Shown: in pieces, positions 1-64,000 of the stretch
Numbering within the stretch: position 1 is the first letter of the stretch
Layout of the letters: each line of letters starts with the position of its first letter
Assembly: GCF_021631985.1 (NCBI RefSeq)
Contig: NZ_CP070225.1
Location: forward strand, 1,984,001-2,048,000
Length of the DNA stretch: 64,000 bases
Reading direction: 5' to 3'
From: Sandaracinus amylolyticus
GTDB lineage: Bacteria > Myxococcota_A > Polyangia > Polyangiales > Sandaracinaceae
Notes under the pieces: generated by a model
What the model saw: the letters and a program-made list of their open reading frames with translations, nothing else
What the model was told of the DNA's origin: nothing
Databases searched by the model: none
Position numbers and translations under genes: made by a program

Positions 1-1
1 G

Positions 2-1333
2 CAGCGCGAGGAGCGCATCCGCATCGCGACGCGCCTCGTCGCCGACGCCGCGCACGGCTTGCACGCGGCGCACACCGCGAAGAGCGCGAAGGGCGAGAAG
101 CTCAACATCGTGCATCGCGACGTGAGCCCGCAGAACATCCTCGTCGGCACCGACGGAATGGGGCGCATCGTCGACTTCGGCATCGCGCTCGCCGCGTCGC
201 GCGTCGCGGCATCGCGGCCCGGGATGCTCAAGGGCAAGCCCTCGTACATGGCGCCGGAGCAGGCGCGCGGAGAGGCGTGCGACGCGCGCGCCGACGTGTT
301 CGCGCTCGGCATCGTGCTCTGGGAGGCGCTCACCGGAGCGCGCCTCTTCTACGCCGACATGGACATCGCGACGCTCGTGAAGGTGATGGAGTGCGTGGTC
401 GAGCCGCCGACCAAGCACGTGCCGGAGCTGCCCGAGGCGATGTCGGCGATGGTGATGAAGTCGCTGCAGCGCGACGCGAAGGATCGCTACACGACCGCGC
501 GCGACATGGCGATCGCGCTCGAGCGCGCGGCGGAGAGCGCGGGGCTGCTCGCGAGCGCGCACGAGGTCGAAGAGGTCATCGAGCGGCTCTTCGAGAGTGA
601 GATCGCGACGCGCCAGTCGGCAGTGACCAAGCGCCTCGCGGAGTCGACGGGACCGGAGCAGCCGCTCGATCGCGTCGGGCTCGCGTCGATCTCCCGGCTC
701 ATCCCGCGGCCGCGGCGCGACGAGGTGAGCGCGGTCGAGTCGAGCTACGGAGGATCGCGGAGCGATCCCGATCTGCCCGCGACGCGCGCGAGCCGGCCCG
801 GCGTGGAAGCGCGCTCGGGCGTGCGACAGAGCGCGGTGCCGCGCACGCCGGTGAGCGGGATGCACCCGGACGTCGACGCGCACGCGAGCACGCGCCTGAG
901 CGATCGTCCCGACGCGACGTCGCCCGTGCCGCTGCAGAGCGCGGCCTCGCCCGATCCGGCGCGCTCGCGCTTGCTGATCGGCGCGGCGATCGCGGTGACC
1001 GTGCTCGCGATCGGCGGTGCGATCGCGGTCGCGCTCTCGGGCGGCGAGGAAGCCGCGGCGCCCGCGCCGGTCGCCCCCGCGCCGGTGGTCGAGGCGCCCG
1101 CGCCGGTGCAGGTCGAAGCGCCGACGCAGGTCGAAGCACCGGTGCAGGTCGAAGCGCCCGCGCCCGTCGTCGAGGCGGTCGCGCCGGTGGTGGAAGCGGT
1201 CGCGCCGGTCGTCGAAGCGCCGGCGGCTCCGCGCGCGCCGCGCACCCGCCGCGCGACGACCACCACCGAGCCCGCGTCTCCGTCGGCGCCCAGCGCGCCG
1301 CAGCTCGAGACGAACCCGTACCTCACGCACTGA
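2..1333 (+). CDS. Ser/Thr protein kinase, membrane-anchored (5' truncated by window edge)
   Basis: This is the C-terminal part of a Hanks-type (PknB-like) Ser/Thr kinase, and the frame is open from base 2. Visible in the fragment are the catalytic loop HRDVSPQN (fragment residues 38-45, Asp40 catalytic), DFG (58-60) and the APE motif MAPEQ (83-87). The Gly loop and Lys lie outside the window. After the kinase fold there is a low-complexity cytoplasmic linker, one transmembrane helix at about 323-346, then a periplasmic region built from repeats of the form PVVEAPAPVQVEA. The tail ends in NPYLTH. HRDVSPQN, with Ser in place of Lys after the Asp-Val, is common in myxobacterial kinases. The lipoprotein at 1342 starts 8 bp downstream and is probably co-transcribed. 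Kinase identity is sure; the substrate is unknown. Confidence 0.93.
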   Translation, partial: QREERIRIATRLVADAAHGLHAAHTAKSAKGEKLNIVHRDVSPQNILVGTDGMGRIVDFGIALAASRVAASRPGMLKGKPSYMAPEQARGEACDARADVFALGIVLWEALTGARLFYADMDIATLVKVMECVVEPPTKHVPELPEAMSAMVMKSLQRDAKDRYTTARDMAIALERAAESAGLLASAHEVEEVIERLFESEIATRQSAVTKRLAESTGPEQPLDRVGLASISRLIPRPRRDEVSAVESSYGGSRSDPDLPATRASRPGVEARSGVRQSAVPRTPVSGMHPDVDAHASTRLSDRPDATSPVPLQSAASPDPARSRLLIGAAIAVTVLAIGGAIAVALSGGEEAAAPAPVAPAPVVEAPAPVQVEAPTQVEAPVQVEAPAPVVEAVAPVVEAVAPVVEAPAAPRAPRTRRATTTTEPASPSAPSAPQLETNPYLTH

Positions 1334-1341
1334 GACCCGAC

Positions 1342-2406
1342 ATGCTCCGCGCGCGTTCGTTTCCGATGCTGCTCGCGATCGTCCTCTCGATCGCGACGCC
1401 GGGCTGCTTCGTGTTCGACGAGTCGCTCTACATGAACCGCGACGCGAGCACGCCCACGACCGACGGAGGCCCGCCGCTGCTCGCGCTCGCCGACGTGTGC
1501 ACCGGCGAGGTGCCCGTCGTCTCGTTCGAGAGCGGCGCGACCTCGTGGCTTCGCTCGTTCGACACGCGCGGCCTCTCCGACGATCACACGAACCTGAGCT
1601 GCACCGGTCGTCCTTCGCCGGGCCCCGAGGGGTTCTTCGCGATCGACATGACGGCGGGCGAGCGCTGGCACATCCACGTGCGTCGCCGCAGCACCGGCGC
1701 CGATCCGGTGCTCTATCTGCTCCGCCAGATCTGCGACGAGCGGAACTGCGATCGACCCAACGGGCTCGACGCGTGCCGCACCGACTCCGACGAGCACCTC
1801 TCGCTCGTCGCATCCGCGACGGGCCGCTACTTCGTCGGCATCGACTCGTCGAACAGCGAGGGCTTCGCGGGCAGCGTCGAGGTGTTCCGCCCCGAGTGCG
1901 GCAACGGCGTGCAGGAGCACGGCGAGAGCTGCGAGCCCGGTGTGAATCCCTCGCTGACGTGCAGCGACGAGTGCCGCGTCGTGCTCGCGGGCGGTGCGTC
2001 GGAGCACGAGGTGAACGACGACGCGTTCATGGCGAACGAGCTCGACGTGAGCGGCGGCGCGATGAGCGTCGGTGGCCGCATCGGCGCGCTCTGCGAGCTC
2101 GACGTGTACGCGGTCGACGTGCCCGAGGGCGGCGGCTCGATCCGCGCGAGCCTGCGCACCGCAGGCGGCGCGGACTGTCCGAGCAACACGCCCTCGACCG
2201 AGCTGCAGCTCGTCGGCGCCGACGGCATCGTCGTGCTCGGCACGGGCACCGCGCGCGGCACGAGCACGTGCCCGTCGATCGACGAGACCGACACGTTCGC
2301 GAACGGCCTCGCCGCGGGCCGCTATCACCTCCGCGTGTACGCGGTGAACGAGGCGATCGATCGTCCCTTCGACTACTCGCTGCGCGTCGAAGTGGTCACG
2401 CCGTGA
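1342..2406 (+). CDS. Lipoprotein with Cys-rich CGNG repeat
   Basis: A 354-residue protein with a lipoprotein signal peptide: a hydrophobic stretch followed by a lipobox-like TPGC with Cys at about residue 22. Around residue 190 it has CGNGVQEHGESCEPG and further Cys, the pattern of the DUF4215/Myxococcus Cys-rich repeat often found in myxobacterial surface proteins. The two flanking portions look like a tandem pair of beta-rich PPC-like domains (each has a ...ESGATSWLRSF / EVNDDAFMANELDV type opening). It lies 8 bp after the kinase gene, so an operon is likely. It converges on the next gene with directly abutting stop codons. No enzyme motif is seen; I infer an outer-membrane or surface-attached protein of unknown role. 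Confidence 0.8.
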   Translation: MLRARSFPMLLAIVLSIATPGCFVFDESLYMNRDASTPTTDGGPPLLALADVCTGEVPVVSFESGATSWLRSFDTRGLSDDHTNLSCTGRPSPGPEGFFAIDMTAGERWHIHVRRRSTGADPVLYLLRQICDERNCDRPNGLDACRTDSDEHLSLVASATGRYFVGIDSSNSEGFAGSVEVFRPECGNGVQEHGESCEPGVNPSLTCSDECRVVLAGGASEHEVNDDAFMANELDVSGGAMSVGGRIGALCELDVYAVDVPEGGGSIRASLRTAGGADCPSNTPSTELQLVGADGIVVLGTGTARGTSTCPSIDETDTFANGLAAGRYHLRVYAVNEAIDRPFDYSLRVEVVTP

Positions 2407-2409
2407 TCA
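2404..2409. other. Abutting convergent stop codons (TGA|TCA)
   Basis: The stop of the plus gene (TGA, 2404-2406) is directly followed by the reverse complement of the stop of the minus gene (TCA, 2407-2409), giving the palindrome TGATCA. No bases remain between the two coding regions for a terminator. The same arrangement occurs at 6705-6710 and 10503-10508. Confidence 0.9.
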
Positions 2410-3267
2410 CGGCGTGATCGGCGCGCAGAACCCGACCATCCAGGTGCGCGCCATGCCGGTGCACGACTCGCCGGTCGTGCACTCGTCGACGGCCGCCTCG
2501 GGATCGCAGGGCTGACGGCACGCGGTCGTGTCGCCGCTGCGGATGCAGATGAGATCGTGGCCGCACGTGCCTGCGTCGCCGCCGCACGTCTCGCCGCGCA
2601 GGCGCGGCCCCGCGGTGCGGCACGCCGTGTACGGCGCGCGCGTCTCGGGGTGCGTCGCGAGGGTGCACGTGTCGGCCGCGACCGCGCAGTCCTGCGCGTA
2701 GATGTCGCAGGGCTCGGGGATCGGGCGGCACACGCGGATGCACGCGTCGCCGATCGTCCCGCTGCACGCGAGCCCGTCTCCGCAGAAGCCGATCGACCCC
2801 TCGGGGCACATGCGCTCGCAGTGGAAGCCATCTCCGAAATTCAGGCAGAGCGTGCCCGCCGCGCACTCGTCGTTGCGCGTGCACGTCTCGCCGGCGGCGC
2901 GCACCGGCGTGGTGATCGCGCGGCACTCGGTCCCGCTCGCGCCGCGCCGGCACGCGCTCTCGCCGCAGGACGTGGGATCGAAGGGATCACACGCGCCGGT
3001 CGCGGTGCACGGCATCGAGACCGGACCGCCGTCGATCGTCGCGTCGCCGCTGGTCGCTGCGTCGGTGATCGCGCTCGCGTCGTCGCTCGCGCTCGCATCG
3101 GTGGTGCTGCTCGCGTCGTCGCTCGCGCTCGCATCGATGGCGCTGCTCGCATCGATGGCGCTGCTCGCGTCGATCCCGCTGCTCGCGTCGCGCGCATCGT
3201 CGACATCGTTGTCGCCGCAACCGAAAGCGAGCCCCAGCGCGAGCACCACGACGATCGAGCGCGTCAT
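2407..3267 (-). CDS. Cys-rich lipoprotein with Asp/Ala/Ser linker
   Basis: A 286-residue protein if started at the ATG at 3267 (an ATG at 3279 and a longer reading up to 3318 are also in frame). The chosen start puts a classic lipoprotein signal at the N-terminus: a hydrophobic core and the lipobox AFGC with Cys about residue 17. Residues about 20-75 are a low-complexity linker of DASSAIDAS-type units, typical of myxobacterial lipoproteins that hold a domain away from the membrane. The C-terminal 200 residues are Cys-rich (more than 20 Cys), suggesting a disulfide-stabilised extracellular domain. No family is recognised beyond general similarity to myxobacterial Cys-rich lipoproteins. It is divergent from icmF and convergent with the lipoprotein at 1342. 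Confidence 0.8.
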   Translation of the reverse strand: MTRSIVVVLALGLAFGCGDNDVDDARDASSGIDASSAIDASSAIDASASDDASSTTDASASDDASAITDAATSGDATIDGGPVSMPCTATGACDPFDPTSCGESACRRGASGTECRAITTPVRAAGETCTRNDECAAGTLCLNFGDGFHCERMCPEGSIGFCGDGLACSGTIGDACIRVCRPIPEPCDIYAQDCAVAADTCTLATHPETRAPYTACRTAGPRLRGETCGGDAGTCGHDLICIRSGDTTACRQPCDPEAAVDECTTGESCTGMARTWMVGFCAPITP

Positions 3268-3371
3268 GTCGGCGATCATCGCGGAACACGGCGCGCCGGA
3301 GAAGTCCCCGTCCCGCACGTGAGCCGTCTCGCTGTGCGTGCAAACCGCGCTGTGGAAGACTGCCCAGCCTC

Positions 3372-6300
3372 ATGTCCGAGGCTTCTCCCTACCGTCCGCA
3401 GAACCCGATCCGCATCGTGAGCGCGGCCGCGCTCTTCGACGGTCACGATGCCGCGATCAACGTGATGCGCCGCATCCTCCAGGCGTCGGGCGCCGAGGTG
3501 ATCCACCTCGGGCACAACCGCAGCGTCGAGGAGGTCGCGACCGCCGCGGTGCAGGAGGACGCGCAGGGCATCGCGCTCACGTCCTATCAGGGCGGCCACA
3601 TGGAGTACCTCACGTACCTGCGTGAGCGGCTCGACGCGCTCGGCGCGAAGCACACGCGCATCTACGGCGGCGGTGGCGGCGTGATCGTGCCCGCGGAGAT
3701 CGAGGAGCTCCATCGGCGCGGCATCGATCGCATCTTCAGCCCCGAGGACGGCCGCAACCTCGGCCTGCAGGGGATGATCGACCTCGTGATGCGAGGCTGC
3801 GACTTCCCGTCGAACGAGCCGCTCGATCAGGCGCCGGGCTGGATGCCGCTCGCGCGCAAGCTGACGCTCGTCGAGAACGGGCGCCTCGACGCGAGCTCGC
3901 TCCCGCAGCCGAGCAAGCGCGTGCCGGTCGTCGGCCTCACCGGCACCGGCGGCGCGGGCAAGAGCAGCCTCACCGACGAGCTCGTGCGGCGCTTCGTCCA
4001 GGACGATCCGAGCCGCCGCGTCGCGGTGCTCTGCATCGATCCGACGAAGAAGAAGACCGGCGGTGCGCTGCTCGGTGATCGCATCCGCATGAACTCGCTC
4101 AAGAACGATCGCGTGTTCATGCGCTCGATGGCGACGCGCGGCTCGGGCTCCGAGGTCAGCGCGCAGGCGAAGAGCGCGCTCTCGCTGCTGCGCGCGAGCG
4201 GCGCGTTCGACGTGATCTTCGTCGAGACCGCGGGCATCGGTCAGGGCGACAGCGCGATCACCGAGCTCGCCGATCTCACGCTCTACGTCATGACCGCGGA
4301 GTACGGCGCGCCCTCGCAGCTCGAGAAGATCGAGATGCTCGATCACGCCGACCTCGTCGCGATCAACAAGTTCACGCGCCGCGGCTCGGAGGACGCGCTG
4401 CGCGACGTACGCCGGCAGATCCAGCGCTCGCGGGGCTGGTTCGAGCGCAAGCTCGAGTCGCTCCCGGTCTTCGGCACCAGCGCCGCGCACTTCCACGACG
4501 CCGGCGTGAACGCGCTCTACGCGCACCTCGTCACCGCGCTGAACGAGCGCTTCGGCGCGAAGCTGCGCACGTCGTACGAGCCCGGCCCGCAGCGCACCAC
4601 CGAGGCCTCGCAGGCGATCATCGCCGGCGGCCGCGAGCGCTACCTCAGCGAGATCGCCGAGGCGTGCCGCGAGCACCACCACTGGGCGCGCGAGCAGAGC
4701 GACGTGGCGCGCGACGTCGAGGCCCTCGCGCGTGCCGTCGCGCTCGTCGGCGGTCCGAAGGACGAGCCGAATTGGGCGCCCTACGGCGAGGCCGCGATCC
4801 AGTCCGCATCGCCGCGCGCCCACGACCTGATGAGCGAGCACGACCGCGCGCTCGCGCGCCTCGACGCACGCTGCCGCGCGCTGCTCGCCGACTGGAATGG
4901 TTGGAGCTCCAACTATCAGCGCCCCGAGTTCGAGTACCAGGTGCGCGGCAAGACCATCTGCGTCGCGAACTACCGCGAGACGCTCTCCGAGCTGCAGCTC
5001 CGCAAGGTCGCGCTGCCGCGCTTCAAGAGCGCGGGGGATCGCCTCTTCTGGCGCCTCACCGAGAACGTGCCGGGCGAGTTCCCGTACACGGCGGGCACCT
5101 TCCCGTTCAAGCGCACCGGCGAGGACCCGACGCGCATGTTCGCGGGCGAGGGCCCGAGCGAGCGCACCAACAAGCGCTTCCACTACCTCGCCGACGGCCA
5201 GCCCGCGGCGCGCCTCTCGACCGCGTTCGACTCGATCACGCTCTACGGCGAGGACCCCGCGATCCGGCCCGACATCTACGGGAAGATCGGCGAGAGCGGC
5301 GTCTCGATCGCGACCGTCGAGGAAGCGGAGCAGCTCTACGCCGGCTTCGATCTCTGCGATCCGTCGACCAGCGTCTCGATGACGATCAACGGTCCCGCGC
5401 CGACCGTGCTCGCGTTCTTCTTCAACACCGCGATCCGCCAGCAGTGCCGCCGCTGGCTGCGCGAGAACGGGCGGCTCGCGATCACCAAGGAGCAGGAGCT
5501 CCAGCCCGACGCCAAGCGCGGCTCGAGCTGGGCGCAGGTGCGCTCGCTCTTGAGCGACGCCGAGTACGCGCAGCTGCGCGAGAAGACGTTCCAGCAGGTC
5601 CGCGGCACCGTGCAGGCCGACATCCTCAAGGAGGATCAGGGCCAGAACACGTGCATCTTCTCGACCGAGTTCGCGCTCAAGGCGATGGGCGACGTGCAGC
5701 AGTTCTTCGTCGACCACGCGGTGCGCAACTTCTATTCGGTCTCGATCAGCGGCTATCACATCGCCGAAGCGGGCGCGAACCCGATCCACCAGCTCGCGTA
5801 CACGCTCGCGAACGGCTTCACGTACGTCGAGTACTACCGATCGCGCGGCATGGACGTGAACGCGTTCGCGCCGAACCTGTCGTTCTTCTTCTCGAACGGC
5901 ATGGATCCCGAGTACACGGTGATCGGCCGCGTCGCGCGTCGCATCTGGGCCGTCGCGCTGAAGCGTCTCTACGGCGCCGACGCGCGCTCGCAGATGCTCA
6001 AGTACCACATCCAGACGAGCGGCCGCTCGCTGCACGCGATGGAGATCGAGTTCAACGACGTGCGCACCACGCTGCAGGCGCTGCTCGCGACCTACGACAA
6101 CGCGCAGTCGCTGCACACCAACGCGTACGACGAGGCGATCACCACGCCGACCGAGCAGAGCGTGCGCCGCGCGATGGCGATCCAGCTGATCATCAACAAG
6201 GAGTTCGGGCTCGTCGGCTGCGAGAACGCGACGCAGGGCTCGTTCGTCGTCGAGGAGCTCACCGACCTCGTCGAGGAGGCGGTGCTGCAGGAGTTCGATC

Positions 6301-6707
6301 GCCTCACCGAGCGTGGCGGCGTGCTCGGCGCGATGGAGCGCCAGTACCAGCGCGGCCGCATCCAGGACGACTCGATGAAGTACGAGCGCCTGAAGCACTC
6401 GGGCGAGCTGCCGATCATCGGCGTGAACACGTTCCTGCCGAAGAACGCGGCGCAGGCGTCGATCCCGCGCGACGTGCAGCTCTCGCGCGCGAGCGAGGAC
6501 GAGAAGCGCGGCTGCATCGCGCGCCTCGAGCGCTTCCACGTCGAGCACGCGAGCGACTCGGCCGCGGCGCTCGATCGGCTCAAGCGCGCAGCGGTGAAGG
6601 GCGAGAACCTCTTCGCCGCGCTGCTCGACGCGACCGAGCACTGCTCGCTCGGGCAGATCACCCACGCGCTCTACGACGTCGGCGGCGAGTACCGCCGCAA
6701 CCTCTGA
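3372..6707 (+). CDS. icmF: Fused isobutyryl-CoA mutase
   Basis: A 1111-residue adenosylcobalamin-dependent acyl-CoA mutase with its G-protein chaperone built in. Domain order is diagnostic for IcmF. An N-terminal B12-binding domain (about 12-145) carries DGHDAAINV with the axial His at residue 25. A MeaB-like GTPase has the P-loop GLTGTGGAGKSS (188-199). The TIM-barrel mutase fills the C-terminal half, with the conserved SISGYHIAEAG (His796). Family knowledge: IcmF interconverts isobutyryl-CoA and n-butyryl-CoA (some members act on isovaleryl/pivalyl-CoA), and the GTPase gates cofactor loading and repair. Length matches the family (about 1090). I saw no B12 riboswitch in the 104 bp upstream. 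Likely role: branched-chain acyl-CoA/valine metabolism. The stop codon abuts that of the next, convergent gene. Confidence 0.96.
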   Translation: MSEASPYRPQNPIRIVSAAALFDGHDAAINVMRRILQASGAEVIHLGHNRSVEEVATAAVQEDAQGIALTSYQGGHMEYLTYLRERLDALGAKHTRIYGGGGGVIVPAEIEELHRRGIDRIFSPEDGRNLGLQGMIDLVMRGCDFPSNEPLDQAPGWMPLARKLTLVENGRLDASSLPQPSKRVPVVGLTGTGGAGKSSLTDELVRRFVQDDPSRRVAVLCIDPTKKKTGGALLGDRIRMNSLKNDRVFMRSMATRGSGSEVSAQAKSALSLLRASGAFDVIFVETAGIGQGDSAITELADLTLYVMTAEYGAPSQLEKIEMLDHADLVAINKFTRRGSEDALRDVRRQIQRSRGWFERKLESLPVFGTSAAHFHDAGVNALYAHLVTALNERFGAKLRTSYEPGPQRTTEASQAIIAGGRERYLSEIAEACREHHHWAREQSDVARDVEALARAVALVGGPKDEPNWAPYGEAAIQSASPRAHDLMSEHDRALARLDARCRALLADWNGWSSNYQRPEFEYQVRGKTICVANYRETLSELQLRKVALPRFKSAGDRLFWRLTENVPGEFPYTAGTFPFKRTGEDPTRMFAGEGPSERTNKRFHYLADGQPAARLSTAFDSITLYGEDPAIRPDIYGKIGESGVSIATVEEAEQLYAGFDLCDPSTSVSMTINGPAPTVLAFFFNTAIRQQCRRWLRENGRLAITKEQELQPDAKRGSSWAQVRSLLSDAEYAQLREKTFQQVRGTVQADILKEDQGQNTCIFSTEFALKAMGDVQQFFVDHAVRNFYSVSISGYHIAEAGANPIHQLAYTLANGFTYVEYYRSRGMDVNAFAPNLSFFFSNGMDPEYTVIGRVARRIWAVALKRLYGADARSQMLKYHIQTSGRSLHAMEIEFNDVRTTLQALLATYDNAQSLHTNAYDEAITTPTEQSVRRAMAIQLIINKEFGLVGCENATQGSFVVEELTDLVEEAVLQEFDRLTERGGVLGAMERQYQRGRIQDDSMKYERLKHSGELPIIGVNTFLPKNAAQASIPRDVQLSRASEDEKRGCIARLERFHVEHASDSAAALDRLKRAAVKGENLFAALLDATEHCSLGQITHALYDVGGEYRRNL

Positions 6708-6710
6708 TCA
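6705..6710. other. Abutting convergent stop codons (TGA|TCA)
   Basis: The icmF stop (6705-6707) is immediately followed by the stop of the minus-strand gene (6708-6710), forming TGATCA with no spacer. Confidence 0.9.
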
Positions 6711-7463
6711 CGTCGCGCGCAGGCGACGCAGAGGCGCGCGCAGCGCGCTGCGCAGGACGGTGAGGAGCGGCGGGAGCCCCTCGTAGCTCGGCCGCGTCGG
6801 GTCGACCTGCGCGGTGCCGACCCTCGCTTCGCCGGGCGCGACCTCGAGCTCTGCGCGATGCAGCGCGCCGAGCTCGAGCAGCGCCTCGCGCGTCGGCGGA
6901 TCGAGCACCGCGCGCACCGCCGCTTCGTCTCCTTCGATCAAGAACGCGCCATCGAAGTTGGCGTCGCCGATCTCGATCTCGTTCGCACCGAGCGTCTTCC
7001 GCAGCGAGTGCCAGAGCGTCTCGGGCCCGAGCGTGAAGCGTCCCACGCCCGGCGGGAGCGCTGCGGCGAGCTCCAAGAACATCATCTGGTGGTCGCGCCG
7101 GACCCGCACGTCGATCGCCATCGGCGCGGCATGGCGGATCAGCACCTGGGCGATCTGCGCCGCGTACGGGTCCGCGGGATCGTCGGGGCGCACCGAATGC
7201 GCGGTCCGACGCACCGCGCCGGGCGTGCTCCACTCGAGCATCACCGCGCCGTGTCGTACTTCGAGCGCTTCGAGCGCCGACACCCGCGCCGCGAGCTCCG
7301 CCATCTGCTCGATCGACGGCTCGGGCCCGGGGTGCTGCAGTCCTCGTTCTGGGGCGACGTCGCGCCAGAAATCCTCGGTCCAGCGGGCCTCGAGATCGCG
7401 CATCCGCCGCACCAGCTGCTGGCGCCGTCGATCGAGCGCGCTCGGGTCCTCCCGGTACGGCAT
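6708..7463 (-). CDS. Hypothetical protein
   Basis: A 251-residue protein. The start is the ATG at 7463, chosen because a TACGCT hexamer lies 6 nt upstream and the longer frame runs into the divergent kinase gene. The N-terminal 60 residues are Arg/Glu-rich and probably helical (RRQQLVRRMRDLEARW). The middle contains IEIGDANFDGAFLIEGDE followed by a VRAVLDPPTREALLEL helix, a pattern that loosely recalls DUF3137-type proteins, though I cannot confirm this. There is no signal peptide and only weak hydrophobic segments, so it is probably cytoplasmic. It is divergent from the Ser/Thr kinase (66 bp between start codons), so the two may be co-regulated. Function unknown. Confidence 0.75.
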   Translation of the reverse strand: MPYREDPSALDRRRQQLVRRMRDLEARWTEDFWRDVAPERGLQHPGPEPSIEQMAELAARVSALEALEVRHGAVMLEWSTPGAVRRTAHSVRPDDPADPYAAQIAQVLIRHAAPMAIDVRVRRDHQMMFLELAAALPPGVGRFTLGPETLWHSLRKTLGANEIEIGDANFDGAFLIEGDEAAVRAVLDPPTREALLELGALHRAELEVAPGEARVGTAQVDPTRPSYEGLPPLLTVLRSALRAPLRRLRAT

Positions 7464-7469
7464 CGGCGC

Positions 7470-7475
7470 AGCGTA
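7470..7475 (-). promoter_or_regulatory. Putative -10 hexamer, leaderless type (TACGCT)
   Basis: TACGCT on the minus strand ends 6 nt before the ATG at 7463, with no Shine-Dalgarno between them. Transcription would start at or next to the start codon. Confidence 0.4.
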
Positions 7476-7493
7476 CGTTGGCTCAATCCTGGC

Positions 7494-7522
7494 TTCGACC
7501 GGGACTGTACTCGCGCTACCAT
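7494..7522 (+). promoter_or_regulatory. Putative sigma-70 promoter, leaderless type
   Basis: TTCGAC (7494-7499), a 17-nt spacer and TACCAT (7517-7522). The GTG start of the kinase follows after 7 nt, so the predicted transcript would begin about at the start codon. Confidence 0.4.
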
Positions 7523-7529
7523 CGCCGGC

Positions 7530-9011
<1,482 letters not shown>

Positions 9012-9038
9012 CGCTCGCCGCGCCCGAGCTCGAGGCTC

Positions 9039-10505
9039 ATGATCCGGACTCCACGTCGCGCGCTGATCCTCGTCCTGGTCGCGCTCTCCGTCCTCGTGCT
9101 GCTCGCTCCCGGTCGCGCCGTCGCGCAGAGCGCCCGCGACGAGGCGCGCACGCGCTTCTCGCGCGGCGTCGAGCTCTACGACGAAGGTCGCTACGACGCC
9201 GCGCTCGCCGAGTTCCAGCGCGCCTACGATCTCGCGCCCGCGGTCGCGGTGCTCTTCAACATCGCGCAGGTGCACGCCGCGCTCGGGCACGCGGTCGAGG
9301 CGGTCGATGCGTTCGAGCGCTACCTGCGCGAGGGCGGCGCGACGATCTCGCCGGAGCGACGCGCCGACGCCGAGACCGAGCTGGCGCGACAGCGCGCGCG
9401 CGTCTCGACGCTCGTGATCGAAGCGAACGTGCTCGGCGCGATCGTGTCGATCGACGACGTCGACGTGGGCACCACGCCGCTCGGCGAGCGGGTGCGCGTG
9501 AGCGCGGGCGAGCGCGTGATCGCGGTGCGCGCGCCGGGCCACGAGACCGTGACGCGCCGCGTGCGCATCGCGGGCGGCGCGCACGAGACGGTGCGCATCG
9601 AGCTGATCGAGTCCGCGTCGCCGCGCGCGTCGCTGCGCGTGCGGACGACGTTGCCCGGCGTCGAGATCCTCCTCGACGATCGTCCGCTCGGCCTCACGCC
9701 CTTCGACGCGAGCGTGCAGATCGAGGCCGGACCGCACCGCCTCGTCGCGCGGCGCCCCGGCTACCGTACGTTCGAGCAGAGCTTCGCGGCGCCGCTGGGA
9801 TCGGAGATCCCGATCGACGTGCTGATGGAGCGCGATCCCCACGCGCCCGCGGGCGTCCTCGGCGAGATCGAGCTGCAGCTGCCCGACGCGGAGTGGACGG
9901 GCACGATCGACGGCGTGCGCATCCCGGCGCGACAGCGGCGCATCGAGGTGCCGATCGGCCCGCACGACCTGCACCTCGAGGTCGCCCAGCGCCGCCCGGT
10001 GCAGACGCGCGTCGAGGTCCCGATCGCATCGATCGAGACGGTGCGCCCCGCGCTCGCGTGGACGCCCGACGCGCAGCAGTCGGGGCATGCGGAGATCGAC
10101 GCGCGGCACGTCGCGGGCGTGAGCACGATCGTCGTCGGCGTGCTGCTCGGCGTCGCGGGGACCGCGGGCTACGTGCTCAACCAGGACCAGTGGCGCGACA
10201 TCGACGCCGAGGTCGCGCTGGTCCAGGCGAACTGCACGAACATCAGCGCGCCGGAGTGCCGCGCGCTGCACCCGCAGTTCGAGCTCTTCGAGGACTACCA
10301 GTCCGACATCAACCGGCGCCGCCAGCAGTACGCGACGATCGACGCGCTGACGATCACCGGCATCGCGCTCGGCGGCGCGCTGGCCGTCACCGGGACGATC
10401 CTGCTGCTCACGACGCCCTCTCACGGCGACTTCGATCGCGGTGCAGCGGCGCGCGTCGACGTCGGGGTGGGGCCGGGATCCGTCGCGCTGCGCGCGACGT
10501 TCTGA
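9039..10505 (+). CDS. TPR and PEGA-domain protein, secreted/membrane-anchored
   Basis: A 488-residue protein with an N-terminal signal peptide (hydrophobic about 9-28, cleavage near AVAQ). Next come a TPR-like helical region (about 35-110: FSRGVELYDEGRYDAALAEF, AVLFNIAQVHAALG) and at least two PEGA domains (GAIVSIDDVDVGTTPLGE about 140-190; GVEILLDDRPLGLTPFDA about 205-270), with a possible third. There are two further hydrophobic helices near the C-terminus (about 365-385 and 430-460). PEGA domains are beta-sandwich modules on surface or periplasmic proteins and often accompany Ser/Thr kinases. It sits 27 bp after a kinase gene. I infer a periplasmic sensory or scaffold partner of that kinase. 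Its stop codon abuts that of def. Confidence 0.88.
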   Translation: MIRTPRRALILVLVALSVLVLLAPGRAVAQSARDEARTRFSRGVELYDEGRYDAALAEFQRAYDLAPAVAVLFNIAQVHAALGHAVEAVDAFERYLREGGATISPERRADAETELARQRARVSTLVIEANVLGAIVSIDDVDVGTTPLGERVRVSAGERVIAVRAPGHETVTRRVRIAGGAHETVRIELIESASPRASLRVRTTLPGVEILLDDRPLGLTPFDASVQIEAGPHRLVARRPGYRTFEQSFAAPLGSEIPIDVLMERDPHAPAGVLGEIELQLPDAEWTGTIDGVRIPARQRRIEVPIGPHDLHLEVAQRRPVQTRVEVPIASIETVRPALAWTPDAQQSGHAEIDARHVAGVSTIVVGVLLGVAGTAGYVLNQDQWRDIDAEVALVQANCTNISAPECRALHPQFELFEDYQSDINRRRQQYATIDALTITGIALGGALAVTGTILLLTTPSHGDFDRGAAARVDVGVGPGSVALRATF

Positions 10506-10508
10506 TCA
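10503..10508. other. Abutting convergent stop codons (TGA|TCA)
   Basis: The stop of the TPR-PEGA gene (10503-10505) and the stop of def (10506-10508, minus strand) are directly adjacent, again giving TGATCA. Confidence 0.9.
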
Positions 10509-11081
10509 CTCGCCGTACTTCGCGACGATCTCCTTCACGTAGGCGACGAACGCGTCCTTGTGGTGGCGCTCGAAGTTGTCCCACGTGCTGAAGCTCAGCG
10601 GATCTTCGACGCGATCGATGAAGATCCTGCCGTCGAGGTGATCGACCTCGTGCTGGAACGTGCCCGCCGAGATGCCCTTCACCTCGCGCTCCCAGGGCTG
10701 TCCGTGGCGATCCCACGCGCGCACCCGGATGTGCGCGACGCGACGCACGCGACCGCGGATGTTCGGCACGCTGAGGCATCCCTCGTAGTTGAGGAACGTC
10801 TCGTCCGAGAGCGGCTCGATCACCGGGTTGATCAGGATCGTCAGCGGGATGCGCGGTTTGTACGGGTAGCGCGGGTTCTCGCCGACCTCGATCACGCAGA
10901 TGCGCAGCGGCTCGTAGACCTGCGTCGCCGCGAGCCCCGCGCCATTCGCGTCGCGCATCGTCTCGACGAGGTCGTCGACGAAGCGCTGGATCTCCGGGCT
11001 CTTCACCTCGTCGAGCGTCAGCTCGCGGGCGCGCTCGCGGAGGATGGGATGGCCGATCTGCGCGATCTTGCGGATGGTCAT
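10506..11081 (-). CDS. def: Peptide deformylase
   Basis: A 191-residue peptide deformylase, which removes the formyl group from the N-terminal Met of nascent proteins. All three signature motifs are present: GAGLAATQ (47-54), EGCLS (100-104, metal ligand Cys102) and QHEVDHLDG (143-151, ligands His144 and His148, catalytic Glu145). Start ATG 11081 gives the canonical N-terminus TIRKIAQIGHPILRERA; an upstream in-frame extension is low-complexity and not used by the family. Length is slightly above the usual 165-185. It lies downstream of pepP and the phosphatase gene on the same strand, behind a 170-bp structured leader (11130-11228). Confidence 0.97.
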   Translation of the reverse strand: MTIRKIAQIGHPILRERARELTLDEVKSPEIQRFVDDLVETMRDANGAGLAATQVYEPLRICVIEVGENPRYPYKPRIPLTILINPVIEPLSDETFLNYEGCLSVPNIRGRVRRVAHIRVRAWDRHGQPWEREVKGISAGTFQHEVDHLDGRIFIDRVEDPLSFSTWDNFERHHKDAFVAYVKEIVAKYGE

Positions 11082-11129
11082 GGCCGAGCGATCCTGGCGA
11101 TCACCTCGGGCGACGTCCAGGCCCGCGCT

Positions 11130-11228
11130 CCGTTTGCGGGAGGGGTCTTGGAAGACCCCTCCTCCCGACCGGCGAAGCCGGATCGGGGCCCTCCACCCCA
11201 AACGGTGCGCGCGGGGCCCCAGCCCCGC
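11130..11228 (-). promoter_or_regulatory. Multi-hairpin intergenic element before def
   Basis: Between the phosphatase stop (11252) and the def start (11081), both on the minus strand, nested inverted repeats are visible. The outer arms are CCGTTTG (11130-11136) and CAAACGG (11199-11205). They enclose a long hairpin (11138-11168: GGGAGGGGTCTT / AAGACCCC...CTCCC with a 3-nt bulge) and a small one (CCGGC-GAA-GCCGG, about 11169-11181). A separate GCGGGGC-CCCA-GCCCCGC hairpin (11211-11228) lies just outside. There is no U-tract, so this is not a standard intrinsic terminator. It would be in the def 5' UTR of a read-through transcript: a structured leader, a processing site or a REP-type repeat. 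Confidence 0.55.
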
Positions 11229-11251
11229 TTGCTCGTTCGGCACGGCGCCAC

Positions 11252-11953
11252 TCACGCCGTCGCGAGAGACGGCGTCGCGCGCGCGCGCAGCTCCTCGGCG
11301 AAGCGCTGCACCATCGCGCGCTGCCCGCGATGCAGGTGCACCGTCGGTCGCGCCTCGCGCAGCTTCGCCTCGGCCTCGTCGACGTCGCCCGCCTGACCAC
11401 GCGCGATGAGCAGCGCCGCCGCGAACGTCGCGCTCCGGCCGTGCCCCGCCGCGCAGTGCACGTAGACCGGCCCTTCGTGCGCCGCGATCGCGCGCGCCAG
11501 CCGCGCGAAGTCCGAGTAGCGCGGCACCGACGTGTCGAGCGCGGGCAGGCAGTGGTAGTCACGCCCGTCGCGCATCGCCGCGCCGCACGCGAACTCGCTC
11601 GTGAGATCCACGACCACGCGCGTGCCCGGCGGCAGTCCCTCGGCCCCGACGATGCGCCCGAGATAGAGCCCCGGCGCGACCTCGTTCCACGCGTCCTCGC
11701 GACGCCGCCACGCGTCCCACTTCACGCGCATCCACGCGACCACGTGATAGGGGAAGAGCAGCACGAAGTGCGGCGTCCGCAGCGTTCCGTCGTCGCGCTT
11801 GCCGAACACGCCCGGCCCGAGCCCGAGGTAGCCGAGCCCCACCGCGATCACCGCGAGCGCCGGCCACGTGAGCGCCCACGCGGGCCCGCCGATCCAGCCC
11901 GCGCATCCGATCAGCAGCAGGCCGAGGACGACCTGGAACCAGCCGAAGCGCAT
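11252..11953 (-). CDS. Membrane-anchored dual-specificity protein phosphatase
   Basis: A 233-residue protein with two N-terminal hydrophobic helices (about 5-20 and 26-46) and a C-terminal cysteine-phosphatase domain. The P-loop VHCAAGHGRSATFAA carries the HCxxGxxRS signature (Cys167, Arg173), and Asp140 in PALDTSVPRYSDF is a likely general acid. The family (DSP/PTP-like, Pfam DSPc type) dephosphorylates Tyr/Ser/Thr residues or phosphoinositide-like substrates. With several Ser/Thr kinases nearby, a role opposing them at the membrane is possible but unproven. Its ATG shares one base with the pepP stop (TGATG), so translation is probably coupled to pepP. Confidence 0.88.
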   Translation of the reverse strand: MRFGWFQVVLGLLLIGCAGWIGGPAWALTWPALAVIAVGLGYLGLGPGVFGKRDDGTLRTPHFVLLFPYHVVAWMRVKWDAWRRREDAWNEVAPGLYLGRIVGAEGLPPGTRVVVDLTSEFACGAAMRDGRDYHCLPALDTSVPRYSDFARLARAIAAHEGPVYVHCAAGHGRSATFAAALLIARGQAGDVDEAEAKLREARPTVHLHRGQRAMVQRFAEELRARATPSLATA

Positions 11954-13332
11954 CAGCCTCCGCCCACCGCGTGCTCGACGTCGCGCACCGACTTCGGGAT
12001 CGCGCTCGTCAGCACCTCGGACCCGGTCTCGGTCACCAGCACGTCGTCCTCGACGCGGATGCCGCGCACGTCGGCGAACCGCTCGAGCGTCGCGTGATCG
12101 ATGCGATCGCGCGCGATCGCCGTGAGCTTCGGATCGCGCAGGATCGCGGGCACCACGTAGAAGCCCGGCTCGATCGTGACTGCCATCCCCGGCGCGAGAT
12201 CGCGATCGAGGCGCAGGTACGAGAGCCCGAATTGCGTCGAGCGCGTGCGTCCCGGCGCGTACCCCGCGCGATCGCCGAGATCCTCCATGTCGTGCACGTC
12301 GAGCCCGATCAGGTGCCCCACGCCGTGCGGGAAGAAGAGCGCGTGCACGCCGTCCGCGACGAGCTCCTCGGGATCGCCGCGCAGCACGCCGAGATCGACG
12401 AGGCCGCGCGCGATCACGCGGCACGACGCGAGGTGCACGTCGCGATAACGAACACCGGGCGCGACCTTCTCGATGGCGGCGCGGTTCGCGGTGAGCACGA
12501 GCTCGTACATCGAGCGCTGGGTCTCGCTGAACCGACCGCTCACCGGCCAGGTGCGCGTCACGTCTCCGGCCCAGCCGCCCTCGGTCTCCGCGCCGACGTC
12601 GGCGAGCAGGAGATCACCGTCGCGCAGCTCGTGGCCGTACCCGTGGTTGTGCAGCACCTCGCCGTGCACCGTCACGATCGACTGGTACGAGGTGCCCATC
12701 CCGCGCGTCAGCAGCGCGCTCTCCATCGCGCCGCGGATCGCGTGCTCGCGCAGCCCGGCGCGCGTGGCGCGCATGCCCGCGAGGTGGGCCGCGGTCGTGC
12801 CCTCGGCCGCCTCGCGCAGCCCGCGGATCGCGGCCTGGTCGTGCACCAGACGCAGCGCGATCACCGCGTCGGCGAGCGTCGCGTCGTCGTCGCTGAGCGC
12901 GCCGTAGCGCACCGGACGTCCGAGCAGCTCGCTCTGTCGCTCGCGCGTCGGCGCGTCGATCGCCGGCAGCGTCGCGACGCGGCGCCCCGCGAGCAGGCGC
13001 GGCAGCTCGCTCGCGTCGCGCACCGCGCAGCCCACGGCCGCCGCGAGGTCCGCCAGCGTCGCGCTCGGCCCGTGCCAGAGCTCGTCGTCGTCGTCGGGCG
13101 TCTCGACGAAGAGCGTCGCGGCATCGCCCTCGAGCAGCAGGAACGCGCCGGGGATCGGCACGCCCGCGAGGTAGAGGAAGTGGCTCGCGGCGCGGAACGG
13201 CCAGGGGTTCGCGCGGTAGTTGCGAGGGCTCGGCGCGCCGGCGGCGATCAGGGCGGGCGCGCCCTCGAGCGCCGTCGAGAGGCGCGCTCTGCGCGCGACG
13301 AGCGCGGCGGTGTCGATCCGCGGGAGCAGCAT
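11953..13332 (-). CDS. pepP: Xaa-Pro aminopeptidase (M24B)
   Basis: A 459-residue metallo-aminopeptidase of the M24B (aminopeptidase P) family, which removes an N-terminal residue preceding Pro. The N-terminal creatinase-like domain contains RANPWPFRAASHFLYLAG, the family signature for substrate-side residues. The C-terminal pita-bread domain shows the metal-binding pattern LLADVGAETEGGWAGDVTRT (two Asp), HGVGHLIGLDVHD (His) and IEPGFY (Glu). Length matches E. coli PepP (441). The ATG at 13332 is preceded by TATACT 6 nt upstream, suggesting a leaderless transcript. It is the first gene of a minus-strand set with the phosphatase (1-base overlap) and def. Confidence 0.94.
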   Translation of the reverse strand: MLLPRIDTAALVARRARLSTALEGAPALIAAGAPSPRNYRANPWPFRAASHFLYLAGVPIPGAFLLLEGDAATLFVETPDDDDELWHGPSATLADLAAAVGCAVRDASELPRLLAGRRVATLPAIDAPTRERQSELLGRPVRYGALSDDDATLADAVIALRLVHDQAAIRGLREAAEGTTAAHLAGMRATRAGLREHAIRGAMESALLTRGMGTSYQSIVTVHGEVLHNHGYGHELRDGDLLLADVGAETEGGWAGDVTRTWPVSGRFSETQRSMYELVLTANRAAIEKVAPGVRYRDVHLASCRVIARGLVDLGVLRGDPEELVADGVHALFFPHGVGHLIGLDVHDMEDLGDRAGYAPGRTRSTQFGLSYLRLDRDLAPGMAVTIEPGFYVVPAILRDPKLTAIARDRIDHATLERFADVRGIRVEDDVLVTETGSEVLTSAIPKSVRDVEHAVGGG

Positions 13333-13338
13333 CGGCGG

Positions 13339-13344
13339 AGTATA
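13339..13344 (-). promoter_or_regulatory. Putative -10 hexamer of pepP (TATACT)
   Basis: TATACT on the minus strand, 6 nt before the pepP ATG at 13332, with no ribosome-binding site between. No convincing -35 is seen. Confidence 0.4.
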
Positions 13345-13398
13345 GGAGCCACGGCGGGCGCGGGCAGGAGCGCACGCACGTCCGCGCGGTGTGGCTGC

Positions 13399-13404
13399 TA
13401 TGCT
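13399..13404 (+). promoter_or_regulatory. Putative -10 hexamer (TATGCT)
   Basis: TATGCT ends 8 nt before the GTG at 13413. This supports 13413 rather than the GTG at 13389 as start of the glycosidase gene. Confidence 0.35.
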
Positions 13405-13412
13405 GCTCGCGA

Positions 13413-14714
13413 GTGCTTTCCGGCCGCCGCCCCGACCTCCCGGGACACCTCGCCCACGCGCCCACCGCGGTCCTGGTGATCGCGGTGACGCTGGTGGCGT
13501 CGTCGGCGCACGCCGACTGCGAGGCCGAGGCGTCGCTCTCGATCGGCGTCACGGTGCAACGCTGCACCGAGGAAGGGCGGCGCTGGTCGGTGGTGCACGC
13601 CGACCTGGCGGCGAGCGACGTCGGAGTGCGCATCGCGCGCAGCGGCGAGCGCGGGCAGACCGCGAGCGCGTGGCGGGCGTCGGTGCCCGGCGCGGTGGTC
13701 GCGGTGCAGGGCGGTGCGTTCCGCTTCCCGGGCTGGGATCCCGAGGGCCTCACCATCGCCGAGGGCGAGGTGTGGCCCGGCAGCGCCGACGACGGCACGC
13801 GCGCGGTGCTCGCGCTCGACGCGGAGGGCGCGGGCCTGGTCGTTCCCGCGGTCCAGACGGCCCCGGCCGAGAGCTGGATGCGCTCGGTGGTGTCGGGCGT
13901 CGAGGTCGTGCGCGCGGGCGCGCCGATCACCGGGTGCGAGGGCGGCGGGTGCGAGCGACGGCCCCGCACCGCGGTCGGCATCTCGGGTGACGGGCGCACC
14001 CTGGTGATCGTCGTCGTCGAGGGCTGGACGGCGACCAGCGAGGGCGTGAGCGATCCCGAGCTCGGCGCGCTCACGAGCGAGGCCGGCGCGCACGACGCGA
14101 TCCGCATCGGCGAGGGCGCGACCAGCGCGCTCACCACCGCGGGCGCGGTCGCGGAGATCCCCTCGAGCGACGGCGCGCTGCGCGCCGCGGGCCCCTTCCT
14201 CGGCATCGTGAACCGCGCCGCGGGCGCGACCGGCCTGCTGCGCAGCGTGATGGAGCTCCCCGACCACACGCGCCTGCCCGGCGGGACGTACCGCGTGGAG
14301 AGCACCGACGGGCGCCTCGTCGCCATGCCGCGCGCCAACGCCAGCGCGTACTGGCAGCTCGACATCGCGGCGCGCACGTACATCGTCCACGCCTCGCTCG
14401 CCGGTTATCGCGACGAATGCAAGGTCTGCACGGTCCCGCCGGGGTACGAGGAGTGGTGCAGCTTCCAGATGACGCCGGGGAGCGGGACCGCGGAGTGCGC
14501 CGCGCCGCCGCGCGGGATCGACGCGGGCGTCTATCCGATCGTCGACGCGGGCGGGATCGACGCGACCGCCGAGGTCGACGGTGGATCGACGAGCCGCGGC
14601 ATCGGCGGCGGGTGCTCGGTGAGCGCCGGTGCGCGCACGGATTGGCGCGCGGCCGCGATCCTCGCGATGCTCGCGACGGTGGGAGCTTGGATGCGACGAG
14701 GGAGGCGCGCGTGA
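13413..14714 (+). CDS. Phosphodiester glycosidase-family protein with MYXO-CTERM tail
   Basis: A 433-residue exported protein. The start is taken as GTG 13413 (GTG 13389 is also in frame); a signal peptide follows, with cleavage near SSAHA. The core matches the phosphodiester glycosidase/NAGPA (DUF2233) family: GAFRFPG near the N-terminus, then RPRTAVGISGDGRTLVIVVV, and LPGGTYRVESTDGR. The family hydrolyses sugar-phosphodiester linkages, for example when uncovering N-acetylglucosamine-phosphate. The C-terminus has GGGCSVSAG, a hydrophobic helix and RRGRRA, the Cys/TM/Arg layout of the MYXO-CTERM sorting signal, so surface anchoring via Cys is expected. Its stop overlaps the GTG of the FHA regulator (GTGA). 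Confidence 0.85.
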   Translation: MLSGRRPDLPGHLAHAPTAVLVIAVTLVASSAHADCEAEASLSIGVTVQRCTEEGRRWSVVHADLAASDVGVRIARSGERGQTASAWRASVPGAVVAVQGGAFRFPGWDPEGLTIAEGEVWPGSADDGTRAVLALDAEGAGLVVPAVQTAPAESWMRSVVSGVEVVRAGAPITGCEGGGCERRPRTAVGISGDGRTLVIVVVEGWTATSEGVSDPELGALTSEAGAHDAIRIGEGATSALTTAGAVAEIPSSDGALRAAGPFLGIVNRAAGATGLLRSVMELPDHTRLPGGTYRVESTDGRLVAMPRANASAYWQLDIAARTYIVHASLAGYRDECKVCTVPPGYEEWCSFQMTPGSGTAECAAPPRGIDAGVYPIVDAGGIDATAEVDGGSTSRGIGGGCSVSAGARTDWRAAAILAMLATVGAWMRRGRRA

Positions 14715-15946
14715 GCGCGACGAGCCGGATCGGCCCGGGCACGGGTGTGCTCGCGACGGATGCGGGCGGCACGCTGGTGCTGCGCCGGGTGCGGGTGCGC
14801 GTGGCGTCGGGCCCGGATCGCGGGGCCGAGCGCGAGCTCGATCAGGGCACGATGGTGGTGGGCAGCCATCCCCAAGCGGATCTCGTGCTCACCGACAGCA
14901 CGGTGTCGCGCTACCACGCGGAGCTCGCGCTCCTGCCCGCCGGGGTGCGGGTGAAGGATCTGCGCTCGACGAACGGCACGTTCGTCGGCGAGTCGCGCAT
15001 CGAGAGCGTGCTGGTGCCGGTGGGCTCGGAGGTGCGGCTCGGCCGCACGCGCGTCGAGCTCTTGCCCTCCGACGTGCCGCTCCCGGATGCGCCTTCCGAG
15101 GCGACGCGCTTCGGTCGGCTCGTCGGCTCGAGCCCGGCGATGCGCCGGCTCTTCGGGCAGCTCGAGCGCGTCGCCGCGACCGACGTCGCGGTGCTCCTCC
15201 ACGGCGAGCCGGGCGTCGGCAAGACCGAGGCGGCGCGCGCGATCCACGACGCGTCGAGCCGCGCCCGCGGGCCCTTCGTGGTCATCGAGCTCGGCGGCGT
15301 GCCCGCGGCGTCGGTGAGCGGCGCGATGGGCTCGGCGATCGGGGGCACGCTGCTGCTGGAGCGCATCGACGAGGCGAGCGGCGTGGTGCAGGACGCGCTC
15401 TCCGCGGCGCTCGATCGTCGGGAGCGCGAGGGCATCGACGTGCGCGTGCTCGCGACGAGCCGCGGCGATCCGCGCGCGCTGGTCGAGCGGGGCGCGCTGC
15501 GTCGCGATCTCTGGTTCCACCTCGCGTCGGTGCGCGTCGAGGTACCGGCGCTGCGCGATCGCCTCGAGGATCTTCCGCGCCTCGTGCACGCGCTGCTCGA
15601 GGAGCTCGGGTACCCGGAGCTGCGCCTCGGCGCGGCCGAGCTGGGGCAGCTGCGCGCGCAGCGCTTCGACGGCAACGTGCGCGAGCTGCGCCGGACCATC
15701 GAAGAGACGCTGCTGCGGAGCGCGGTGCCGGCGCGCCCGTCGTCGCCCCCGGGCGAGCAGGTGACGGACGAGCTCGCGCGGATGCCGTTCAAGGAGGCGA
15801 AGGATCGCCTGCTCGACGCGTTCGAGCGCGGCTACGTCGCGCAGCTGCTGGAGCGAGCGGGCGGGAACCTGAGCCGGGCGGCTGCGGAAGCCGGGCTCGA
15901 TCGCAACCACCTCGCGCGGTTGGCCAAGAAGCACAACCTGCGCTGA
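14711..15946 (+). CDS. FHA-AAA+-Fis regulator (atypical sigma-54 activator-like)
   Basis: A 411-residue protein. The GTG start overlaps the upstream stop (GTGA), so it is translationally coupled. An N-terminal FHA domain (about 28-118: GSHPQADLVL, VSRYHAEL, RSTNGTFV) binds phosphothreonine. An AAA+ domain has Walker A GEPGVGKT (165-172) and a conserved distal part RRDLWFHLASVRVEVPALRDR. A Fis-type HTH closes the protein (GNLSRAAAEAGLDRNHLARL). It is oddly short between Walker A and Walker B: the GAFTGA loop that contacts sigma-54 is absent, and the usual LFLDE of Walker B is replaced by LLLERIDE. It may regulate without sigma-54 remodelling, or be a phosphoprotein-controlled DNA-binding ATPase. 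An FHA domain fits input from Ser/Thr kinases. Confidence 0.88.
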   Translation: MSATSRIGPGTGVLATDAGGTLVLRRVRVRVASGPDRGAERELDQGTMVVGSHPQADLVLTDSTVSRYHAELALLPAGVRVKDLRSTNGTFVGESRIESVLVPVGSEVRLGRTRVELLPSDVPLPDAPSEATRFGRLVGSSPAMRRLFGQLERVAATDVAVLLHGEPGVGKTEAARAIHDASSRARGPFVVIELGGVPAASVSGAMGSAIGGTLLLERIDEASGVVQDALSAALDRREREGIDVRVLATSRGDPRALVERGALRRDLWFHLASVRVEVPALRDRLEDLPRLVHALLEELGYPELRLGAAELGQLRAQRFDGNVRELRRTIEETLLRSAVPARPSSPPGEQVTDELARMPFKEAKDRLLDAFERGYVAQLLERAGGNLSRAAAEAGLDRNHLARLAKKHNLR

Positions 15947-16289
15947 GGGCCGGACACGGCCGAGCACGCGCACGCGGCACGTCCGTCTCGCGCGGTCGCG
16001 TACGTCGCCGGCAGAATGCCGTCGTGGTGCACGATCTCGACGGGATCGGACGGGCACTCTGGCGCGATCGGCGTGCTGGACGACGTTCGGGCGCGCCGAA
16101 CCGACACGGGTCGCGCCATGCCGAGCTGCGCCGGCGCATCGTGCGAAACGGCGAATGGGTCGTGGAATCAGCGAGTTGCGCGCGGATGCGCGGCGACGAC
16201 GCGACGCGGAGTTGTGCCGCGAACGATTCGCAAAATGGTCGATTCCTCAATGATTCTGCTGGTCGACTCGCGAAAATTGGCCGTTGGAA

Positions 16290-16344
16290 GCGTCTGGGGA
16301 CCCCCGGCGCGACCGTAGGACTGCACGAGAAGGTCCCCAGACGC
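16290..16344. repeat. 13-bp perfect inverted repeat (GCGTCTGGGGACC)
   Basis: GCGTCTGGGGACC at 16290-16302 and its exact reverse complement at 16332-16344 enclose 29 nt. A third, partial copy CTCTGGGGACC lies at 16365-16375. AAATGGTC near 16233 and GACCATTT near 16353 are also complementary, so the symmetry extends outward. Confidence 0.7.
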
Positions 16345-16390
16345 ACGAATTGACCATTTCGGGCCTCTGGGGACCAAAACTCGCGTGTTC

Positions 16391-16437
16391 TGGCCATTTC
16401 GCCCGAGATCGCGGTCGCAGGTCGGGCGAAACGGCCA
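16391..16437. repeat. 16-bp inverted repeat (15/16 paired)
   Basis: TGGCCATTTCGCCCGA (16391-16406) and TCGGGCGAAACGGCCA (16422-16437) pair in 15 of 16 positions around a 15-nt loop. In a minus-strand RNA the one mismatch would be a G-U wobble, so a minus-strand transcript could form a continuous stem. Confidence 0.65.
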
Positions 16438-16579
16438 AGGGACGCGACGCCACCCCGAGACCGGTCTCTCGCGCCCGATCCGGCCCAGCTCCCGTTCCCG
16501 CGCCGACCCCGACCCGGACCCCGACCCGGTTTCCATTGGGCGTGCACTCCGCCGCGGGCGCGGACAGTCTGGCCGGACC

Positions 16580-18181
16580 ATGACGCGTGCCGCCGAGCTC
16601 GAGAGCGCTTCGATCTTCCTCTCCGGGCCGATGGGCAGCGGGAAGACGACGGTCGGGCGCGCGCTCGCGGAGCGGCTCGGGGCGCCGTTCGTCGATCTCG
16701 ACGCGCGCATCGAGGCCGAGCAGGGCGCGTCGGTGCGCGCGATCTTCCGCGACCGCGGCGAGCCCGTGTTCCGCGCCATCGAGCGCGAGGCCGCGGCCCG
16801 CGTCGCGAGCGAGCCGGGCACGCGCGTCGTCGCGCTCGGCGGCGGCACCGTGACCGACACCGCGACCCGCCGGATGCTGCTCGCGCGCGGCACGCTCGTG
16901 ACCCTGCACGCGCCGCCCGAGGAGCTCGCGCGTCGAGTCGCGGGTGGCGACGATCGGCCGCTGCTCGCGAGCGCGAGCGACAGCACGCGCGTCCTCGCGA
17001 CGATCCTCGAGGAGCGCGCCGCCGCCTACGCCGAGTGCCACGCGCGCATCGACACCCGGGGTCGCGACGCGAGCGCGATCGCCGACGACATCGTGCGCGT
17101 CGCGCGGGAGCGTCCGGTCGCGGTCGCGCTCGGCGAGCGCAGCTACCGCGTCGAGATCGGATCGGGCGTCGCGTCGCGCCTGGGCGCACGGCTGCGCGAG
17201 GCCGGGGTGTCGGGCACGACCGTCGTGGTCGGCGACGAGAACGTCGAGGCGCCGTGGGCCGCGAACGCGCGCGGCTACGTGGAGGGCGCGGGGCTGCGCG
17301 CGGCGCCGGTGACGCTCGCGCCGGGCGAGCAGCACAAGACGATCGGGTCGGTCGAGCGGATCTGGGACGCGGCGCTCGAGGCGGGGATCGATCGCCACGG
17401 CGCGGTGGTCGCGGTCGGCGGCGGCGTGGTGGGCGACCTCGCGGCGTTCGCGGCATCGACGATCCTGCGCGGCATCGTGCTCGCGCAGATCCCGACCTCG
17501 CTGCTCGCGATGGTCGACAGCTCGGTCGGCGGCAAGACCGGGTTCGATCGCGCCCAGGGCAAGAACCTGATCGGCTCGTTCCACCAGCCGCGCACCGTGC
17601 TCTGCGACGTGGACGCGCTCTCGACGCTCGATCGCGCCGAGCGCATCGCCGGGCTCGCCGAGGTCGTGAAGTCCGCGTGGATCGACTCGGAGGACGCGGT
17701 CGCGGCGCTCGAGCGCGACGCCGACGCGCTGCTCGCGGGCGACGCCGAGGCGACGGTGCGCGCGGTGCGGATGTCGGTCGCGCTGAAGGCGCGCATCGTC
17801 GCGGAGGACGAGCACGAGCGCGGGCCGCGCGCGCTCCTGAACCTCGGGCACACGCTGGGGCACGCCATCGAGGCCGCGAGCGGGTACACGATGCGCCACG
17901 GCGAGGCGGTCGCGCGCGGGATGGTCGCGGCGGTGCGGGTGGCGCGCACGCTGGGCGATGCGCGCCCCGACGACGAGCGGCGGATGATCGCGCTGCTGAC
18001 GCGCCTCGGCCTGCCGACCGATCCCGAGCGCTACTTGGATGAGACCGCGCTCGCGTTCGTGGGCGCGGACAAGAAGCGCAAGGGCAGTGACGTGCGCTTC
18101 GTGTCGCCCGGCGCGGCCGGGAACGTCGGGCTGCGGATGGTCGCGATCGCGGAGCTGAAGCGCATCGCCACCGGCGGCTGA
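16580..18181 (+). CDS. aroKB: Bifunctional shikimate kinase / 3-dehydroquinate synthase
   Basis: A 533-residue fusion of two shikimate-pathway enzymes. Residues about 11-175 are shikimate kinase (P-loop GPMGSGKTT at 16-24; DLDARIE; RDRGEPVFRAIE; LGGGTV). Residues about 182-533 are dehydroquinate synthase: NAD-binding GGGVVGDLAAFAAS at about 280-293, PTSLLAMVDSSVGGKTG, and Zn-site residues Glu in GLAEVVK, His424/His428 in LGHTLGHAIE and His440. The enzymes catalyse steps 5 (AroK) and 2 (AroB) of chorismate synthesis, so the fusion joins non-consecutive steps. The ATG at 16580 gives the expected kinase N-terminus; a longer in-frame extension runs through the palindromic gap and is rejected. Two copies of the stop-proximal repeat follow directly. 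Confidence 0.95.
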   Translation: MTRAAELESASIFLSGPMGSGKTTVGRALAERLGAPFVDLDARIEAEQGASVRAIFRDRGEPVFRAIEREAAARVASEPGTRVVALGGGTVTDTATRRMLLARGTLVTLHAPPEELARRVAGGDDRPLLASASDSTRVLATILEERAAAYAECHARIDTRGRDASAIADDIVRVARERPVAVALGERSYRVEIGSGVASRLGARLREAGVSGTTVVVGDENVEAPWAANARGYVEGAGLRAAPVTLAPGEQHKTIGSVERIWDAALEAGIDRHGAVVAVGGGVVGDLAAFAASTILRGIVLAQIPTSLLAMVDSSVGGKTGFDRAQGKNLIGSFHQPRTVLCDVDALSTLDRAERIAGLAEVVKSAWIDSEDAVAALERDADALLAGDAEATVRAVRMSVALKARIVAEDEHERGPRALLNLGHTLGHAIEAASGYTMRHGEAVARGMVAAVRVARTLGDARPDDERRMIALLTRLGLPTDPERYLDETALAFVGADKKRKGSDVRFVSPGAAGNVGLRMVAIAELKRIATGG

Positions 18182-18190
18182 CTCCTTGCC

Positions 18191-18257
18191 GGAGTGCTCG
18201 TCCCGGACGGGAGCGCGCGACGCGCGCGGACGGTAGGGACCGGCGGGCGAGCCGATC
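18191..18257 (+). repeat. Stop-proximal dispersed repeat, copy A
   Basis: It begins 10 bp after the aroKB stop and reads in its direction: GGAGTGCTCGTCCCG, then GACGGGAGCGCGCGAC, GGACGGTAGGGACC and GGCGGGCGAGCCGATC. Copies B, C and D share these blocks in the same order. Confidence 0.85.
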
Positions 18258-18262
18258 GCCTG

Positions 18263-18339
18263 CGGGAGTGCTCGTCCCGCAGGTCCCGGACGGGAGCGCG
18301 CGACGCGCGCGGACGGTAGGGACGGCGGGCGAGCCGATC
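18263..18339 (+). repeat. Stop-proximal dispersed repeat, copy B
   Basis: A second tandem copy, longer than A by a CAGGTCCCG insertion after the first block. CTGCGGGA and TCCCGCAG form an 8-bp hairpin with a 7-nt loop (GTGCTCG); GCGCGC-GAC-GCGCGC forms another. Confidence 0.85.
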
Positions 18340-18363
18340 TAGTGAGCCGCCTTTGACTGCAAT

Positions 18364-18393
18364 TTGGCTGCGCCACGGCGGCGGGCGTACGCT
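18364..18393 (+). promoter_or_regulatory. Putative sigma-70 promoter, leaderless type
   Basis: TTGGCT (18364-18369), an 18-nt spacer and TACGCT (18388-18393), followed by 7 nt and then the ATG at 18401. No Shine-Dalgarno can fit. Confidence 0.45.
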
Positions 18394-18400
18394 GGATCCC

Positions 18401-19087
18401 ATGCACGCCAGGGTTGGGTCGTTCCTCGCGCTTCTGCTCGCGCTCGCCGGCTGCGCTCCGTCGAACCCGGGCATCGAGATCGAGGGGGTGCTCGGTTTCG
18501 GCGAGATGTGCTCGGTCGACCCGGGCTCGGAGCCGACGTTCGTCCTGCTCCCGACGCTCGACACCTCGCCGGTCTTCGGCCGCGTGCGGACGCGGGGCAT
18601 CCGCTACACCGCGAGCTTCCAGGTCGTGAACCGGTTCCTGAACCTCGGGCGCAGCGACTACCCGATCATGGCGGACCCGAACTCGTTCTTCGTCGAGGAG
18701 GCCGAGGTCGAGCTGCGCGGGATCGACGGCTCGCCGCTCGACCTCGGTGATCTGCCGTCGCGGTTCCGGGTGCCGGCGAGCGGCTTCATCCCGTCGGCGG
18801 GAGACGAGACGGAATTCGGGCGCGGCGCGTCGGTCGTCGACGTGATCCCCCCGGTCTACGGTGACGCGCTGGTGGGCCGCACCGGGATGATCGTCGCGGC
18901 GATCACGCTGCGCGGCACGACGTCGGGCGACTCGACGCAGACGACCGGCGAGTTCCAGATGCCGATCGAGCTGTGCGACGGATGCCTGTTCGTCTGCCAG
19001 GTGACCGACGAAGGCATGGCGGTCGACGCGCTCTCGTGCCTGGTCGGGCAGGACGCGGTGTCCGCCGCGGTCGAAGCCTGCCCCTGA
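18401..19087 (+). CDS. Lipoprotein, unknown function
   Basis: A 228-residue protein. The ATG at 18401 is chosen because it begins a textbook lipoprotein signal (HARVGSFLALLLALAGC, Cys18), and a promoter-like hexamer lies 7 nt upstream; an in-frame start at 18353 would bury this signal. The mature part is acidic, with four to six further Cys near the C-terminus (CDGCLFVCQV). No domain is recognised. The gene is flanked on both sides by copies of the same dispersed repeat (B before, C after), so gene and repeats may have moved or been reshuffled together; this is only an inference. Confidence 0.75.
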   Translation: MHARVGSFLALLLALAGCAPSNPGIEIEGVLGFGEMCSVDPGSEPTFVLLPTLDTSPVFGRVRTRGIRYTASFQVVNRFLNLGRSDYPIMADPNSFFVEEAEVELRGIDGSPLDLGDLPSRFRVPASGFIPSAGDETEFGRGASVVDVIPPVYGDALVGRTGMIVAAITLRGTTSGDSTQTTGEFQMPIELCDGCLFVCQVTDEGMAVDALSCLVGQDAVSAAVEACP

Positions 19088-19122
19088 CCTCGGCGCGCTT
19101 CGCGCGCAACGACGGATCAAAA

Positions 19123-19190
19123 CTCGGCTCGCCCGCCGGTCCCTACCGTCCGCGCGCTCCCGTCCGGTCCCCGCGGGACGAGCACTCCCG
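19123..19190 (-). repeat. Stop-proximal dispersed repeat, copy C
   Basis: On the minus strand it starts 6 bp after the stop codon (19197-19199) of the large TPR gene and runs in that gene's direction: GGGAGTGCTCGTCCCG, GGACGGGAGCGCGCGGAC, GGTAGGGACCGGCGGGCGAG. Confidence 0.85.
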
Positions 19191-19196
19191 TAGGGA

Positions 19197-22100
19197 CTAC
19201 CGCAGCGCGCCGACGAACGCGTCGCCGAACGCGAAGCGCAGCAGATCGGCGAGCGCGCCCGACTCCGCCACCGCGTCCGCGAGCGAGCTCGGGGGGCGGA
19301 TGCCGCGCTCCTGGGCCTCGAGCGCGCGCAGCGCCACGATCGACGCGCGCACGTCGCCCGACGCGACGAGCCCGGCGCGCGCGGCGCCGCCGAGCACCGA
19401 CGCGCGCTGGGTGTCCCAGTCGAGCGTGCTCTCCGACTCGAGCAGCAGCTCGCGCACGTCGCGCTGGTTGCGGGTCGGGATGGTGCGCCAGAGCTGCGAC
19501 GCGAGCGCGGCCGCCTCGCGCGCGACCTGCGCGCCCTCGGCGGGACCGAACGCTGCGCGCAGCGCCGCGTAGAGCGTCTGCCCCTCGTCGCCGCCGAGCG
19601 TCGCGAGCAGCACGTGCTCGGGCCGCGCGAGCTCGATGGCGCGCCCGAGCAGGAAGCGCAGCGAGCGATCGTCGCCCGGCGCGTCGGCGCCGACGAGGAC
19701 CGCCGGCGGATGGGTGCGGATCGGCGTGACCCCCGTGCCCGCGGCGCGCGTCGCGAAGAGCGTCACGTCGTCGCCCTCGGGCAGCGCGTCGAGCGTGGCG
19801 GCGAGCGCGCGCCCGATGCCCGAGCCGGTGTGCGGCCCGACGCGATCGGTGCCGAGGATGCCGAGCTGCTGGAGCGTCACCCGGAAGAGCGGCAGCGCCG
19901 ACTCCCACACCAGCGCGAGCAGCCGGCGCGCGCTCTCGTGCGCGGGGTTGCGCAGCAGCGTGCCGCGGGCGTCGGCGAGCGAGCGTGCGTCGAGCCCGAG
20001 CACCGGCGGCGCGCTGCGTCGCGGCTCGAAGGCGGCGAGCACCGCGCTCGCGACGTACGCCGCGCCGCGCGCGCCGGCCCGCGTGGCGATCTCGCCGAGC
20101 AGCTCGATCGCGGCGACGCGCCCGGGATCGATCACCAGCGCGGACCGCAGGAGCGCGGCCGCCTCGAGCAGATCGTCGTCGCTCGCGGCGAGCGCGCGGG
20201 CGCGGGCCTCGAGCTCGTCGAGCGCGTCGTCGTCGAGCGGCTCGTCCTCCGACACCGGCATCGCGATGGGGGAGGGACCGCCGGGCGCGGGCGGGAGCGA
20301 AGGCGGCGCGGGGAGCCAGAGGTCCATGCGCGACGGGCGGTCGCCGGGCTCGGCGGGCTCTTCCTCGTCGGGCTCGGGGAGCGCGACCGGCGGGCGCGAG
20401 GGACGCAGCGAGGGCGCGGCGTGGCCGTTCGCGGTGGAGACCGGGCGCGTCGAGGGAGGGCGGGGCGCGGTCGCGATCGGCGCCGGCGCGTACGAGGGCG
20501 CGGGCGCGTAGCTCGGGACCGGCGCAGGCAGCTCCGAGGGCGCGGGATGCGCGATCACCGAGACCGCCGACGCCAGCGAGCCCGAGCCCGCGGGCACGGC
20601 GACGCCGAGCTCCGCCGCGACGCGCTTGGCGTCGTCGCTGGTGGGATCGGTCTCGAGCGCCTCGCGCACCTTCGCGCGCGCTTCCTCGCGGCGCGCGGGA
20701 TCGCGGCGCAGCCAGCTCGCGAGCTCCGCGAGGATGCCCGCGATCTTCGAGGGCTCCGGCTCCTCGGCGCGCAGCGCGGCGAGCGCCTCGTTCGCGAGCT
20801 GCTCGCCGCGGGCGAGATCGCCGCGCGCGACCGCGTGCAGGCGCGCGGCCTTCATCGTGAGGCGGGCCTTCTCGTCGGCCATCCACGCCTCGTCGGCCCG
20901 GCGTGCGAGCTCGCCGAAGAGGTCGCCGAACGCGCGCTCGCCGAGCTCGTGCGAGGCCTCGCCCATCCGCGCGCCGAGCCGTCCGAGCTCCTCCTCGAGC
21001 TCGCTGAGGCCGGTCTCCTTCCACACCGGGAAGAGCACCTCCCACGCGCGCTCGGGGCGGCCGATCTCCTGGTCGAGCAGGGTCGCGGCGCGGCGCAGCA
21101 TCGCGAAGCGCACCATCGGATGCGGCGCGTTCTCGGCGAGCAGGAGCAGGCCGCGCGCGAGGGCGTCGAGATCGCCGGTGGTGCGCGCGAGGCGCTCGAT
21201 CGCGGTGAGGATCACGCCGCTGCTCGCGGCGTGACGCGCGGCCTCGAGATACGCGTCGAGCGCGTCGCGCTCCGCGCCCGCACGCTCGAGCCAGCGCGCG
21301 CGACGGTAGAGCAGGGCGCGGCGACCGCTCGCCCCCATCGCGTGCGCGATCAGCTCCTCGTAGGTGCGCTTGGCGTCCTCGACGTCCTGGCGCTCGAGGG
21401 CGAGCTGCTCGAACGCGACGAGGAGCGGGCCGTGGCCCGGCACCGCGCGGAGGCCCTCGTGGATGATCTGGATCGCGAGCGCGAGGTTCCCCGCGTGGCG
21501 CGCGGCGCGCGCGGCGGCGCGCTCCCAGAGCCGTCCCGCCCACGCGCCCTCGGCGCGGCGCGCTTCGTCGCGCATCACCGCGACCGCGGCCTCGGGGCAG
21601 TCGATCGCGACCAGCACGCCCGCGGTCCTCGCGACGCGCAAGAGCGAGGGCTCGTCGGCGACCGGCGGGAGCTCCTCGAGCGCGGCGCGCGCGAACGACT
21701 CGGCGGCGGAGGGATCGGCGAGCACCTGCATGCTCGCGGCGGCGAGCCCGAGGCGGCCCTCGAAGCGCTCGTCGTCGCTCGCGCCCTCGGCCACGCGCAG
21801 CGCGAGCGCGGCCATCAGCCGGTCGTGCTCGCCGGTGCTCGCGTAGATCTCGGCGAGGCGGGTGATCGACGTCTCGTCGCGCGGCACGCGCGCCAGGACC
21901 CGCAGCAGCGCGCGCGCTTCGCCCGCGACGTCGCCGCCGCGCGCGTGCTGGGCCGCGATCTCGCGGAGCGTCGCGATCGCGTCGTCCTCGCTCGACGCGG
22001 CGAGACGGCGCTCGAGCGCGGCGATCACGAAGTGCGGCGAGCCCGCGCGCTGGGCGAGCGCGCCCGCGATCTCGCGCAGCGGGACGCCGGCCTCGCCGAA

Positions 22101-25100
22101 GCGATCGGCGCTGCTCACCGCGAGCGCGCCGGCGCGCTCGATCGCGCCCCGCGCATCGAGCGCGGAGAGCGCGTCGGCGATCGGGCCGATGCTCGCGGGC
22201 TCGCACCGCGGATCGCGGGTGAGCGCCTCGACGGCGCGCACCGCGAGCTCGATCTCGCCCTGCTCGAGCGCGACCTGCAGCGCGTCGCGCCACGGCTCCG
22301 CCTGGTACGGCGCGAGCCGCGCCCAGCGCTCGATCGCGTCGAGGCGATCGTGCTCGCGCTCGGCGGCGCGCACGTCGGCCGCGAGCAGCGGCGGCATGTC
22401 GCCCACGAGCGCGCGGGCCCGGGCGATCGCCGCGGGCGGCGCGCTGCCACGATCGCTCGCGAGCCGCCGCGTGAGGATCAGCGCGGCCTCGGCGGCCTCG
22501 GGATCGGCGAGCAGCGCGTCGATCGCGGCGACCCGTGCGCCCTCGCGATCGCCCGCGGACTCGCAGCGCGCCGCGAGGCCGGTGAGCGCCCGCGCGCGGT
22601 CGGGGGGAGCGAGCGCGAGGCGCGACTCGCGGGCGAGCGCATCGCGCACCAGCGCGTCGTCGCCGAGGCGCGACGCGGCACGGCGCAGCCGCACGATCGC
22701 CTCGCGGTGGCCGGGCACTTCGTTCAGCACGCGCAGGCACGCGCGCGCGACGGCGCGATGATCGCCGCGCACCGCCTCGAGCCCGGCGATGCGCAGCAGG
22801 CGCCGCACGCGCTCGATCCGCCGCCCCTCGTTCTCGACGCGCCGCTCGAGCACCTGGATGCGGCCCGCGATGTCGCCGCGCAGCGCGAGGATGCGCTCGA
22901 GCAGGTCGCCCGCGCCGTCGTCCCAGCCCTCGTCGATCATCCCGGCGAGCAGCGCGATCGCGCGCTCGCGACGCTCGGGATCCTGGGCGAGGATCGCGGC
23001 GAGGCCGCGGGTCGCGTCGCGTCGCTCCGAGGGCTCGCCCTGGCGCGAGAGGCGGTCGAGCTCCGCCGCGCGCTGCATCGCGGGGCGCATCGTGCTCTCG
23101 AAGCGCGCGCGCGCCTTCGACATCGGCTCGCCGCCGAGCGCGGCGGCGACCGAGCGTGCCCACGCCGCGCGCAGCGGCTCGCGGGTCACGTCTTCCGCGG
23201 TCCGCGCGAGCTCCTCGAGCGCGGCGGCGCGCGCGGCGTCCGAGGTCCAGCCCGAGGCGCGGATCGCCCGCTCGAGCGCGTCGGCGAGCAGCATCGGATC
23301 GGCGGCGGCCTCGGCCTGCTGCTGCACCGCGGCGCGCGCGCGCTCGTCGGTGGGCTCGACCTCGAGGCAGCGGATGCGCAGCTCGAGCTCCCAGCTGCCG
23401 TCCCCGGCGATCTCGAGGCGCGCGTCGGCGGCGCGGGTGAGCCAGAAGAGCCGCGCCTCGGGCGGGCACACCGTCGCGAGCTCCTCGAGCACCACCGCAC
23501 GCTCGACCAGCGCGCCCGCGGCCTCGAGATCGATGTCGAGCGGCTCGTAGAGGACCTCGAGCTCGGGCTCGTCGTCGAGCGCGCGGAGGAGCATCTCGGC
23601 GGCGAGCAGCGGGCGCTCGTCCATCTCGGCGCGCTCGGCGGCCTCGAGGCGGAGGCGCCGACGCAGGTCGGGCTCGCTCGCGCGACGCGCCGCGTCCGCG
23701 CGCAGCGCGATCGCCGCGGGCCCGCGCCCTGCCGCGGCCTGCCACGCCGCCATCGCGTCGGCGGCGTTCTCGTGGCCGGGCGCGATCGACCACGCCGAGC
23801 CGACGAGGTACGCGCCGCCCTCGGGATCGCTCTCGCCGAGCTGGACCGCGGCGCCGAGGAGCTCGTCCGCGGCGTCGGTGGCGCGTCCCTGCGCGAGCAG
23901 GATCGAGGCGGTGATCGCGCGCGCGTCCGCCGCGCGTGCGCCGGTCGCCGCGGCGCGCAGCGCCGAGAGCGCGATCTGGGTGCGCCCGATGCGACGCGCG
24001 AGCAGCGCGTAGGCGATCAGCACGTCGTCGCGGCGCGGTCCGTCACCGGCGGCGCCGACCGCGGCGCGGCCGTACGCGAGCGCGAGCTCGGTGTGGGCGC
24101 ACGCGGCGCACGCGTCGGCGGCGGCGAGCAGCGTCTCGGGATCCTCGGCGAGCGCGGCGGCGGCCTCGCGCAGGGCGCGCTCGCGCTCTTCGACGCTCGC
24201 GTAGCGCTCGAGCCAGGTCTCGGCCGCGGCGCGCCACGCGGCGGCACGCTCGACGGCGGGCGCGCCCGACTCCTCGAGCACCGCGATCTCGCGCTCGAGC
24301 GGATCGAGCGCGTCCTCGAGCGCGCGCGTCGCGGGCGGGAGCTCGGGCAGCGTGAGATCGAACGTCTCGATCTGGGCGAACGCCTGGGCGGCGCCGGGCG
24401 AGAGCTGCACCGCCGCGGGCCGGGGCGGCGGGATCGAGGCGGCGCGCGCCGGCGGGATCGAGATGCTGCCCGGGCGGATCGACGCGTCGCTCGCCGGCGC
24501 GGGCGCGGCGAGCGAGGGGAGCCGGCGCGCGGGCGCGGGCGCGCTCGCGCCGGGCGTGACCACCCGCGCGAGCCCGGCGCGGACCAGCGCCGCGATGCGT
24601 GACGCGGCGGCGGGCGCGCTCATCAGGAACGCGGCGATGCGCGGCTCCTTCGCGCTCTTCTCGGCGGCCTCGAGCCCCGCCCAGCGACGAGCGCGCGCGG
24701 TGTGCGGGCCCTCGAGCCACTCGAGGCGATGGGTCGCGCGGGCGCCGACCTGCTCGGCGTCGCCCTCGGCGGCGCGGCGCTCGAGCGCGTCGAGCACCAG
24801 CGGCACGAGCGAAGCCTCGGCGGAGACGTGGGGCGGCGGCGCCTCGGGGCGGAGCGCCGGGACCGCGCGGCCTTCGCTCTCCGCCTTCCCCATTCCGCGC
24901 ACGAGCCGGTCGAGCCAGAGCGCGCGCAGCGTCTCGGCGAGCGCATCGTGCGAGAGCAGCGTCGAGCCCTCGGGCAGGCGATCGGGATCGGACGAGAGCC
25001 GCCCGAGCGCGGCGCGCTCTTCCTCGCGGATGCGCCCCGTCTTCGCGAGGAACTCGTGGAGCGAGGGATCGCCGGGCGCACGTCGCACGTCGACCACGCG

Positions 25101-25220
25101 GCCGCGCCTCAGCACCACCGTCCGCTCTCCGACCTCGACCGCGCCCTCGGCGCCCCGCTCGTCGAGCTCGAGAAGGAAGCGCGCGATGGGGCTCGGCGAT
25201 GGCGCCCAGACCTCCGTCAC
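19197..25220 (-). CDS. Very large TPR-repeat protein with N-terminal PATAN-like domain
   Basis: A 2007-residue protein with no signal peptide. The GTG at 25220 is chosen because TAGAGT lies exactly 7 nt upstream and the frame before it runs through repeat copy D. The N-terminus (about 5-110) resembles a PATAN/DUF4388 domain: LLELDERGAEGAVEVGERTV, RRGRVVDVRRA, LHEFLAKTGRIREEERAAL. Most of the remainder is Ala/Leu/Arg-rich tandem TPR-like helical pairs, interrupted by a Pro-rich linker at about 1565-1650. The last 350 residues form a distinct domain (LQQLGILGTDRVGPHTGSG, TLFATRAAGTGVTPIRT) that I do not recognise. It is probably a cytoplasmic scaffold. It lies downstream of sppA on the same strand, separated by repeat D. 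Confidence 0.85.
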   Translation of the reverse strand: MTEVWAPSPSPIARFLLELDERGAEGAVEVGERTVVLRRGRVVDVRRAPGDPSLHEFLAKTGRIREEERAALGRLSSDPDRLPEGSTLLSHDALAETLRALWLDRLVRGMGKAESEGRAVPALRPEAPPPHVSAEASLVPLVLDALERRAAEGDAEQVGARATHRLEWLEGPHTARARRWAGLEAAEKSAKEPRIAAFLMSAPAAASRIAALVRAGLARVVTPGASAPAPARRLPSLAAPAPASDASIRPGSISIPPARAASIPPPRPAAVQLSPGAAQAFAQIETFDLTLPELPPATRALEDALDPLEREIAVLEESGAPAVERAAAWRAAAETWLERYASVEERERALREAAAALAEDPETLLAAADACAACAHTELALAYGRAAVGAAGDGPRRDDVLIAYALLARRIGRTQIALSALRAAATGARAADARAITASILLAQGRATDAADELLGAAVQLGESDPEGGAYLVGSAWSIAPGHENAADAMAAWQAAAGRGPAAIALRADAARRASEPDLRRRLRLEAAERAEMDERPLLAAEMLLRALDDEPELEVLYEPLDIDLEAAGALVERAVVLEELATVCPPEARLFWLTRAADARLEIAGDGSWELELRIRCLEVEPTDERARAAVQQQAEAAADPMLLADALERAIRASGWTSDAARAAALEELARTAEDVTREPLRAAWARSVAAALGGEPMSKARARFESTMRPAMQRAAELDRLSRQGEPSERRDATRGLAAILAQDPERRERAIALLAGMIDEGWDDGAGDLLERILALRGDIAGRIQVLERRVENEGRRIERVRRLLRIAGLEAVRGDHRAVARACLRVLNEVPGHREAIVRLRRAASRLGDDALVRDALARESRLALAPPDRARALTGLAARCESAGDREGARVAAIDALLADPEAAEAALILTRRLASDRGSAPPAAIARARALVGDMPPLLAADVRAAEREHDRLDAIERWARLAPYQAEPWRDALQVALEQGEIELAVRAVEALTRDPRCEPASIGPIADALSALDARGAIERAGALAVSSADRFGEAGVPLREIAGALAQRAGSPHFVIAALERRLAASSEDDAIATLREIAAQHARGGDVAGEARALLRVLARVPRDETSITRLAEIYASTGEHDRLMAALALRVAEGASDDERFEGRLGLAAASMQVLADPSAAESFARAALEELPPVADEPSLLRVARTAGVLVAIDCPEAAVAVMRDEARRAEGAWAGRLWERAAARAARHAGNLALAIQIIHEGLRAVPGHGPLLVAFEQLALERQDVEDAKRTYEELIAHAMGASGRRALLYRRARWLERAGAERDALDAYLEAARHAASSGVILTAIERLARTTGDLDALARGLLLLAENAPHPMVRFAMLRRAATLLDQEIGRPERAWEVLFPVWKETGLSELEEELGRLGARMGEASHELGERAFGDLFGELARRADEAWMADEKARLTMKAARLHAVARGDLARGEQLANEALAALRAEEPEPSKIAGILAELASWLRRDPARREEARAKVREALETDPTSDDAKRVAAELGVAVPAGSGSLASAVSVIAHPAPSELPAPVPSYAPAPSYAPAPIATAPRPPSTRPVSTANGHAAPSLRPSRPPVALPEPDEEEPAEPGDRPSRMDLWLPAPPSLPPAPGGPSPIAMPVSEDEPLDDDALDELEARARALAASDDDLLEAAALLRSALVIDPGRVAAIELLGEIATRAGARGAAYVASAVLAAFEPRRSAPPVLGLDARSLADARGTLLRNPAHESARRLLALVWESALPLFRVTLQQLGILGTDRVGPHTGSGIGRALAATLDALPEGDDVTLFATRAAGTGVTPIRTHPPAVLVGADAPGDDRSLRFLLGRAIELARPEHVLLATLGGDEGQTLYAALRAAFGPAEGAQVAREAAALASQLWRTIPTRNQRDVRELLLESESTLDWDTQRASVLGGAARAGLVASGDVRASIVALRALEAQERGIRPPSSLADAVAESGALADLLRFAFGDAFVGALR

Positions 25221-25227
25221 GCGCGCG

Positions 25228-25233
25228 ACTCTA
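25228..25233 (-). promoter_or_regulatory. Putative -10 hexamer (TAGAGT)
   Basis: TAGAGT on the minus strand, exactly 7 nt before the GTG at 25220. There is no clear -35 and no ribosome-binding site. Confidence 0.4.
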
Positions 25234-25290
25234 TCACTGTGCGCCAGAGGGGAAGGGGCTCTCTTCGCGGGCTCGAGCACTCTCGAAAGA

Positions 25291-25368
25291 TCGGCTCGCC
25301 CGCAGGTCCCTACCGTCCGCGCGCGTCGCGCGCTCCCGTCCGGGACCTGCGGGACGAGCACTCCCGCA
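25291..25368 (-). repeat. Stop-proximal dispersed repeat, copy D
   Basis: On the minus strand it begins about 5 bp after the sppA stop (25374-25376) and reads with transcription. It is the best-structured copy: GCGGGA-GTGCTCG-TCCCGC can form a hairpin, or CCCGCAGGTCCC can instead pair over 12 bp with GGGACCTGCGGG further on. The two folds are mutually exclusive. Confidence 0.85.
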
Positions 25369-25373
25369 AGCGA

Positions 25374-27122
25374 TCAGCGCACGTCGAGGCCGATCGGGAG
25401 CGCGAGCACGACCGGCTGGTCCGCGCGCAGGAAGCGCGCCCAGCGCAGCGCGTCGGCCGCCGGGCCCAGCTCGGCGCGCACCAGCGCGGCCGCGGCGTCC
25501 TCCGCGGGGTCGCCGCCCTGCATCGTGTGCATCAGCGTCTCGATCATCGTGCGGCGCGCCGGCCACTCGACGACCTGGGTGTCCTCGGGGAGGCTCGCCT
25601 GCTCGCGCGCCATCGCGATCGCGGTGCCGAGCCCACCCAGTCGATCGACCAGGCCGCGCTCCAGGCCCTGACGGCCGCTCCAGATGCGGCCCTCCGCCGA
25701 CGCGAGCACGCGCTCCTCGGGCATCTCGCGGCCCTCCGACACGCGACGCACGAAGCGGCGGTACGTGCTCTCCATGATCCGGCGCAGCACCGCGCGCTCC
25801 TCGTCGGTGAACGGCGCCGACGGCGAGGACCAGCCCGCGTGCGCGCCGCGCGTGATCGTCTCGGCGTGGACCCCGAGGCGCGACATCAGCGCCGACGCGT
25901 CGACCTTGCCGCCCACCACGCCGATCGAGCCGACGATGCTCGCGGGGTGCGCGACGATGTCGTGGCCCGCCGACGCGATGTAGTAGCCGCCGCTCGCCGC
26001 CATGTCGCCGACCGACACGATCACCGGCTTGCGCCCCGCGATGCGCCGCACCGCGTGCCACATGCGATCGCTCGCGAGCGCCGAGCCCCCGGGCGAGTCG
26101 ATGCGCAGCACGACCGCCCTCACGTCCTCGTCCTCCGCGAGCTCGCGCATGCGACGCACGAAGGGGCCCGACTGGCCGGTGCCGGTGCCGCTCTCCTCGG
26201 CGTCGGTGATCTCGCCGTCGAGGTAGGCGAGCACGATGTGGGGCCCGACCGCCTCGCTCTCGGGCGGCTCGCCCGAGGTGAGCGCGCCGAGGAGATCGCC
26301 GAGCGTCACGTCCTCGGGCTCCGGCGTGAGGCGCACCCGCACGTTGCGGGTCGCGCCGCCCGCCTCGCGCGCTCGGGTGCGCGCCTCGTCGTCGTACTCG
26401 ATCGCGTCGACGAGGTGCGCCTCGAGCGCGGCCGCGCTGTCGTAGGGACCGGCGTCGAGCACCTGCTGCGCGTGCGCGGCCTCCATGCCGCGACCGCTCA
26501 CCATCGCCTGCACCAGGCCCGACTGCAGATCGTCGAGCAGCGTGCCGAGCGACTCGCGCATCTCGGGCGACATGTCCTGCCGCGTGAAGGGCTCGGCCGC
26601 GCCCTTGAACGAGCCGACCTGCAGCAGGTCCGCGCTCACGCCGATCGAGTCGAGCAGCGAGCGCGCGTAGAAGACCTGGGCGGCGACGCCGACGGTGTCG
26701 AGCATGCCCGCGGGCGTCACAGTGATGCGGTCGCACGCCGAGGCGGCGAGCAGGTAGCCGGCGTTGTCGATCGTCTCGAAGTGACAGTGGACGGGCTTGC
26801 CCGCGTCGCGCACCGCCTGCAGCGCCTCGCGCAGATCGTCGATGCGGCCCCACGCGCCGCCCATCGGGCCGAGGCGCAGGAAGAGCGAGACCACGTGCTC
26901 GTCGGTGCGCGCGTCGTCGATGCGCTGCACGACGTCGCGCAGCGCGGGCTGCGGCGCCTCGAAGAACGTGGGCTGCGCCGACTCGGAGGGCGGCGCGAGC
27001 AGGACGATCTCGCGGAGCTCGCGGCGCGCGGGGTTCGCGTCGGTCTCGGTGTCGAGGGCGGCGGGATCGCCGCCGCAGGCGAGGACGAAGAGCGCGGTGA
27101 GCGAGGAGAGAGCGCGACGCAT
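25374..27122 (-). CDS. sppA: Signal peptide peptidase SppA (lipoprotein form)
   Basis: A 582-residue long-form SppA (S49 peptidase), which degrades cleaved signal peptides at the membrane. Two S49 halves are visible. The N-terminal half carries the catalytic Lys in GSFKGAAEPFTR (Lys173), the C-terminal half carries DSPGGSALASDRM and DMAASGGYYIAS (nucleophile Ser377), followed by GSIGVVGG. The start ATG 27122 gives RRALSSLTALFVLAC, a lipobox with Cys16, instead of the transmembrane anchor of E. coli SppA, so the enzyme is probably lipid-anchored. TACGAT lies 9 nt upstream. The 43-bp tandem repeat array is immediately upstream, and repeat copy D directly follows the stop. Confidence 0.94.
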   Translation of the reverse strand: MRRALSSLTALFVLACGGDPAALDTETDANPARRELREIVLLAPPSESAQPTFFEAPQPALRDVVQRIDDARTDEHVVSLFLRLGPMGGAWGRIDDLREALQAVRDAGKPVHCHFETIDNAGYLLAASACDRITVTPAGMLDTVGVAAQVFYARSLLDSIGVSADLLQVGSFKGAAEPFTRQDMSPEMRESLGTLLDDLQSGLVQAMVSGRGMEAAHAQQVLDAGPYDSAAALEAHLVDAIEYDDEARTRAREAGGATRNVRVRLTPEPEDVTLGDLLGALTSGEPPESEAVGPHIVLAYLDGEITDAEESGTGTGQSGPFVRRMRELAEDEDVRAVVLRIDSPGGSALASDRMWHAVRRIAGRKPVIVSVGDMAASGGYYIASAGHDIVAHPASIVGSIGVVGGKVDASALMSRLGVHAETITRGAHAGWSSPSAPFTDEERAVLRRIMESTYRRFVRRVSEGREMPEERVLASAEGRIWSGRQGLERGLVDRLGGLGTAIAMAREQASLPEDTQVVEWPARRTMIETLMHTMQGGDPAEDAAAALVRAELGPAADALRWARFLRADQPVVLALPIGLDVR

Positions 27123-27500
27123 GCGGACGCGATCGTAGGGCCAGCGCTCGCGGAATGCTCGTGGGGTCGAGGATTTCGCGGGAGGCCCCCGCCGCGTGTC
27201 CGAACGCTCCGTGCGAATGCGAGGGAGGCCCCGGACGCGTGTCCGGACGCTTCCTGCGAATGCGAGGGAGGCTCCCGACACGTGTCCGGACGCTTCGTGC
27301 GAATGCGAGGGAGGCCCCGGACGTGTGTCCGGACGCTTCGTGCGAATGCGAGGGAGGCCCCGGACGCGTGTCCGGACGCTTCGTGCGAATGCGAGGAAGG
27401 CCCCGGACGCGTGTCCGGACGCTTCGTGCGAATGCGAGGGAGGCCCCGGCCGCGTGTCCGGGCGCTCCCTGCAAATCGGGGGGCCGGTCTCGCCGTGCGA
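27123..27500. other. 378-bp non-coding gap, mostly tandem repeat
   Basis: The gap between the sppA start and the stop of the zinc-ribbon/TPR gene holds the 43-bp array (27181-27481). The remaining about 60 bp next to sppA is the likely promoter zone; I see no other element. Frames stay open in several phases only because the repeat lacks stop codons. Confidence 0.7.
27181..27481. repeat. 43-bp tandem repeat, seven copies
   Basis: Copies begin at 27181, 27224, 27267, 27310, 27353, 27396 and 27439, each exactly 43 bp apart. Each contains GTGCGAATGCGAGGGAGGCC, then CCGGACGCGTGTCCGG and ACGCTTC. The inner CCGGAC-GCGT-GTCCGG is a 6-bp hairpin. The outer copies are more diverged, the four central ones nearly identical. 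43 is not a multiple of 3, so the array is not a coding repeat. Confidence 0.95.
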
Positions 27501-29939
27501 TCAGGGCTCGGAGTCGATCGCGGGAACGTCGCTGGGCGGCGGGGTGGTGCTGCCGCGCGGACCGGGGAGCTCGTCGGGCGCGGTGGTCGGCGCCGTATCG
27601 GGCGCCGGCTCGCTCGGCTCGGGCGCCGGCTGCGGCGCCGGCTCGGGGGTGCTGCTCGCGCCGAGCTCGGTGCGCAGGCGGTCGGCCTGACGGCGCGCGA
27701 TCGACGCCCGCGACCCGTTCGGCGCGCGCTCGAGGTAGCGCTCGTACGCCGCGAGCGCCTGCTCGCGCTGGTTCAGCCGGCGATGGGCGTCACCCACGCC
27801 GATCAGCGCGTCGGCGTAGCCGCGATCGGCCGCGCCCTCGAGCTGGGTGAGCGCGGCGCGCACGTTGCCCTCGGCGAGCATGACGAAGCCGAGGCCCGCG
27901 CTGGCCTCCGGGCCCGCGCGCTCGCGCAGCGCCTGCTCGTAGAGGGCGCGAGCGCGGCGCGTGTCGCCGTTCTCGAGGCGCTGCTCGGCCTCGCGCACCA
28001 GCGCGTCGTAGCCCCGCGGCATCGCGGGCTCGACCGGCGGGGACGCGACCGTCGGGGTCGGCGGGGGCGGCGTGGTGGTGGTCGTCGTCGTGGGCGGCGG
28101 AGGCGTCGGGGTCGGCGCGATCGCCGCGACCGGCGTGCCGGCGTCGGTGCCCGCCACGACCGGCGCCGCGGGCGGACGTCCCGCCTCGATCGCGGCGCGC
28201 ATCGCGACCGCGATCGGGTGCTCGGGGACGCGATCGAGCACCGCCTGGAGCTGGAGCTGCGCCGCGCTCACGTCGCCGGCCGCGAGCTGCGCGCGCGCCA
28301 GCAGGAGCCGCGCCCGGACGAGCCCGGGATCCTCCGCGACCGCGCGCTCCGCGAGCGGGCGGGCCGCCGCGATCGCCCCCGCCTGATCGGCGACCAGCAG
28401 CGCCTCGACGCGCAGGCCCTCGGCCGAGGGGGCGCTCCGCAGCGTGCGCGCGCGATCGAGCCGCGAGCGCGCGAGCGTCGGATCGCCCGCGAGCCTCAGC
28501 GCGTCGCTCAGCGCGATCTCGGCGTCGGCATCGCCTGCGCCGTGGCGCGCGGCGGCCTCGGCGTGCTCGCGCGCGTCCTCCGCGTGCTCGGCGGCGTCGC
28601 GGCGCAGCGTCGCCGCCTCGCCGCGCAGCGTCGCGTCGCCCTCGGCGCGGGCCTCGAGATCGAGCGCGTCGAAGGTGTGCTGCTGCGCGATCAGCGCGTG
28701 CGCGCGCGAGAGCCCGGTGAGCGCGCGCGCGTCGTGCTCGCGGAACGCGAGCGCCTTCGTGTACTGCGCGATCGCGTCGTCGTAGCCGTCCTCGTGGTCG
28801 AGCCGCAGCGACGTGTCGCCCGCCGCGACGAAGGGCGCCGCACGATCGGTCTCCTCGCCCCCGGCGATCAGGCCCGCGATGCGGTCCCAGCCGGCCGCGA
28901 CGCCGCCGGCGATCGCGAGCAGGAACACGAGCGCGACCCACAGCCCGCTGCGGCTGCGCGCGCGCGGGCGTGCCGGCTGGTCGTCGTCCTCGTCGACGTG
29001 CAGCGGGCGGAACGACGCGCGCTTCTCGCCCGAGGGCGTCGGCGTGCGCGGCGCCGGCGTCGACGGCATCGCGGGCCCACGCGGCGGCGGCGGGAGCGGC
29101 GCGGGGGTCGAAGTCATCGCGGGCGCCGGCGGGCGCGAGGTCGGCGGCGCGGCGCGCGGCGGGGCGGGCGGTCGCGCCGAGGGCGCGCGGATGCCGCCCG
29201 GCGTGGTCGAGTGCGCGTCGGGCACCGGGCGCGGCGCCGACACCGAGCCGGTCCGAGGCGCGGGCGAGGGCACCGGCCCGCCGGGCGGCGGCGGCACCGC
29301 CATCTCGAGGGTGCGTCCCTTGATCTCTTCGACCGACGGCAGCGGCTGCGACGACGGACGCGGCGGCGGCGCGCTCGCGCCGCCCATGCCCAGCATCGTC
29401 GACTTGCCCGCGCCGCGCCCCGCGGGCGGCGGCGGTCGATCGGTGGCCGGCGCTTCGACCGTCGGCGCGAACGGGCGGGGCTGGTCGGTGCGCCCGGTGG
29501 GATCGGTACGCCCGGTGGGGTCGCGTCGCGTCGCGCTCGCGCCGGTGGGATCACGCCGCTGCGTGCCGGTCGCGTCGCGCCGCTCGCTGCGGGTCGCGTG
29601 CGCCGCGGCGAAGAACGTCTGCAGCTCGGCGATGTCGCCGAGGCGCTTCCATCCCTCGCCGCTGCGCGAGATCTCGTCGTCGGGCGTGAGCTGACCGAGC
29701 GTGATCTTGCGCTGCAGATCCTTCAGCGACGCGATGCTCTCGCTCGCGCCTCCGGCCGCGCGGCGCACGGTCCACACGCGCGCGTCGCCCGCAGGCGCGC
29801 TCGACGCCGCGGCCGCGCCCGGGCGGAACACCTTGAAGAGGTGCCCGCAGTTCGTGCACTTGACCGTGGTCCCGCGCGCCGCGACGAGCGTCTCGTCGAA
29901 CTCGTACTCGGTCCCGCAGCGCTCGCAGGTGACGTCCAT
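27501..29939 (-). CDS. Zinc-ribbon (MJ0042-type) / TPR single-pass membrane protein
   Basis: An 812-residue protein. The N-terminus is an MJ0042-type zinc ribbon: CERCGTEYEFDE then VKCTNCGHLFKVF (two CxxC pairs, residues 5-8 and about 29-32). It is followed by a GYF_2-like segment (VWTVRRAAGG...LGQLTPDDEISRSGEGWKRLGD, about 53-110). Next comes a long Pro/Thr/Arg linker with DPTGRTDPTG repeats. A transmembrane helix (SGLWVALVFLLAIAGGVAAG) lies at about 320-340, and the C-terminal half is periplasmic TPR units with a Pro/Thr-rich break. The architecture is typical of myxobacterial regulatory or motility-associated proteins. It is the third member of a minus-strand run after glk (68 bp gap). Function unknown. 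Confidence 0.85.
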   Translation of the reverse strand: MDVTCERCGTEYEFDETLVAARGTTVKCTNCGHLFKVFRPGAAAASSAPAGDARVWTVRRAAGGASESIASLKDLQRKITLGQLTPDDEISRSGEGWKRLGDIAELQTFFAAAHATRSERRDATGTQRRDPTGASATRRDPTGRTDPTGRTDQPRPFAPTVEAPATDRPPPPAGRGAGKSTMLGMGGASAPPPRPSSQPLPSVEEIKGRTLEMAVPPPPGGPVPSPAPRTGSVSAPRPVPDAHSTTPGGIRAPSARPPAPPRAAPPTSRPPAPAMTSTPAPLPPPPRGPAMPSTPAPRTPTPSGEKRASFRPLHVDEDDDQPARPRARSRSGLWVALVFLLAIAGGVAAGWDRIAGLIAGGEETDRAAPFVAAGDTSLRLDHEDGYDDAIAQYTKALAFREHDARALTGLSRAHALIAQQHTFDALDLEARAEGDATLRGEAATLRRDAAEHAEDAREHAEAAARHGAGDADAEIALSDALRLAGDPTLARSRLDRARTLRSAPSAEGLRVEALLVADQAGAIAAARPLAERAVAEDPGLVRARLLLARAQLAAGDVSAAQLQLQAVLDRVPEHPIAVAMRAAIEAGRPPAAPVVAGTDAGTPVAAIAPTPTPPPPTTTTTTTPPPPTPTVASPPVEPAMPRGYDALVREAEQRLENGDTRRARALYEQALRERAGPEASAGLGFVMLAEGNVRAALTQLEGAADRGYADALIGVGDAHRRLNQREQALAAYERYLERAPNGSRASIARRQADRLRTELGASSTPEPAPQPAPEPSEPAPDTAPTTAPDELPGPRGSTTPPPSDVPAIDSEP

Positions 29940-30007
29940 CGAAGCGTGTTCCGGTGGGTGACGCGCGAGGGTACCCGCGGCATCCGATCGTGTCGAACGT
30001 CGCGTGA

Positions 30008-31012
30008 TCACTCCGCGAGTGAGGCTGCGAGCGCACGCGCGCCGTGCAGCCCGGTGCGCGGCTCGATCACGATGGACACGCGGATCGTCTCGAGCACCGG
30101 GCGCATGCGTCCCTTGGCGAGGAAGGACTCGCGGAACGCACCGCTGCGCAGCGCGTCCAGCTGCTTCGGCGCGATCCCGCCCGCCACGAAGAGCCCGCCG
30201 GTCGGCAGCGTCTTGAGCGCGAGGTTGCCCGCCTCCGCCCCGTAGAGCGACACGAACATCGCGACGGCGCGGGTGCACGCGGGGTCGAGCCCGCGCGCGC
30301 CGAGCTCGCCGATCACCGCGGGCGCGTCCTCCTCGCGCATCCGCGCGAGCGTCGAGGGATGGCTCGTCTCGAGCCCGCTCTCGACGAGGTACGCGTGGAT
30401 CGCCTCGAGCCCCATGCCCGACACCACGCGCTCGTACGAGACGTGATCGGGATGGCGGCGCCGCAGGAAGCGCAGGAGCCCGTCCTCCACCTCGTCGCGC
30501 GGCGCGAAGTCGGTGTGCCCGCCTTCGCTCGGCAGCACGCGCACGCCGGCCGGCGTGCGCACCACCGTGGCCTCGCCGAGGCCGGTGCCCGCGCCGAGCA
30601 CCGCGATCGGACCGTGGGGATCGACCTGGCCCTCCTGGATCACCACGACGTGCTCGGGGCCGAGCTCGAGCAGCCCGCGCGCGGTCGCCTCGAAGTCGTT
30701 GATCACCGCGACGCGCCGCGCGCCCAGCGCGGCGGAGAGCGAGGTCGGCTCGATCAGCCAGGGGAGGTTCGTGGTGTGGCAGCGGTTGTCCTTCACCGGG
30801 CCCGCGACGCCGAACGCCGCCGCGACGATCGGCGGGCCGCCGACGGTCTGCAGGAACGCGCGCGCCGGCGCCTCGAGCCCGGCGTGATCGGCGCTGGGGA
30901 ACGTCGTCGTCGCGACCTCGACCCAGCCTCGCTCGTGTCGCTCGCAGAGCGAGAGAGCCGTCTTGGTGCCGCCCACGTCCCCGGCGAGCACCCGCGTTCC
31001 GATCGTCACCAT
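30008..31012 (-). CDS. glk: Glucokinase
   Basis: A 334-residue ROK-independent glucokinase (GlcK family, PF02685), which phosphorylates glucose with ATP to glucose-6-phosphate. Visible are the phosphate-1 motif GDVGGTKTALSL (11-22), TTNLPWLI with the substrate-binding Asn, VINDFEATARG with the catalytic Asp, GAGTGLGEA (adenosine/phosphate-2), LPSEGGHTDFAPRD with the sugar-binding Glu/His, and GGLFVAGGIAPK. Length equals E. coli Glk (321) within a few residues. The ATG at 31012 has a promoter-like TTGAAA-N18-ATAGAT 7 nt upstream and no ribosome-binding site. Confidence 0.95.
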   Translation of the reverse strand: MVTIGTRVLAGDVGGTKTALSLCERHERGWVEVATTTFPSADHAGLEAPARAFLQTVGGPPIVAAAFGVAGPVKDNRCHTTNLPWLIEPTSLSAALGARRVAVINDFEATARGLLELGPEHVVVIQEGQVDPHGPIAVLGAGTGLGEATVVRTPAGVRVLPSEGGHTDFAPRDEVEDGLLRFLRRRHPDHVSYERVVSGMGLEAIHAYLVESGLETSHPSTLARMREEDAPAVIGELGARGLDPACTRAVAMFVSLYGAEAGNLALKTLPTGGLFVAGGIAPKQLDALRSGAFRESFLAKGRMRPVLETIRVSIVIEPRTGLHGARALAASLAE

Positions 31013-31019
31013 CGCGCCT

Positions 31020-31049
31020 ATCTATCGGCTGCGACGCCGCTTCTTTCAA
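31020..31049 (-). promoter_or_regulatory. Putative glk promoter, leaderless type
   Basis: On the minus strand: TTGAAA (31044-31049), an 18-nt spacer, ATAGAT (31020-31025), then 7 nt to the ATG. It is the best -35 match among the leaderless-type promoters in the window. Confidence 0.5.
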
Positions 31050-31060
31050 GCGTGCGCCGC

Positions 31061-33340
31061 TCACACGAGGGCGTCGATCGCGGTGCGCGCCTCCGCGCAG
31101 CCGGGATCGATCTGCAGGACGCGCAGGTACGCCCCGTGCGCTTCGGCAGTGCGACCGGCGCTCGCGAGCACGCGTGCGTGGAGCAGGTGCGTGACGTGGA
31201 GGTCCGGCGAGAGCTGGCGCGCCCGCGCGAGGTCGGCGAGCGCGACGTCGTTCGAGCGCGCGTCCTCGGGCGCGAGGCAGTGCCGCGCCCAGCCGACGTA
31301 CGCGAGGAACTCGCCCTGATCCGGGCAGATCTCGTACGCCTTCGAGAACGCGCCGAGCGCCTCGTGGACCTTGCCGCGATCGAGGGCGCGGTTGCCGCGC
31401 CGGAAGTGGCGCTCGGCCTCGAAGAGCTCGTCGACGCGCGCATCGAGCCCGCCCGGCGGCGCGGTCTCGTCGTCGTCCTCGGCGATCCGCTCGGGCTCGC
31501 GACGCTCCTCGTGCTCCGGCGTCGCGAGCATGCCCGAGGAGTCGCCGCGCGCGATGCCGGGGCGCACGTCGGGCACGCGCCCGCGCTCGCGCGCCGGCGA
31601 CGTGGTGTCGTCCCACGCTTCGCCCGCGCCCTGGCGCGGCGGGAGCAGCACCTCGCGGGGCGGCTCGGTGGTCTCGTCGGCGATCCGATCCATCGCGTCG
31701 TCGGTGCTGCTGCCCTCGCCCGAGAGCGGCGTGGGCACGCTGCGGCTCGAGGGCAGGCCGCGCGTCTCGCTCGAGCGCAGCGCGCGCCCGGGGGTCTCGG
31801 CGTAGTGCACCGCGCCGAGGCACTCCATCGCGTACACGAGCTGCGCGACCGCGCCGGGGCGCGTGCCCATCGAGAGCACCTCGCGGAGCGTCAGCTTGCC
31901 GTCGACGCGCCCCAGCACCTGACGCGCCTCAGGCACCAGTCGCACGCGCACGAAGCGCGCGAGCTGCACCGGATCGGGCACCAGGTAGCGCGCGAGGTGG
32001 GGCGAGAGCAGCTCGAAGAGGCGGGTCGCGGGCATCGCCGCGCACACGCCCTCGTAGACGATCTCCGCGAGGCCGAGCTCGATCCCCACCGAGCTCTCCG
32101 GCGGCTCGAGCTTGGTCGAGAACCGATAGGTCCCGCGCATCCACCCGAACACGTCGAAGAGCTTGTCGCGCGCCTGATCGGCGAGCGCCTCGCCGAGCTC
32201 GAGCGGCGCGAGCGCGCCCATGTCGATCAGGATCTCGCCCTGCAGGCCGTGCCCGAGGCGCATGCGGCGGATCGACTCCTCGAGCGTCGCCGCGCCGATG
32301 CGGCGACGGCGCAGGAGGATCTGTCCGAGGCACTCGTCGAGCAGGTTGGAGCGCACGTGCGTCGGCACGCCGGCGCGGAAGTAGACGAGCTTCGTCGGCG
32401 GATCGCCGGTGGTCGTCTCGCGCCGCAGCCCTTCGGCGACGCACACGAGCCCGCCGGTCGCGCGCTGGTCCGCGAGCCGTCGCAGGAGCGCGGCGAAGCT
32501 GGTCTCCTCGAACGAGCCCATGATGCGCTGCGAGCCTTCTTCGCTCGCGCGGGCGTCGGCGCCGACGTGACGTCCTTCTTCGAGCGCGTCCGCATCGGCG
32601 AACGCTTCGGGGGGGATCTCGCGACCGTGCCCGGGCGTGATCTCCGGCGTGCGCATCGCGGGAGGCGGCGTCGTCAGGCGGCCCGACGTCGGGCGTCGCA
32701 GCACGCCCGAGCCGCCGTCCTCGGGGTCGGCGTCGTGGTGACCCTCGCGCGTCGTCGCGCGCGACGCGTTCGCCATCACGGTCTCCACCACCGGCCATGC
32801 GGCCGCCGCATCGTCGGCGGCGGGCGGCTCGTCGGTGTCGCCGTCCTCGTCGCGGCGCGCGTCGGTGATCGTCGGACGCTGCGCGAACGCATCGGTCGGC
32901 AGCAGCAGGCGCTCGAGCTGGCCGTCGATCTCGTCGACGCTCGCGACGCGCGTGCTCTCTCCCGGCGGACGCGCGAGCACGTCGACGAGCCGCTCGATCG
33001 CGTCGTCGTCGAGCGGTCCGAGCAGCGTCGCGGTCGCGCCCACGCGGCGCCCGAGCTCGTGCAGCGTCGCGCTCTCGGGCTCGTGCGCGGCGAGCAGCAC
33101 GACGTGCGCGTCGCGCCCGCCCGGCGCCCAGCGGATCGACTCGATCGTCGCCACGCCGTCGCGCCCCGGCAGGAAGAAGTCGACCACGACGACGTCCGCG
33201 GGCTCCTGCACGAAGCGATCGATCGCGCGCTCTCCGTCGGCGAGCAGCACCGGCGCGTGCCCCGCCACCGCGATCGCCCGCGCGATGCGGGCCGCGATCG
33301 CGGCATCGGGATGCACGACGAAGACGGAGAGCGGGATCAC
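31061..33340 (-). CDS. Degenerate receiver / PATAN (DUF4388) / TPR regulator
   Basis: A 759-residue protein. The GTG at 33340 overlaps the glnE stop (GTGA), so it is translationally coupled to glnE. Residues about 4-115 form a response-regulator receiver fold with the phosphoacceptor in VVDFFLPG (Asp54). The usual switch Thr is Ala (VVLLAAHE) and the conserved Lys is missing (TLLGPLDD), so normal phospho-signalling is doubtful. The centre (about 265-430: LVYFRAGVPTHVRSNLLDEC, GEILIDMGALAPLELGEAL) matches the PATAN/DUF4388 type seen in motility and gene-regulation proteins. The C-terminus carries TPR units (HFRRGNRALDRGKVHEALGA). A role with glnE in nitrogen control is possible but only suggested by position. 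Confidence 0.87.
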   Translation of the reverse strand: MIPLSVFVVHPDAAIAARIARAIAVAGHAPVLLADGERAIDRFVQEPADVVVVDFFLPGRDGVATIESIRWAPGGRDAHVVLLAAHEPESATLHELGRRVGATATLLGPLDDDAIERLVDVLARPPGESTRVASVDEIDGQLERLLLPTDAFAQRPTITDARRDEDGDTDEPPAADDAAAAWPVVETVMANASRATTREGHHDADPEDGGSGVLRRPTSGRLTTPPPAMRTPEITPGHGREIPPEAFADADALEEGRHVGADARASEEGSQRIMGSFEETSFAALLRRLADQRATGGLVCVAEGLRRETTTGDPPTKLVYFRAGVPTHVRSNLLDECLGQILLRRRRIGAATLEESIRRMRLGHGLQGEILIDMGALAPLELGEALADQARDKLFDVFGWMRGTYRFSTKLEPPESSVGIELGLAEIVYEGVCAAMPATRLFELLSPHLARYLVPDPVQLARFVRVRLVPEARQVLGRVDGKLTLREVLSMGTRPGAVAQLVYAMECLGAVHYAETPGRALRSSETRGLPSSRSVPTPLSGEGSSTDDAMDRIADETTEPPREVLLPPRQGAGEAWDDTTSPARERGRVPDVRPGIARGDSSGMLATPEHEERREPERIAEDDDETAPPGGLDARVDELFEAERHFRRGNRALDRGKVHEALGAFSKAYEICPDQGEFLAYVGWARHCLAPEDARSNDVALADLARARQLSPDLHVTHLLHARVLASAGRTAEAHGAYLRVLQIDPGCAEARTAIDALV

Positions 33341-36306
33341 GCGCTCGCCTCCGGGGACCACGGGGAGGGCGCGGGCACCGGCGCGATCACGCGCTCGAAC
33401 ACCGCGCGGATCTCCTCGGTCGTGCGCTGGTACGACGACGTCAGCACGCGCGCCGGATCGTGCCCGTCGCGCTCGCGGATGCCGAGCCTCCGCGCGAGCT
33501 GCTCCGCGCTGCGCGAGCCCGGCCGCAGCACCGGCTCGCGCGCCTCGTCGAGCAGCTTCAGCGTCTGCTCGATCGCGCGCAGGAACGAGAAGCCCTCGAT
33601 CAGCGCGTCGGCGTCGGAGCGCGAGATGCGCCCTGCGCTCGCGAGCGCTGCGACGAGGCCGGGCGTGGTGGGGACCGCCTCGGGCTCCGTCCGGAGTCGC
33701 TGCTCCATCTGAAGCCATTGGGCGAGGAACTCGACGTCCACCAGACCCCCGAAGCCGAGCTTGGGATGGTATCGATCGCGGCTCTCGCCAGCAAGCTCGG
33801 TCTGGATGCGCGCCCGCATCGTCGCGAGCTCCTCGGGCGGCGGGGGCGGCTCGCCCGCGAGCGTGATCGCCGCGATGCGCGCCTGGACCGCGGCGCAGAG
33901 CGCGGGCTCGCCCGCGATGGGGCGCGCGCGCAGCAGCGCCTGTCGCTCCCAGGGCGCCGCGTTCTCGTGGTGGTAGCGGTCGAACGACTCGAGCGAGACG
34001 ACGAGCGTGCCTTGGGAGCCGCTCGGTCGGAGGCGGGTGTCGGTCGCGTAGCCCGGGCCCTCGCCGTCGGGCTGGGAGAGCACGCGCACGGTGCGCTGCG
34101 CGATGCGCGAGAAGAGCTCGGCGTGACCGATCGAGCGCGCGCCTTCGGTCTCGCCGTCCTCGTCGTAGAGGAAGATCAGATCGAGGTCGCCCCCGAAGCC
34201 GAGCTCGCGCGCGCCGAGCTTGCCCATCGCGACGACCACGAGCGATGCGCGCTGCCCGCTCGGGCCGAGCGCGGGAGGGCCGAAGCGCGCGATCGACTCG
34301 CGCGTCGCGAGCGCGACGGCGGCGCGGATCTGCCGCTCCGCGGTGAGCGTCAGCACGCGCATGGTGTCGTCGAGCGCGAGCTCGCCCGCCGCGAGCGCGA
34401 GCCCCGCGCGCAGCGTCGCGCCGCGCTTGGCGCGACGCATCGCCGCGACGATCGCCTCGGCGTCGACCTCGCCCTCTTGCGCGATCAGCGCATCGACCTC
34501 GGCGTGCAGCGCCTCGACCTCGCTCGCATCGACGACGCCCGGCGCGAGCAGGAGATCGAGCTCCTCGGGGTGCCCGATGAGCCCGCTCGAGAGCGTGACC
34601 GAGGTGCCGAAGAGCGCGACGAGACGCCGCAGGAGCAGCGGGTCCTCGAAGAGCCTCCGCTCGTGCGAGAGCCCGCGCAGGCGCGCGAAGAACTCGGCGA
34701 GATGGCGCAGGCTCGCCATCGGATCGGCGACGCTCGAGACCTCCTCGAGCAGGCGCGGACCGAGCCCGGGATCGGTCTCGCGCATCACCGGCCCGAGCGG
34801 CGCATCGGCGCGGCGCGCGAGGCGGCACAGGTGCTCGGCGGCCTCGTGTGGATCGCCGACCGGCAGCAGCGGGGCGACGAGCTCCGCGACGGTGTCCACG
34901 TCGGCGCCCGCGGCGATGCGATCACACAGCGCCTCGAGCTGCTCCTCGCGCCCGCTGCGCTCGCGGCGCCCGCTCGTGCCCTCGGGCATCAGCGAGTCGA
35001 AGAGCTCGGCGATGCGCGCGCGATCCTCGCGCATCACGCGCTCGAGCGCGTGATCGTCGTCGTAGCCCAGTGACCGCGCGAAGCGTGCGCGCTCCGCGCC
35101 CTCGGGCGGCAGCTGGTGCGTCTGGTAGCCCGACCACGCGTGGATGCGGTGCTCGATGCGCCGCAGCCGCGCCCACCCCGCCGCGAGGGCGCGCGCCTCG
35201 CGCTCGCGCACCAGCCCTGCGGCCTCGAGCCGCGTCAGCGCCTGGATGGTGCCCGGCACCTGGAGCTGCGGGTTCCGCCCGCCCCACACGAGCTGCAGCG
35301 TCTGCACGAAGAACTCGGCCTCGCGGATGCCCCCGCGCCCGAGCTTCACGTCGCGCGCCTCGTCGACTGCGAGCTCGCGCCGCGAGCGCTCGAGCATCTG
35401 CGCCATCTCGCGCGCGATGCCGGGATCGACGGTGCGCCGGAACACGAAGGGCCGCAGCGCGTCGAGCAGCCTGCGCCCCAGCGCGCGATCACCCGCGATC
35501 GGCCGGGCGCGCAGCAACGCCGCGCGCTCCCAGGTGCGCCCCCAGCTCTCGTAGTAGCGCTCGGCGCTCGCGAGCGAGTTCACCAGCGGACCGCGCGTGC
35601 CCTCGGGACGCAGCCGCAGATCGACGCGGAAGCAGAACCCGTCCTCGGTCACGTCGGAGATCGCCGCGACGCAGCGCGCCGTCGTGCGAGCGTGGTGCTC
35701 GTGCACCGAGATCGCGTCGCCCGGCACCTCGCCGTCGTCGGTCTCGTAGAAGAAGCAGAGATCGACGTCGCTCCCGAGGTTGAGCTCCCAGCCGCCGAGC
35801 TTGCCCATGCCGAGGCACGTGAGCCCGATCGGCGCGCCGCCTTCGCCCACCGGCACACCGAAGCGCTTCTCCACGGTGCGCTTGGCGGCCTCGAGCGCGC
35901 TGTCGCACGCCGCCGCCGCGAGCGCCGCCATCTCCGCGCTCGTCGAGTCGATGTCCGCGAGCCGCAGGATCTCCTGCAGGGCGATGCGCACGATGTGGCG
36001 GTGCCGCAGCCGGCGCATCGCGCGACGCAGCTCCGGCCCGTCCTCCATGCCCTGGGTCGCCGCGCCGAACTGCCGGATCAGCGCCGCCACCCGAGCGCGC
36101 CGCGCGAGCCCGATCCGCAGCACGTCGCCGGGCAGCGTCGGATCGCCGAGCGCGAGCGGCAGGAGCGCCGGCGCGTGCTCGCCGAGCACACCGACCAGGG
36201 TGCGCGCTCCTTCGTGCGATGCGTCTCCTCCCGCCGCCGCGAACGCGTCGATCGCCGCGCGCGCGGCGGGCGTGTCGATCTCACGGGCGAGCGGGAGCAT
36301 GGGCAC
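33337..36306 (-). CDS. glnE: Glutamine synthetase adenylyltransferase / deadenylyltransferase
   Basis: A 989-residue two-headed nucleotidyltransferase that adenylylates and deadenylylates glutamine synthetase according to PII state. Both halves carry the GSDVDLCFFYE / GGDLDLIFLYD type catalytic motif (G-[GS]-x-x-D-x-D): the first at about 175-190, the second near 700. Each is followed by RVDLRLRPEG and DTRLRPSGSQG. Length is near E. coli GlnE (946). GTG 36306 is chosen since TACGCT lies 6 nt upstream; ATG 36300 would shorten it by two residues. The next gene overlaps by 4 bp. Confidence 0.95.
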   Translation of the reverse strand: MPMLPLAREIDTPAARAAIDAFAAAGGDASHEGARTLVGVLGEHAPALLPLALGDPTLPGDVLRIGLARRARVAALIRQFGAATQGMEDGPELRRAMRRLRHRHIVRIALQEILRLADIDSTSAEMAALAAAACDSALEAAKRTVEKRFGVPVGEGGAPIGLTCLGMGKLGGWELNLGSDVDLCFFYETDDGEVPGDAISVHEHHARTTARCVAAISDVTEDGFCFRVDLRLRPEGTRGPLVNSLASAERYYESWGRTWERAALLRARPIAGDRALGRRLLDALRPFVFRRTVDPGIAREMAQMLERSRRELAVDEARDVKLGRGGIREAEFFVQTLQLVWGGRNPQLQVPGTIQALTRLEAAGLVREREARALAAGWARLRRIEHRIHAWSGYQTHQLPPEGAERARFARSLGYDDDHALERVMREDRARIAELFDSLMPEGTSGRRERSGREEQLEALCDRIAAGADVDTVAELVAPLLPVGDPHEAAEHLCRLARRADAPLGPVMRETDPGLGPRLLEEVSSVADPMASLRHLAEFFARLRGLSHERRLFEDPLLLRRLVALFGTSVTLSSGLIGHPEELDLLLAPGVVDASEVEALHAEVDALIAQEGEVDAEAIVAAMRRAKRGATLRAGLALAAGELALDDTMRVLTLTAERQIRAAVALATRESIARFGPPALGPSGQRASLVVVAMGKLGARELGFGGDLDLIFLYDEDGETEGARSIGHAELFSRIAQRTVRVLSQPDGEGPGYATDTRLRPSGSQGTLVVSLESFDRYHHENAAPWERQALLRARPIAGEPALCAAVQARIAAITLAGEPPPPPEELATMRARIQTELAGESRDRYHPKLGFGGLVDVEFLAQWLQMEQRLRTEPEAVPTTPGLVAALASAGRISRSDADALIEGFSFLRAIEQTLKLLDEAREPVLRPGSRSAEQLARRLGIRERDGHDPARVLTSSYQRTTEEIRAVFERVIAPVPAPSPWSPEASA

Positions 36307-36312
36307 GCGCGC

Positions 36313-36318
36313 AGCGTA
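36313..36318 (-). promoter_or_regulatory. Putative glnE -10 hexamer (TACGCT)
   Basis: TACGCT on the minus strand, 6 nt before the GTG at 36306. The same hexamer occurs before the genes at 7463 and 18401. Confidence 0.4.
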
Positions 36319-36351
36319 CCGCGGGGGCGGTGGGCGCGGCGGCGAATCGGC

Positions 36352-38301
36352 TCACCTCGCGCCCCGCTCGCGCAGCTCGGGCTGGACCGGCGGCCCCGCC
36401 ATCCGCCGTCGCTCGGGGATCCACGCGTCGAGGTACCAGGGCGTGTTGATCACGACGATCTGCGGCCCACCGCGCAACAAGAGCGCCGTCTTGAGCAACG
36501 ACGCGATCGGCGTGTGGAGCAGCCACTGGTACCAGCGCGGCTCGACGAGCTGCGGGACCACCACCGCGATCTGTCGATCGGGATGGCTCGACGCGACCAT
36601 CATCACGAAGCGCACGAGCGTGCGCAGCAGCTCGCGATAGCGCGAGTGGATCACGACGAGCCGCGGCGCCGCCACGCCGAGCCGCTCGGCGGGCACGATG
36701 ACGAGGCGACGCCAGCGCGACGTGAGGTCGTCGGCATCGCGATCACCGGTGAGCACCTGCACCGCCATCACCTCGGGCGAGAAGCCGATCGCGAAGCGCA
36801 GCGCCTTCACCGTCACCGCGTCCCAGCGCCACATCGGCACCACGACGATCGGCGGCTCGCTCTTGCGGAAGTCGAGCGTCACGTCGCGCGCCGCGGTCGC
36901 CTGCGCGACGAAGTCGTAGTGCGCGCGCACGCGCTTGAAGAGCAGGATCGATCCCGCGACGAGCACCACGCTGATCCACGCGCCGTCCTCGAGCTTCGAG
37001 ATCGCGATCACGACGAGGGTCGTCGCCGTCGCGACCGCGCCGAGCGAGTTGATCGCGAGGTGCCTCCACCACGAAGGGCCGCGCACGCGCCACCAGTGCG
37101 CGACCATCGCGGCCTGCGAGGTCGTGAACGCGAGGAAGGCGCCGATCGCGAAGAGCGGGATCAGGTGATCGGTGATCCCGTCGAAGATCAGGAGCAGCGC
37201 TGCCGACGTCGTCGCGAGCGCGAGGATGCCGAACGAGTACGCGAGCCGCCGCCCGCGGTGCACGAACATCTCGGGCAGGAAGCGGTCGATCGCCATGATC
37301 CGGCACAGGCGCGGGAAGTCGGCGAAGCTCGTGTTCGCCGAGAGACACAGCACCGCGACCACGCTCCCGAGCGTCACGTAGTAGAAGGGCCCGCGCCCCA
37401 CGACCGCCGCGACCATCTGCGAGAGCACGCTCTCGTACTGCGGCGTGCCCGGCGGGGTTGCGGTGATGCCGTACGCGCGCGACAGGAACGCGACGCCGAT
37501 CAGCAGCACCACGAGGATCCCGACGATCAGCGAGAGCGTGCGCCGCGCGCCGACCGACGAGGGCTTGTGGAAGATCGGCACGCCGTTGCTCACCGCTTCG
37601 ACGCCGGTCATCGCGGTGCATCCGCTCGAGAACGCGTGCATCAGCAGCCAGAGCGTCACCAGCGACGTCGTCGCGTGGTCGGGCGCGACGTGCGGCGGAT
37701 CGACCGGCACCGGGGCGCCTCCCGCCGCGATCGTGCGCGCGACGCCGATCCCGATCACCGCGAAGAGCGTGGCGACGAACAGGTAGGTGGGGATCGAGAA
37801 CGCGGCCCCCGACGCGCGCACGCCGCGCAGGTTCACGACCGTGAGCAGCACGACGACGCCGAGGCAGAGCTCGATCGTGTAGGGGAGCAACATCGGGATC
37901 GCCGACACCAGCGCGCCGATGCCCGCCGACACCGCGACCGCGACGTTGAGCACGTAGTCGAGCGCGAGCGCCGCCGCCGCGAGTAGGGACGCGTTCGTGC
38001 CGAGGTTCTCCTTCGCGACGCTGTACGCGCCGCCACCGCTCGGATAGGCCGCGATCGTCTGGCGATACGAGACGTAGAGGATCCCGAGCAGCCCGACGAT
38101 CAGCATCGTGATCCACGGCACGTACTGCGTCGCGAGCGTGCCCAGGCCGATCAGCACCGTGAGCAGCGCCTCGGGCCCGTACGACGCCGACGCGAGCGCA
38201 TCGAGCCCGAGGATCGGCACGCCCGCGATCGGACCGACGCGCTCGCCCTCGTCCTCTTCGGTCGCGAGGCGTCGTCCGAACAGCAGGTGCACGAGCGACA
38301 T
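36352..38301 (-). CDS. APC-superfamily permease, KimA/YdaO-like
   Basis: A 649-residue polytopic membrane protein with about 12 transmembrane helices in the first 490 residues and a soluble C-terminal domain of about 150. The opening GVPILGLDALASASYGPEALL and YPSGGGAYSVAKENLG are APC-family signatures. The segment NSLGAVATATTLVVIAISKL with the LFKRVRAHYDFVAQ junction is like KimA/YdaO, a potassium importer controlled by c-di-AMP in Bacillus subtilis. An amino-acid permease is the alternative. Start ATG 38301 (MSLVHLLFGRR) is preferred; an upstream Arg-rich extension is in frame. Interesting because cdaA, the c-di-AMP synthase, is also in this window. Confidence 0.85.
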   Translation of the reverse strand: MSLVHLLFGRRLATEEDEGERVGPIAGVPILGLDALASASYGPEALLTVLIGLGTLATQYVPWITMLIVGLLGILYVSYRQTIAAYPSGGGAYSVAKENLGTNASLLAAAALALDYVLNVAVAVSAGIGALVSAIPMLLPYTIELCLGVVVLLTVVNLRGVRASGAAFSIPTYLFVATLFAVIGIGVARTIAAGGAPVPVDPPHVAPDHATTSLVTLWLLMHAFSSGCTAMTGVEAVSNGVPIFHKPSSVGARRTLSLIVGILVVLLIGVAFLSRAYGITATPPGTPQYESVLSQMVAAVVGRGPFYYVTLGSVVAVLCLSANTSFADFPRLCRIMAIDRFLPEMFVHRGRRLAYSFGILALATTSAALLLIFDGITDHLIPLFAIGAFLAFTTSQAAMVAHWWRVRGPSWWRHLAINSLGAVATATTLVVIAISKLEDGAWISVVLVAGSILLFKRVRAHYDFVAQATAARDVTLDFRKSEPPIVVVPMWRWDAVTVKALRFAIGFSPEVMAVQVLTGDRDADDLTSRWRRLVIVPAERLGVAAPRLVVIHSRYRELLRTLVRFVMMVASSHPDRQIAVVVPQLVEPRWYQWLLHTPIASLLKTALLLRGGPQIVVINTPWYLDAWIPERRRMAGPPVQPELRERGAR

Positions 38302-38442
38302 GCGCCACGTGCTCAGCAACGGACATACCGTGCGCAGGCGCGCCCGCACGCGGCCGCTCGCCGCAGCGAGCGCCACGCAGAGCCTCGCGACGCGGCGCCG
38401 TCCGTCCCGGGCGCGCAGCGCACGCGAGGCGTGCTGTCGCGA

Positions 38443-40899
38443 TCAGTCGACCAGCGGCTCGCCCGACGGGCGGTCGATGCGTCCGAACACCTGGAGCGCG
38501 AGCGGGAAGAACACGCTCGTCGACACGTACGTGAGCGCCACGCCGAGCACCGCGAGGAACGCGACCGAGCGCAGCCCCTCGTGGCGCGCCAGCGCGAGCG
38601 CGCCGAACCCGACGAGGTTCGTCATCGACGAGAGCAGGTTCGCGCTCGACGTGCGGCGCAGCACCACCGGGATCGCGTCGCGTCCTTCGGCGCGATAGCG
38701 GTGGTAGATGTGCAGCGCGTTGTCGAGGCTGATCCCTACGCAGATCGGCAGGATCCCCGCGTTCATGAAGTTCAGGTCGACGCCCGAGATCGCCATCGCG
38801 CCGCCGAGCCCCGCGAGCCCGATCATCACCGACCCGAGCACGACCGCGGCCGCGCGGAACCCGCGCAGATCGAAGAGCAACACGACGAACACGACGAGCA
38901 GCGTGCCGATCAGCAGGAAGGGCCCGTCCGCGAAGATCGTCGTGAAGATCTCCCCCGCGATCCAGTTCTCGCTGAGGATCGACACCGTGAGACCACGCCG
39001 CGCGAGCTCGTCCGAGATCGCGCGCACCTGCTCGGCCCAGCCCACGATCTCGTCGGTCTCGCGATAGGTCCGCGCGGTGCGCACCACGAGCAGCGTTCCG
39101 TCGTCGCCGATGGTCCGGAACGCACGCACGAACGACTCGGGCACGTCGTCGACGGTGAAGGGCTCGACGTGCGTGAGACGCAGCGCCTCGGCGAGCCGCT
39201 CGCGACCTCGCTCGTCGAGGCGCTCCGGCCGCACTCGCTCGAGCTGGCCTCGCAGCTCCCCCGCGAGCGCAGCGCGTGCGCGCTGTGCCTCGGCGGGCGG
39301 CACCACGTCGTCGAGCCCGCGGATCTCCGCCACGTCCCAGCGATCCGCGGGACGCGCCGCGCCGAGATCGCGCACCGCGTCCACCACCACCGCGGCCTCG
39401 CGGCGATCGCGCACCCAGATCACCGCGTTGGTGAACGTGCCCTCGAGCTGCTCGCGCACGTACTCGTCGAAGCGCGTCGTCTCGCTGTCGCCCTGCAGCA
39501 CGCGCCAGTTCCCCTCGAAGCGCACGCCGCCGGTCGCGATCACGACCAGCGATGCGATCGCGAACGCCGGCACCACCGCGAGGATCCCGCGGCGCACCGC
39601 GGGCGGCACCACGATCGCGCGCACCTCGCGCTGATCCTCGGGCGGGATCGGCGTGGGGCGCCATCGCTCCGAGATCACGTTGAGCGCGGGGAACCCGAGC
39701 AGCGTCGCGATCAGCGTGAGGATCATCCCCGCCGCCGCGATGCGCCCGAACTCGTTGAACCCCGAGAAGTCGGCGAGCGCGCTGACCAGGAACACGCTCG
39801 CGTTCGTGATGCCGATCGCCACGAGCGCACGCCCGGTCGTGCCGAGGAGTCGCTCGGTCGCTTGCTCGAGCGTGAGCCCCTCGCGCCGCATCTCGACGAA
39901 GCGATGGTGCAGATGGATGCCGTACTCGATCCCGAGGCCCGACAGGATCGAGAACAGGAACCCGCTGATGATGTTGAGGCTCCCCACCGCGACGCGCGCG
40001 AACGCGAACGTCCACACGAGCCCCACGAAGAGCGGCACCGCGAGCAGCGCGAGCGCGCGCGGCGAGCGCAGCGATCCGACGATCAAGAGCACCACCGCGA
40101 GGAACCCGATCGGCCCCGCGAGCGCGAGATCGCCCACGATGCGCTCGTGATCGTCGAGGCGCTGCTCGATGCCGCCGACCAGGCGCACCTCGAGATCGCC
40201 TCCGAACGCGCCGTCGCGCCGCACGTCGTCCTGGGCGCGCGCGACCACGGCGTGCGCCTCGCGCGCGAAGTCGAGATCGCCGCTCGCGCCCGAGAACACG
40301 ACCCACATGCAGAGCCAGCGACCGTCGCGCGTGACCGCCCACGACTGCAGCGAGGGCGCGCGGCGCGCCGCCTCTTCGAGCAGCTCGGTCGGTGACGCGA
40401 CGTCTTCTTCGGCCTCGTCCTCGTCGAGCCCGAGATCGAAGCCCGACTCGCGCATCACCTCGTCGTCGATCGCCGCCTCGGCGCGATCGATCAGCGAGCG
40501 CAGCTCCGTCTCCTCGACGAAGAGAAGCTGTCGCTGCTCGAAGAACTCGACGTCGAAGCGTGCGTCGACCGCCCGCACCAGCGGCTCGCTCGCGAGGCGC
40601 GCCGCCATCGCCTGCGCGAAGCGGCGCGCTGCCTCGGGATCCTCGTTGTCGATCGCGACGAGGACGTTCGACGTGACCTGCGCGCGATCGAGCACGTCGT
40701 GGAGCTGACGGACCGCGGGCCGATCCGCGGGCAGCAGATCGAGGAACGACGATCGAATCGACAGGCCCGACGCGAGCCAGCCCGCGGGCACCATCGATGC
40801 AAGGAGCACGAGCACGATCGCCCACGGGTGCCGGTGCGTGACGCGACCGAGCCGCGCGAGCGCTCGCTCGAGAGAAGAAGGAGTGCGCTCGCTCGACAT
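38443..40899 (-). CDS. RND/MMPL-family transporter
   Basis: An 818-residue membrane protein with the duplicated RND layout: one helix near residue 30, a large periplasmic loop, five or six helices (about 235-400), then the same again (second loop about 430-640, helices about 650-800). It resembles the MMPL/HpnN-type hydrophobic-molecule exporters (SGLSIRSSFLDLLPADRPAV; FSILSGLGIEYGIHLHHRF; LPICVGISLDNALHIYHRY). The Asp in the last helix pair fits the proton relay position. An ATG at 40929 is 10 codons upstream and possible. A paralogue lies at 47193. Likely exports lipids or similar hydrophobic compounds. Confidence 0.88.
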   Translation of the reverse strand: MSSERTPSSLERALARLGRVTHRHPWAIVLVLLASMVPAGWLASGLSIRSSFLDLLPADRPAVRQLHDVLDRAQVTSNVLVAIDNEDPEAARRFAQAMAARLASEPLVRAVDARFDVEFFEQRQLLFVEETELRSLIDRAEAAIDDEVMRESGFDLGLDEDEAEEDVASPTELLEEAARRAPSLQSWAVTRDGRWLCMWVVFSGASGDLDFAREAHAVVARAQDDVRRDGAFGGDLEVRLVGGIEQRLDDHERIVGDLALAGPIGFLAVVLLIVGSLRSPRALALLAVPLFVGLVWTFAFARVAVGSLNIISGFLFSILSGLGIEYGIHLHHRFVEMRREGLTLEQATERLLGTTGRALVAIGITNASVFLVSALADFSGFNEFGRIAAAGMILTLIATLLGFPALNVISERWRPTPIPPEDQREVRAIVVPPAVRRGILAVVPAFAIASLVVIATGGVRFEGNWRVLQGDSETTRFDEYVREQLEGTFTNAVIWVRDRREAAVVVDAVRDLGAARPADRWDVAEIRGLDDVVPPAEAQRARAALAGELRGQLERVRPERLDERGRERLAEALRLTHVEPFTVDDVPESFVRAFRTIGDDGTLLVVRTARTYRETDEIVGWAEQVRAISDELARRGLTVSILSENWIAGEIFTTIFADGPFLLIGTLLVVFVVLLFDLRGFRAAAVVLGSVMIGLAGLGGAMAISGVDLNFMNAGILPICVGISLDNALHIYHRYRAEGRDAIPVVLRRTSSANLLSSMTNLVGFGALALARHEGLRSVAFLAVLGVALTYVSTSVFFPLALQVFGRIDRPSGEPLVD

Positions 40900-41149
40900 A
40901 CCTCTGTCCGCCGGCTCTCGAGACCGCATCCGGCCCGCGATCGAGCGGCGGAGCGTGGGCTCAGGCAGGCTCTGATTTCAAGCGCGATGCGCCGGGCAGG
41001 CTCGTGGTTGACGGTTTCCACCCATCGCAGTACAAACCCGCGCTCTCCGGGGCGGCCCGTGCGCGTCCGTGCGCCCGGCGCGGCGCAGATGCCGTGGCCC
41101 TCCTGGGAAGACACGCGGCCCAACGTGGGTCTGTCGTCGAGGTGTCCGG

Positions 41150-41587
41150 GTGATCCTCTCCTTCGTACAGCTCCTCCTGTGGCTCCAGCCTGCGGCGACG
41201 GGCGCGGGGGGTGGATCCGGTGGTGGCGGCAGCGCCGGCGGCGGCTCGCAGTACTGCATGATGCAGGCGGGCATCATGGTCGCCGTGCTGCTCTTCACCT
41301 ATTTCTTCATGATCCGGCCTGAGCAGAAGCGCCGCGACGAAGCCGAGGCGCTGCTCAAGTCGCTCCGCAAGGGGATGAAGGTCCGCACCACGGGCGGCAT
41401 CCTCGGCGAGATCATCAGCATGGACGAGCACACGGTGATCCTCGGGGTCGCCGACAAGGTCCGCATCAACGTGCTCCGCTCGCACATCGCCGGCCCCGAG
41501 CCCGAGAAGCGTGAGAGCACCGAGACGAAGGACGCGAAGGCGAACGAGGACAAGGGCACGAAGAAGCCCGACGAGGCGCGCAGCTGA
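41150..41587 (+). CDS. yajC: Preprotein translocase subunit YajC
   Basis: A 145-residue YajC. GTG 41150 is preceded by GAGG at a spacing of 8. After a Gly/Ser-rich N-terminus there is one transmembrane helix (MMQAGIMVAVLLFTYFFMIRP, about 38-58), then the YajC core QKRRDEAEALLKSLRKGMKV and TTGGILGEII, and a charged Lys/Glu tail. YajC associates with SecDF-YidC in the inner membrane and aids protein export. It is first in the yajC-secD-secF block (57 bp to secD). Confidence 0.93.
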   Translation: MILSFVQLLLWLQPAATGAGGGSGGGGSAGGGSQYCMMQAGIMVAVLLFTYFFMIRPEQKRRDEAEALLKSLRKGMKVRTTGGILGEIISMDEHTVILGVADKVRINVLRSHIAGPEPEKRESTETKDAKANEDKGTKKPDEARS

Positions 41588-41644
41588 TCGGCTGCGCGTC
41601 GGCGATCGCAGCGAGGGCTCGTTTCGAGTCAGCAAGAAGGCGGC

Positions 41645-43471
41645 ATGGACAGGGGCTGGTACCTTCGTTTGGGGTTCGTCGTCACGTGTGTCGTGGCGGC
41701 TTGGCTGGCGCTCTGGCCGAGCGTGGATGCTTGGATTCCCGCGCCCGAGTGGGTGAAGAGCACGTTCACCCACCAGATCGCGCCTGGTCTCGACATCCGC
41801 GGCGGTCTCCGCCTGCAGTACGAGGTCGAGGTCGACGAGGCGGTCGCGGATCGACGTGACTTCCGCGCGCAGCAGGTGGTCGAGCGGCTCTGCCAGCAGT
41901 TCGAGATCTGCGAGGAGAACGAGCCGCCGACGCGCGAGCAGCTCGACGAGACCGCGGAGCGCGTGCGCGTGGCGACGGCGGGCGAGCAGGGCTTCCGCCT
42001 CACGTTCACGAACCCCGAGGACGTCGCGGAGCTCGATCGCGATCTGATCACCAGCTTCGGTGATCTCCGCGAGGCGCAGCGCACCGAGACGACCGTCACG
42101 CTCGAGCTGCGCGACGACAGCCTCGAGCGCCTGCGCGACACCGCGGTGGAGCAGGCGCGCGAGACGATCGGCAACCGCATCGACGAGATGGGTCTGCGCG
42201 AGGCGTCGGTCATGACGCGCGACACCGACATCATCGTCGAGCTTCCGGGCGCGAGCGAGGCGCAGTTCCAGCAGATGCGCGAGATCATCGCGCGCACTGC
42301 CCGCCTCGAGTTCAAGGTCGTCGACGACCTCGCGGACTTCGTGCAGACGCTGCAGGACCTCCCCGAGGGCATCGAGCGCGCGAGCGAGGTCGTGTCCGCG
42401 GGCGAAGAGAACCCGCAGGAGATCGTCTACTACCTCACCGCGTCGGGCGAGGGCTCGCGTGATCGCCTCCAGGCGTACGTGCTCTCGCTGCGTGACTCGG
42501 GGCAGATCCCCGAGGACCACCAGCTCGCGATCGGCCAGGCCGATCAGGGCGAGCCCGAAGAGGGCGAAGAGGTCGAGGAGGCGTGGCGCACGTACTACCT
42601 CTACGACCGCGCCGAGCTGACGGGTGACGCGATCGACGACGCCTCGGTGTCCGTCGATCCGCAGGACAACCAGCCCTACGTCTCGATCGTCTTCAACGGC
42701 GCGGGCGCGCGCGCGTTCGAGCGCCTCACCGGCGCGAACGTGAAGCGCCGCATGGCGATCGTGCTCGACGATCGCGTCGCGTCGGCCCCGGTGATCCAGC
42801 AGCGCATCGGCGGTGGCCGCGCGCAGATCACGCTCGGCGGGTTCCGCGACTACAACCAGATCCTCAACGAGGCGAACCAGCTCACGATCGTGCTGCGCGC
42901 CGGCGCGCTCCCCGCGCCGATCCGCCCCGCGAACGAGCAGCTGATCGGGCCGACGCTCGGCGCCGACTCGATCGTCCAGGGCGCGATCGGCGCCGGTCTC
43001 GGCGTGCTCCTCGTACTGCTGTTCATGGCGTTCTACTACCAGGTCGGCGGTCTGGTCGCGGACGTCGCGGTGTTCCTCAACGTCATCTTCCTGCTCGCGG
43101 TGCTCGCCGCGTTCGAGGCGACGTTGACGATGCCCGGCATCGCGGGCATCGCGCTCACGATCGGTATGGCCGTCGACGCGAACGTGCTGATCAACGAGCG
43201 CATCCGCGACGAGATGCGCCTCGGGAAATCGCCGCGGTCCGCGGTCGAGCTCGGCTACCAGCGCGCGTTCACGTCGATCTTCGACAGCCAGATCACGACG
43301 TTCATCGCGGGCGTGGTCCTCTATCAGTACGGCAGCGGCCCGATCCGTGGCTTCGCCGTGACCCTGATGATCGGCATCGTCACGTCGCTCTTCACCGGCG
43401 TGTTCTGCTCGAAGGTCGTGTTCGACTGGGTCGTTCGCGGGCTGAAGGTCCGCCGGCTTCCGGTGGGGTGA
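41645..43471 (+). CDS. secD: Protein-export membrane protein SecD
   Basis: A 608-residue SecD. One N-terminal helix (about 7-27), the D1 motif GLDIRGGLRLQYEV (about 48-61), a large periplasmic P1 domain, then five helices in the C-terminal third with the D4/D5 motifs GIAGIALTIGMAVDANVLINERIRDE and QITTFIAGVVLY. SecDF uses the proton gradient to pull exported proteins across the membrane. An AGAAGG ribosome-binding site lies before the ATG. The secF gene starts 7 bp downstream, and the run continues to recJ. Confidence 0.96.
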   Translation: MDRGWYLRLGFVVTCVVAAWLALWPSVDAWIPAPEWVKSTFTHQIAPGLDIRGGLRLQYEVEVDEAVADRRDFRAQQVVERLCQQFEICEENEPPTREQLDETAERVRVATAGEQGFRLTFTNPEDVAELDRDLITSFGDLREAQRTETTVTLELRDDSLERLRDTAVEQARETIGNRIDEMGLREASVMTRDTDIIVELPGASEAQFQQMREIIARTARLEFKVVDDLADFVQTLQDLPEGIERASEVVSAGEENPQEIVYYLTASGEGSRDRLQAYVLSLRDSGQIPEDHQLAIGQADQGEPEEGEEVEEAWRTYYLYDRAELTGDAIDDASVSVDPQDNQPYVSIVFNGAGARAFERLTGANVKRRMAIVLDDRVASAPVIQQRIGGGRAQITLGGFRDYNQILNEANQLTIVLRAGALPAPIRPANEQLIGPTLGADSIVQGAIGAGLGVLLVLLFMAFYYQVGGLVADVAVFLNVIFLLAVLAAFEATLTMPGIAGIALTIGMAVDANVLINERIRDEMRLGKSPRSAVELGYQRAFTSIFDSQITTFIAGVVLYQYGSGPIRGFAVTLMIGIVTSLFTGVFCSKVVFDWVVRGLKVRRLPVG

Positions 43472-43478
43472 CAGAGAG

Positions 43479-44657
43479 ATGGAGTTCATCAAGCCCGGTC
43501 GTGTGTTCGACTTCATGCGCTACCGCACCGCCGCGGTGGCCACGTCGTCGATCCTCGTCCTCCTCAGCGTGCTCTCGCTCTTCTGGCCGGGGCCCAACTT
43601 CGGCATCGACTTCACCGGCGGCACCGAGGTCCAGCTGCGCTTCCGCGGCGACATCTCGACCGCCGAGCTCCGCGAGACGCTCGAGGGACTCGAGTACCAG
43701 AGCCCCGACGTCATCGCGGTCCAGGGCGCGGCCAACGAGTACATCGTGCGCGTCCGCGAGGTCTCGACGCTCCCTGCGGACATCGACGAGCGCATCCGCA
43801 CCGAGCTCGGCAACACGCTCGGCGACACCGAGGTGATCGCGCTCCGCGTCTCGCCCGGTGGCGACAAGGTCTCGGTGCGCCTCGGCGCGTCGGCCGAGCC
43901 GGCGCAGATCCGCACGGCCCTCGAGGCCTCGGGCGTGAGCCTTCGCGGCGATGTCGTTCGCTTCGGCCCCGAGAGCGACTTCCGCTACGAGGCGAACCTC
44001 GTGGGCGTCGCCGACCGCCTGGTCTCGCAGCTCGAGGAGCAGCTCGGCGAGCGCGGTCCCGAGGAGCCGCTGCGCATCGAGTGGGTCGGCCCCCGCGCCG
44101 GCGAGCAGCTGCGCAACTCGGCGCTCAAGGCGCTGCTCTACGCGATCGCGTTCATCATGGTGTACGTCGCGTTCCGCTTCGATCTGCGGTTCGCGCCGGG
44201 CGGCATCATCGCCCTCATCCACGACGCGGTGATCACGGTCGGTGTGTTCGTGCTGGTGCAGCGCGAGTTCAACCTGACGACGATCGCGTCGCTGCTGACG
44301 ATCATCGGCTACTCGATCAACGACACGATCGTCATCTACGACCGCATCCGCGAGAACACGGCGCGGCACCGCGGCAAGTCGATGGCGGAGCTGATCAACA
44401 TCAGCACGTCGGAGATGCTCTCGCGCACGATCGTCACGTCGGGCGTGACGCTGCTCGCGATCGTCCCCTTCTTCATCTGGGGCACCCAGGTGATCCAGGA
44501 CATCGCGTTCGCGCTCTTCATCGGCTTCCTCGCCGGCGTCTACTCGACGATCTACATCGCGGCGCCCGTGACCGAGTGGTTCGACAAGGTCGTGTTCGCG
44601 AAGGCGCGCGAGCGCGCGCTTGCGGCGGCGCGTGGACGCGCGGCGGCGGGAACCTGA
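43479..44657 (+). CDS. secF: Protein-export membrane protein SecF
   Basis: A 392-residue SecF, partner of SecD. Visible are the N-terminal helix, FGIDFTGGTEVQLRF (F1 motif), a periplasmic domain and five helices with ALIHDAVITVGVFVLV and GYSINDTIVIYDRIREN (the conserved Asp-Thr-Ile-Val-Tyr-Asp-Arg region). The periplasmic domain appears to be slightly extended. It starts 7 bp after secD. A hairpin with a T-rich tail (44717-44743) lies about 60 bp beyond the stop and may end this operon. Confidence 0.96.
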   Translation: MEFIKPGRVFDFMRYRTAAVATSSILVLLSVLSLFWPGPNFGIDFTGGTEVQLRFRGDISTAELRETLEGLEYQSPDVIAVQGAANEYIVRVREVSTLPADIDERIRTELGNTLGDTEVIALRVSPGGDKVSVRLGASAEPAQIRTALEASGVSLRGDVVRFGPESDFRYEANLVGVADRLVSQLEEQLGERGPEEPLRIEWVGPRAGEQLRNSALKALLYAIAFIMVYVAFRFDLRFAPGGIIALIHDAVITVGVFVLVQREFNLTTIASLLTIIGYSINDTIVIYDRIRENTARHRGKSMAELINISTSEMLSRTIVTSGVTLLAIVPFFIWGTQVIQDIAFALFIGFLAGVYSTIYIAAPVTEWFDKVVFAKARERALAAARGRAAAGT

Positions 44658-44693
44658 TCCGTCCGACGCCGAACGCTGGTACAAGGCTTCTGA

Positions 44694-46466
44694 ATGGCCG
44701 CGAGGGGCGAGAGCATGGGCGAGAGCGTCGCCCTCTCTCGCCCTTCTTGCGTTCCAGCGCCTGAACCTTCGAAAAACGAAGGAAAAACCGAGTGGCGCGT
44801 GGCGGCCAACGATCCGTCGGCCGCGCAGGAGCTCGGACGCGCCCTCGGGATCTCGCCGACGATCGCCCAGGTGCTCATGCACCGCGGGCTGCAGGATCCA
44901 GCGGCTGCGCGCGAGTACCTCGAGCCGCGCCTCTCGGGCCTGACGATCCCCGACGGCATGATCGATCGCGGCGCGGCCGCGGATCGCCTGGCGCGCGCGA
45001 TCCGGGCGCGCGAGCGCATCGCGGTCTTCGGCGACTACGACGTCGACGGCACGACCAGCACCGCGATCCTGTGCGATGCGCTCGAGCAGATGGGCGGCGA
45101 CGTCGTCGCGCTCGTCGCGAGCCGCTTCGCGGGCGGCTACGGCCTCAGCGCGCCGGCGCTCGAGCGGGTGCGCGCCACCGGCGCGACGTTGCTCGTCACG
45201 TGCGACTGCGGCTCGAGCGATCACCCGCGGGTCGCGGCGGCGCGCGCTGCGGGCATCGACGTGATCGTCGTCGATCACCACCTCGTCCCCGCCGAGCCGC
45301 TGCCTGCGAACGCGTTCCTGAACCCGCACCGGCCCGACTGCGCGTTCCCCTACAAGGGCCTCTCGAGCGCGGGGCTCGCGCTCTCGCTCGCGGCCGCGGT
45401 GCGCGCGGTGCTCGGCGCGAAGCTCGACCTGCGCGAGCTGCTCGATCTCGTCGCGCTCGGCACCATCGCCGACGTCGCCCCGCTCGATGGCGACAACCGG
45501 CGTCTGGTGCGCGCGGGGCTGGTGCGCCTCGCGCAACCGACCCGGCCGGGGCTCGTCGCGCTGCGCGAGCAGGCGAGGATGCGGGCGGGTGGCTCGCTCG
45601 GCGGCATCGACGTCGCGTTCCGGCTCGCGCCCCGCCTGAACGCGGCGGGAAGGCTCGGCGATCCCGCGATCACCGTCGCGCTTCTGCGCGCGCGCTCGAT
45701 GGTCGATGCGCGCGCCCACGCGATCGCGATCGAGGCGCTCAACGACGAGCGCAAGGCGATCACGCGCCGCATCACCGAAGAAGCGGTGGCCCAGGTGCGC
45801 GAGGTCTACGCCGGGCGCCACGACGGCGGCATCGTCGTCGCGTCCGAGGGCTGGCACCGCGGCGTCGTGGGCATCGTCGCGGCGCGCCTCGTCGATCTCT
45901 TCGACGCACCGGTGCTCGCGATCGCGATCGAGGACGGCGTCGGGCACGGCAGCGGGCGCACCCCCGCAGGTTTCCCGCTCTACGACGCGATCAAGACGTG
46001 CCGCGACGAGCTGATCACGTTCGGAGGGCACCAGGCTGCCGCAGGGCTCAGCGTGCGCGCGACGCGCGTCGATGCGCTGCGGGGCGCGTTCGACGACGCG
46101 TGCCGCACGCTGCGCGCGCAGCGCGGAGACGTGGACACGTCGAAGCGCATCGACGTGGTGCTCGACGCGTCGAGCTACCCGCTCCCGCGCGCGTCGGAGC
46201 TCGCGCTGCTCGAGCCCCTCGGCGCGTCGAACCACGAGCCGGTCGTCGCGGTGCACGGCGCGCGCGTCGAGGACGCCCAGCCCGTGGGCGATGGGCACCT
46301 GAAGATGGTCGTGCGCTTCGGCGGCACGAAGCTGCGCTGCTTCGGCTGGGAGATGGGCGCGTCGCTCGAGCGCATCGGCCGCCAGGTCGACGTCGTGGGC
46401 ACGCTGCGCCCCGACGACTGGACCGGCGGCGAGGCCGTCGAGCTCCGCCTCACCGCCGTTCTCTGA
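44694..46466 (+). CDS. recJ: Single-stranded-DNA-specific exonuclease RecJ
   Basis: A 590-residue RecJ (DHH/DHHA1 family), a 5'-3' single-strand exonuclease in recombination and mismatch repair. Visible are the phosphoesterase motifs GDYDVDGTTST, TCDCGSSDH, VVDHHLV, ALGTIADVAPL and the DHHA1 segment GHGSGRTPAGFPLYDAI. The OB-fold lies at the C-terminus. The start is uncertain: ATG 44694 and 44715 both have a plausible ribosome-binding site, but the first 35 residues do not look like RecJ, and a terminator-like hairpin lies inside this region. Homology begins at EWRVAAND, so GTG 44799 is a serious alternative. Confidence 0.94.
   Translation: MAARGESMGESVALSRPSCVPAPEPSKNEGKTEWRVAANDPSAAQELGRALGISPTIAQVLMHRGLQDPAAAREYLEPRLSGLTIPDGMIDRGAAADRLARAIRARERIAVFGDYDVDGTTSTAILCDALEQMGGDVVALVASRFAGGYGLSAPALERVRATGATLLVTCDCGSSDHPRVAAARAAGIDVIVVDHHLVPAEPLPANAFLNPHRPDCAFPYKGLSSAGLALSLAAAVRAVLGAKLDLRELLDLVALGTIADVAPLDGDNRRLVRAGLVRLAQPTRPGLVALREQARMRAGGSLGGIDVAFRLAPRLNAAGRLGDPAITVALLRARSMVDARAHAIAIEALNDERKAITRRITEEAVAQVREVYAGRHDGGIVVASEGWHRGVVGIVAARLVDLFDAPVLAIAIEDGVGHGSGRTPAGFPLYDAIKTCRDELITFGGHQAAAGLSVRATRVDALRGAFDDACRTLRAQRGDVDTSKRIDVVLDASSYPLPRASELALLEPLGASNHEPVVAVHGARVEDAQPVGDGHLKMVVRFGGTKLRCFGWEMGASLERIGRQVDVVGTLRPDDWTGGEAVELRLTAVL
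44717..44743 (+). terminator. Terminator-like hairpin downstream of secF
   Basis: GGGCGAGAG (44717-44725), a 9-nt loop and CTCTCGCCC (44735-44743), then TTCTTGCGTT. It sits 59 bp after the secF stop but inside the longest recJ reading. If it works, recJ must start downstream or be attenuated. Confidence 0.5.
44766..44782. other. Hairpin CCTTCG-AAAAA-CGAAGG at recJ 5' end
   Basis: A perfect 6-bp stem with an A5 loop, followed by another A-run (44783-44787). It is unusually AT-rich for this genome. In the minus-strand sense it would precede a T-run, so it may act on antisense transcription. Confidence 0.45.
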
Positions 46467-46474
46467 GCCTCGAT

Positions 46475-47131
46475 TCAGCTCGGGGTCGTCTCGGTCGCGG
46501 CGCGCTTCGCCGCCATGCGCGTGCGCAGCCACTGCACGACGCCGGGCGCGACCGAGATGAGCACGACGAGGATGATGATCTTCTCGATGTGCTGGATGAC
46601 GCCGGGCACCTGACCGAGCGCGTACCCGATGATCGTCATCGACGCGACCCACGAGACCGCGCCGATCACGTTGTACATTGCGAAGCGGCGGTACGGCATC
46701 TGCGCCACGCCCGCGATCACCGGCACGAACGTGCGGACCAGCGGCATGAAGCGCGAGATGATGATCGCCTTGCCGCCGTGCTTCTCGTAGAAGTCGCGCG
46801 CCGCGAGCGCGTGCTTCGGATCGAAGAAGAACGACTTCGGACGGCTGAAGATGCGCGGACCGGTCTTCGCGCCCATCCAGTACGACGTCGCGTCACCGAT
46901 GATGGCGCACGGGATCAGGATCAGGTTCAACAGACCGAGATCGAGCGAGCCCTGCGCCGCGTAGAGACCCGCCATCACGAGCAGCGAGTCGCCGGGCAGG
47001 AAGAACACGAGCGCGCCCGTCTCGAGGAAGACGATGAGCGCCATGCCCGGGTACCCGCCCCACTCGATGAGGTGCCCCGGGTTCCGGATGATGTCGATCA
47101 GGGAGTGGAACAGACCAATCAGCGCGTCCAT
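46475..47131 (-). CDS. DedA-family membrane protein
   Basis: A 218-residue DedA (SNARE-associated/VTT) protein with about five hydrophobic segments. Family motifs are visible: FLETGALVFFLPGDSLLVMAG (E and the PGD re-entrant region), GDATSYWMGAKTG, and the conserved SRFMPLVRTFVPVIAGVAQM. DedA proteins act as membrane lipid flippases or in proton-linked membrane homeostasis (undecaprenyl phosphate or phosphatidylethanolamine in characterised members). The start ATG 47131 has a GGGG-type upstream region. Convergent with recJ at 8 bp. Confidence 0.93.
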   Translation of the reverse strand: MDALIGLFHSLIDIIRNPGHLIEWGGYPGMALIVFLETGALVFFLPGDSLLVMAGLYAAQGSLDLGLLNLILIPCAIIGDATSYWMGAKTGPRIFSRPKSFFFDPKHALAARDFYEKHGGKAIIISRFMPLVRTFVPVIAGVAQMPYRRFAMYNVIGAVSWVASMTIIGYALGQVPGVIQHIEKIIILVVLISVAPGVVQWLRTRMAAKRAATETTPS

Positions 47132-47192
47132 CGTGCACCCCGGCTATCACTGCGCGCCCCCAGCGGCAACGCGCCATCGTGCGGCGGCTCGG

Positions 47193-49670
47193 TCACGCCC
47201 GAGGGCGGCGAAGCCGACCCACCAGCATCATGAGCGCGGGCTGGAAGATCAGCGTCGCGACGAGCGACGTCGAGAGCGCGACCGCGATCAGCTCGCCGAA
47301 CTGGCGCACCGGCACGAACCCGCTCAGCAGCAGCACGCCGAAGCCCATCACGAGCGTCGCGCACGAGACGACGATCGCGCGTCCGGTGCCGCGCGCCGCG
47401 CGCACCAGCGCCGCGCGCCGCCACAGGCCGCGCTCCTCTTCCTCCACCAGCCGTGCGAACGCGTGGATCGTCAGATCGACGCTCACGCCGATCGCGACCG
47501 AGAACACGATCGCGGTGCTCGCGTTGAGCGGGATGCCGCGCGCGACCATCCACGCGACCGTCGCGATCTGCGGGATCACGTTCGGCGGGATCGCGAGGAG
47601 ACCGAGCTTCACGCTGCGGAAGAGCAGCGCGATCGTCGCGAAGATCACGAGCGCCGAGAGCGAGAGGCTCCCGAACATGTCCTGCACGACCGCGTCCGCG
47701 CCGTGCGAGCCGATGTACGCCTCGCCGAACGTCGAGTAGGTCACGTGCAGCGGCGCGAGCTCCTCCTCGAGCTTCTGCTCGATCGCGCGGATGAGCCGGA
47801 TGCTCCGCTGCGCGCCGATGTCGCCGAGGCGGATCTCGATGCGCGCGCGACGCCCGTCGTCGGTGAGGTACGCATCGACCGGGCTGCGCTCGAGACGATC
47901 GAGCAGCGCGAGCAGCGCGTCGACCTGCTCGGGCGAGCGGAACGGCGTGCGCGCATCGTCGCGCCCGACGCCCGCGATGCGGCGCCACGTCTCCCAGAGG
48001 AAATCACCGGGCGTCGTGGTCCGCAGCACTCCGTCCTGCGTGGCCGCCCAGCGCGCGATGCGATCGAACGTCTCGAGCGCGCGCGGATCGCGCAGCGCGC
48101 CGTCCTCGTCCGCCTCGATCATCACCTCGAGCGGGCGGATGCCGTCGAGGCGCTCGTCGACGAGCTGCGTCGCGCGCACGATCGGGTCGCTCGGATCGAA
48201 CGTGTCGCGCAGCGACGTGTCGACCTGGATCGCGCTGTACGCCCACGCGCACGGGATCGTCAGCAGCACCGCGACGACGAGCACCGCCTTCGCGTGGCGC
48301 ACCACGTACGCGGTGACGCGCACGAGGATCGCCTCGAGCTTGCCGCGCGGCAGCGGATCTTCGCCCTTCACCTGGCCCTCGCTGGGCGTGGGGAAGAACG
48401 TCAGCGCCGCGGGCACGAACGTCACGAGGATGACGTACGAGACCATCACGCCGATCGACGCGACGAGACCGAAGCGCCGCAGCATCTCGGTCTGCGCGAC
48501 CAGCAGCGACGCGAAGCCCACGCTGGTCGTGAACGACGTCAGGAAGCACGCGACCGCGAGCTGTCGGATCGCACGCCGCGCGGCCGCGACACGATCGGGT
48601 GAGCGTCGCGTCTCCTCGACGTAGCGCGCGACGACGTGAACCGCCTCCGATATGCCCATGATGATGAGCAGCGTCGGGAGCGTGTTCATCAGGATCGTCA
48701 GCGGCTCGCCGACGAGCGCCATGATCCCGAGCACCGACACGACCGAGGCACCGACCGTCGCGAGCGTGAGCAGCGTGCCCGGCCACCACCGGAACGACGC
48801 GTAGAGCAGCGCGATGCAGACGAGCAGCGAGAGCGGGACGAGGATCGTCTGATCCTCGAGCATCGCGTCGCTGATCTTCGCGCGCAGATGCGGGATGCCC
48901 GCGGGATGCACCGTGATCCCCGCGGGCGGCGGGTTCGCGGCGAGCCACGCGTCGATGCGGTGAACGGCCTCGAGGCGGCGCTGGCCGGTGCCGAGCGCGG
49001 GATCGAGGAACGCGACGACCGCAGCGAGCGTGCGATCCCGCGACACGAGGCGACCGTCGACGAGCGGCAGATCCTCGATCGCGGTGCGGATCGCGGTGGC
49101 CTCGTCCTCGGTGACCTCGTCGCCCTGCACGACCGCGCGGGTGTCGGCCTCGCCGTCACCGACGCGCTCGGCGACGCTGTAGAGGCCCATCGGGAAGCGC
49201 TCGGGCTCCGCCGCGACCAGCACCTGGAGCGCCGCTTCGGCGCGTGCATCGGCGCTGTCGGGCTCTTCGAGATCGTCGAGCCCCTCGAGATCGTCGAGGG
49301 TCGCCTCGGCCTCGACCCGCGCGCCGGGCAGCGGCGTGACGGTGAGGCTCTCGACGCGCACCGCGTAGTCCTGCGACGCGAGGTGCTTCGAGAGTCGATG
49401 CACGTAGCGCAGCGGCTCGAGCTGCGTCGCGTCCGCGGCTTCCACGAGGATCGCGACCACGCTGTCGGTGTCGCCGAACGACTCGCGGAACACGCGCGCG
49501 CGATCGGCGTACCCGCCATACGAGATGAGCAGGTTCTCCGGCGACGAGTCGGTCTGCAGGCGCGGCAGCTGGATCGCCGCGAACGTCACGAACATCGCGA
49601 CGAGGAGCAGCACCGTTCGGCGCCGCGCCGTCACCACGGCCGCGAGAGCGTCCAACCAGCGGGCGAACAT
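47193..49670 (-). CDS. RND/MMPL-family transporter
   Basis: An 825-residue protein with the duplicated RND fold: helix about 17-35, periplasmic loop, helix bundle about 275-420 (ILMNTLPTLLIIMGISEAVHVVARY), second helix about 455-475 and loop, second bundle about 655-810 (VFSVAIGVSVDLTIHAFARLVEE). It is a distant paralogue of the transporter at 38443. ATG 49670 begins FARWLDALAAVVTARRRTVLLL, a normal N-terminus for this group; the longer frame upstream is low quality. A hydrophobic or lipid-related substrate is the family expectation. The lipoprotein gene upstream (49831) may be part of the same transcript. Confidence 0.87.
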   Translation of the reverse strand: MFARWLDALAAVVTARRRTVLLLVAMFVTFAAIQLPRLQTDSSPENLLISYGGYADRARVFRESFGDTDSVVAILVEAADATQLEPLRYVHRLSKHLASQDYAVRVESLTVTPLPGARVEAEATLDDLEGLDDLEEPDSADARAEAALQVLVAAEPERFPMGLYSVAERVGDGEADTRAVVQGDEVTEDEATAIRTAIEDLPLVDGRLVSRDRTLAAVVAFLDPALGTGQRRLEAVHRIDAWLAANPPPAGITVHPAGIPHLRAKISDAMLEDQTILVPLSLLVCIALLYASFRWWPGTLLTLATVGASVVSVLGIMALVGEPLTILMNTLPTLLIIMGISEAVHVVARYVEETRRSPDRVAAARRAIRQLAVACFLTSFTTSVGFASLLVAQTEMLRRFGLVASIGVMVSYVILVTFVPAALTFFPTPSEGQVKGEDPLPRGKLEAILVRVTAYVVRHAKAVLVVAVLLTIPCAWAYSAIQVDTSLRDTFDPSDPIVRATQLVDERLDGIRPLEVMIEADEDGALRDPRALETFDRIARWAATQDGVLRTTTPGDFLWETWRRIAGVGRDDARTPFRSPEQVDALLALLDRLERSPVDAYLTDDGRRARIEIRLGDIGAQRSIRLIRAIEQKLEEELAPLHVTYSTFGEAYIGSHGADAVVQDMFGSLSLSALVIFATIALLFRSVKLGLLAIPPNVIPQIATVAWMVARGIPLNASTAIVFSVAIGVSVDLTIHAFARLVEEEERGLWRRAALVRAARGTGRAIVVSCATLVMGFGVLLLSGFVPVRQFGELIAVALSTSLVATLIFQPALMMLVGRLRRPRA

Positions 49671-49830
49671 CAGGGGCGCGCACCGTATGCCGTCCCGCGC
49701 GGCTCGTCCACTGTGCGCTCCCGGGGCTCCCCGGACGTACGGTGTGCCCCAGCACCGGTGCGCAGTGCGCAGGGGTGCGAGCCAGGGCTCAGGACCTGTG
49801 GGTTCATCCACCGTCCCGCGCAAGGACGTT

Positions 49831-50682
49831 TCAGCGCGGCGACGTCGAGAAGGTCGGCGCCGTGATGTCGATCGGCGTCACCGCGCCGCTCTCACGATCG
49901 ATCCGCAGCCGCTCGAACGAGCGCCACGCGCGCGCCGTCGGCGTGCAGGCCAGCGTCTCCTCGCGAGTCGTCGCCCGCGACTCCTCGTCCGCGGCGACGA
50001 GCCCCGCCGCGACCACCGCGAAGCGCTCGTTGCAGAGCACCTCGAGCTCGAGGTCCCCCTCGGTGATCTCCCATGCGCGACGCGGCTCGCCCGCGACCAC
50101 CAGCTCGATCTCGGCGGGCTCGCTCGCGTGCATCCGCAGCACCGCACCACGCGCCGTCAGCGCCACGCCATCGGGCACCCGCAGCGCGAGATCGGCGAGC
50201 GGGCACGACGCGAACTGCACCGCACGCAGATCGATCGTCTCGACGCGCGGCGCCTCGGCGAGCTCGGGCCCGAGCCTCCGGACCAACGACGAAGGCGGCC
50301 GGCGCACCGCTCGCTCGGCGTTGCCGCAGTCGTCGATGCGCACGATCGCGAGCGGCGCCTCGAGGTACATCGTCGCGACGCCGGTCGAATCGACCGCGTG
50401 CATCACCGGCGCGGTGATCCCGTACCCGTCCGCGACGCACGCCTGCTCGTCGCTCGGCGGGGTCGCGAAGTACGTCTGCCGACAATAGAGCGTCCCGTCC
50501 GGCGCGAGCCCGCTGTTCGTGCGCGTCGCCTGCGGCAGCGCCGCCGAGAGGACGATGGTGTGCACGCGCGGCGGAGGCGGCGCGGTCTCGACGACCGGCT
50601 CGGGCGCGGGTGCAGGCTGCGGAGGTGGTGCACCTCCGCAGCCCGCCACGAACAGCGCGGCTGCGATCAGCGACCGGTCCAC
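49831..50682 (-). CDS. Lipoprotein, unknown function
   Basis: A 283-residue protein with a signal peptide and lipobox VAGC (Cys15) followed by a Pro-rich linker (GGAPPPQPAPAPEP). The GTG start at 50682 lies inside the enoyl-CoA hydratase gene (16-bp overlap), consistent with coupling. The mature domain has several Cys (YCRQTYF, QACVADG, DDCGNAE, SCPLADL, EVLCNERF) and an all-beta appearance. No family is recognised. It could be a lipoprotein partner of the RND transporter downstream. Confidence 0.75.
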   Translation of the reverse strand: MDRSLIAAALFVAGCGGAPPPQPAPAPEPVVETAPPPPRVHTIVLSAALPQATRTNSGLAPDGTLYCRQTYFATPPSDEQACVADGYGITAPVMHAVDSTGVATMYLEAPLAIVRIDDCGNAERAVRRPPSSLVRRLGPELAEAPRVETIDLRAVQFASCPLADLALRVPDGVALTARGAVLRMHASEPAEIELVVAGEPRRAWEITEGDLELEVLCNERFAVVAAGLVAADEESRATTREETLACTPTARAWRSFERLRIDRESGAVTPIDITAPTFSTSPR

Positions 50683-51458
50683 TGCGGCGTGCGCTTCTCC
50701 ATGAACGCCATCAGCCCTTCGCGCGCGTCCTCGGTGCCGAGGATCGCCACGAGCCGATCGCGCAGATAGGGCAGGGCGCCCGCGAGATCACGATCCGCCT
50801 GCGCGTGGAACGCCGCGAGCCCCATCCGCATCGCGGTCGGCGACTGCGCCGCGAGCTTCTCCGCGAGCGCGCTCACCGCGGCATCGAGCTCCGCGTCGGG
50901 CACGCACCTCGAGATCAGCTCGATGCGCTCGGCCTCGCGCGCGTCGAGCTTCTCGCCGAGCAGCATCATGTCCATCAGCCGCCGCCGGCTCACGACACGA
51001 CGCAGCACCGCCATGATCATCATCGGGAAGAGCCCGCGCTTGATCTCGGGGGTCCCGAACGTCGCGCTCTCGCACCCGATCGCGAAGTCGCACGACGCGA
51101 CCAGCCCGAGCCCACCGCCCATCGCGATCCCCGGCACCCGCGCGATCGTCGGCTTCCCGATCGTCGTGAAGCGCAGCAGCAGATCCACGTAGTCGCCGCG
51201 CGGCGCGAGCGGCTCGGGCCCGCCGTCCGTGCCGCCCGACATCTGCTTGAGATCCCCGCCCGCGCTGAACGCACCGCCCGCGCCGGTCAGGACGACCGCG
51301 CGGACCGACGCGTCGTCCTTCGCGTCGTCGAGCGCCCAGCAGAGCTCGTTCACCATCTCGGGCCCGAGCGGGTTCTTCCGCTCGGGCTTGTTCATCGTGA
51401 TCGTCGCCACCGCGCCCGTCTGCGCGACGAGCAGGGTCCGATACGCGCGCGCCTCCAT
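50667..51458 (-). CDS. Enoyl-CoA hydratase/isomerase family protein
   Basis: A 263-residue crotonase-fold protein. Visible are the first oxyanion-hole motif GAGGAFSAGGDLKQM and the second, VPGIAMGGGLGLVASCDFAI, followed by ATFGTPEIKRGLFP. Of the two glutamates used by classical hydratases, one (in TPEIKRG) is present, while the other is not obvious, so an isomerase or a related acyl-CoA enzyme is equally possible. The ATG 51458 follows the BKACE stop by 5 bp. It likely belongs to an acyl-CoA catabolic operon with the BKACE and MarR genes. Confidence 0.9.
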   Translation of the reverse strand: MEARAYRTLLVAQTGAVATITMNKPERKNPLGPEMVNELCWALDDAKDDASVRAVVLTGAGGAFSAGGDLKQMSGGTDGGPEPLAPRGDYVDLLLRFTTIGKPTIARVPGIAMGGGLGLVASCDFAIGCESATFGTPEIKRGLFPMMIMAVLRRVVSRRRLMDMMLLGEKLDAREAERIELISRCVPDAELDAAVSALAEKLAAQSPTAMRMGLAAFHAQADRDLAGALPYLRDRLVAILGTEDAREGLMAFMEKRTPQWTGR

Positions 51459-51463
51459 GACGC

Positions 51464-52372
51464 TCAGCTCGCGATCACGTGGCCCACGTCGCGCGCCGCC
51501 TCGCGGCCCGCAGCGAGCTCGTTCAGGCGCAGGATCTTCCGCGCCTCTTCCACCGTCGCGGGCTCGCGTCCCACGTCGCGCGTCATCCGCACCGCGACCT
51601 CGACGAGCTCGCCGTTGTTCTTCGCCATCTGTCCGTTCGGCAGATAGAGATGATCCTCGAGCCCGGTACGGATGTTCCCGCCGAGCACCAGCGCCGTCGC
51701 GAGCATGCGCCAGTGGCCGTGCGAGATCGCGATGACCTCCCACTCGCTCCCGGCGGGCATGATCTTCGTCTGCAGCTGCAACGACTCGACGCTCTGCGGG
51801 ATGCCGCCCAGCACGCCGACGATGAACGAGAACTGATAGGGCTCGCGCAGCGCGCCCATGTGCAGCAGCGGCTTGATGCCCGCGTTGTGCCCGGTGTCGA
51901 AGCACTCGAGCTCGGGCTTCACGCCCGCCTCGTTCATCGCCTCGAGCAGCGTGAGGATCTTCGAGTACGGGTTCGGGAAGATCATGTCGAACATGAACTG
52001 CTTCCGCGACTCCGAGTACTTCGCGTAGTTCATCGTGCCCATGTTGAGCGCCGCGATCTCGGGCCGGACCGCCTTGATGATCTCGACCGGCTGCGAGACG
52101 TCGTCGCCGAGCACGCCCGTCGAGAAGTTCAGGATGATCGGGCAGCGCTTGCGCACCTCTTCCTTGATGCGCGCGAACACGCTCGGCTCGAACGTCGGCG
52201 AGCCGTCGTCGTTGCGCGCGTGGATGTGCACCACGCTCGCGCCCGCGTCGTACGCGCGCTTCGCGTCCTCCGCGATCTCGACCGGTGTGTACGGGATGCC
52301 AGGGCACTGCTTGCGATTCGCGAGCACGCCGGTGAGCGCGCAGGTGACGACGACCTTGTCCTCGAAGCCCAT
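51464..52372 (-). CDS. Beta-keto acid cleavage enzyme family protein (DUF849)
   Basis: A 302-residue TIM-barrel protein of the BKACE family. Zn ligands are expected in HIHAR (His49, His51) and at the Glu in IRTGLEDHLYL; DAGASVVHIHARNDDG and ECFDTGHNAG are typical. Members (such as Kce in lysine fermentation) condense a beta-keto acid with acetyl-CoA and give a CoA ester plus acetoacetate; the real substrate cannot be told from sequence. A strong ribosome-binding site (GAGGA) precedes ATG 52372. It is second in the MarR-BKACE-enoyl-CoA hydratase cluster. Confidence 0.92.
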   Translation of the reverse strand: MGFEDKVVVTCALTGVLANRKQCPGIPYTPVEIAEDAKRAYDAGASVVHIHARNDDGSPTFEPSVFARIKEEVRKRCPIILNFSTGVLGDDVSQPVEIIKAVRPEIAALNMGTMNYAKYSESRKQFMFDMIFPNPYSKILTLLEAMNEAGVKPELECFDTGHNAGIKPLLHMGALREPYQFSFIVGVLGGIPQSVESLQLQTKIMPAGSEWEVIAISHGHWRMLATALVLGGNIRTGLEDHLYLPNGQMAKNNGELVEVAVRMTRDVGREPATVEEARKILRLNELAAGREAARDVGHVIAS

Positions 52373-52389
52373 CTCGATCCTCCTCGGTC

Positions 52390-52899
52390 TCAATCCCCGT
52401 CGCGCGCGGCAGTGTCCGCGCCACCCATCTTCTCGCGCTCCTCGATCTCGATGCGCACGCGGTCCGCGAGCTTCGCGAGGATGCGCCGCAGCTCCGCGCG
52501 ATCGCTCGCCGAGAGCGACTTGAGCGCGCTGCCGAAGAGCTCCATCGCGGTCACCGGAACACCCCGCGCGATCTGCGAGCCGCGCTCGGTCGCGCGGATC
52601 TTCACGACGCGCCGATCGGTCTCGCTGCGCTCGCGCACCACGAGCCCGTCGCGCTCCATGCGATCGACGATGCCGGTGATCGTCGAGTTGCGCGCGCTCA
52701 TGCGCTCGCTGAGCTCGGAGAGCGAGATCTCGCCGACCGCCTCGAGGATCTTCAGCGCGGTGACCTGCGGCCCGGTGAGGCCCATCCCGCGCGCGACCGT
52801 CTTCGTGACCCTCCGGCTCTCCGTGTAGAGATAGAGGATGGTCTCGACGATCCGATCGATGTCGCTGCCGCGTTGAACGCCGTGCTCCGAGTGCGCCAC
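52390..52899 (-). CDS. MarR-family transcriptional regulator
   Basis: A 169-residue regulator. Start GTG 52899 with GAGAG upstream. The winged helix is clear: LTGPQVTALKILEAVGEISL, SELSERMSARNSTITGIVDRM (recognition helix) and the wing VRERSETDRRVVKIRATERG with the conserved D-x-R. C-terminal helices give the dimer. Its own operator is probably the AT-rich palindrome 36 bp upstream. It likely controls the BKACE/enoyl-CoA hydratase genes downstream and perhaps the divergent secreted protein; the ligand might be an aromatic or acyl-CoA compound, as in other MarR proteins. Confidence 0.93.
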   Translation of the reverse strand: MAHSEHGVQRGSDIDRIVETILYLYTESRRVTKTVARGMGLTGPQVTALKILEAVGEISLSELSERMSARNSTITGIVDRMERDGLVVRERSETDRRVVKIRATERGSQIARGVPVTAMELFGSALKSLSASDRAELRRILAKLADRVRIEIEEREKMGGADTAARDGD

Positions 52900-52914
52900 G
52901 GTTCTCTCGCTCCC

Positions 52915-52931
52915 GCTCGTGACCCACGAGC
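52915..52931. other. 7-bp inverted repeat GCTCGTG-ACC-CACGAGC
   Basis: A perfect stem with a 3-nt loop between the marR start and its putative operator. It could be a second protein-binding site or an mRNA 5' hairpin. Confidence 0.45.
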
Positions 52932-52934
52932 GAG

Positions 52935-52954
52935 ATATTTCGCATGCGTAATAT
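52935..52954. promoter_or_regulatory. marR-type: Putative MarR operator
   Basis: ATATTTCGCATGCGTAATAT is a 20-bp palindrome with 9 of 10 pairs matched, AT-rich ends in a genome of about 72 % GC. It lies between the divergent marR and secreted-protein genes. Its size and symmetry fit a winged-helix dimer. TAATAT at its right end could be a -10 for the plus-strand gene. Confidence 0.6.
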
Positions 52955-53098
52955 TCGGGTCGCGGATGACGGTCAAGAGGCGTGGCGTGTGGGCGGCGTC
53001 CCGCGGTTGCCCGCGCCGTGGGCCATATGTCAGTCTGCGCGCCGATTGATTCCGATCGCCGCGCGCGCGTGTCGCGCCCGCAGGCAGGGGAGGCGAGC

Positions 53099-53893
53099 TT
53101 GAGCTCCAAGGGTAGTTTCTTCGCGCGAGCGATGATCACCGCCGCGCTCGCCAGCGCGATCATCGTCGGTTCGCTCTCGATCGGTCCAGCGCGCGCCGAA
53201 GCGCAGTGCATGCCCAGCCCGACCTGCACGCGCGTGTCGCCCGACGGCAAGGGCATCGTCGGTCTCGGCCTGATCGGCGCCGAGATCGGGTTCATCGTCC
53301 CTGCGCTGGTGCAGGAGGCCGCGGGCACCAACGAGTGGTGGCCCTATCTCGTGTTCCCGGTGGTCGGCGCGGCCGCGGGCGCGATCGGCGGCTACTTCAT
53401 GGAGCAGGAGACGCAGAATTCTCCGGAGGTCGACGTCGCGTTCCTCGCGGTCGGCCTCGCGCTCGTGGTGCCCACGCTCGTCGCGACGCTCGCGCTCACC
53501 GCCTACGACCCCGGTCAGGACGCGGTCGCGCGCGACGACGGCGGTCAGGCCGAAGAAGAGCCGGCCTACGAGGACGGTACGACGACCGAGGCGGTACAGG
53601 ACGAGTTCGGCGACGAGCCCGCCCAGGGCGGCGAAGGTGAGACGCAGCCGGCCGACGAAGGCGGCGCGACCGAGGGCGGTGTCGAGGGCGGCAGCACGGC
53701 GGTGCAGCGCCAGGTCCGCGGTCTGCTCGCGGGTGGGCCCGGCATCCTGCGCTTCGACGGCATGGGCCGTCAGGTGCTGCTCGGCCTGCCGATGGTGCAG
53801 ACCCGCTCGTCGTTCACCGTCGCGGAGAGCGAGGCGCTCCGCCTCGCGCCGAGCACCGACGTGAACGTGCCGGTGATCAGCGGCTCGTTCTGA
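53099..53893 (+). CDS. Exported protein, unknown
   Basis: A 264-residue protein. TTG at 53099 is chosen because GGGGAGG lies 7 nt upstream; no ATG or GTG fits the signal peptide so well. A signal sequence (RAMITAALASAIIVGSLSIG, cleavage near RAEAQ) is followed by two hydrophobic segments (about 60-80 and 118-140) and an acidic Glu/Gly/Thr-rich linker (EEEPAYEDGTTTEA). The C-terminus ends VPVISGSF. No family recognised. It is divergent from marR and may share the operator. Confidence 0.7.
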   Translation: MSSKGSFFARAMITAALASAIIVGSLSIGPARAEAQCMPSPTCTRVSPDGKGIVGLGLIGAEIGFIVPALVQEAAGTNEWWPYLVFPVVGAAAGAIGGYFMEQETQNSPEVDVAFLAVGLALVVPTLVATLALTAYDPGQDAVARDDGGQAEEEPAYEDGTTTEAVQDEFGDEPAQGGEGETQPADEGGATEGGVEGGSTAVQRQVRGLLAGGPGILRFDGMGRQVLLGLPMVQTRSSFTVAESEALRLAPSTDVNVPVISGSF

Positions 53894-53910
53894 AGCGAGA
53901 TCGATCGTCG

Positions 53911-53944
53911 ACGAGCGGCGCGGCCCGAAGGCTGCGCCGCTCGT
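53911..53944. terminator. Bidirectional terminator
   Basis: ACGAGCGGCGC (53911-53921), a 12-nt loop and GCGCCGCTCGT (53934-53944): an 11-bp perfect stem followed by TCGCGTTTC. It sits between the convergent secreted-protein and epoxide hydrolase genes. Confidence 0.7.
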
Positions 53945-53951
53945 TCGCGTT

Positions 53952-55178
53952 TCAGCGAAGCGATCGGAACGCGGTCCAGAGCTCCTGCGACAAGAGCTTC
54001 GGCTGTTCCCACGCCGCGAAGTGCCCGCCCTCGTCGAGCTGGTTGTAGTGGATGAGCTTCGGATACGCGCGCTCGGTCCAGCTCCGCGGCGCTTGGTAGA
54101 GCTCGTCGGGGAAGACGCTCACGGCCGTCGGGACGGTCACGTTCTTCGCGGCGAAGAAGTCGATCTTGCTCTCCCAGTAGAGGCGCGCCGAAGAGATGGC
54201 GGTGTTCGTCAGCCAGTAGAGCGTGATGTTGTCGAGCACGTCGTCGCGCGTGAGGCCCTCGGGCTTGCCGTCGAAGACGCGCGCGATGAGCTCGTAGCTC
54301 GCGACGTCGTGATCGATCATGAACGCGGCGAGCCCGACCGGTGAGTCCGCCAATCCGGTGAGCGTCTGCGGGCGCGTCCCCATCAGCACCGCGTAGCCGA
54401 CGTGCTGGAAGAAGAAGACCAGCTGGTCGTACGAGCGTCGTTCTTCGGGCGAGAGACCGGACGGCGCCGGCGCGCCGCTCCGGGCAGCCGCCAGGATCTC
54501 CCGCGGGAAGACGCCCGCCATGTTGGTGTGGATCCCGAGCAGCTCGGGCGGAGCCAGGACCCCCATCTCGTCCACGACGAACGCGCCCCAGTCGCCGCCC
54601 TGCGCGACGAAGCGCGTGTACCCGAGGCGCTTCATCAGCACGATCCACGCACGCGCGATGTGGTCCGAGTCCCAGCCGGCGGTGGTCGGCTTTCCCGAGA
54701 ACCCGTAGCCGGGCATCGACGGGATCACGACGTGGAACGCGTCCGATGCGCTCCCTCCGTGCGCCGTCGGATTCGTGAGCGGATCGACGATCTTGAGCTG
54801 CTCGAGGATCGAGCCCGGCCATCCGTGCGAGACGATGATCGGCAGCGCGTCCTCGTGCTTCGACCGCACGTGGACGAAGTGGATGTCCACTCCGTCGATC
54901 TCGGTCATGAACTGCGGCAGCGCGTTGAGCCTCGCCTCGCACTTGCGCCAGTCGTAGTCGGACGCCCAATGGCGCGCGAGCTTCTGGATCGTCGCGAGCT
55001 GCACGCCTTGCGTCGAGTCGGAGACCAGCTCCCGGTCCGGCCACCGCGTCGTGTTGATGCGCCTGCGCAGCTCGGTGAGCTCCGCCTCGGGAACGTCCAC
55101 ACGAAACGGCCGGAGCGCCTTCGCGTCGGCCGTCTTGCTGCGCTTCAGCGCTTCGGTGTCGGGTCTCTGGGTCGGCAT
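53952..55178 (-). CDS. Epoxide hydrolase family protein
   Basis: A 408-residue alpha/beta-hydrolase with the N-terminal EHN domain (FRVDVPEAELTELRRRINTTRWPD, WASDYDWRKCEARLN). The hydrolase fold shows HGWPGS (oxyanion), the nucleophile in QGGDWGAF (Asp), an acid in the second half and the catalytic His in EGGHFAAWEQP. The family opens epoxides with water; some relatives act on juvenile hormone-like or aromatic epoxides. The ATG 55178 gives the expected length. A role in detoxification or secondary metabolism is possible. It ends at the shared terminator. Confidence 0.92.
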   Translation of the reverse strand: MPTQRPDTEALKRSKTADAKALRPFRVDVPEAELTELRRRINTTRWPDRELVSDSTQGVQLATIQKLARHWASDYDWRKCEARLNALPQFMTEIDGVDIHFVHVRSKHEDALPIIVSHGWPGSILEQLKIVDPLTNPTAHGGSASDAFHVVIPSMPGYGFSGKPTTAGWDSDHIARAWIVLMKRLGYTRFVAQGGDWGAFVVDEMGVLAPPELLGIHTNMAGVFPREILAAARSGAPAPSGLSPEERRSYDQLVFFFQHVGYAVLMGTRPQTLTGLADSPVGLAAFMIDHDVASYELIARVFDGKPEGLTRDDVLDNITLYWLTNTAISSARLYWESKIDFFAAKNVTVPTAVSVFPDELYQAPRSWTERAYPKLIHYNQLDEGGHFAAWEQPKLLSQELWTAFRSLR

Positions 55179-55231
55179 CGCGGGGACGTGCGACCGGCCG
55201 TCCCACGAGCAAGTCTCTCGATCCGCGCGCG

Positions 55232-55786
55232 TCAGGTCGAAGGGACGAACACTGCGCGGCGGTAGTAGCGCAGCTCGTCGATCGACTCGCGGATGTCGCC
55301 GAGCGCGCGGTGCGAGCCGCGCTTCGTCGGACGCCCCGCGTACGCCTGCGGGTGCCATCGACGCACGAGCTCCTTGAGCGTCGAGACGTCGACGTTGCGG
55401 TAGTGCAGGTACTTCTCGACCTGCGGCATGTACTTCGCGAGGAAGAGGCGATCCTGGTGGACGCTGTTGCCCGCGAGCGGCGCGGCGCGCCCCGGCACGT
55501 GCGCCGCGACGAACTCGAGCACCTGACGTTCGGCCTCGGCCTCCGAGATCGTCGACGCGCGCACGCGATCGACGAGCCCCGACGCGCCGTGGTGCTGCTT
55601 GTTCCAGTCGTCCATCGCGTCGAGCAGCGAGTCGGGCTGGTGCACCACGATCTCGGGCCCTTCCGCGATGATCTCCAGCTGACCGTCGGTGACGATCACC
55701 GCGATCTCGAGGATGCGCTCCCGCTCGATCGCGAGACCGCTCATCTCGAGGTCCATCCACACCAACAAGTCGCTCTCGACCGGCAT
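55232..55786 (-). CDS. orn: Oligoribonuclease
   Basis: A 184-residue DEDD exonuclease that degrades 2-5-nt RNA, including pGpG from c-di-GMP. Visible are WMDLEMSGL (Asp12, Glu14), the NSVHQDRLFL segment with Asp, and HRALGDIRESI (His and Asp), so all five active-site residues are present. ATG 55786 with GGGAG upstream. It ends 53 bp before the epoxide hydrolase start on the same strand, and its start is 4 bp from the MopE-like lipoprotein stop (55791). Confidence 0.95.
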   Translation of the reverse strand: MPVESDLLVWMDLEMSGLAIERERILEIAVIVTDGQLEIIAEGPEIVVHQPDSLLDAMDDWNKQHHGASGLVDRVRASTISEAEAERQVLEFVAAHVPGRAAPLAGNSVHQDRLFLAKYMPQVEKYLHYRNVDVSTLKELVRRWHPQAYAGRPTKRGSHRALGDIRESIDELRYYRRAVFVPST

Positions 55787-55790
55787 CCGC

Positions 55791-57161
55791 TCAGCTCCCT
55801 GCGCCGCATGCGAGCACCGCGAGGCTGCTGCCCGCGGCGCCGAAGTTCGTGACGATCGCCGTGCCCTGCGAGGTCGACGCGACGTCGACGCTCACGATCG
55901 CACGGCCGGTCCCGCTGATCTCGTCGGCCCCGAACGTGCGCCGGATCATCGAGGGCATCGCCGCGTCGAGCACCCACGCGCGCACGCTGCTGGTGTCGCC
56001 GCGCGTGATCACGAGCCCATCCGGCGTGCGATCGATCCCGAGGTGCACCGAGCCTCCGCCGGTCGGCAGCGTCGTGACCGGGCTCGTGCCGCTCGCCGTG
56101 ATCGGCTGCACCGAGTGATCGAACGCGTCGCGCACGAGCACCCAGACGTGCCCCTCGTCCGACGCGAGCGGCCGACCCGGCGAGAGCTCGCCATCGGGCG
56201 TCACCGTCCCGACCACCGTGCCGTCGGTCGCGGCGAGGAACGTGACCTCGCCCGTCCCGCTCGGGACCGCGACGTTCGTTCCGTCGCTCGCGAGATCGAG
56301 CGCGCCGATGCCCGCGACGAGCCCGTCGGCCACGCGCACCGGCGCGGCCCACGCGGGCGTCCACACGAAGCGCGACGTGTCCTCCGCGTCCCACGCGACG
56401 TAGGGCACTCCGTCGATCGTGATCGCGACCAGCGCGGTCACGCTCTCGACGTCGCGCGTCACGGGCGCTCCGGCCGCCGTGACCACGCCCTCCTCGGCGC
56501 GCTCGAGCTCGACCAGCACGAGCGTCGCGGGATCGAGCACGCTCGCCGGCTCGAGCGCGATCACGAACCACGCGCCGCCCTCGGCGGGCGCGGCATCGAT
56601 CGCGATCGGCTCGCGCTCGGTGTCGAAGAGCGGCTCGACGGTGCCCAGCGTTCCATCGAGCGAGAGGCGCCGCGTGCGCAGGCCGCGCGACGTGAACTCC
56701 GCGTCGCTCACGATCACCTGATCGTCCCAGCTCGTCGCGCTCATCGTGGGGTCGAGCGTCGTGAGGTCGAACCGGATCGCGGTCGGTGCCGCGTCCTCGT
56801 CGATCGTTCCGTCGCAGTCCTGGTCCACGAGATCGCAGACCTCGGTCGCGTCGGGCGAGACGGTCACCAGGCGATCGTCGCAGTCCGTCCCGCACGGAGG
56901 CGGCGCGTGGCCGTCGCCGTCGGCATCGCGGATCGGCGCGACCTGCACGCACGCACCGGCGAGGCAGCGCAGCGCCTCGCACCCGACCGCGACGCAGTCC
57001 TCGTCGAAGAAGCACGCCCCGCCGTCGTCGCGCGGCAGGGGACGTGGGTCGTCGCTGGTCCCGCCCTCGTCGCAGCCCTCGAAGGGCCCGGCCGCGCCGA
57101 GCACGACGAAGAGGAGCGGCGCGATCAGAGGGACGGAGCGACGAAGCACGGCGCTGAGCAT
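55791..57161 (-). CDS. Lipoprotein with MopE-type metal-binding motif
   Basis: A 456-residue exported protein. The signal peptide (about 8-28) ends near FEGC, a possible lipoprotein Cys. Residues about 50-130 carry DADGDGHAPPPCGTDCDD and EVCDLVDQDCDGTIDEDA, the Asp-rich, Cys-containing motif annotated as the MopE-type putative metal-binding repeat in myxobacteria. The rest is a beta-rich domain with repeated VAVPSGTGEVTFLAATDGTV-like strands, perhaps a propeller. ATG 57161 is divergent from tilS. Surface location and calcium or copper binding are inferred from the family. Confidence 0.82.
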   Translation of the reverse strand: MLSAVLRRSVPLIAPLLFVVLGAAGPFEGCDEGGTSDDPRPLPRDDGGACFFDEDCVAVGCEALRCLAGACVQVAPIRDADGDGHAPPPCGTDCDDRLVTVSPDATEVCDLVDQDCDGTIDEDAAPTAIRFDLTTLDPTMSATSWDDQVIVSDAEFTSRGLRTRRLSLDGTLGTVEPLFDTEREPIAIDAAPAEGGAWFVIALEPASVLDPATLVLVELERAEEGVVTAAGAPVTRDVESVTALVAITIDGVPYVAWDAEDTSRFVWTPAWAAPVRVADGLVAGIGALDLASDGTNVAVPSGTGEVTFLAATDGTVVGTVTPDGELSPGRPLASDEGHVWVLVRDAFDHSVQPITASGTSPVTTLPTGGGSVHLGIDRTPDGLVITRGDTSSVRAWVLDAAMPSMIRRTFGADEISGTGRAIVSVDVASTSQGTAIVTNFGAAGSSLAVLACGAGS

Positions 57162-57200
57162 AGCGTGGGTCGTCCGCTGCGGGGCGCGCGTCCGGACCGC

Positions 57201-57224
57201 GCTTCGACAAGCGCTTCGATAAGC
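57201..57224. promoter_or_regulatory. Tandem palindromic 12-mers (GCTTCGAYAAGC)
   Basis: GCTTCGACAAGC (57201-57212) and GCTTCGATAAGC (57213-57224) are adjacent; each is itself an imperfect palindrome with arms GCTT and AAGC. They lie in the 85-bp divergent region between tilS and the MopE-like gene, 10 bp upstream of the putative tilS -10. It looks like a repressor or activator operator. Confidence 0.5.
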
Positions 57225-57233
57225 GCCGGCTGC

Positions 57234-57239
57234 TACTGT
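57234..57239 (+). promoter_or_regulatory. Putative tilS -10 hexamer (TACTGT)
   Basis: TACTGT ends 7 nt before the ATG at 57247, with no ribosome-binding site. Confidence 0.4.
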
Positions 57240-57246
57240 GTGCCCG

Positions 57247-58263
57247 ATGCTCCTCGCGCGCGTGCGACGCACGATCCGAGAGCGACGTCTGCTCCGGCGC
57301 GGCGAGCGCGTCCTCGTCGCGGTGAGCGGCGGGCCCGACTCCACCGCGATGCTCGACGTGCTCGCGCGCATCGCGCCCGAGCTCGCGCTCGAGCTTCACG
57401 TCGCGTCGGTCGATCACGGCCTCCGCCCCGAGGCGCAGCGCGAGGTCGAGCTCGTCGCCGCGCAGGCCGCCGCGCTCGGGCTCCCGTTCCATCCGCTGCG
57501 CGCGACGCTGACCACCAAGCGAGGCTCGCTGCAGGACCGAGCGCGCGCCGCGCGCTACGCGCTGCTGCACGCGCTCGCCGGCGAGCTCGGGGCCACGCGC
57601 ATCGCAGTCGGCCACACCCTCGACGATCAGGCCGAGACGGTGCTCGCGCGTTTGATGCGCGGCAGTGGTGCGCGAGGGCTCGCCGGCATCGCGCCGCGCC
57701 GCGCCGACGGAGTCGTGCGCCCGCTGATCGACGCCACCCGCGCCGACGTCCGCGCGTGGATCGAGGCGCATCGCCTCACGGTCGTCGACGATCCCAGCAA
57801 CGTCGATCCGAAGTACCAGCGCGCGCGCGTGCGCCACGCGATCCTGCCCGCGCTCGCGATCGAGAGCCCTGCGATCGCGCGGCACCTCGCCCACGTCGCC
57901 GACGACGCGCGCGCCCTCGACGCGCTCGCGCGCAAGCACGCCCGTCATCTCCTCGCGAAATCCGCCCGCGAAGACGACGCGCTCGATGCCGCAGTGCTCT
58001 CTCGCGCACCGCTCGCCGCGCGTCGTGAGGCGCTGCGCATCTGGGCTCACGCGCGCACTGGCGGCACGATTCGTCGTGCACACCTGGACGCCATGGAGGT
58101 CGCGCTCCAGGGAAAGGGGAACGCTCGGCTCCCTGCTGGCTGGACCGCCTCGGTCGTCGCGGGATCGCTGCGCGTTTCACACGACCCGAGGCCCTTCGGC
58201 TCTCCCCACTTCGAACGTGTGATCAGCGGGTCGATGAAGAAGCGTGAACCCGAGGAAAGCTGA
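57247..58263 (+). CDS. tilS: tRNA(Ile)-lysidine synthetase
   Basis: A 338-residue TilS that changes C34 of the AUA-reading tRNA-Ile to lysidine using ATP and lysine. The PP-loop SGGPDS (27-32) is present, with ASVDHGLRPEA, RGSLQDRARAARY, GHTLDDQAETVL and the substrate region VDDPSNVDPKYQRARVRH. It is shorter than E. coli TilS (432), lacking most of the C-terminal domain, like the small form of some bacteria. ATG 57247 is used; GTG 57238 is possible. It starts the tilS-ftsH-folP-cdaA-cdaR order, with 141 bp to ftsH. Confidence 0.95.
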   Translation: MLLARVRRTIRERRLLRRGERVLVAVSGGPDSTAMLDVLARIAPELALELHVASVDHGLRPEAQREVELVAAQAAALGLPFHPLRATLTTKRGSLQDRARAARYALLHALAGELGATRIAVGHTLDDQAETVLARLMRGSGARGLAGIAPRRADGVVRPLIDATRADVRAWIEAHRLTVVDDPSNVDPKYQRARVRHAILPALAIESPAIARHLAHVADDARALDALARKHARHLLAKSAREDDALDAAVLSRAPLAARREALRIWAHARTGGTIRRAHLDAMEVALQGKGNARLPAGWTASVVAGSLRVSHDPRPFGSPHFERVISGSMKKREPEES

Positions 58264-58306
58264 AGCTCGAATGATTGTCGGCCTGGAGAGTGTGTGCCAC
58301 CCTAGT

Positions 58307-58346
58307 CACGTGACCCGGAGCAGGCCCGCTCTCCGGGATCCACGTG
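58307..58346. promoter_or_regulatory. Symmetrical CACGTG/CCCGGAG palindrome before ftsH
   Basis: CACGTG (58307-58312), CCCGGAG (58314-58320), 10 nt, CTCCGGG (58331-58337), CACGTG (58341-58346). Nearly perfect symmetry over 40 bp. It could be a terminator for tilS, an attenuator, or an operator for ftsH about 60 bp downstream. Confidence 0.5.
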
Positions 58347-58404
58347 ATCGTCACGTCGTCGTCCGGTGGCGACGGCGTGCGCGAGTCGCGTGAACGAGGT
58401 GCAC

Positions 58405-60327
<1,923 letters not shown>

Positions 60328-60410
60328 CGTCGGTGGATCGCAGCGCGGTGTGAAGGGCCGCGCCGGGAGTAGGGTGGGGGTCTCCGAGACGACGAAGACC
60401 GCGCGAAAGA

Positions 60411-60441
60411 GGGCCGCTACGCGAATCCAGCGTGGCGGCCC
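60411..60441 (+). terminator. Terminator-like hairpin after ftsH
   Basis: GGGCCGC-T-ACGC, a 7-nt loop GAATCCA, GCGT-G-GCGGCCC: a 12-position stem including one T-G wobble pair, followed by GTTCGTGTTCC. Located 84 bp after the ftsH stop and 25 bp before folP. Confidence 0.6.
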
Positions 60442-60465
60442 GTTCGTGTTCCGTCCGGAGGCCCC

Positions 60466-61338
60466 ATGAGCGCGCCCGTCGAGATCTGGGGCGTGCTCAA
60501 CGTGACGCCCGACTCGTTCAGCGACGGCGGGCGCTTCGTCGCGCTGGACGCGGCCATCGAGCACGCGGAGCGGATGCGCGCCGAGGGCGCGGACGTGATC
60601 GACGTGGGCGGTGCGTCGTCGCGACCGCCGGGCAAGACGTACGGCGCGGGCGCGCCGGACATCGCGCCGAGCGAGGAGATCGCGCGCGTCGCGCCGGTGA
60701 TCGAGGCGCTGGTGGCGCGTGGGATGCGGGTGAGCATCGACACCGCGCGCGGCGAGGTCGCGGACGCGGCGCTCGCGCGGGGCGCGTCGATCGTGAACGA
60801 CGTGACGATGGGCGCGGACGACGCGCTGCTCGACGCGGTCGCGCGACACGGCGCGGAGCTCGTGCTGATGCACTCGCGCGGCGGAGGGCGCGTCGACGCG
60901 ACGACCACCGCGTACCGCGACGTGGTGGACGACGTGCTCGCGGAGCTGCGCGGCGCGATCACGCGCGCGGTGTCGCGTGGCGTGCGCGCGGAGCGGATCT
61001 GGATCGATCCCGGCGTCGGGTTCGCGAAGACGCCCGCGCAGTCGGCGGCGCTGATCGGCGCGACCTCGCGCTTCGTGGCGAGCGGTCATCGCGTCCTCGT
61101 CGGCGCGTCGCGCAAGTCGTTCATCGGGCAGCTCGCGCCCGACGCATCGGGCTCCGCGCCTGCGCCCGACGCGCGGCTCGGTGGATCGATCGCGGCGATC
61201 ACGGCCGCGGTGCTCGGCGGCGCGCACGCGGTGCGGGTGCACGACGTCGCGGTCTCGCGGCAGGCGGCGCTGGTCGCGCTCGCGATGCGCGCGCCCCGCA
61301 ACGCCTCACGCGGGAAGGAGGCGCGCGCCGATGCCTGA
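60466..61338 (+). CDS. folP: Dihydropteroate synthase
   Basis: A 290-residue DHPS that joins the pterin with p-aminobenzoate in folate synthesis. Visible are LNVTPDSFSDGG (loop 1), DVGGASSRPPG (loop 2), SIDTARGEVADAAL, IVNDVTMG, LMHSRG, WIDPGVGFAKTP and GASRKSFIG. Loop 2 departs from the common GGESTRPG: Glu is Ala, Thr is Ser and there is one extra Pro, positions known to affect sulfonamide binding in other species. A GGAGG site precedes ATG 60466. cdaA starts 8 bp before the folP stop. Confidence 0.95.
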   Translation: MSAPVEIWGVLNVTPDSFSDGGRFVALDAAIEHAERMRAEGADVIDVGGASSRPPGKTYGAGAPDIAPSEEIARVAPVIEALVARGMRVSIDTARGEVADAALARGASIVNDVTMGADDALLDAVARHGAELVLMHSRGGGRVDATTTAYRDVVDDVLAELRGAITRAVSRGVRAERIWIDPGVGFAKTPAQSAALIGATSRFVASGHRVLVGASRKSFIGQLAPDASGSAPAPDARLGGSIAAITAAVLGGAHAVRVHDVAVSRQAALVALAMRAPRNASRGKEARADA

Positions 61339-62260
61339 GCTCGGCGATCTCCTGACCGGCATGGTCGACTGGGGCCGGCTGCGCGTCATCGTCGACGTCG
61401 CGGACGTCCTCGTCGTCGCCTACCTCTTCTATCGCCTGACGCTGCTCGTGAAGGGCACGCGCGCGATGCAGATGGCGATCGGCCTCGGCCTCGTCTTCCT
61501 CGTGTACCACCTCGCGCGACGGCTCGGGCTCGTCACGCTCTACACGATCCTCGACGCGCTGCTCACGTACATCGTGTTGCTGATCGTCGTCATCTTCCAG
61601 AACGACATCCGTCGCGTGCTCGCGCGCGTCGGGCAGAGACCGTGGTTCCGCGGCGCGCGCAACGTGCGCGAGGTGCAGGCGATCGAAGAGGTCGTGAAGG
61701 CCGCGGTGCACATGGGTCAGCGGCACATCGGCGCGATCATCGTGTTCGAGCGCGACGCGGCGCTCGACGAGTTCGTCGAGCACGGCACGCCGATCGACTC
61801 CGCGGTGACGAAGGAGATCCTCTACTCGCTCTTCGTGCCGCACGCGGACAACCCGCTGCACGACGGCGCCGTGATCATCCGCGAAGGTCGCATCTGGCAG
61901 GCGGGCGGGCACCTGCCGCTCTCGTCGAGCGCGAAGCTCGATCGTTCGCTCGGCACGCGACATCGCGCGGCGATCGGCATCTCCGAGGAGACCGACGCGG
62001 TCGTGGTCGTGGTGAGCGAGGAGCGCGGGAGCATCTCGCTCTGCTTCAACGGCAACATGGCGCGCGGCCTCGACGCGGGATCGCTGCGGCAGGCGCTGCT
62101 CGGTCTCTTCTCGACGCCGGTGCGGAAGAAGACGCGCACCGACGCGACCGCTTCGACGCGGCGTGCGTCGCCCTCGCAAGGTGAGCGCCCGTCGCTCGCG
62201 CCGCCCTCGGTGCCCAGCGTTCCCGCGGCGACGGCGCGCAAGGAAGAGAGCGCCCCGTGA
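61331..62260 (+). CDS. cdaA: Diadenylate cyclase
   Basis: A 309-residue membrane diadenylate cyclase (CdaA/DisA_N family), which makes c-di-AMP from two ATP. Three N-terminal helices (about 21-39, 46-64, 71-90), then the catalytic DAC domain with LHDGAVII (DGA 178-180) and GTRHRAAIG (RHR 210-212). The C-terminus has an added Pro/Ser/Arg-rich tail of about 55 residues not typical of Bacillus CdaA. It overlaps folP by 8 bp and cdaR by 4 bp (GTGA), so translation is coupled. Confidence 0.95.
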   Translation: MPELGDLLTGMVDWGRLRVIVDVADVLVVAYLFYRLTLLVKGTRAMQMAIGLGLVFLVYHLARRLGLVTLYTILDALLTYIVLLIVVIFQNDIRRVLARVGQRPWFRGARNVREVQAIEEVVKAAVHMGQRHIGAIIVFERDAALDEFVEHGTPIDSAVTKEILYSLFVPHADNPLHDGAVIIREGRIWQAGGHLPLSSSAKLDRSLGTRHRAAIGISEETDAVVVVVSEERGSISLCFNGNMARGLDAGSLRQALLGLFSTPVRKKTRTDATASTRRASPSQGERPSLAPPSVPSVPAATARKEESAP

Positions 62261-63216
62261 CCGCGAGCGCTCGGGTGCGGGAGGGCGGGTTCGTCCGGAA
62301 CCTGATCTTCGAGAACTTCCCGCTGAAGGTCTTCTCGCTCGTCGCGTCGCTCGCGCTCTTCTCGCTGGTGCGGGGCGCCGAGGACGCGCAGCGATCGCTC
62401 TTCGTCGACGTGGTCGCGGTGCTGCCCGACGCGTCGACGGGGCGCATCCTGCTCTCCGACATCCCGGATCGTGTGCGCGTGACGCTGCGGGGATCGCGCT
62501 CGCTGCTCAACTCGATCCGGCGCGACGACATCCCGCCGATCCAGGTGACGCTCGATGACACGCGAGCGCGCCTCTACTACTTCGATCCCGAGCGCATCGA
62601 GGTGCCGGCGGGCGTGGAGATCACGCAGATCGCGCCCGCGACCATCGCGCTGCAGTGGGCCGATCGCGCGGAGCGCCGGCTTCCGGTGCACCCGACGATC
62701 GACGGACGCCCGGCGCCCGGGCTGATGCTCGCGGGTCCGCCCGAGGTGCGCCCGCCGAGCGCGGTGATCACCGGGCCGGCGCCGGAGATCTCGCCGCTCG
62801 ATCACGTCACGACCGATCCGATCGCGCTCGCGGGGCTCGAGGCGGGACGTCACGAGCGTCGCGTCGCGCTGATGCACCTGCCGCCGCACGCCGAGTACGA
62901 GGGCGACGCGATGGTGACGGTCGTGGTGGACATCGCGCCGCAGGTCGCGGAGCGATCGCTGCCGCGGCTCGAGGTCGCGGTGGTCGGTGGCGAGGTGCGC
63001 GAGCTGCGTCCCGCGCGGGTTCGCGTGCGGGTGCGCGGTGCGCCGCAGGTGCTCGACGGAATGGATGCGCTCGGCGTGGTGCCCTACGTCGACGTGAGCG
63101 AGCTCGAGCCGACGGCGGGCGGGCAGAGCGTGCCGGTGCGGGTGCGAGGGATTCCGGACGGCGTCGAGCTGGTCGACGTGGAGCCGCCCGACGTGCTCGC
63201 GATGCCGAGCCGGTAG
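62257..63216 (+). CDS. cdaR: YbbR-domain protein, CdaR-like
   Basis: A 319-residue protein: an N-terminal anchor helix (about 22-40: NFPLKVFSLVASLALFSLV), then three or so YbbR-type beta domains (PDRVRVTLRGSRSLLNSI; PPSAVITGPAPEISPLDHVTT; RPARVRVRVRG). CdaR/YbbR proteins bind CdaA at the membrane and modulate c-di-AMP synthesis. GTG 62257 overlaps the cdaA stop. In most bacteria with this order glmM follows; here a convergent gene does. Confidence 0.92.
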   Translation: MTASARVREGGFVRNLIFENFPLKVFSLVASLALFSLVRGAEDAQRSLFVDVVAVLPDASTGRILLSDIPDRVRVTLRGSRSLLNSIRRDDIPPIQVTLDDTRARLYYFDPERIEVPAGVEITQIAPATIALQWADRAERRLPVHPTIDGRPAPGLMLAGPPEVRPPSAVITGPAPEISPLDHVTTDPIALAGLEAGRHERRVALMHLPPHAEYEGDAMVTVVVDIAPQVAERSLPRLEVAVVGGEVRELRPARVRVRVRGAPQVLDGMDALGVVPYVDVSELEPTAGGQSVPVRVRGIPDGVELVDVEPPDVLAMPSR

Positions 63217-63237
63217 AGCCGCTGGCCGCTCGCCGAA

Positions 63238-63263
63238 GGCCGTGATCGTCGACGGCGACGGCC
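63238..63263. terminator. Weak terminator-like hairpin
   Basis: GGCCGT (63238-63243) and ACGGCC (63258-63263) around a 14-nt loop, between the cdaR stop and the convergent membrane-protein gene. No U-run. Confidence 0.35.
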
Positions 63264-63265
63264 CC

Positions 63266-64000
63266 TCAGCGCGAGAGCGCGGCCTCGATCACACGCCTCG
63301 CCGCCGCGATCCTCGGATCGTCCGGCGTCGTGCCCGCGGCCGAGTCGAGCAGCGCGCGTGCGCCCTCGTCATCGCCGGCGTCCGCGCGTGCGATCGCGAG
63401 CAGCAGCGCGAGACGCACGCTCCACGGGCCTCGCTCTGCGATCTGCTCGAGCCCGGCGCGCGACTCGCGCGGACGTCGGGTGAACGCCATGCGATCGACG
63501 TCGACGAAGCTCGGCGAGCGCGCCGCGATCGCGGCGTTCGGACCGTCGCGACGCACGAACACCATCCCGAGCTCGTCGAACGCGACGAGGGCCCACGCGT
63601 CGGAGGCCGCGAGGTGCTGGCGCAGGTTGGGGCGGCCCTGCTGGTACGCGCGCTCGCGCGGTGAGGTGTGCTTCATGACGACGAGCTGCACACCGGCGTC
63701 GTCGAGCGCGCGATCCCAGCCCGGCTCGCCGTAGCGGATCGACTGGTAGAGACGGAAGTGCGAGTCGGAGTACGCCTCGAACGAGGGGTGGAAGAAGACG
63801 CGCTCGCGCGGCCAGAAGCGCGCGAGGAAGGGGCCCGCCCAGCCGTCCTGCACGTACGCGGGACCCACGATGTGCTGCTGCTCGACCGCGTCGAAGAGCG
63901 GCGCGGGCCACACCGCGGCCGCGGGGCCGATCGCGGGCGGTGCGATCGCAGATCGATCGACGAGCGCGACGATCGCGATCACGACGGCGAGCGCGCTCGG
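63266..64000 (-). CDS. Membrane protein, C-terminal part (5' end beyond window)
   Basis: 245 codons in frame to the window edge; the start lies outside. The first residues visible (LAVVIAIVALVDRS) end a transmembrane helix. The rest is an extracytoplasmic domain (HIVGPAYVQDGWAGPFLARFW, FEAYSDSHFRLYQSIRYGEP, DAGVQLVVMKHT) followed by a helical tail of TPR-like pattern (GDDEGARALLDSAAGTTPDD). The layout recalls the C-terminal soluble part of GT-C-type glycosyltransferases or other polytopic proteins found in myxobacteria, but no motif proves this. Confidence 0.75.
   Translation of the reverse strand, partial: PSALAVVIAIVALVDRSAIAPPAIGPAAAVWPAPLFDAVEQQHIVGPAYVQDGWAGPFLARFWPRERVFFHPSFEAYSDSHFRLYQSIRYGEPGWDRALDDAGVQLVVMKHTSPRERAYQQGRPNLRQHLAASDAWALVAFDELGMVFVRRDGPNAAIAARSPSFVDVDRMAFTRRPRESRAGLEQIAERGPWSVRLALLLAIARADAGDDEGARALLDSAAGTTPDDPRIAAARRVIEAALSR

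Follow-up and report, generated by a model that had tools for sequence, protein, structure and literature searches.

The element described here is a dispersed mobile repeat, and we consider it probable that it is a non-autonomous, REP/MITE-like sequence of ~90 bp, carried by two Sandaracinus genomes, that has inserted directly behind stop codons. Its placement suggests either selective landing at stop codons or tolerance only there.

Four copies lie in the window, the whole 64-kb stretch of Sandaracinus amylolyticus DNA that was analyzed. The first-pass annotation had reported these copies with a set of shared blocks in a fixed order, and both the copies and the block order were recovered, with coordinates agreeing to within 1–3 bases (copy B at 18265, not 18263). 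Copy A (18191–18257, plus strand, starting at 18191) adjoins the TGA stop codon (18179–18181, plus strand) of gene 16385–18181, named there as a putative aroKB, from which it is separated by a conserved 9-nt spacer (CTCCTTGCC, 18182–18190, plus strand; family consensus GTCCTTGCC). Copy B (18265–18339, plus strand) follows as a tandem, head-to-tail second copy, as had been proposed. Copy C (19118–19188, minus strand, starting from 19188) lies between convergent genes, 8 nt past the TAG stop (19197–19199, minus strand) of gene 19197–25361, the putative giant TPR gene, and copy D (25284–25364, minus strand, starting from 25364) is found 9 nt from the TGA stop codon (25374–25376, minus strand) of gene 25374–27281, a putative sppA. 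The close, same-strand position of A, C and D behind stop codons was thereby reproduced, with stop-to-GGAG distances of 9, 8 and 9 nt, respectively. A repeat tool detected inverted pairing of B with D over 73 nt (97%) and of A with D over 58 nt (98%), both far beyond chance. Copy D has the full 17-bp stem; the four copies fold unequally well, because A is without 9 nt of the long stem's 5′ arm, and in C the inner hairpin is incomplete and a stem arm is altered. A search of the window against Rfam gave 0 matches at the gathering score.

The family was counted as matches to a 14-base core with ≤1 mismatch, using the reversed core as control. This yielded 266 matches in the host genome (G000; control, 14) and 111 in the sister Sandaracinus genome (G001; control, 12), which amounts to the many intergenic copies asked for by the definition of a REP; ten other relatives gave 3–17 matches each, the control level. 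Since the core is one short word, the resulting copy numbers (~250 in G000 and ~100 in G001) are estimates. The whole-genome and relatives search with a covariance model, which had been suggested as a check, returned a large family restricted to these two genomes among 116 genomes of the order. Two weak model matches in genomes of the order (L123, L124) showed no element on inspection, and a wider contig pattern search produced three single matches and one viral match, taken as chance. No published description of this repeat family was found in the open-access literature. An older, diverged subfamily with the inner hairpin CGTGCG..GCACG is shared by both genomes and frequently lies close to stop codons (L156:5548-5806, L176:14979-15225, L042:799-876).

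The element is laid out as the TGA stop, the spacer GTCCTTGCC, GGAGT, a long hairpin and CGATTTTT. Its consensus fold is a 74-nt hairpin of 25 pairs whose base lies ~14 nt past the stop codon, in which a bulged stem of 17 bp leads, by way of an internal loop with two inner pairs, to a capped hairpin of 6 bp, and inverted sequence is confined to the hairpin arms. The unpaired blocks GGAGT, CGGACGGGAG and GGACGGTAG are near invariant; the GGAGT foot occurs in nearly all copies, which were partly chosen by that word. Covariation in the stem, named in the first-pass annotation as a test of the structure, was found: in 100 copies from both genomes, a set in which relatedness can inflate such counts, 53 double-changed cells carried compensatory changes, compared with 21.6±3.4 in shuffled alignments (0/500 reaching the observed value) and ≤20 with slid partners. 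RNAalifold on the host copies alone gave no covariation because these copies are too alike, and adding the sister copies resolved this. A C-G to U-A change at columns 41/52, in 13 copies, marks an older subfamily. The two mutually exclusive folds proposed for copy D stand in part. The short GCGGGA/TCCCGC hairpin is possible in D (−12.9 kcal/mol locally), but the long stem is both the minimum-energy and the conserved fold. The short hairpin needs a G before GGAG, and its full formation is possible in only 22 of 124 copies, ruling it out as a general switch. Either RNA or single-stranded DNA could be the form in which the hairpin acts. Integron attC sites have the cores RYYYAAC and GTTRRRY, and neither an AAC nor a GTT core (R′/R″) was found in the consensus.

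Next, we consider placement. The host sample comprised 143 copies, grouped in 99 clusters, within 448 kb of surrounding sequence; it was picked by element sequence, not by neighboring genes, and its genes were called with a purpose-written simple codon-usage caller. For the sister genome, 1.33 Mb was sampled. In the host, 77 of the 99 clusters begin 8–10 nt past a same-strand stop codon (p ~1e-132), for which ~1% would be expected from a random intergenic point and strand, and 84 lie within −3 to 14 nt of a stop; in the sister genome, 26 of 37 clusters are 4–14 nt past one. Between tandem gene pairs of the host sample, 41 clusters are co-oriented and 7 reversed (p 6e-7), and convergent gene pairs hold 47 clusters, approximately half. 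Distance and orientation to stop codons, the tabulation that the first-pass annotation had called for, are therefore extremely non-random genome-wide, and the placement, orientation and structure that it had noticed in the window hold across the genome. The similarity of the bases between stop and element likewise extends to the family, in which the spacer itself is conserved (TGA-GTCCTTGCC-GGAG). Copies shortened on the left still adjoin the stop, at 0–7 nt, so it is the left boundary that is constant and not the hairpin distance.

The stops at these sites were 103 TGA, 4 TAG and 1 TAA (5/108 non-TGA), with no difference from background (p 0.2), and for every stop TGA there are 2.5 non-stop TGA words in intergenic DNA. 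Together, these two observations rule out targeting of a plain TGA word as an explanation of the placement. Some non-gene sites have a TGA at the equivalent place (e.g. 9536324) and others are without it. In the sister genome, the copies at G001:C1:8933004 and 8165701 stand directly behind T-runs, not stops, one of them after a terminator-like hairpin. Stop-adjacency was comparable for lineage-specific copies (21/27) and copies shared between the genomes (11/12), and was found for 52 of the 57 best-scoring copies; the similarity of lineage-specific and shared copies is better explained by targeting or immediate selection than by slow filtering.

The sister genome is collinear with the host in inverted order, at ~91% identity, and offers 39 alignable sites. 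In this pairwise comparison, 27 sites were scored empty; the other 12 were filled, 11 with matching orientation and 1 with the opposite one. Site 3287680, scored empty, retains a degenerate copy, and some of the alignments are ambiguous (1660117, 4844964). Such empty orthologous sites (27/39) are the mark of mobility in a MITE. Two of them are precise (4448248 and 9521125), the sister reading TGA directly followed by TCA where the host has TGA, the element and TCA, and the stop codon is at the same place in the sister's empty sites. Its absence from most sister sites, in some cases precise, means that the element is no fixed 3′ UTR module. How many copies a tandem array holds also varies between the two species. 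The sister array orthologous to copies A and B consists of 5 copies, and site alignment showed copies C and D to be missing at their orthologous positions. At 2484959 (G000:C1) and G001:C1:5056455, the two genomes carry copies in opposite orientation within one convergent intergenic region, each behind the stop of a different gene; the copy at G001:C1:5056455 is a member of an older subfamily. Direct repeats of 8–19 bp flank several insertions, being clear at ~10 sites and not visible at most stop sites, and they reach 19 bp at 2652348 (TCGACATCACTCGCTGAGC) and 15 bp at 5410379, both including the stop codon. Matches of ≥10 were rarer than 0.5% in shuffled pairings, although some of the long observed ones are tandem-copy artefacts.

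In the mobile-repeat reading that we favor, the element would have spread by insertion with its left end against the stop codon, either through insertion aimed at the stop or through retention only there, because nothing is broken at that position. After insertion, the hairpin would become part of the gene's 3′ UTR, where it may both terminate transcription weakly, in a ribosome-sensitive way, and block RNases, or else serve as a ribosome-termination structure. Several results count against this reading: neither a REP-type transposase nor an autonomous relative was found in the searches, only a minority of sites show clear direct repeats, whose length varies, stop usage equals background, and the window copies went unflagged in a terminator scan.

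The first-pass annotation had set a 3′ UTR module acting in termination, mRNA stability or RNA-protein binding against a random REP. Stop-codon placement, orientation and the covarying stem agree with the former, and the empty sister sites, varying arrays, direct repeats and restriction to two genomes identify a mobile repeat, so that the contrast is a false dichotomy. As an account of its own, a functional module would hold that there is benefit in a hairpin immediately outside the terminating ribosome (for termination, for blocking re-initiation or for stalling) and that selection fixes the 9-nt distance; we give this limited credence. In its favor, beside strict distance and orientation and a covarying stem, conservation is higher in shared copies than at neutral sites. 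At seven shared sites, element identity between the species is 94.5%, compared with 84.1% at third codon positions (p 1e-9) and 82.3% in the 3′ flank, and gene conversion to the consensus cannot account for all of this, since some shared sites keep private variants. This conservation, although drawn from few sites, is the best evidence for function, and it would be compatible with the element acting in termination, in RNA stability or in protein binding. In E. coli, ribosomes are stalled by REPs that lie no more than 15 nt from a stop codon (PMC12306157), and stable structures just past stops are selected in 128 bacteria and lower re-initiation (PMC7518266). Such ribosome-termination structures are non-homologous statistical features, whereas the element is one homologous mobile sequence. 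Terminators less than ~27 nt from the stop are repressed by ribosomes in E. coli (PMC4824070), which speaks against a module, and the hairpin ~14 nt past the stop resembles the REP-stalling and terminator-repression distances only by analogy. Against selection for distance, the left-shortened copies indicate that abutment is kept instead. Most orthologous sites are empty in the sister, some with nothing in place of the element (TGATCA), so no individual copy looks essential, and a small share of genes carry one (in the window, 3 of the 41 recognized by the simple caller). The family provides dozens of natural present/absent gene pairs with which to ask how a strong hairpin 14 nt past a stop codon affects termination, RNA decay and translation.

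A reading that we regard as unlikely ties insertion to stop codons as such, with TGA, TAG and TAA used at background rates; targeting might then be linked to RNA or the ribosome, and each jump would deliver a structured 3′ UTR. With this family, it can be asked directly if repeats target gene ends or simply persist in such places.

REP palindromes are 20–50 nt long, and their associated Y1 (TnpA-REP) transposase is known as RAYT. It is quite unlikely that the element is a classical REP moved by a RAYT that was later lost from both genomes. The high copy number, intergenic location and 3′ placement are those of many REPs, and GGAG before the hairpin resembles the GTAG-type tetranucleotide of the REP foot (PMC8266576), but the hairpin foot here is without GTAG, the 74-nt bulged hairpin exceeds the REP size range, tandem copies run head-to-tail and are not inverted pairs, and REP-type transposase (Y1_Tnp, PF01797) was not detected in either Sandaracinus genome, although it was detected in 5 control genomes. 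Membership among REPs thus fails on foot motif, size and transposase. What the element shares with REP/BIME sequences is a high-copy intergenic hairpin often close past stops, from where E. coli REPs within 15 nt can stall ribosomes (PMC12306157); its fixed abutment on the stop in most clusters is a further difference. REP-like repeats are often near gene ends, and it is the fixed 9-nt abutment, the orientation with the gene and the precise empty sites that distinguish this family.

Mycobacterial interspersed repetitive units (MIRUs) likewise occur in tandem arrays. Compared by description, they appear to be the nearest analogue for precise insertion at a translation signal, being short and thought to be mobile (PMC12548453). 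MIRUs insert at the start codons of coupled genes, with a coupled short ORF, whereas the element sits behind stops, half of the time between convergent genes. SPRITE, a terminator-like element of S. pneumoniae, and QMITE2 of Coxiella, found mainly in 3′ UTRs, are small non-autonomous repeats (PMC10969869) that resemble the element in size, in lack of autonomy and in terminator-like or 3′ UTR character. Unlike bacterial MITEs, the element has no clear terminal inverted repeats beyond its hairpin, no parent IS was encountered for it, and its direct repeats are variable.

We hold it very unlikely that an RNA-level step aims insertion at translation stops, for example by reverse transcription of hairpin RNA at mRNA 3′ regions in a bacterial SINE-like retroposition. 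Such a route would fit the variable direct repeats of 8–19 bp, the left (5′) truncations beside a more constant right end with a T-run, the orientation with the gene, and the reverse transcriptases of both genomes (5 and 14 matches); these enzymes, however, may belong to retrons or group II introns, clear direct repeats are confined to a minority of sites, and any connection between reverse transcriptase and element is hypothetical. Eight reverse transcriptase matches in the sister genome have near-equal scores and no counterpart of such score in the host (G001:C1 positions 6480714, 1463274, 9737454, 10316101, 2237593, 9086747, 8587925 and 172012), and may represent a multi-copy retroelement. 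Separately, a reverse-transcriptase gene conserved in both genomes (L115:8272-9639) lies ~8 kb or less from three element clusters, which may be coincidence.

Intrinsic terminators consist of a stem followed by a T-run within 0–2 nt. In 72% of 127 copies, the 8 nt that follow GAGCCGA include ≥4 T, with a 3-nt separation from the stem, and the terminator scan of the window flagged none of the copies. That the element is no more than an ordinary intrinsic terminator, arrived at convergently at many operon ends, is scarcely credible: the GC-rich stem with a T-rich stretch in most copies and the half of clusters between convergent genes would suit it, but the near-identical unpaired parts (GGAGT, CGGACGGGAG, GGACGGTAG) refute convergence as the sole explanation, and the tandem arrays and the 3-nt gap between stem and T-run also oppose it.

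Elsewhere in the window, and without likeness to the element by eye, a 43-bp unit forms a tandem array of 6.7 copies (92% match) at 27180–27466, at the upstream end of the sppA-like gene.
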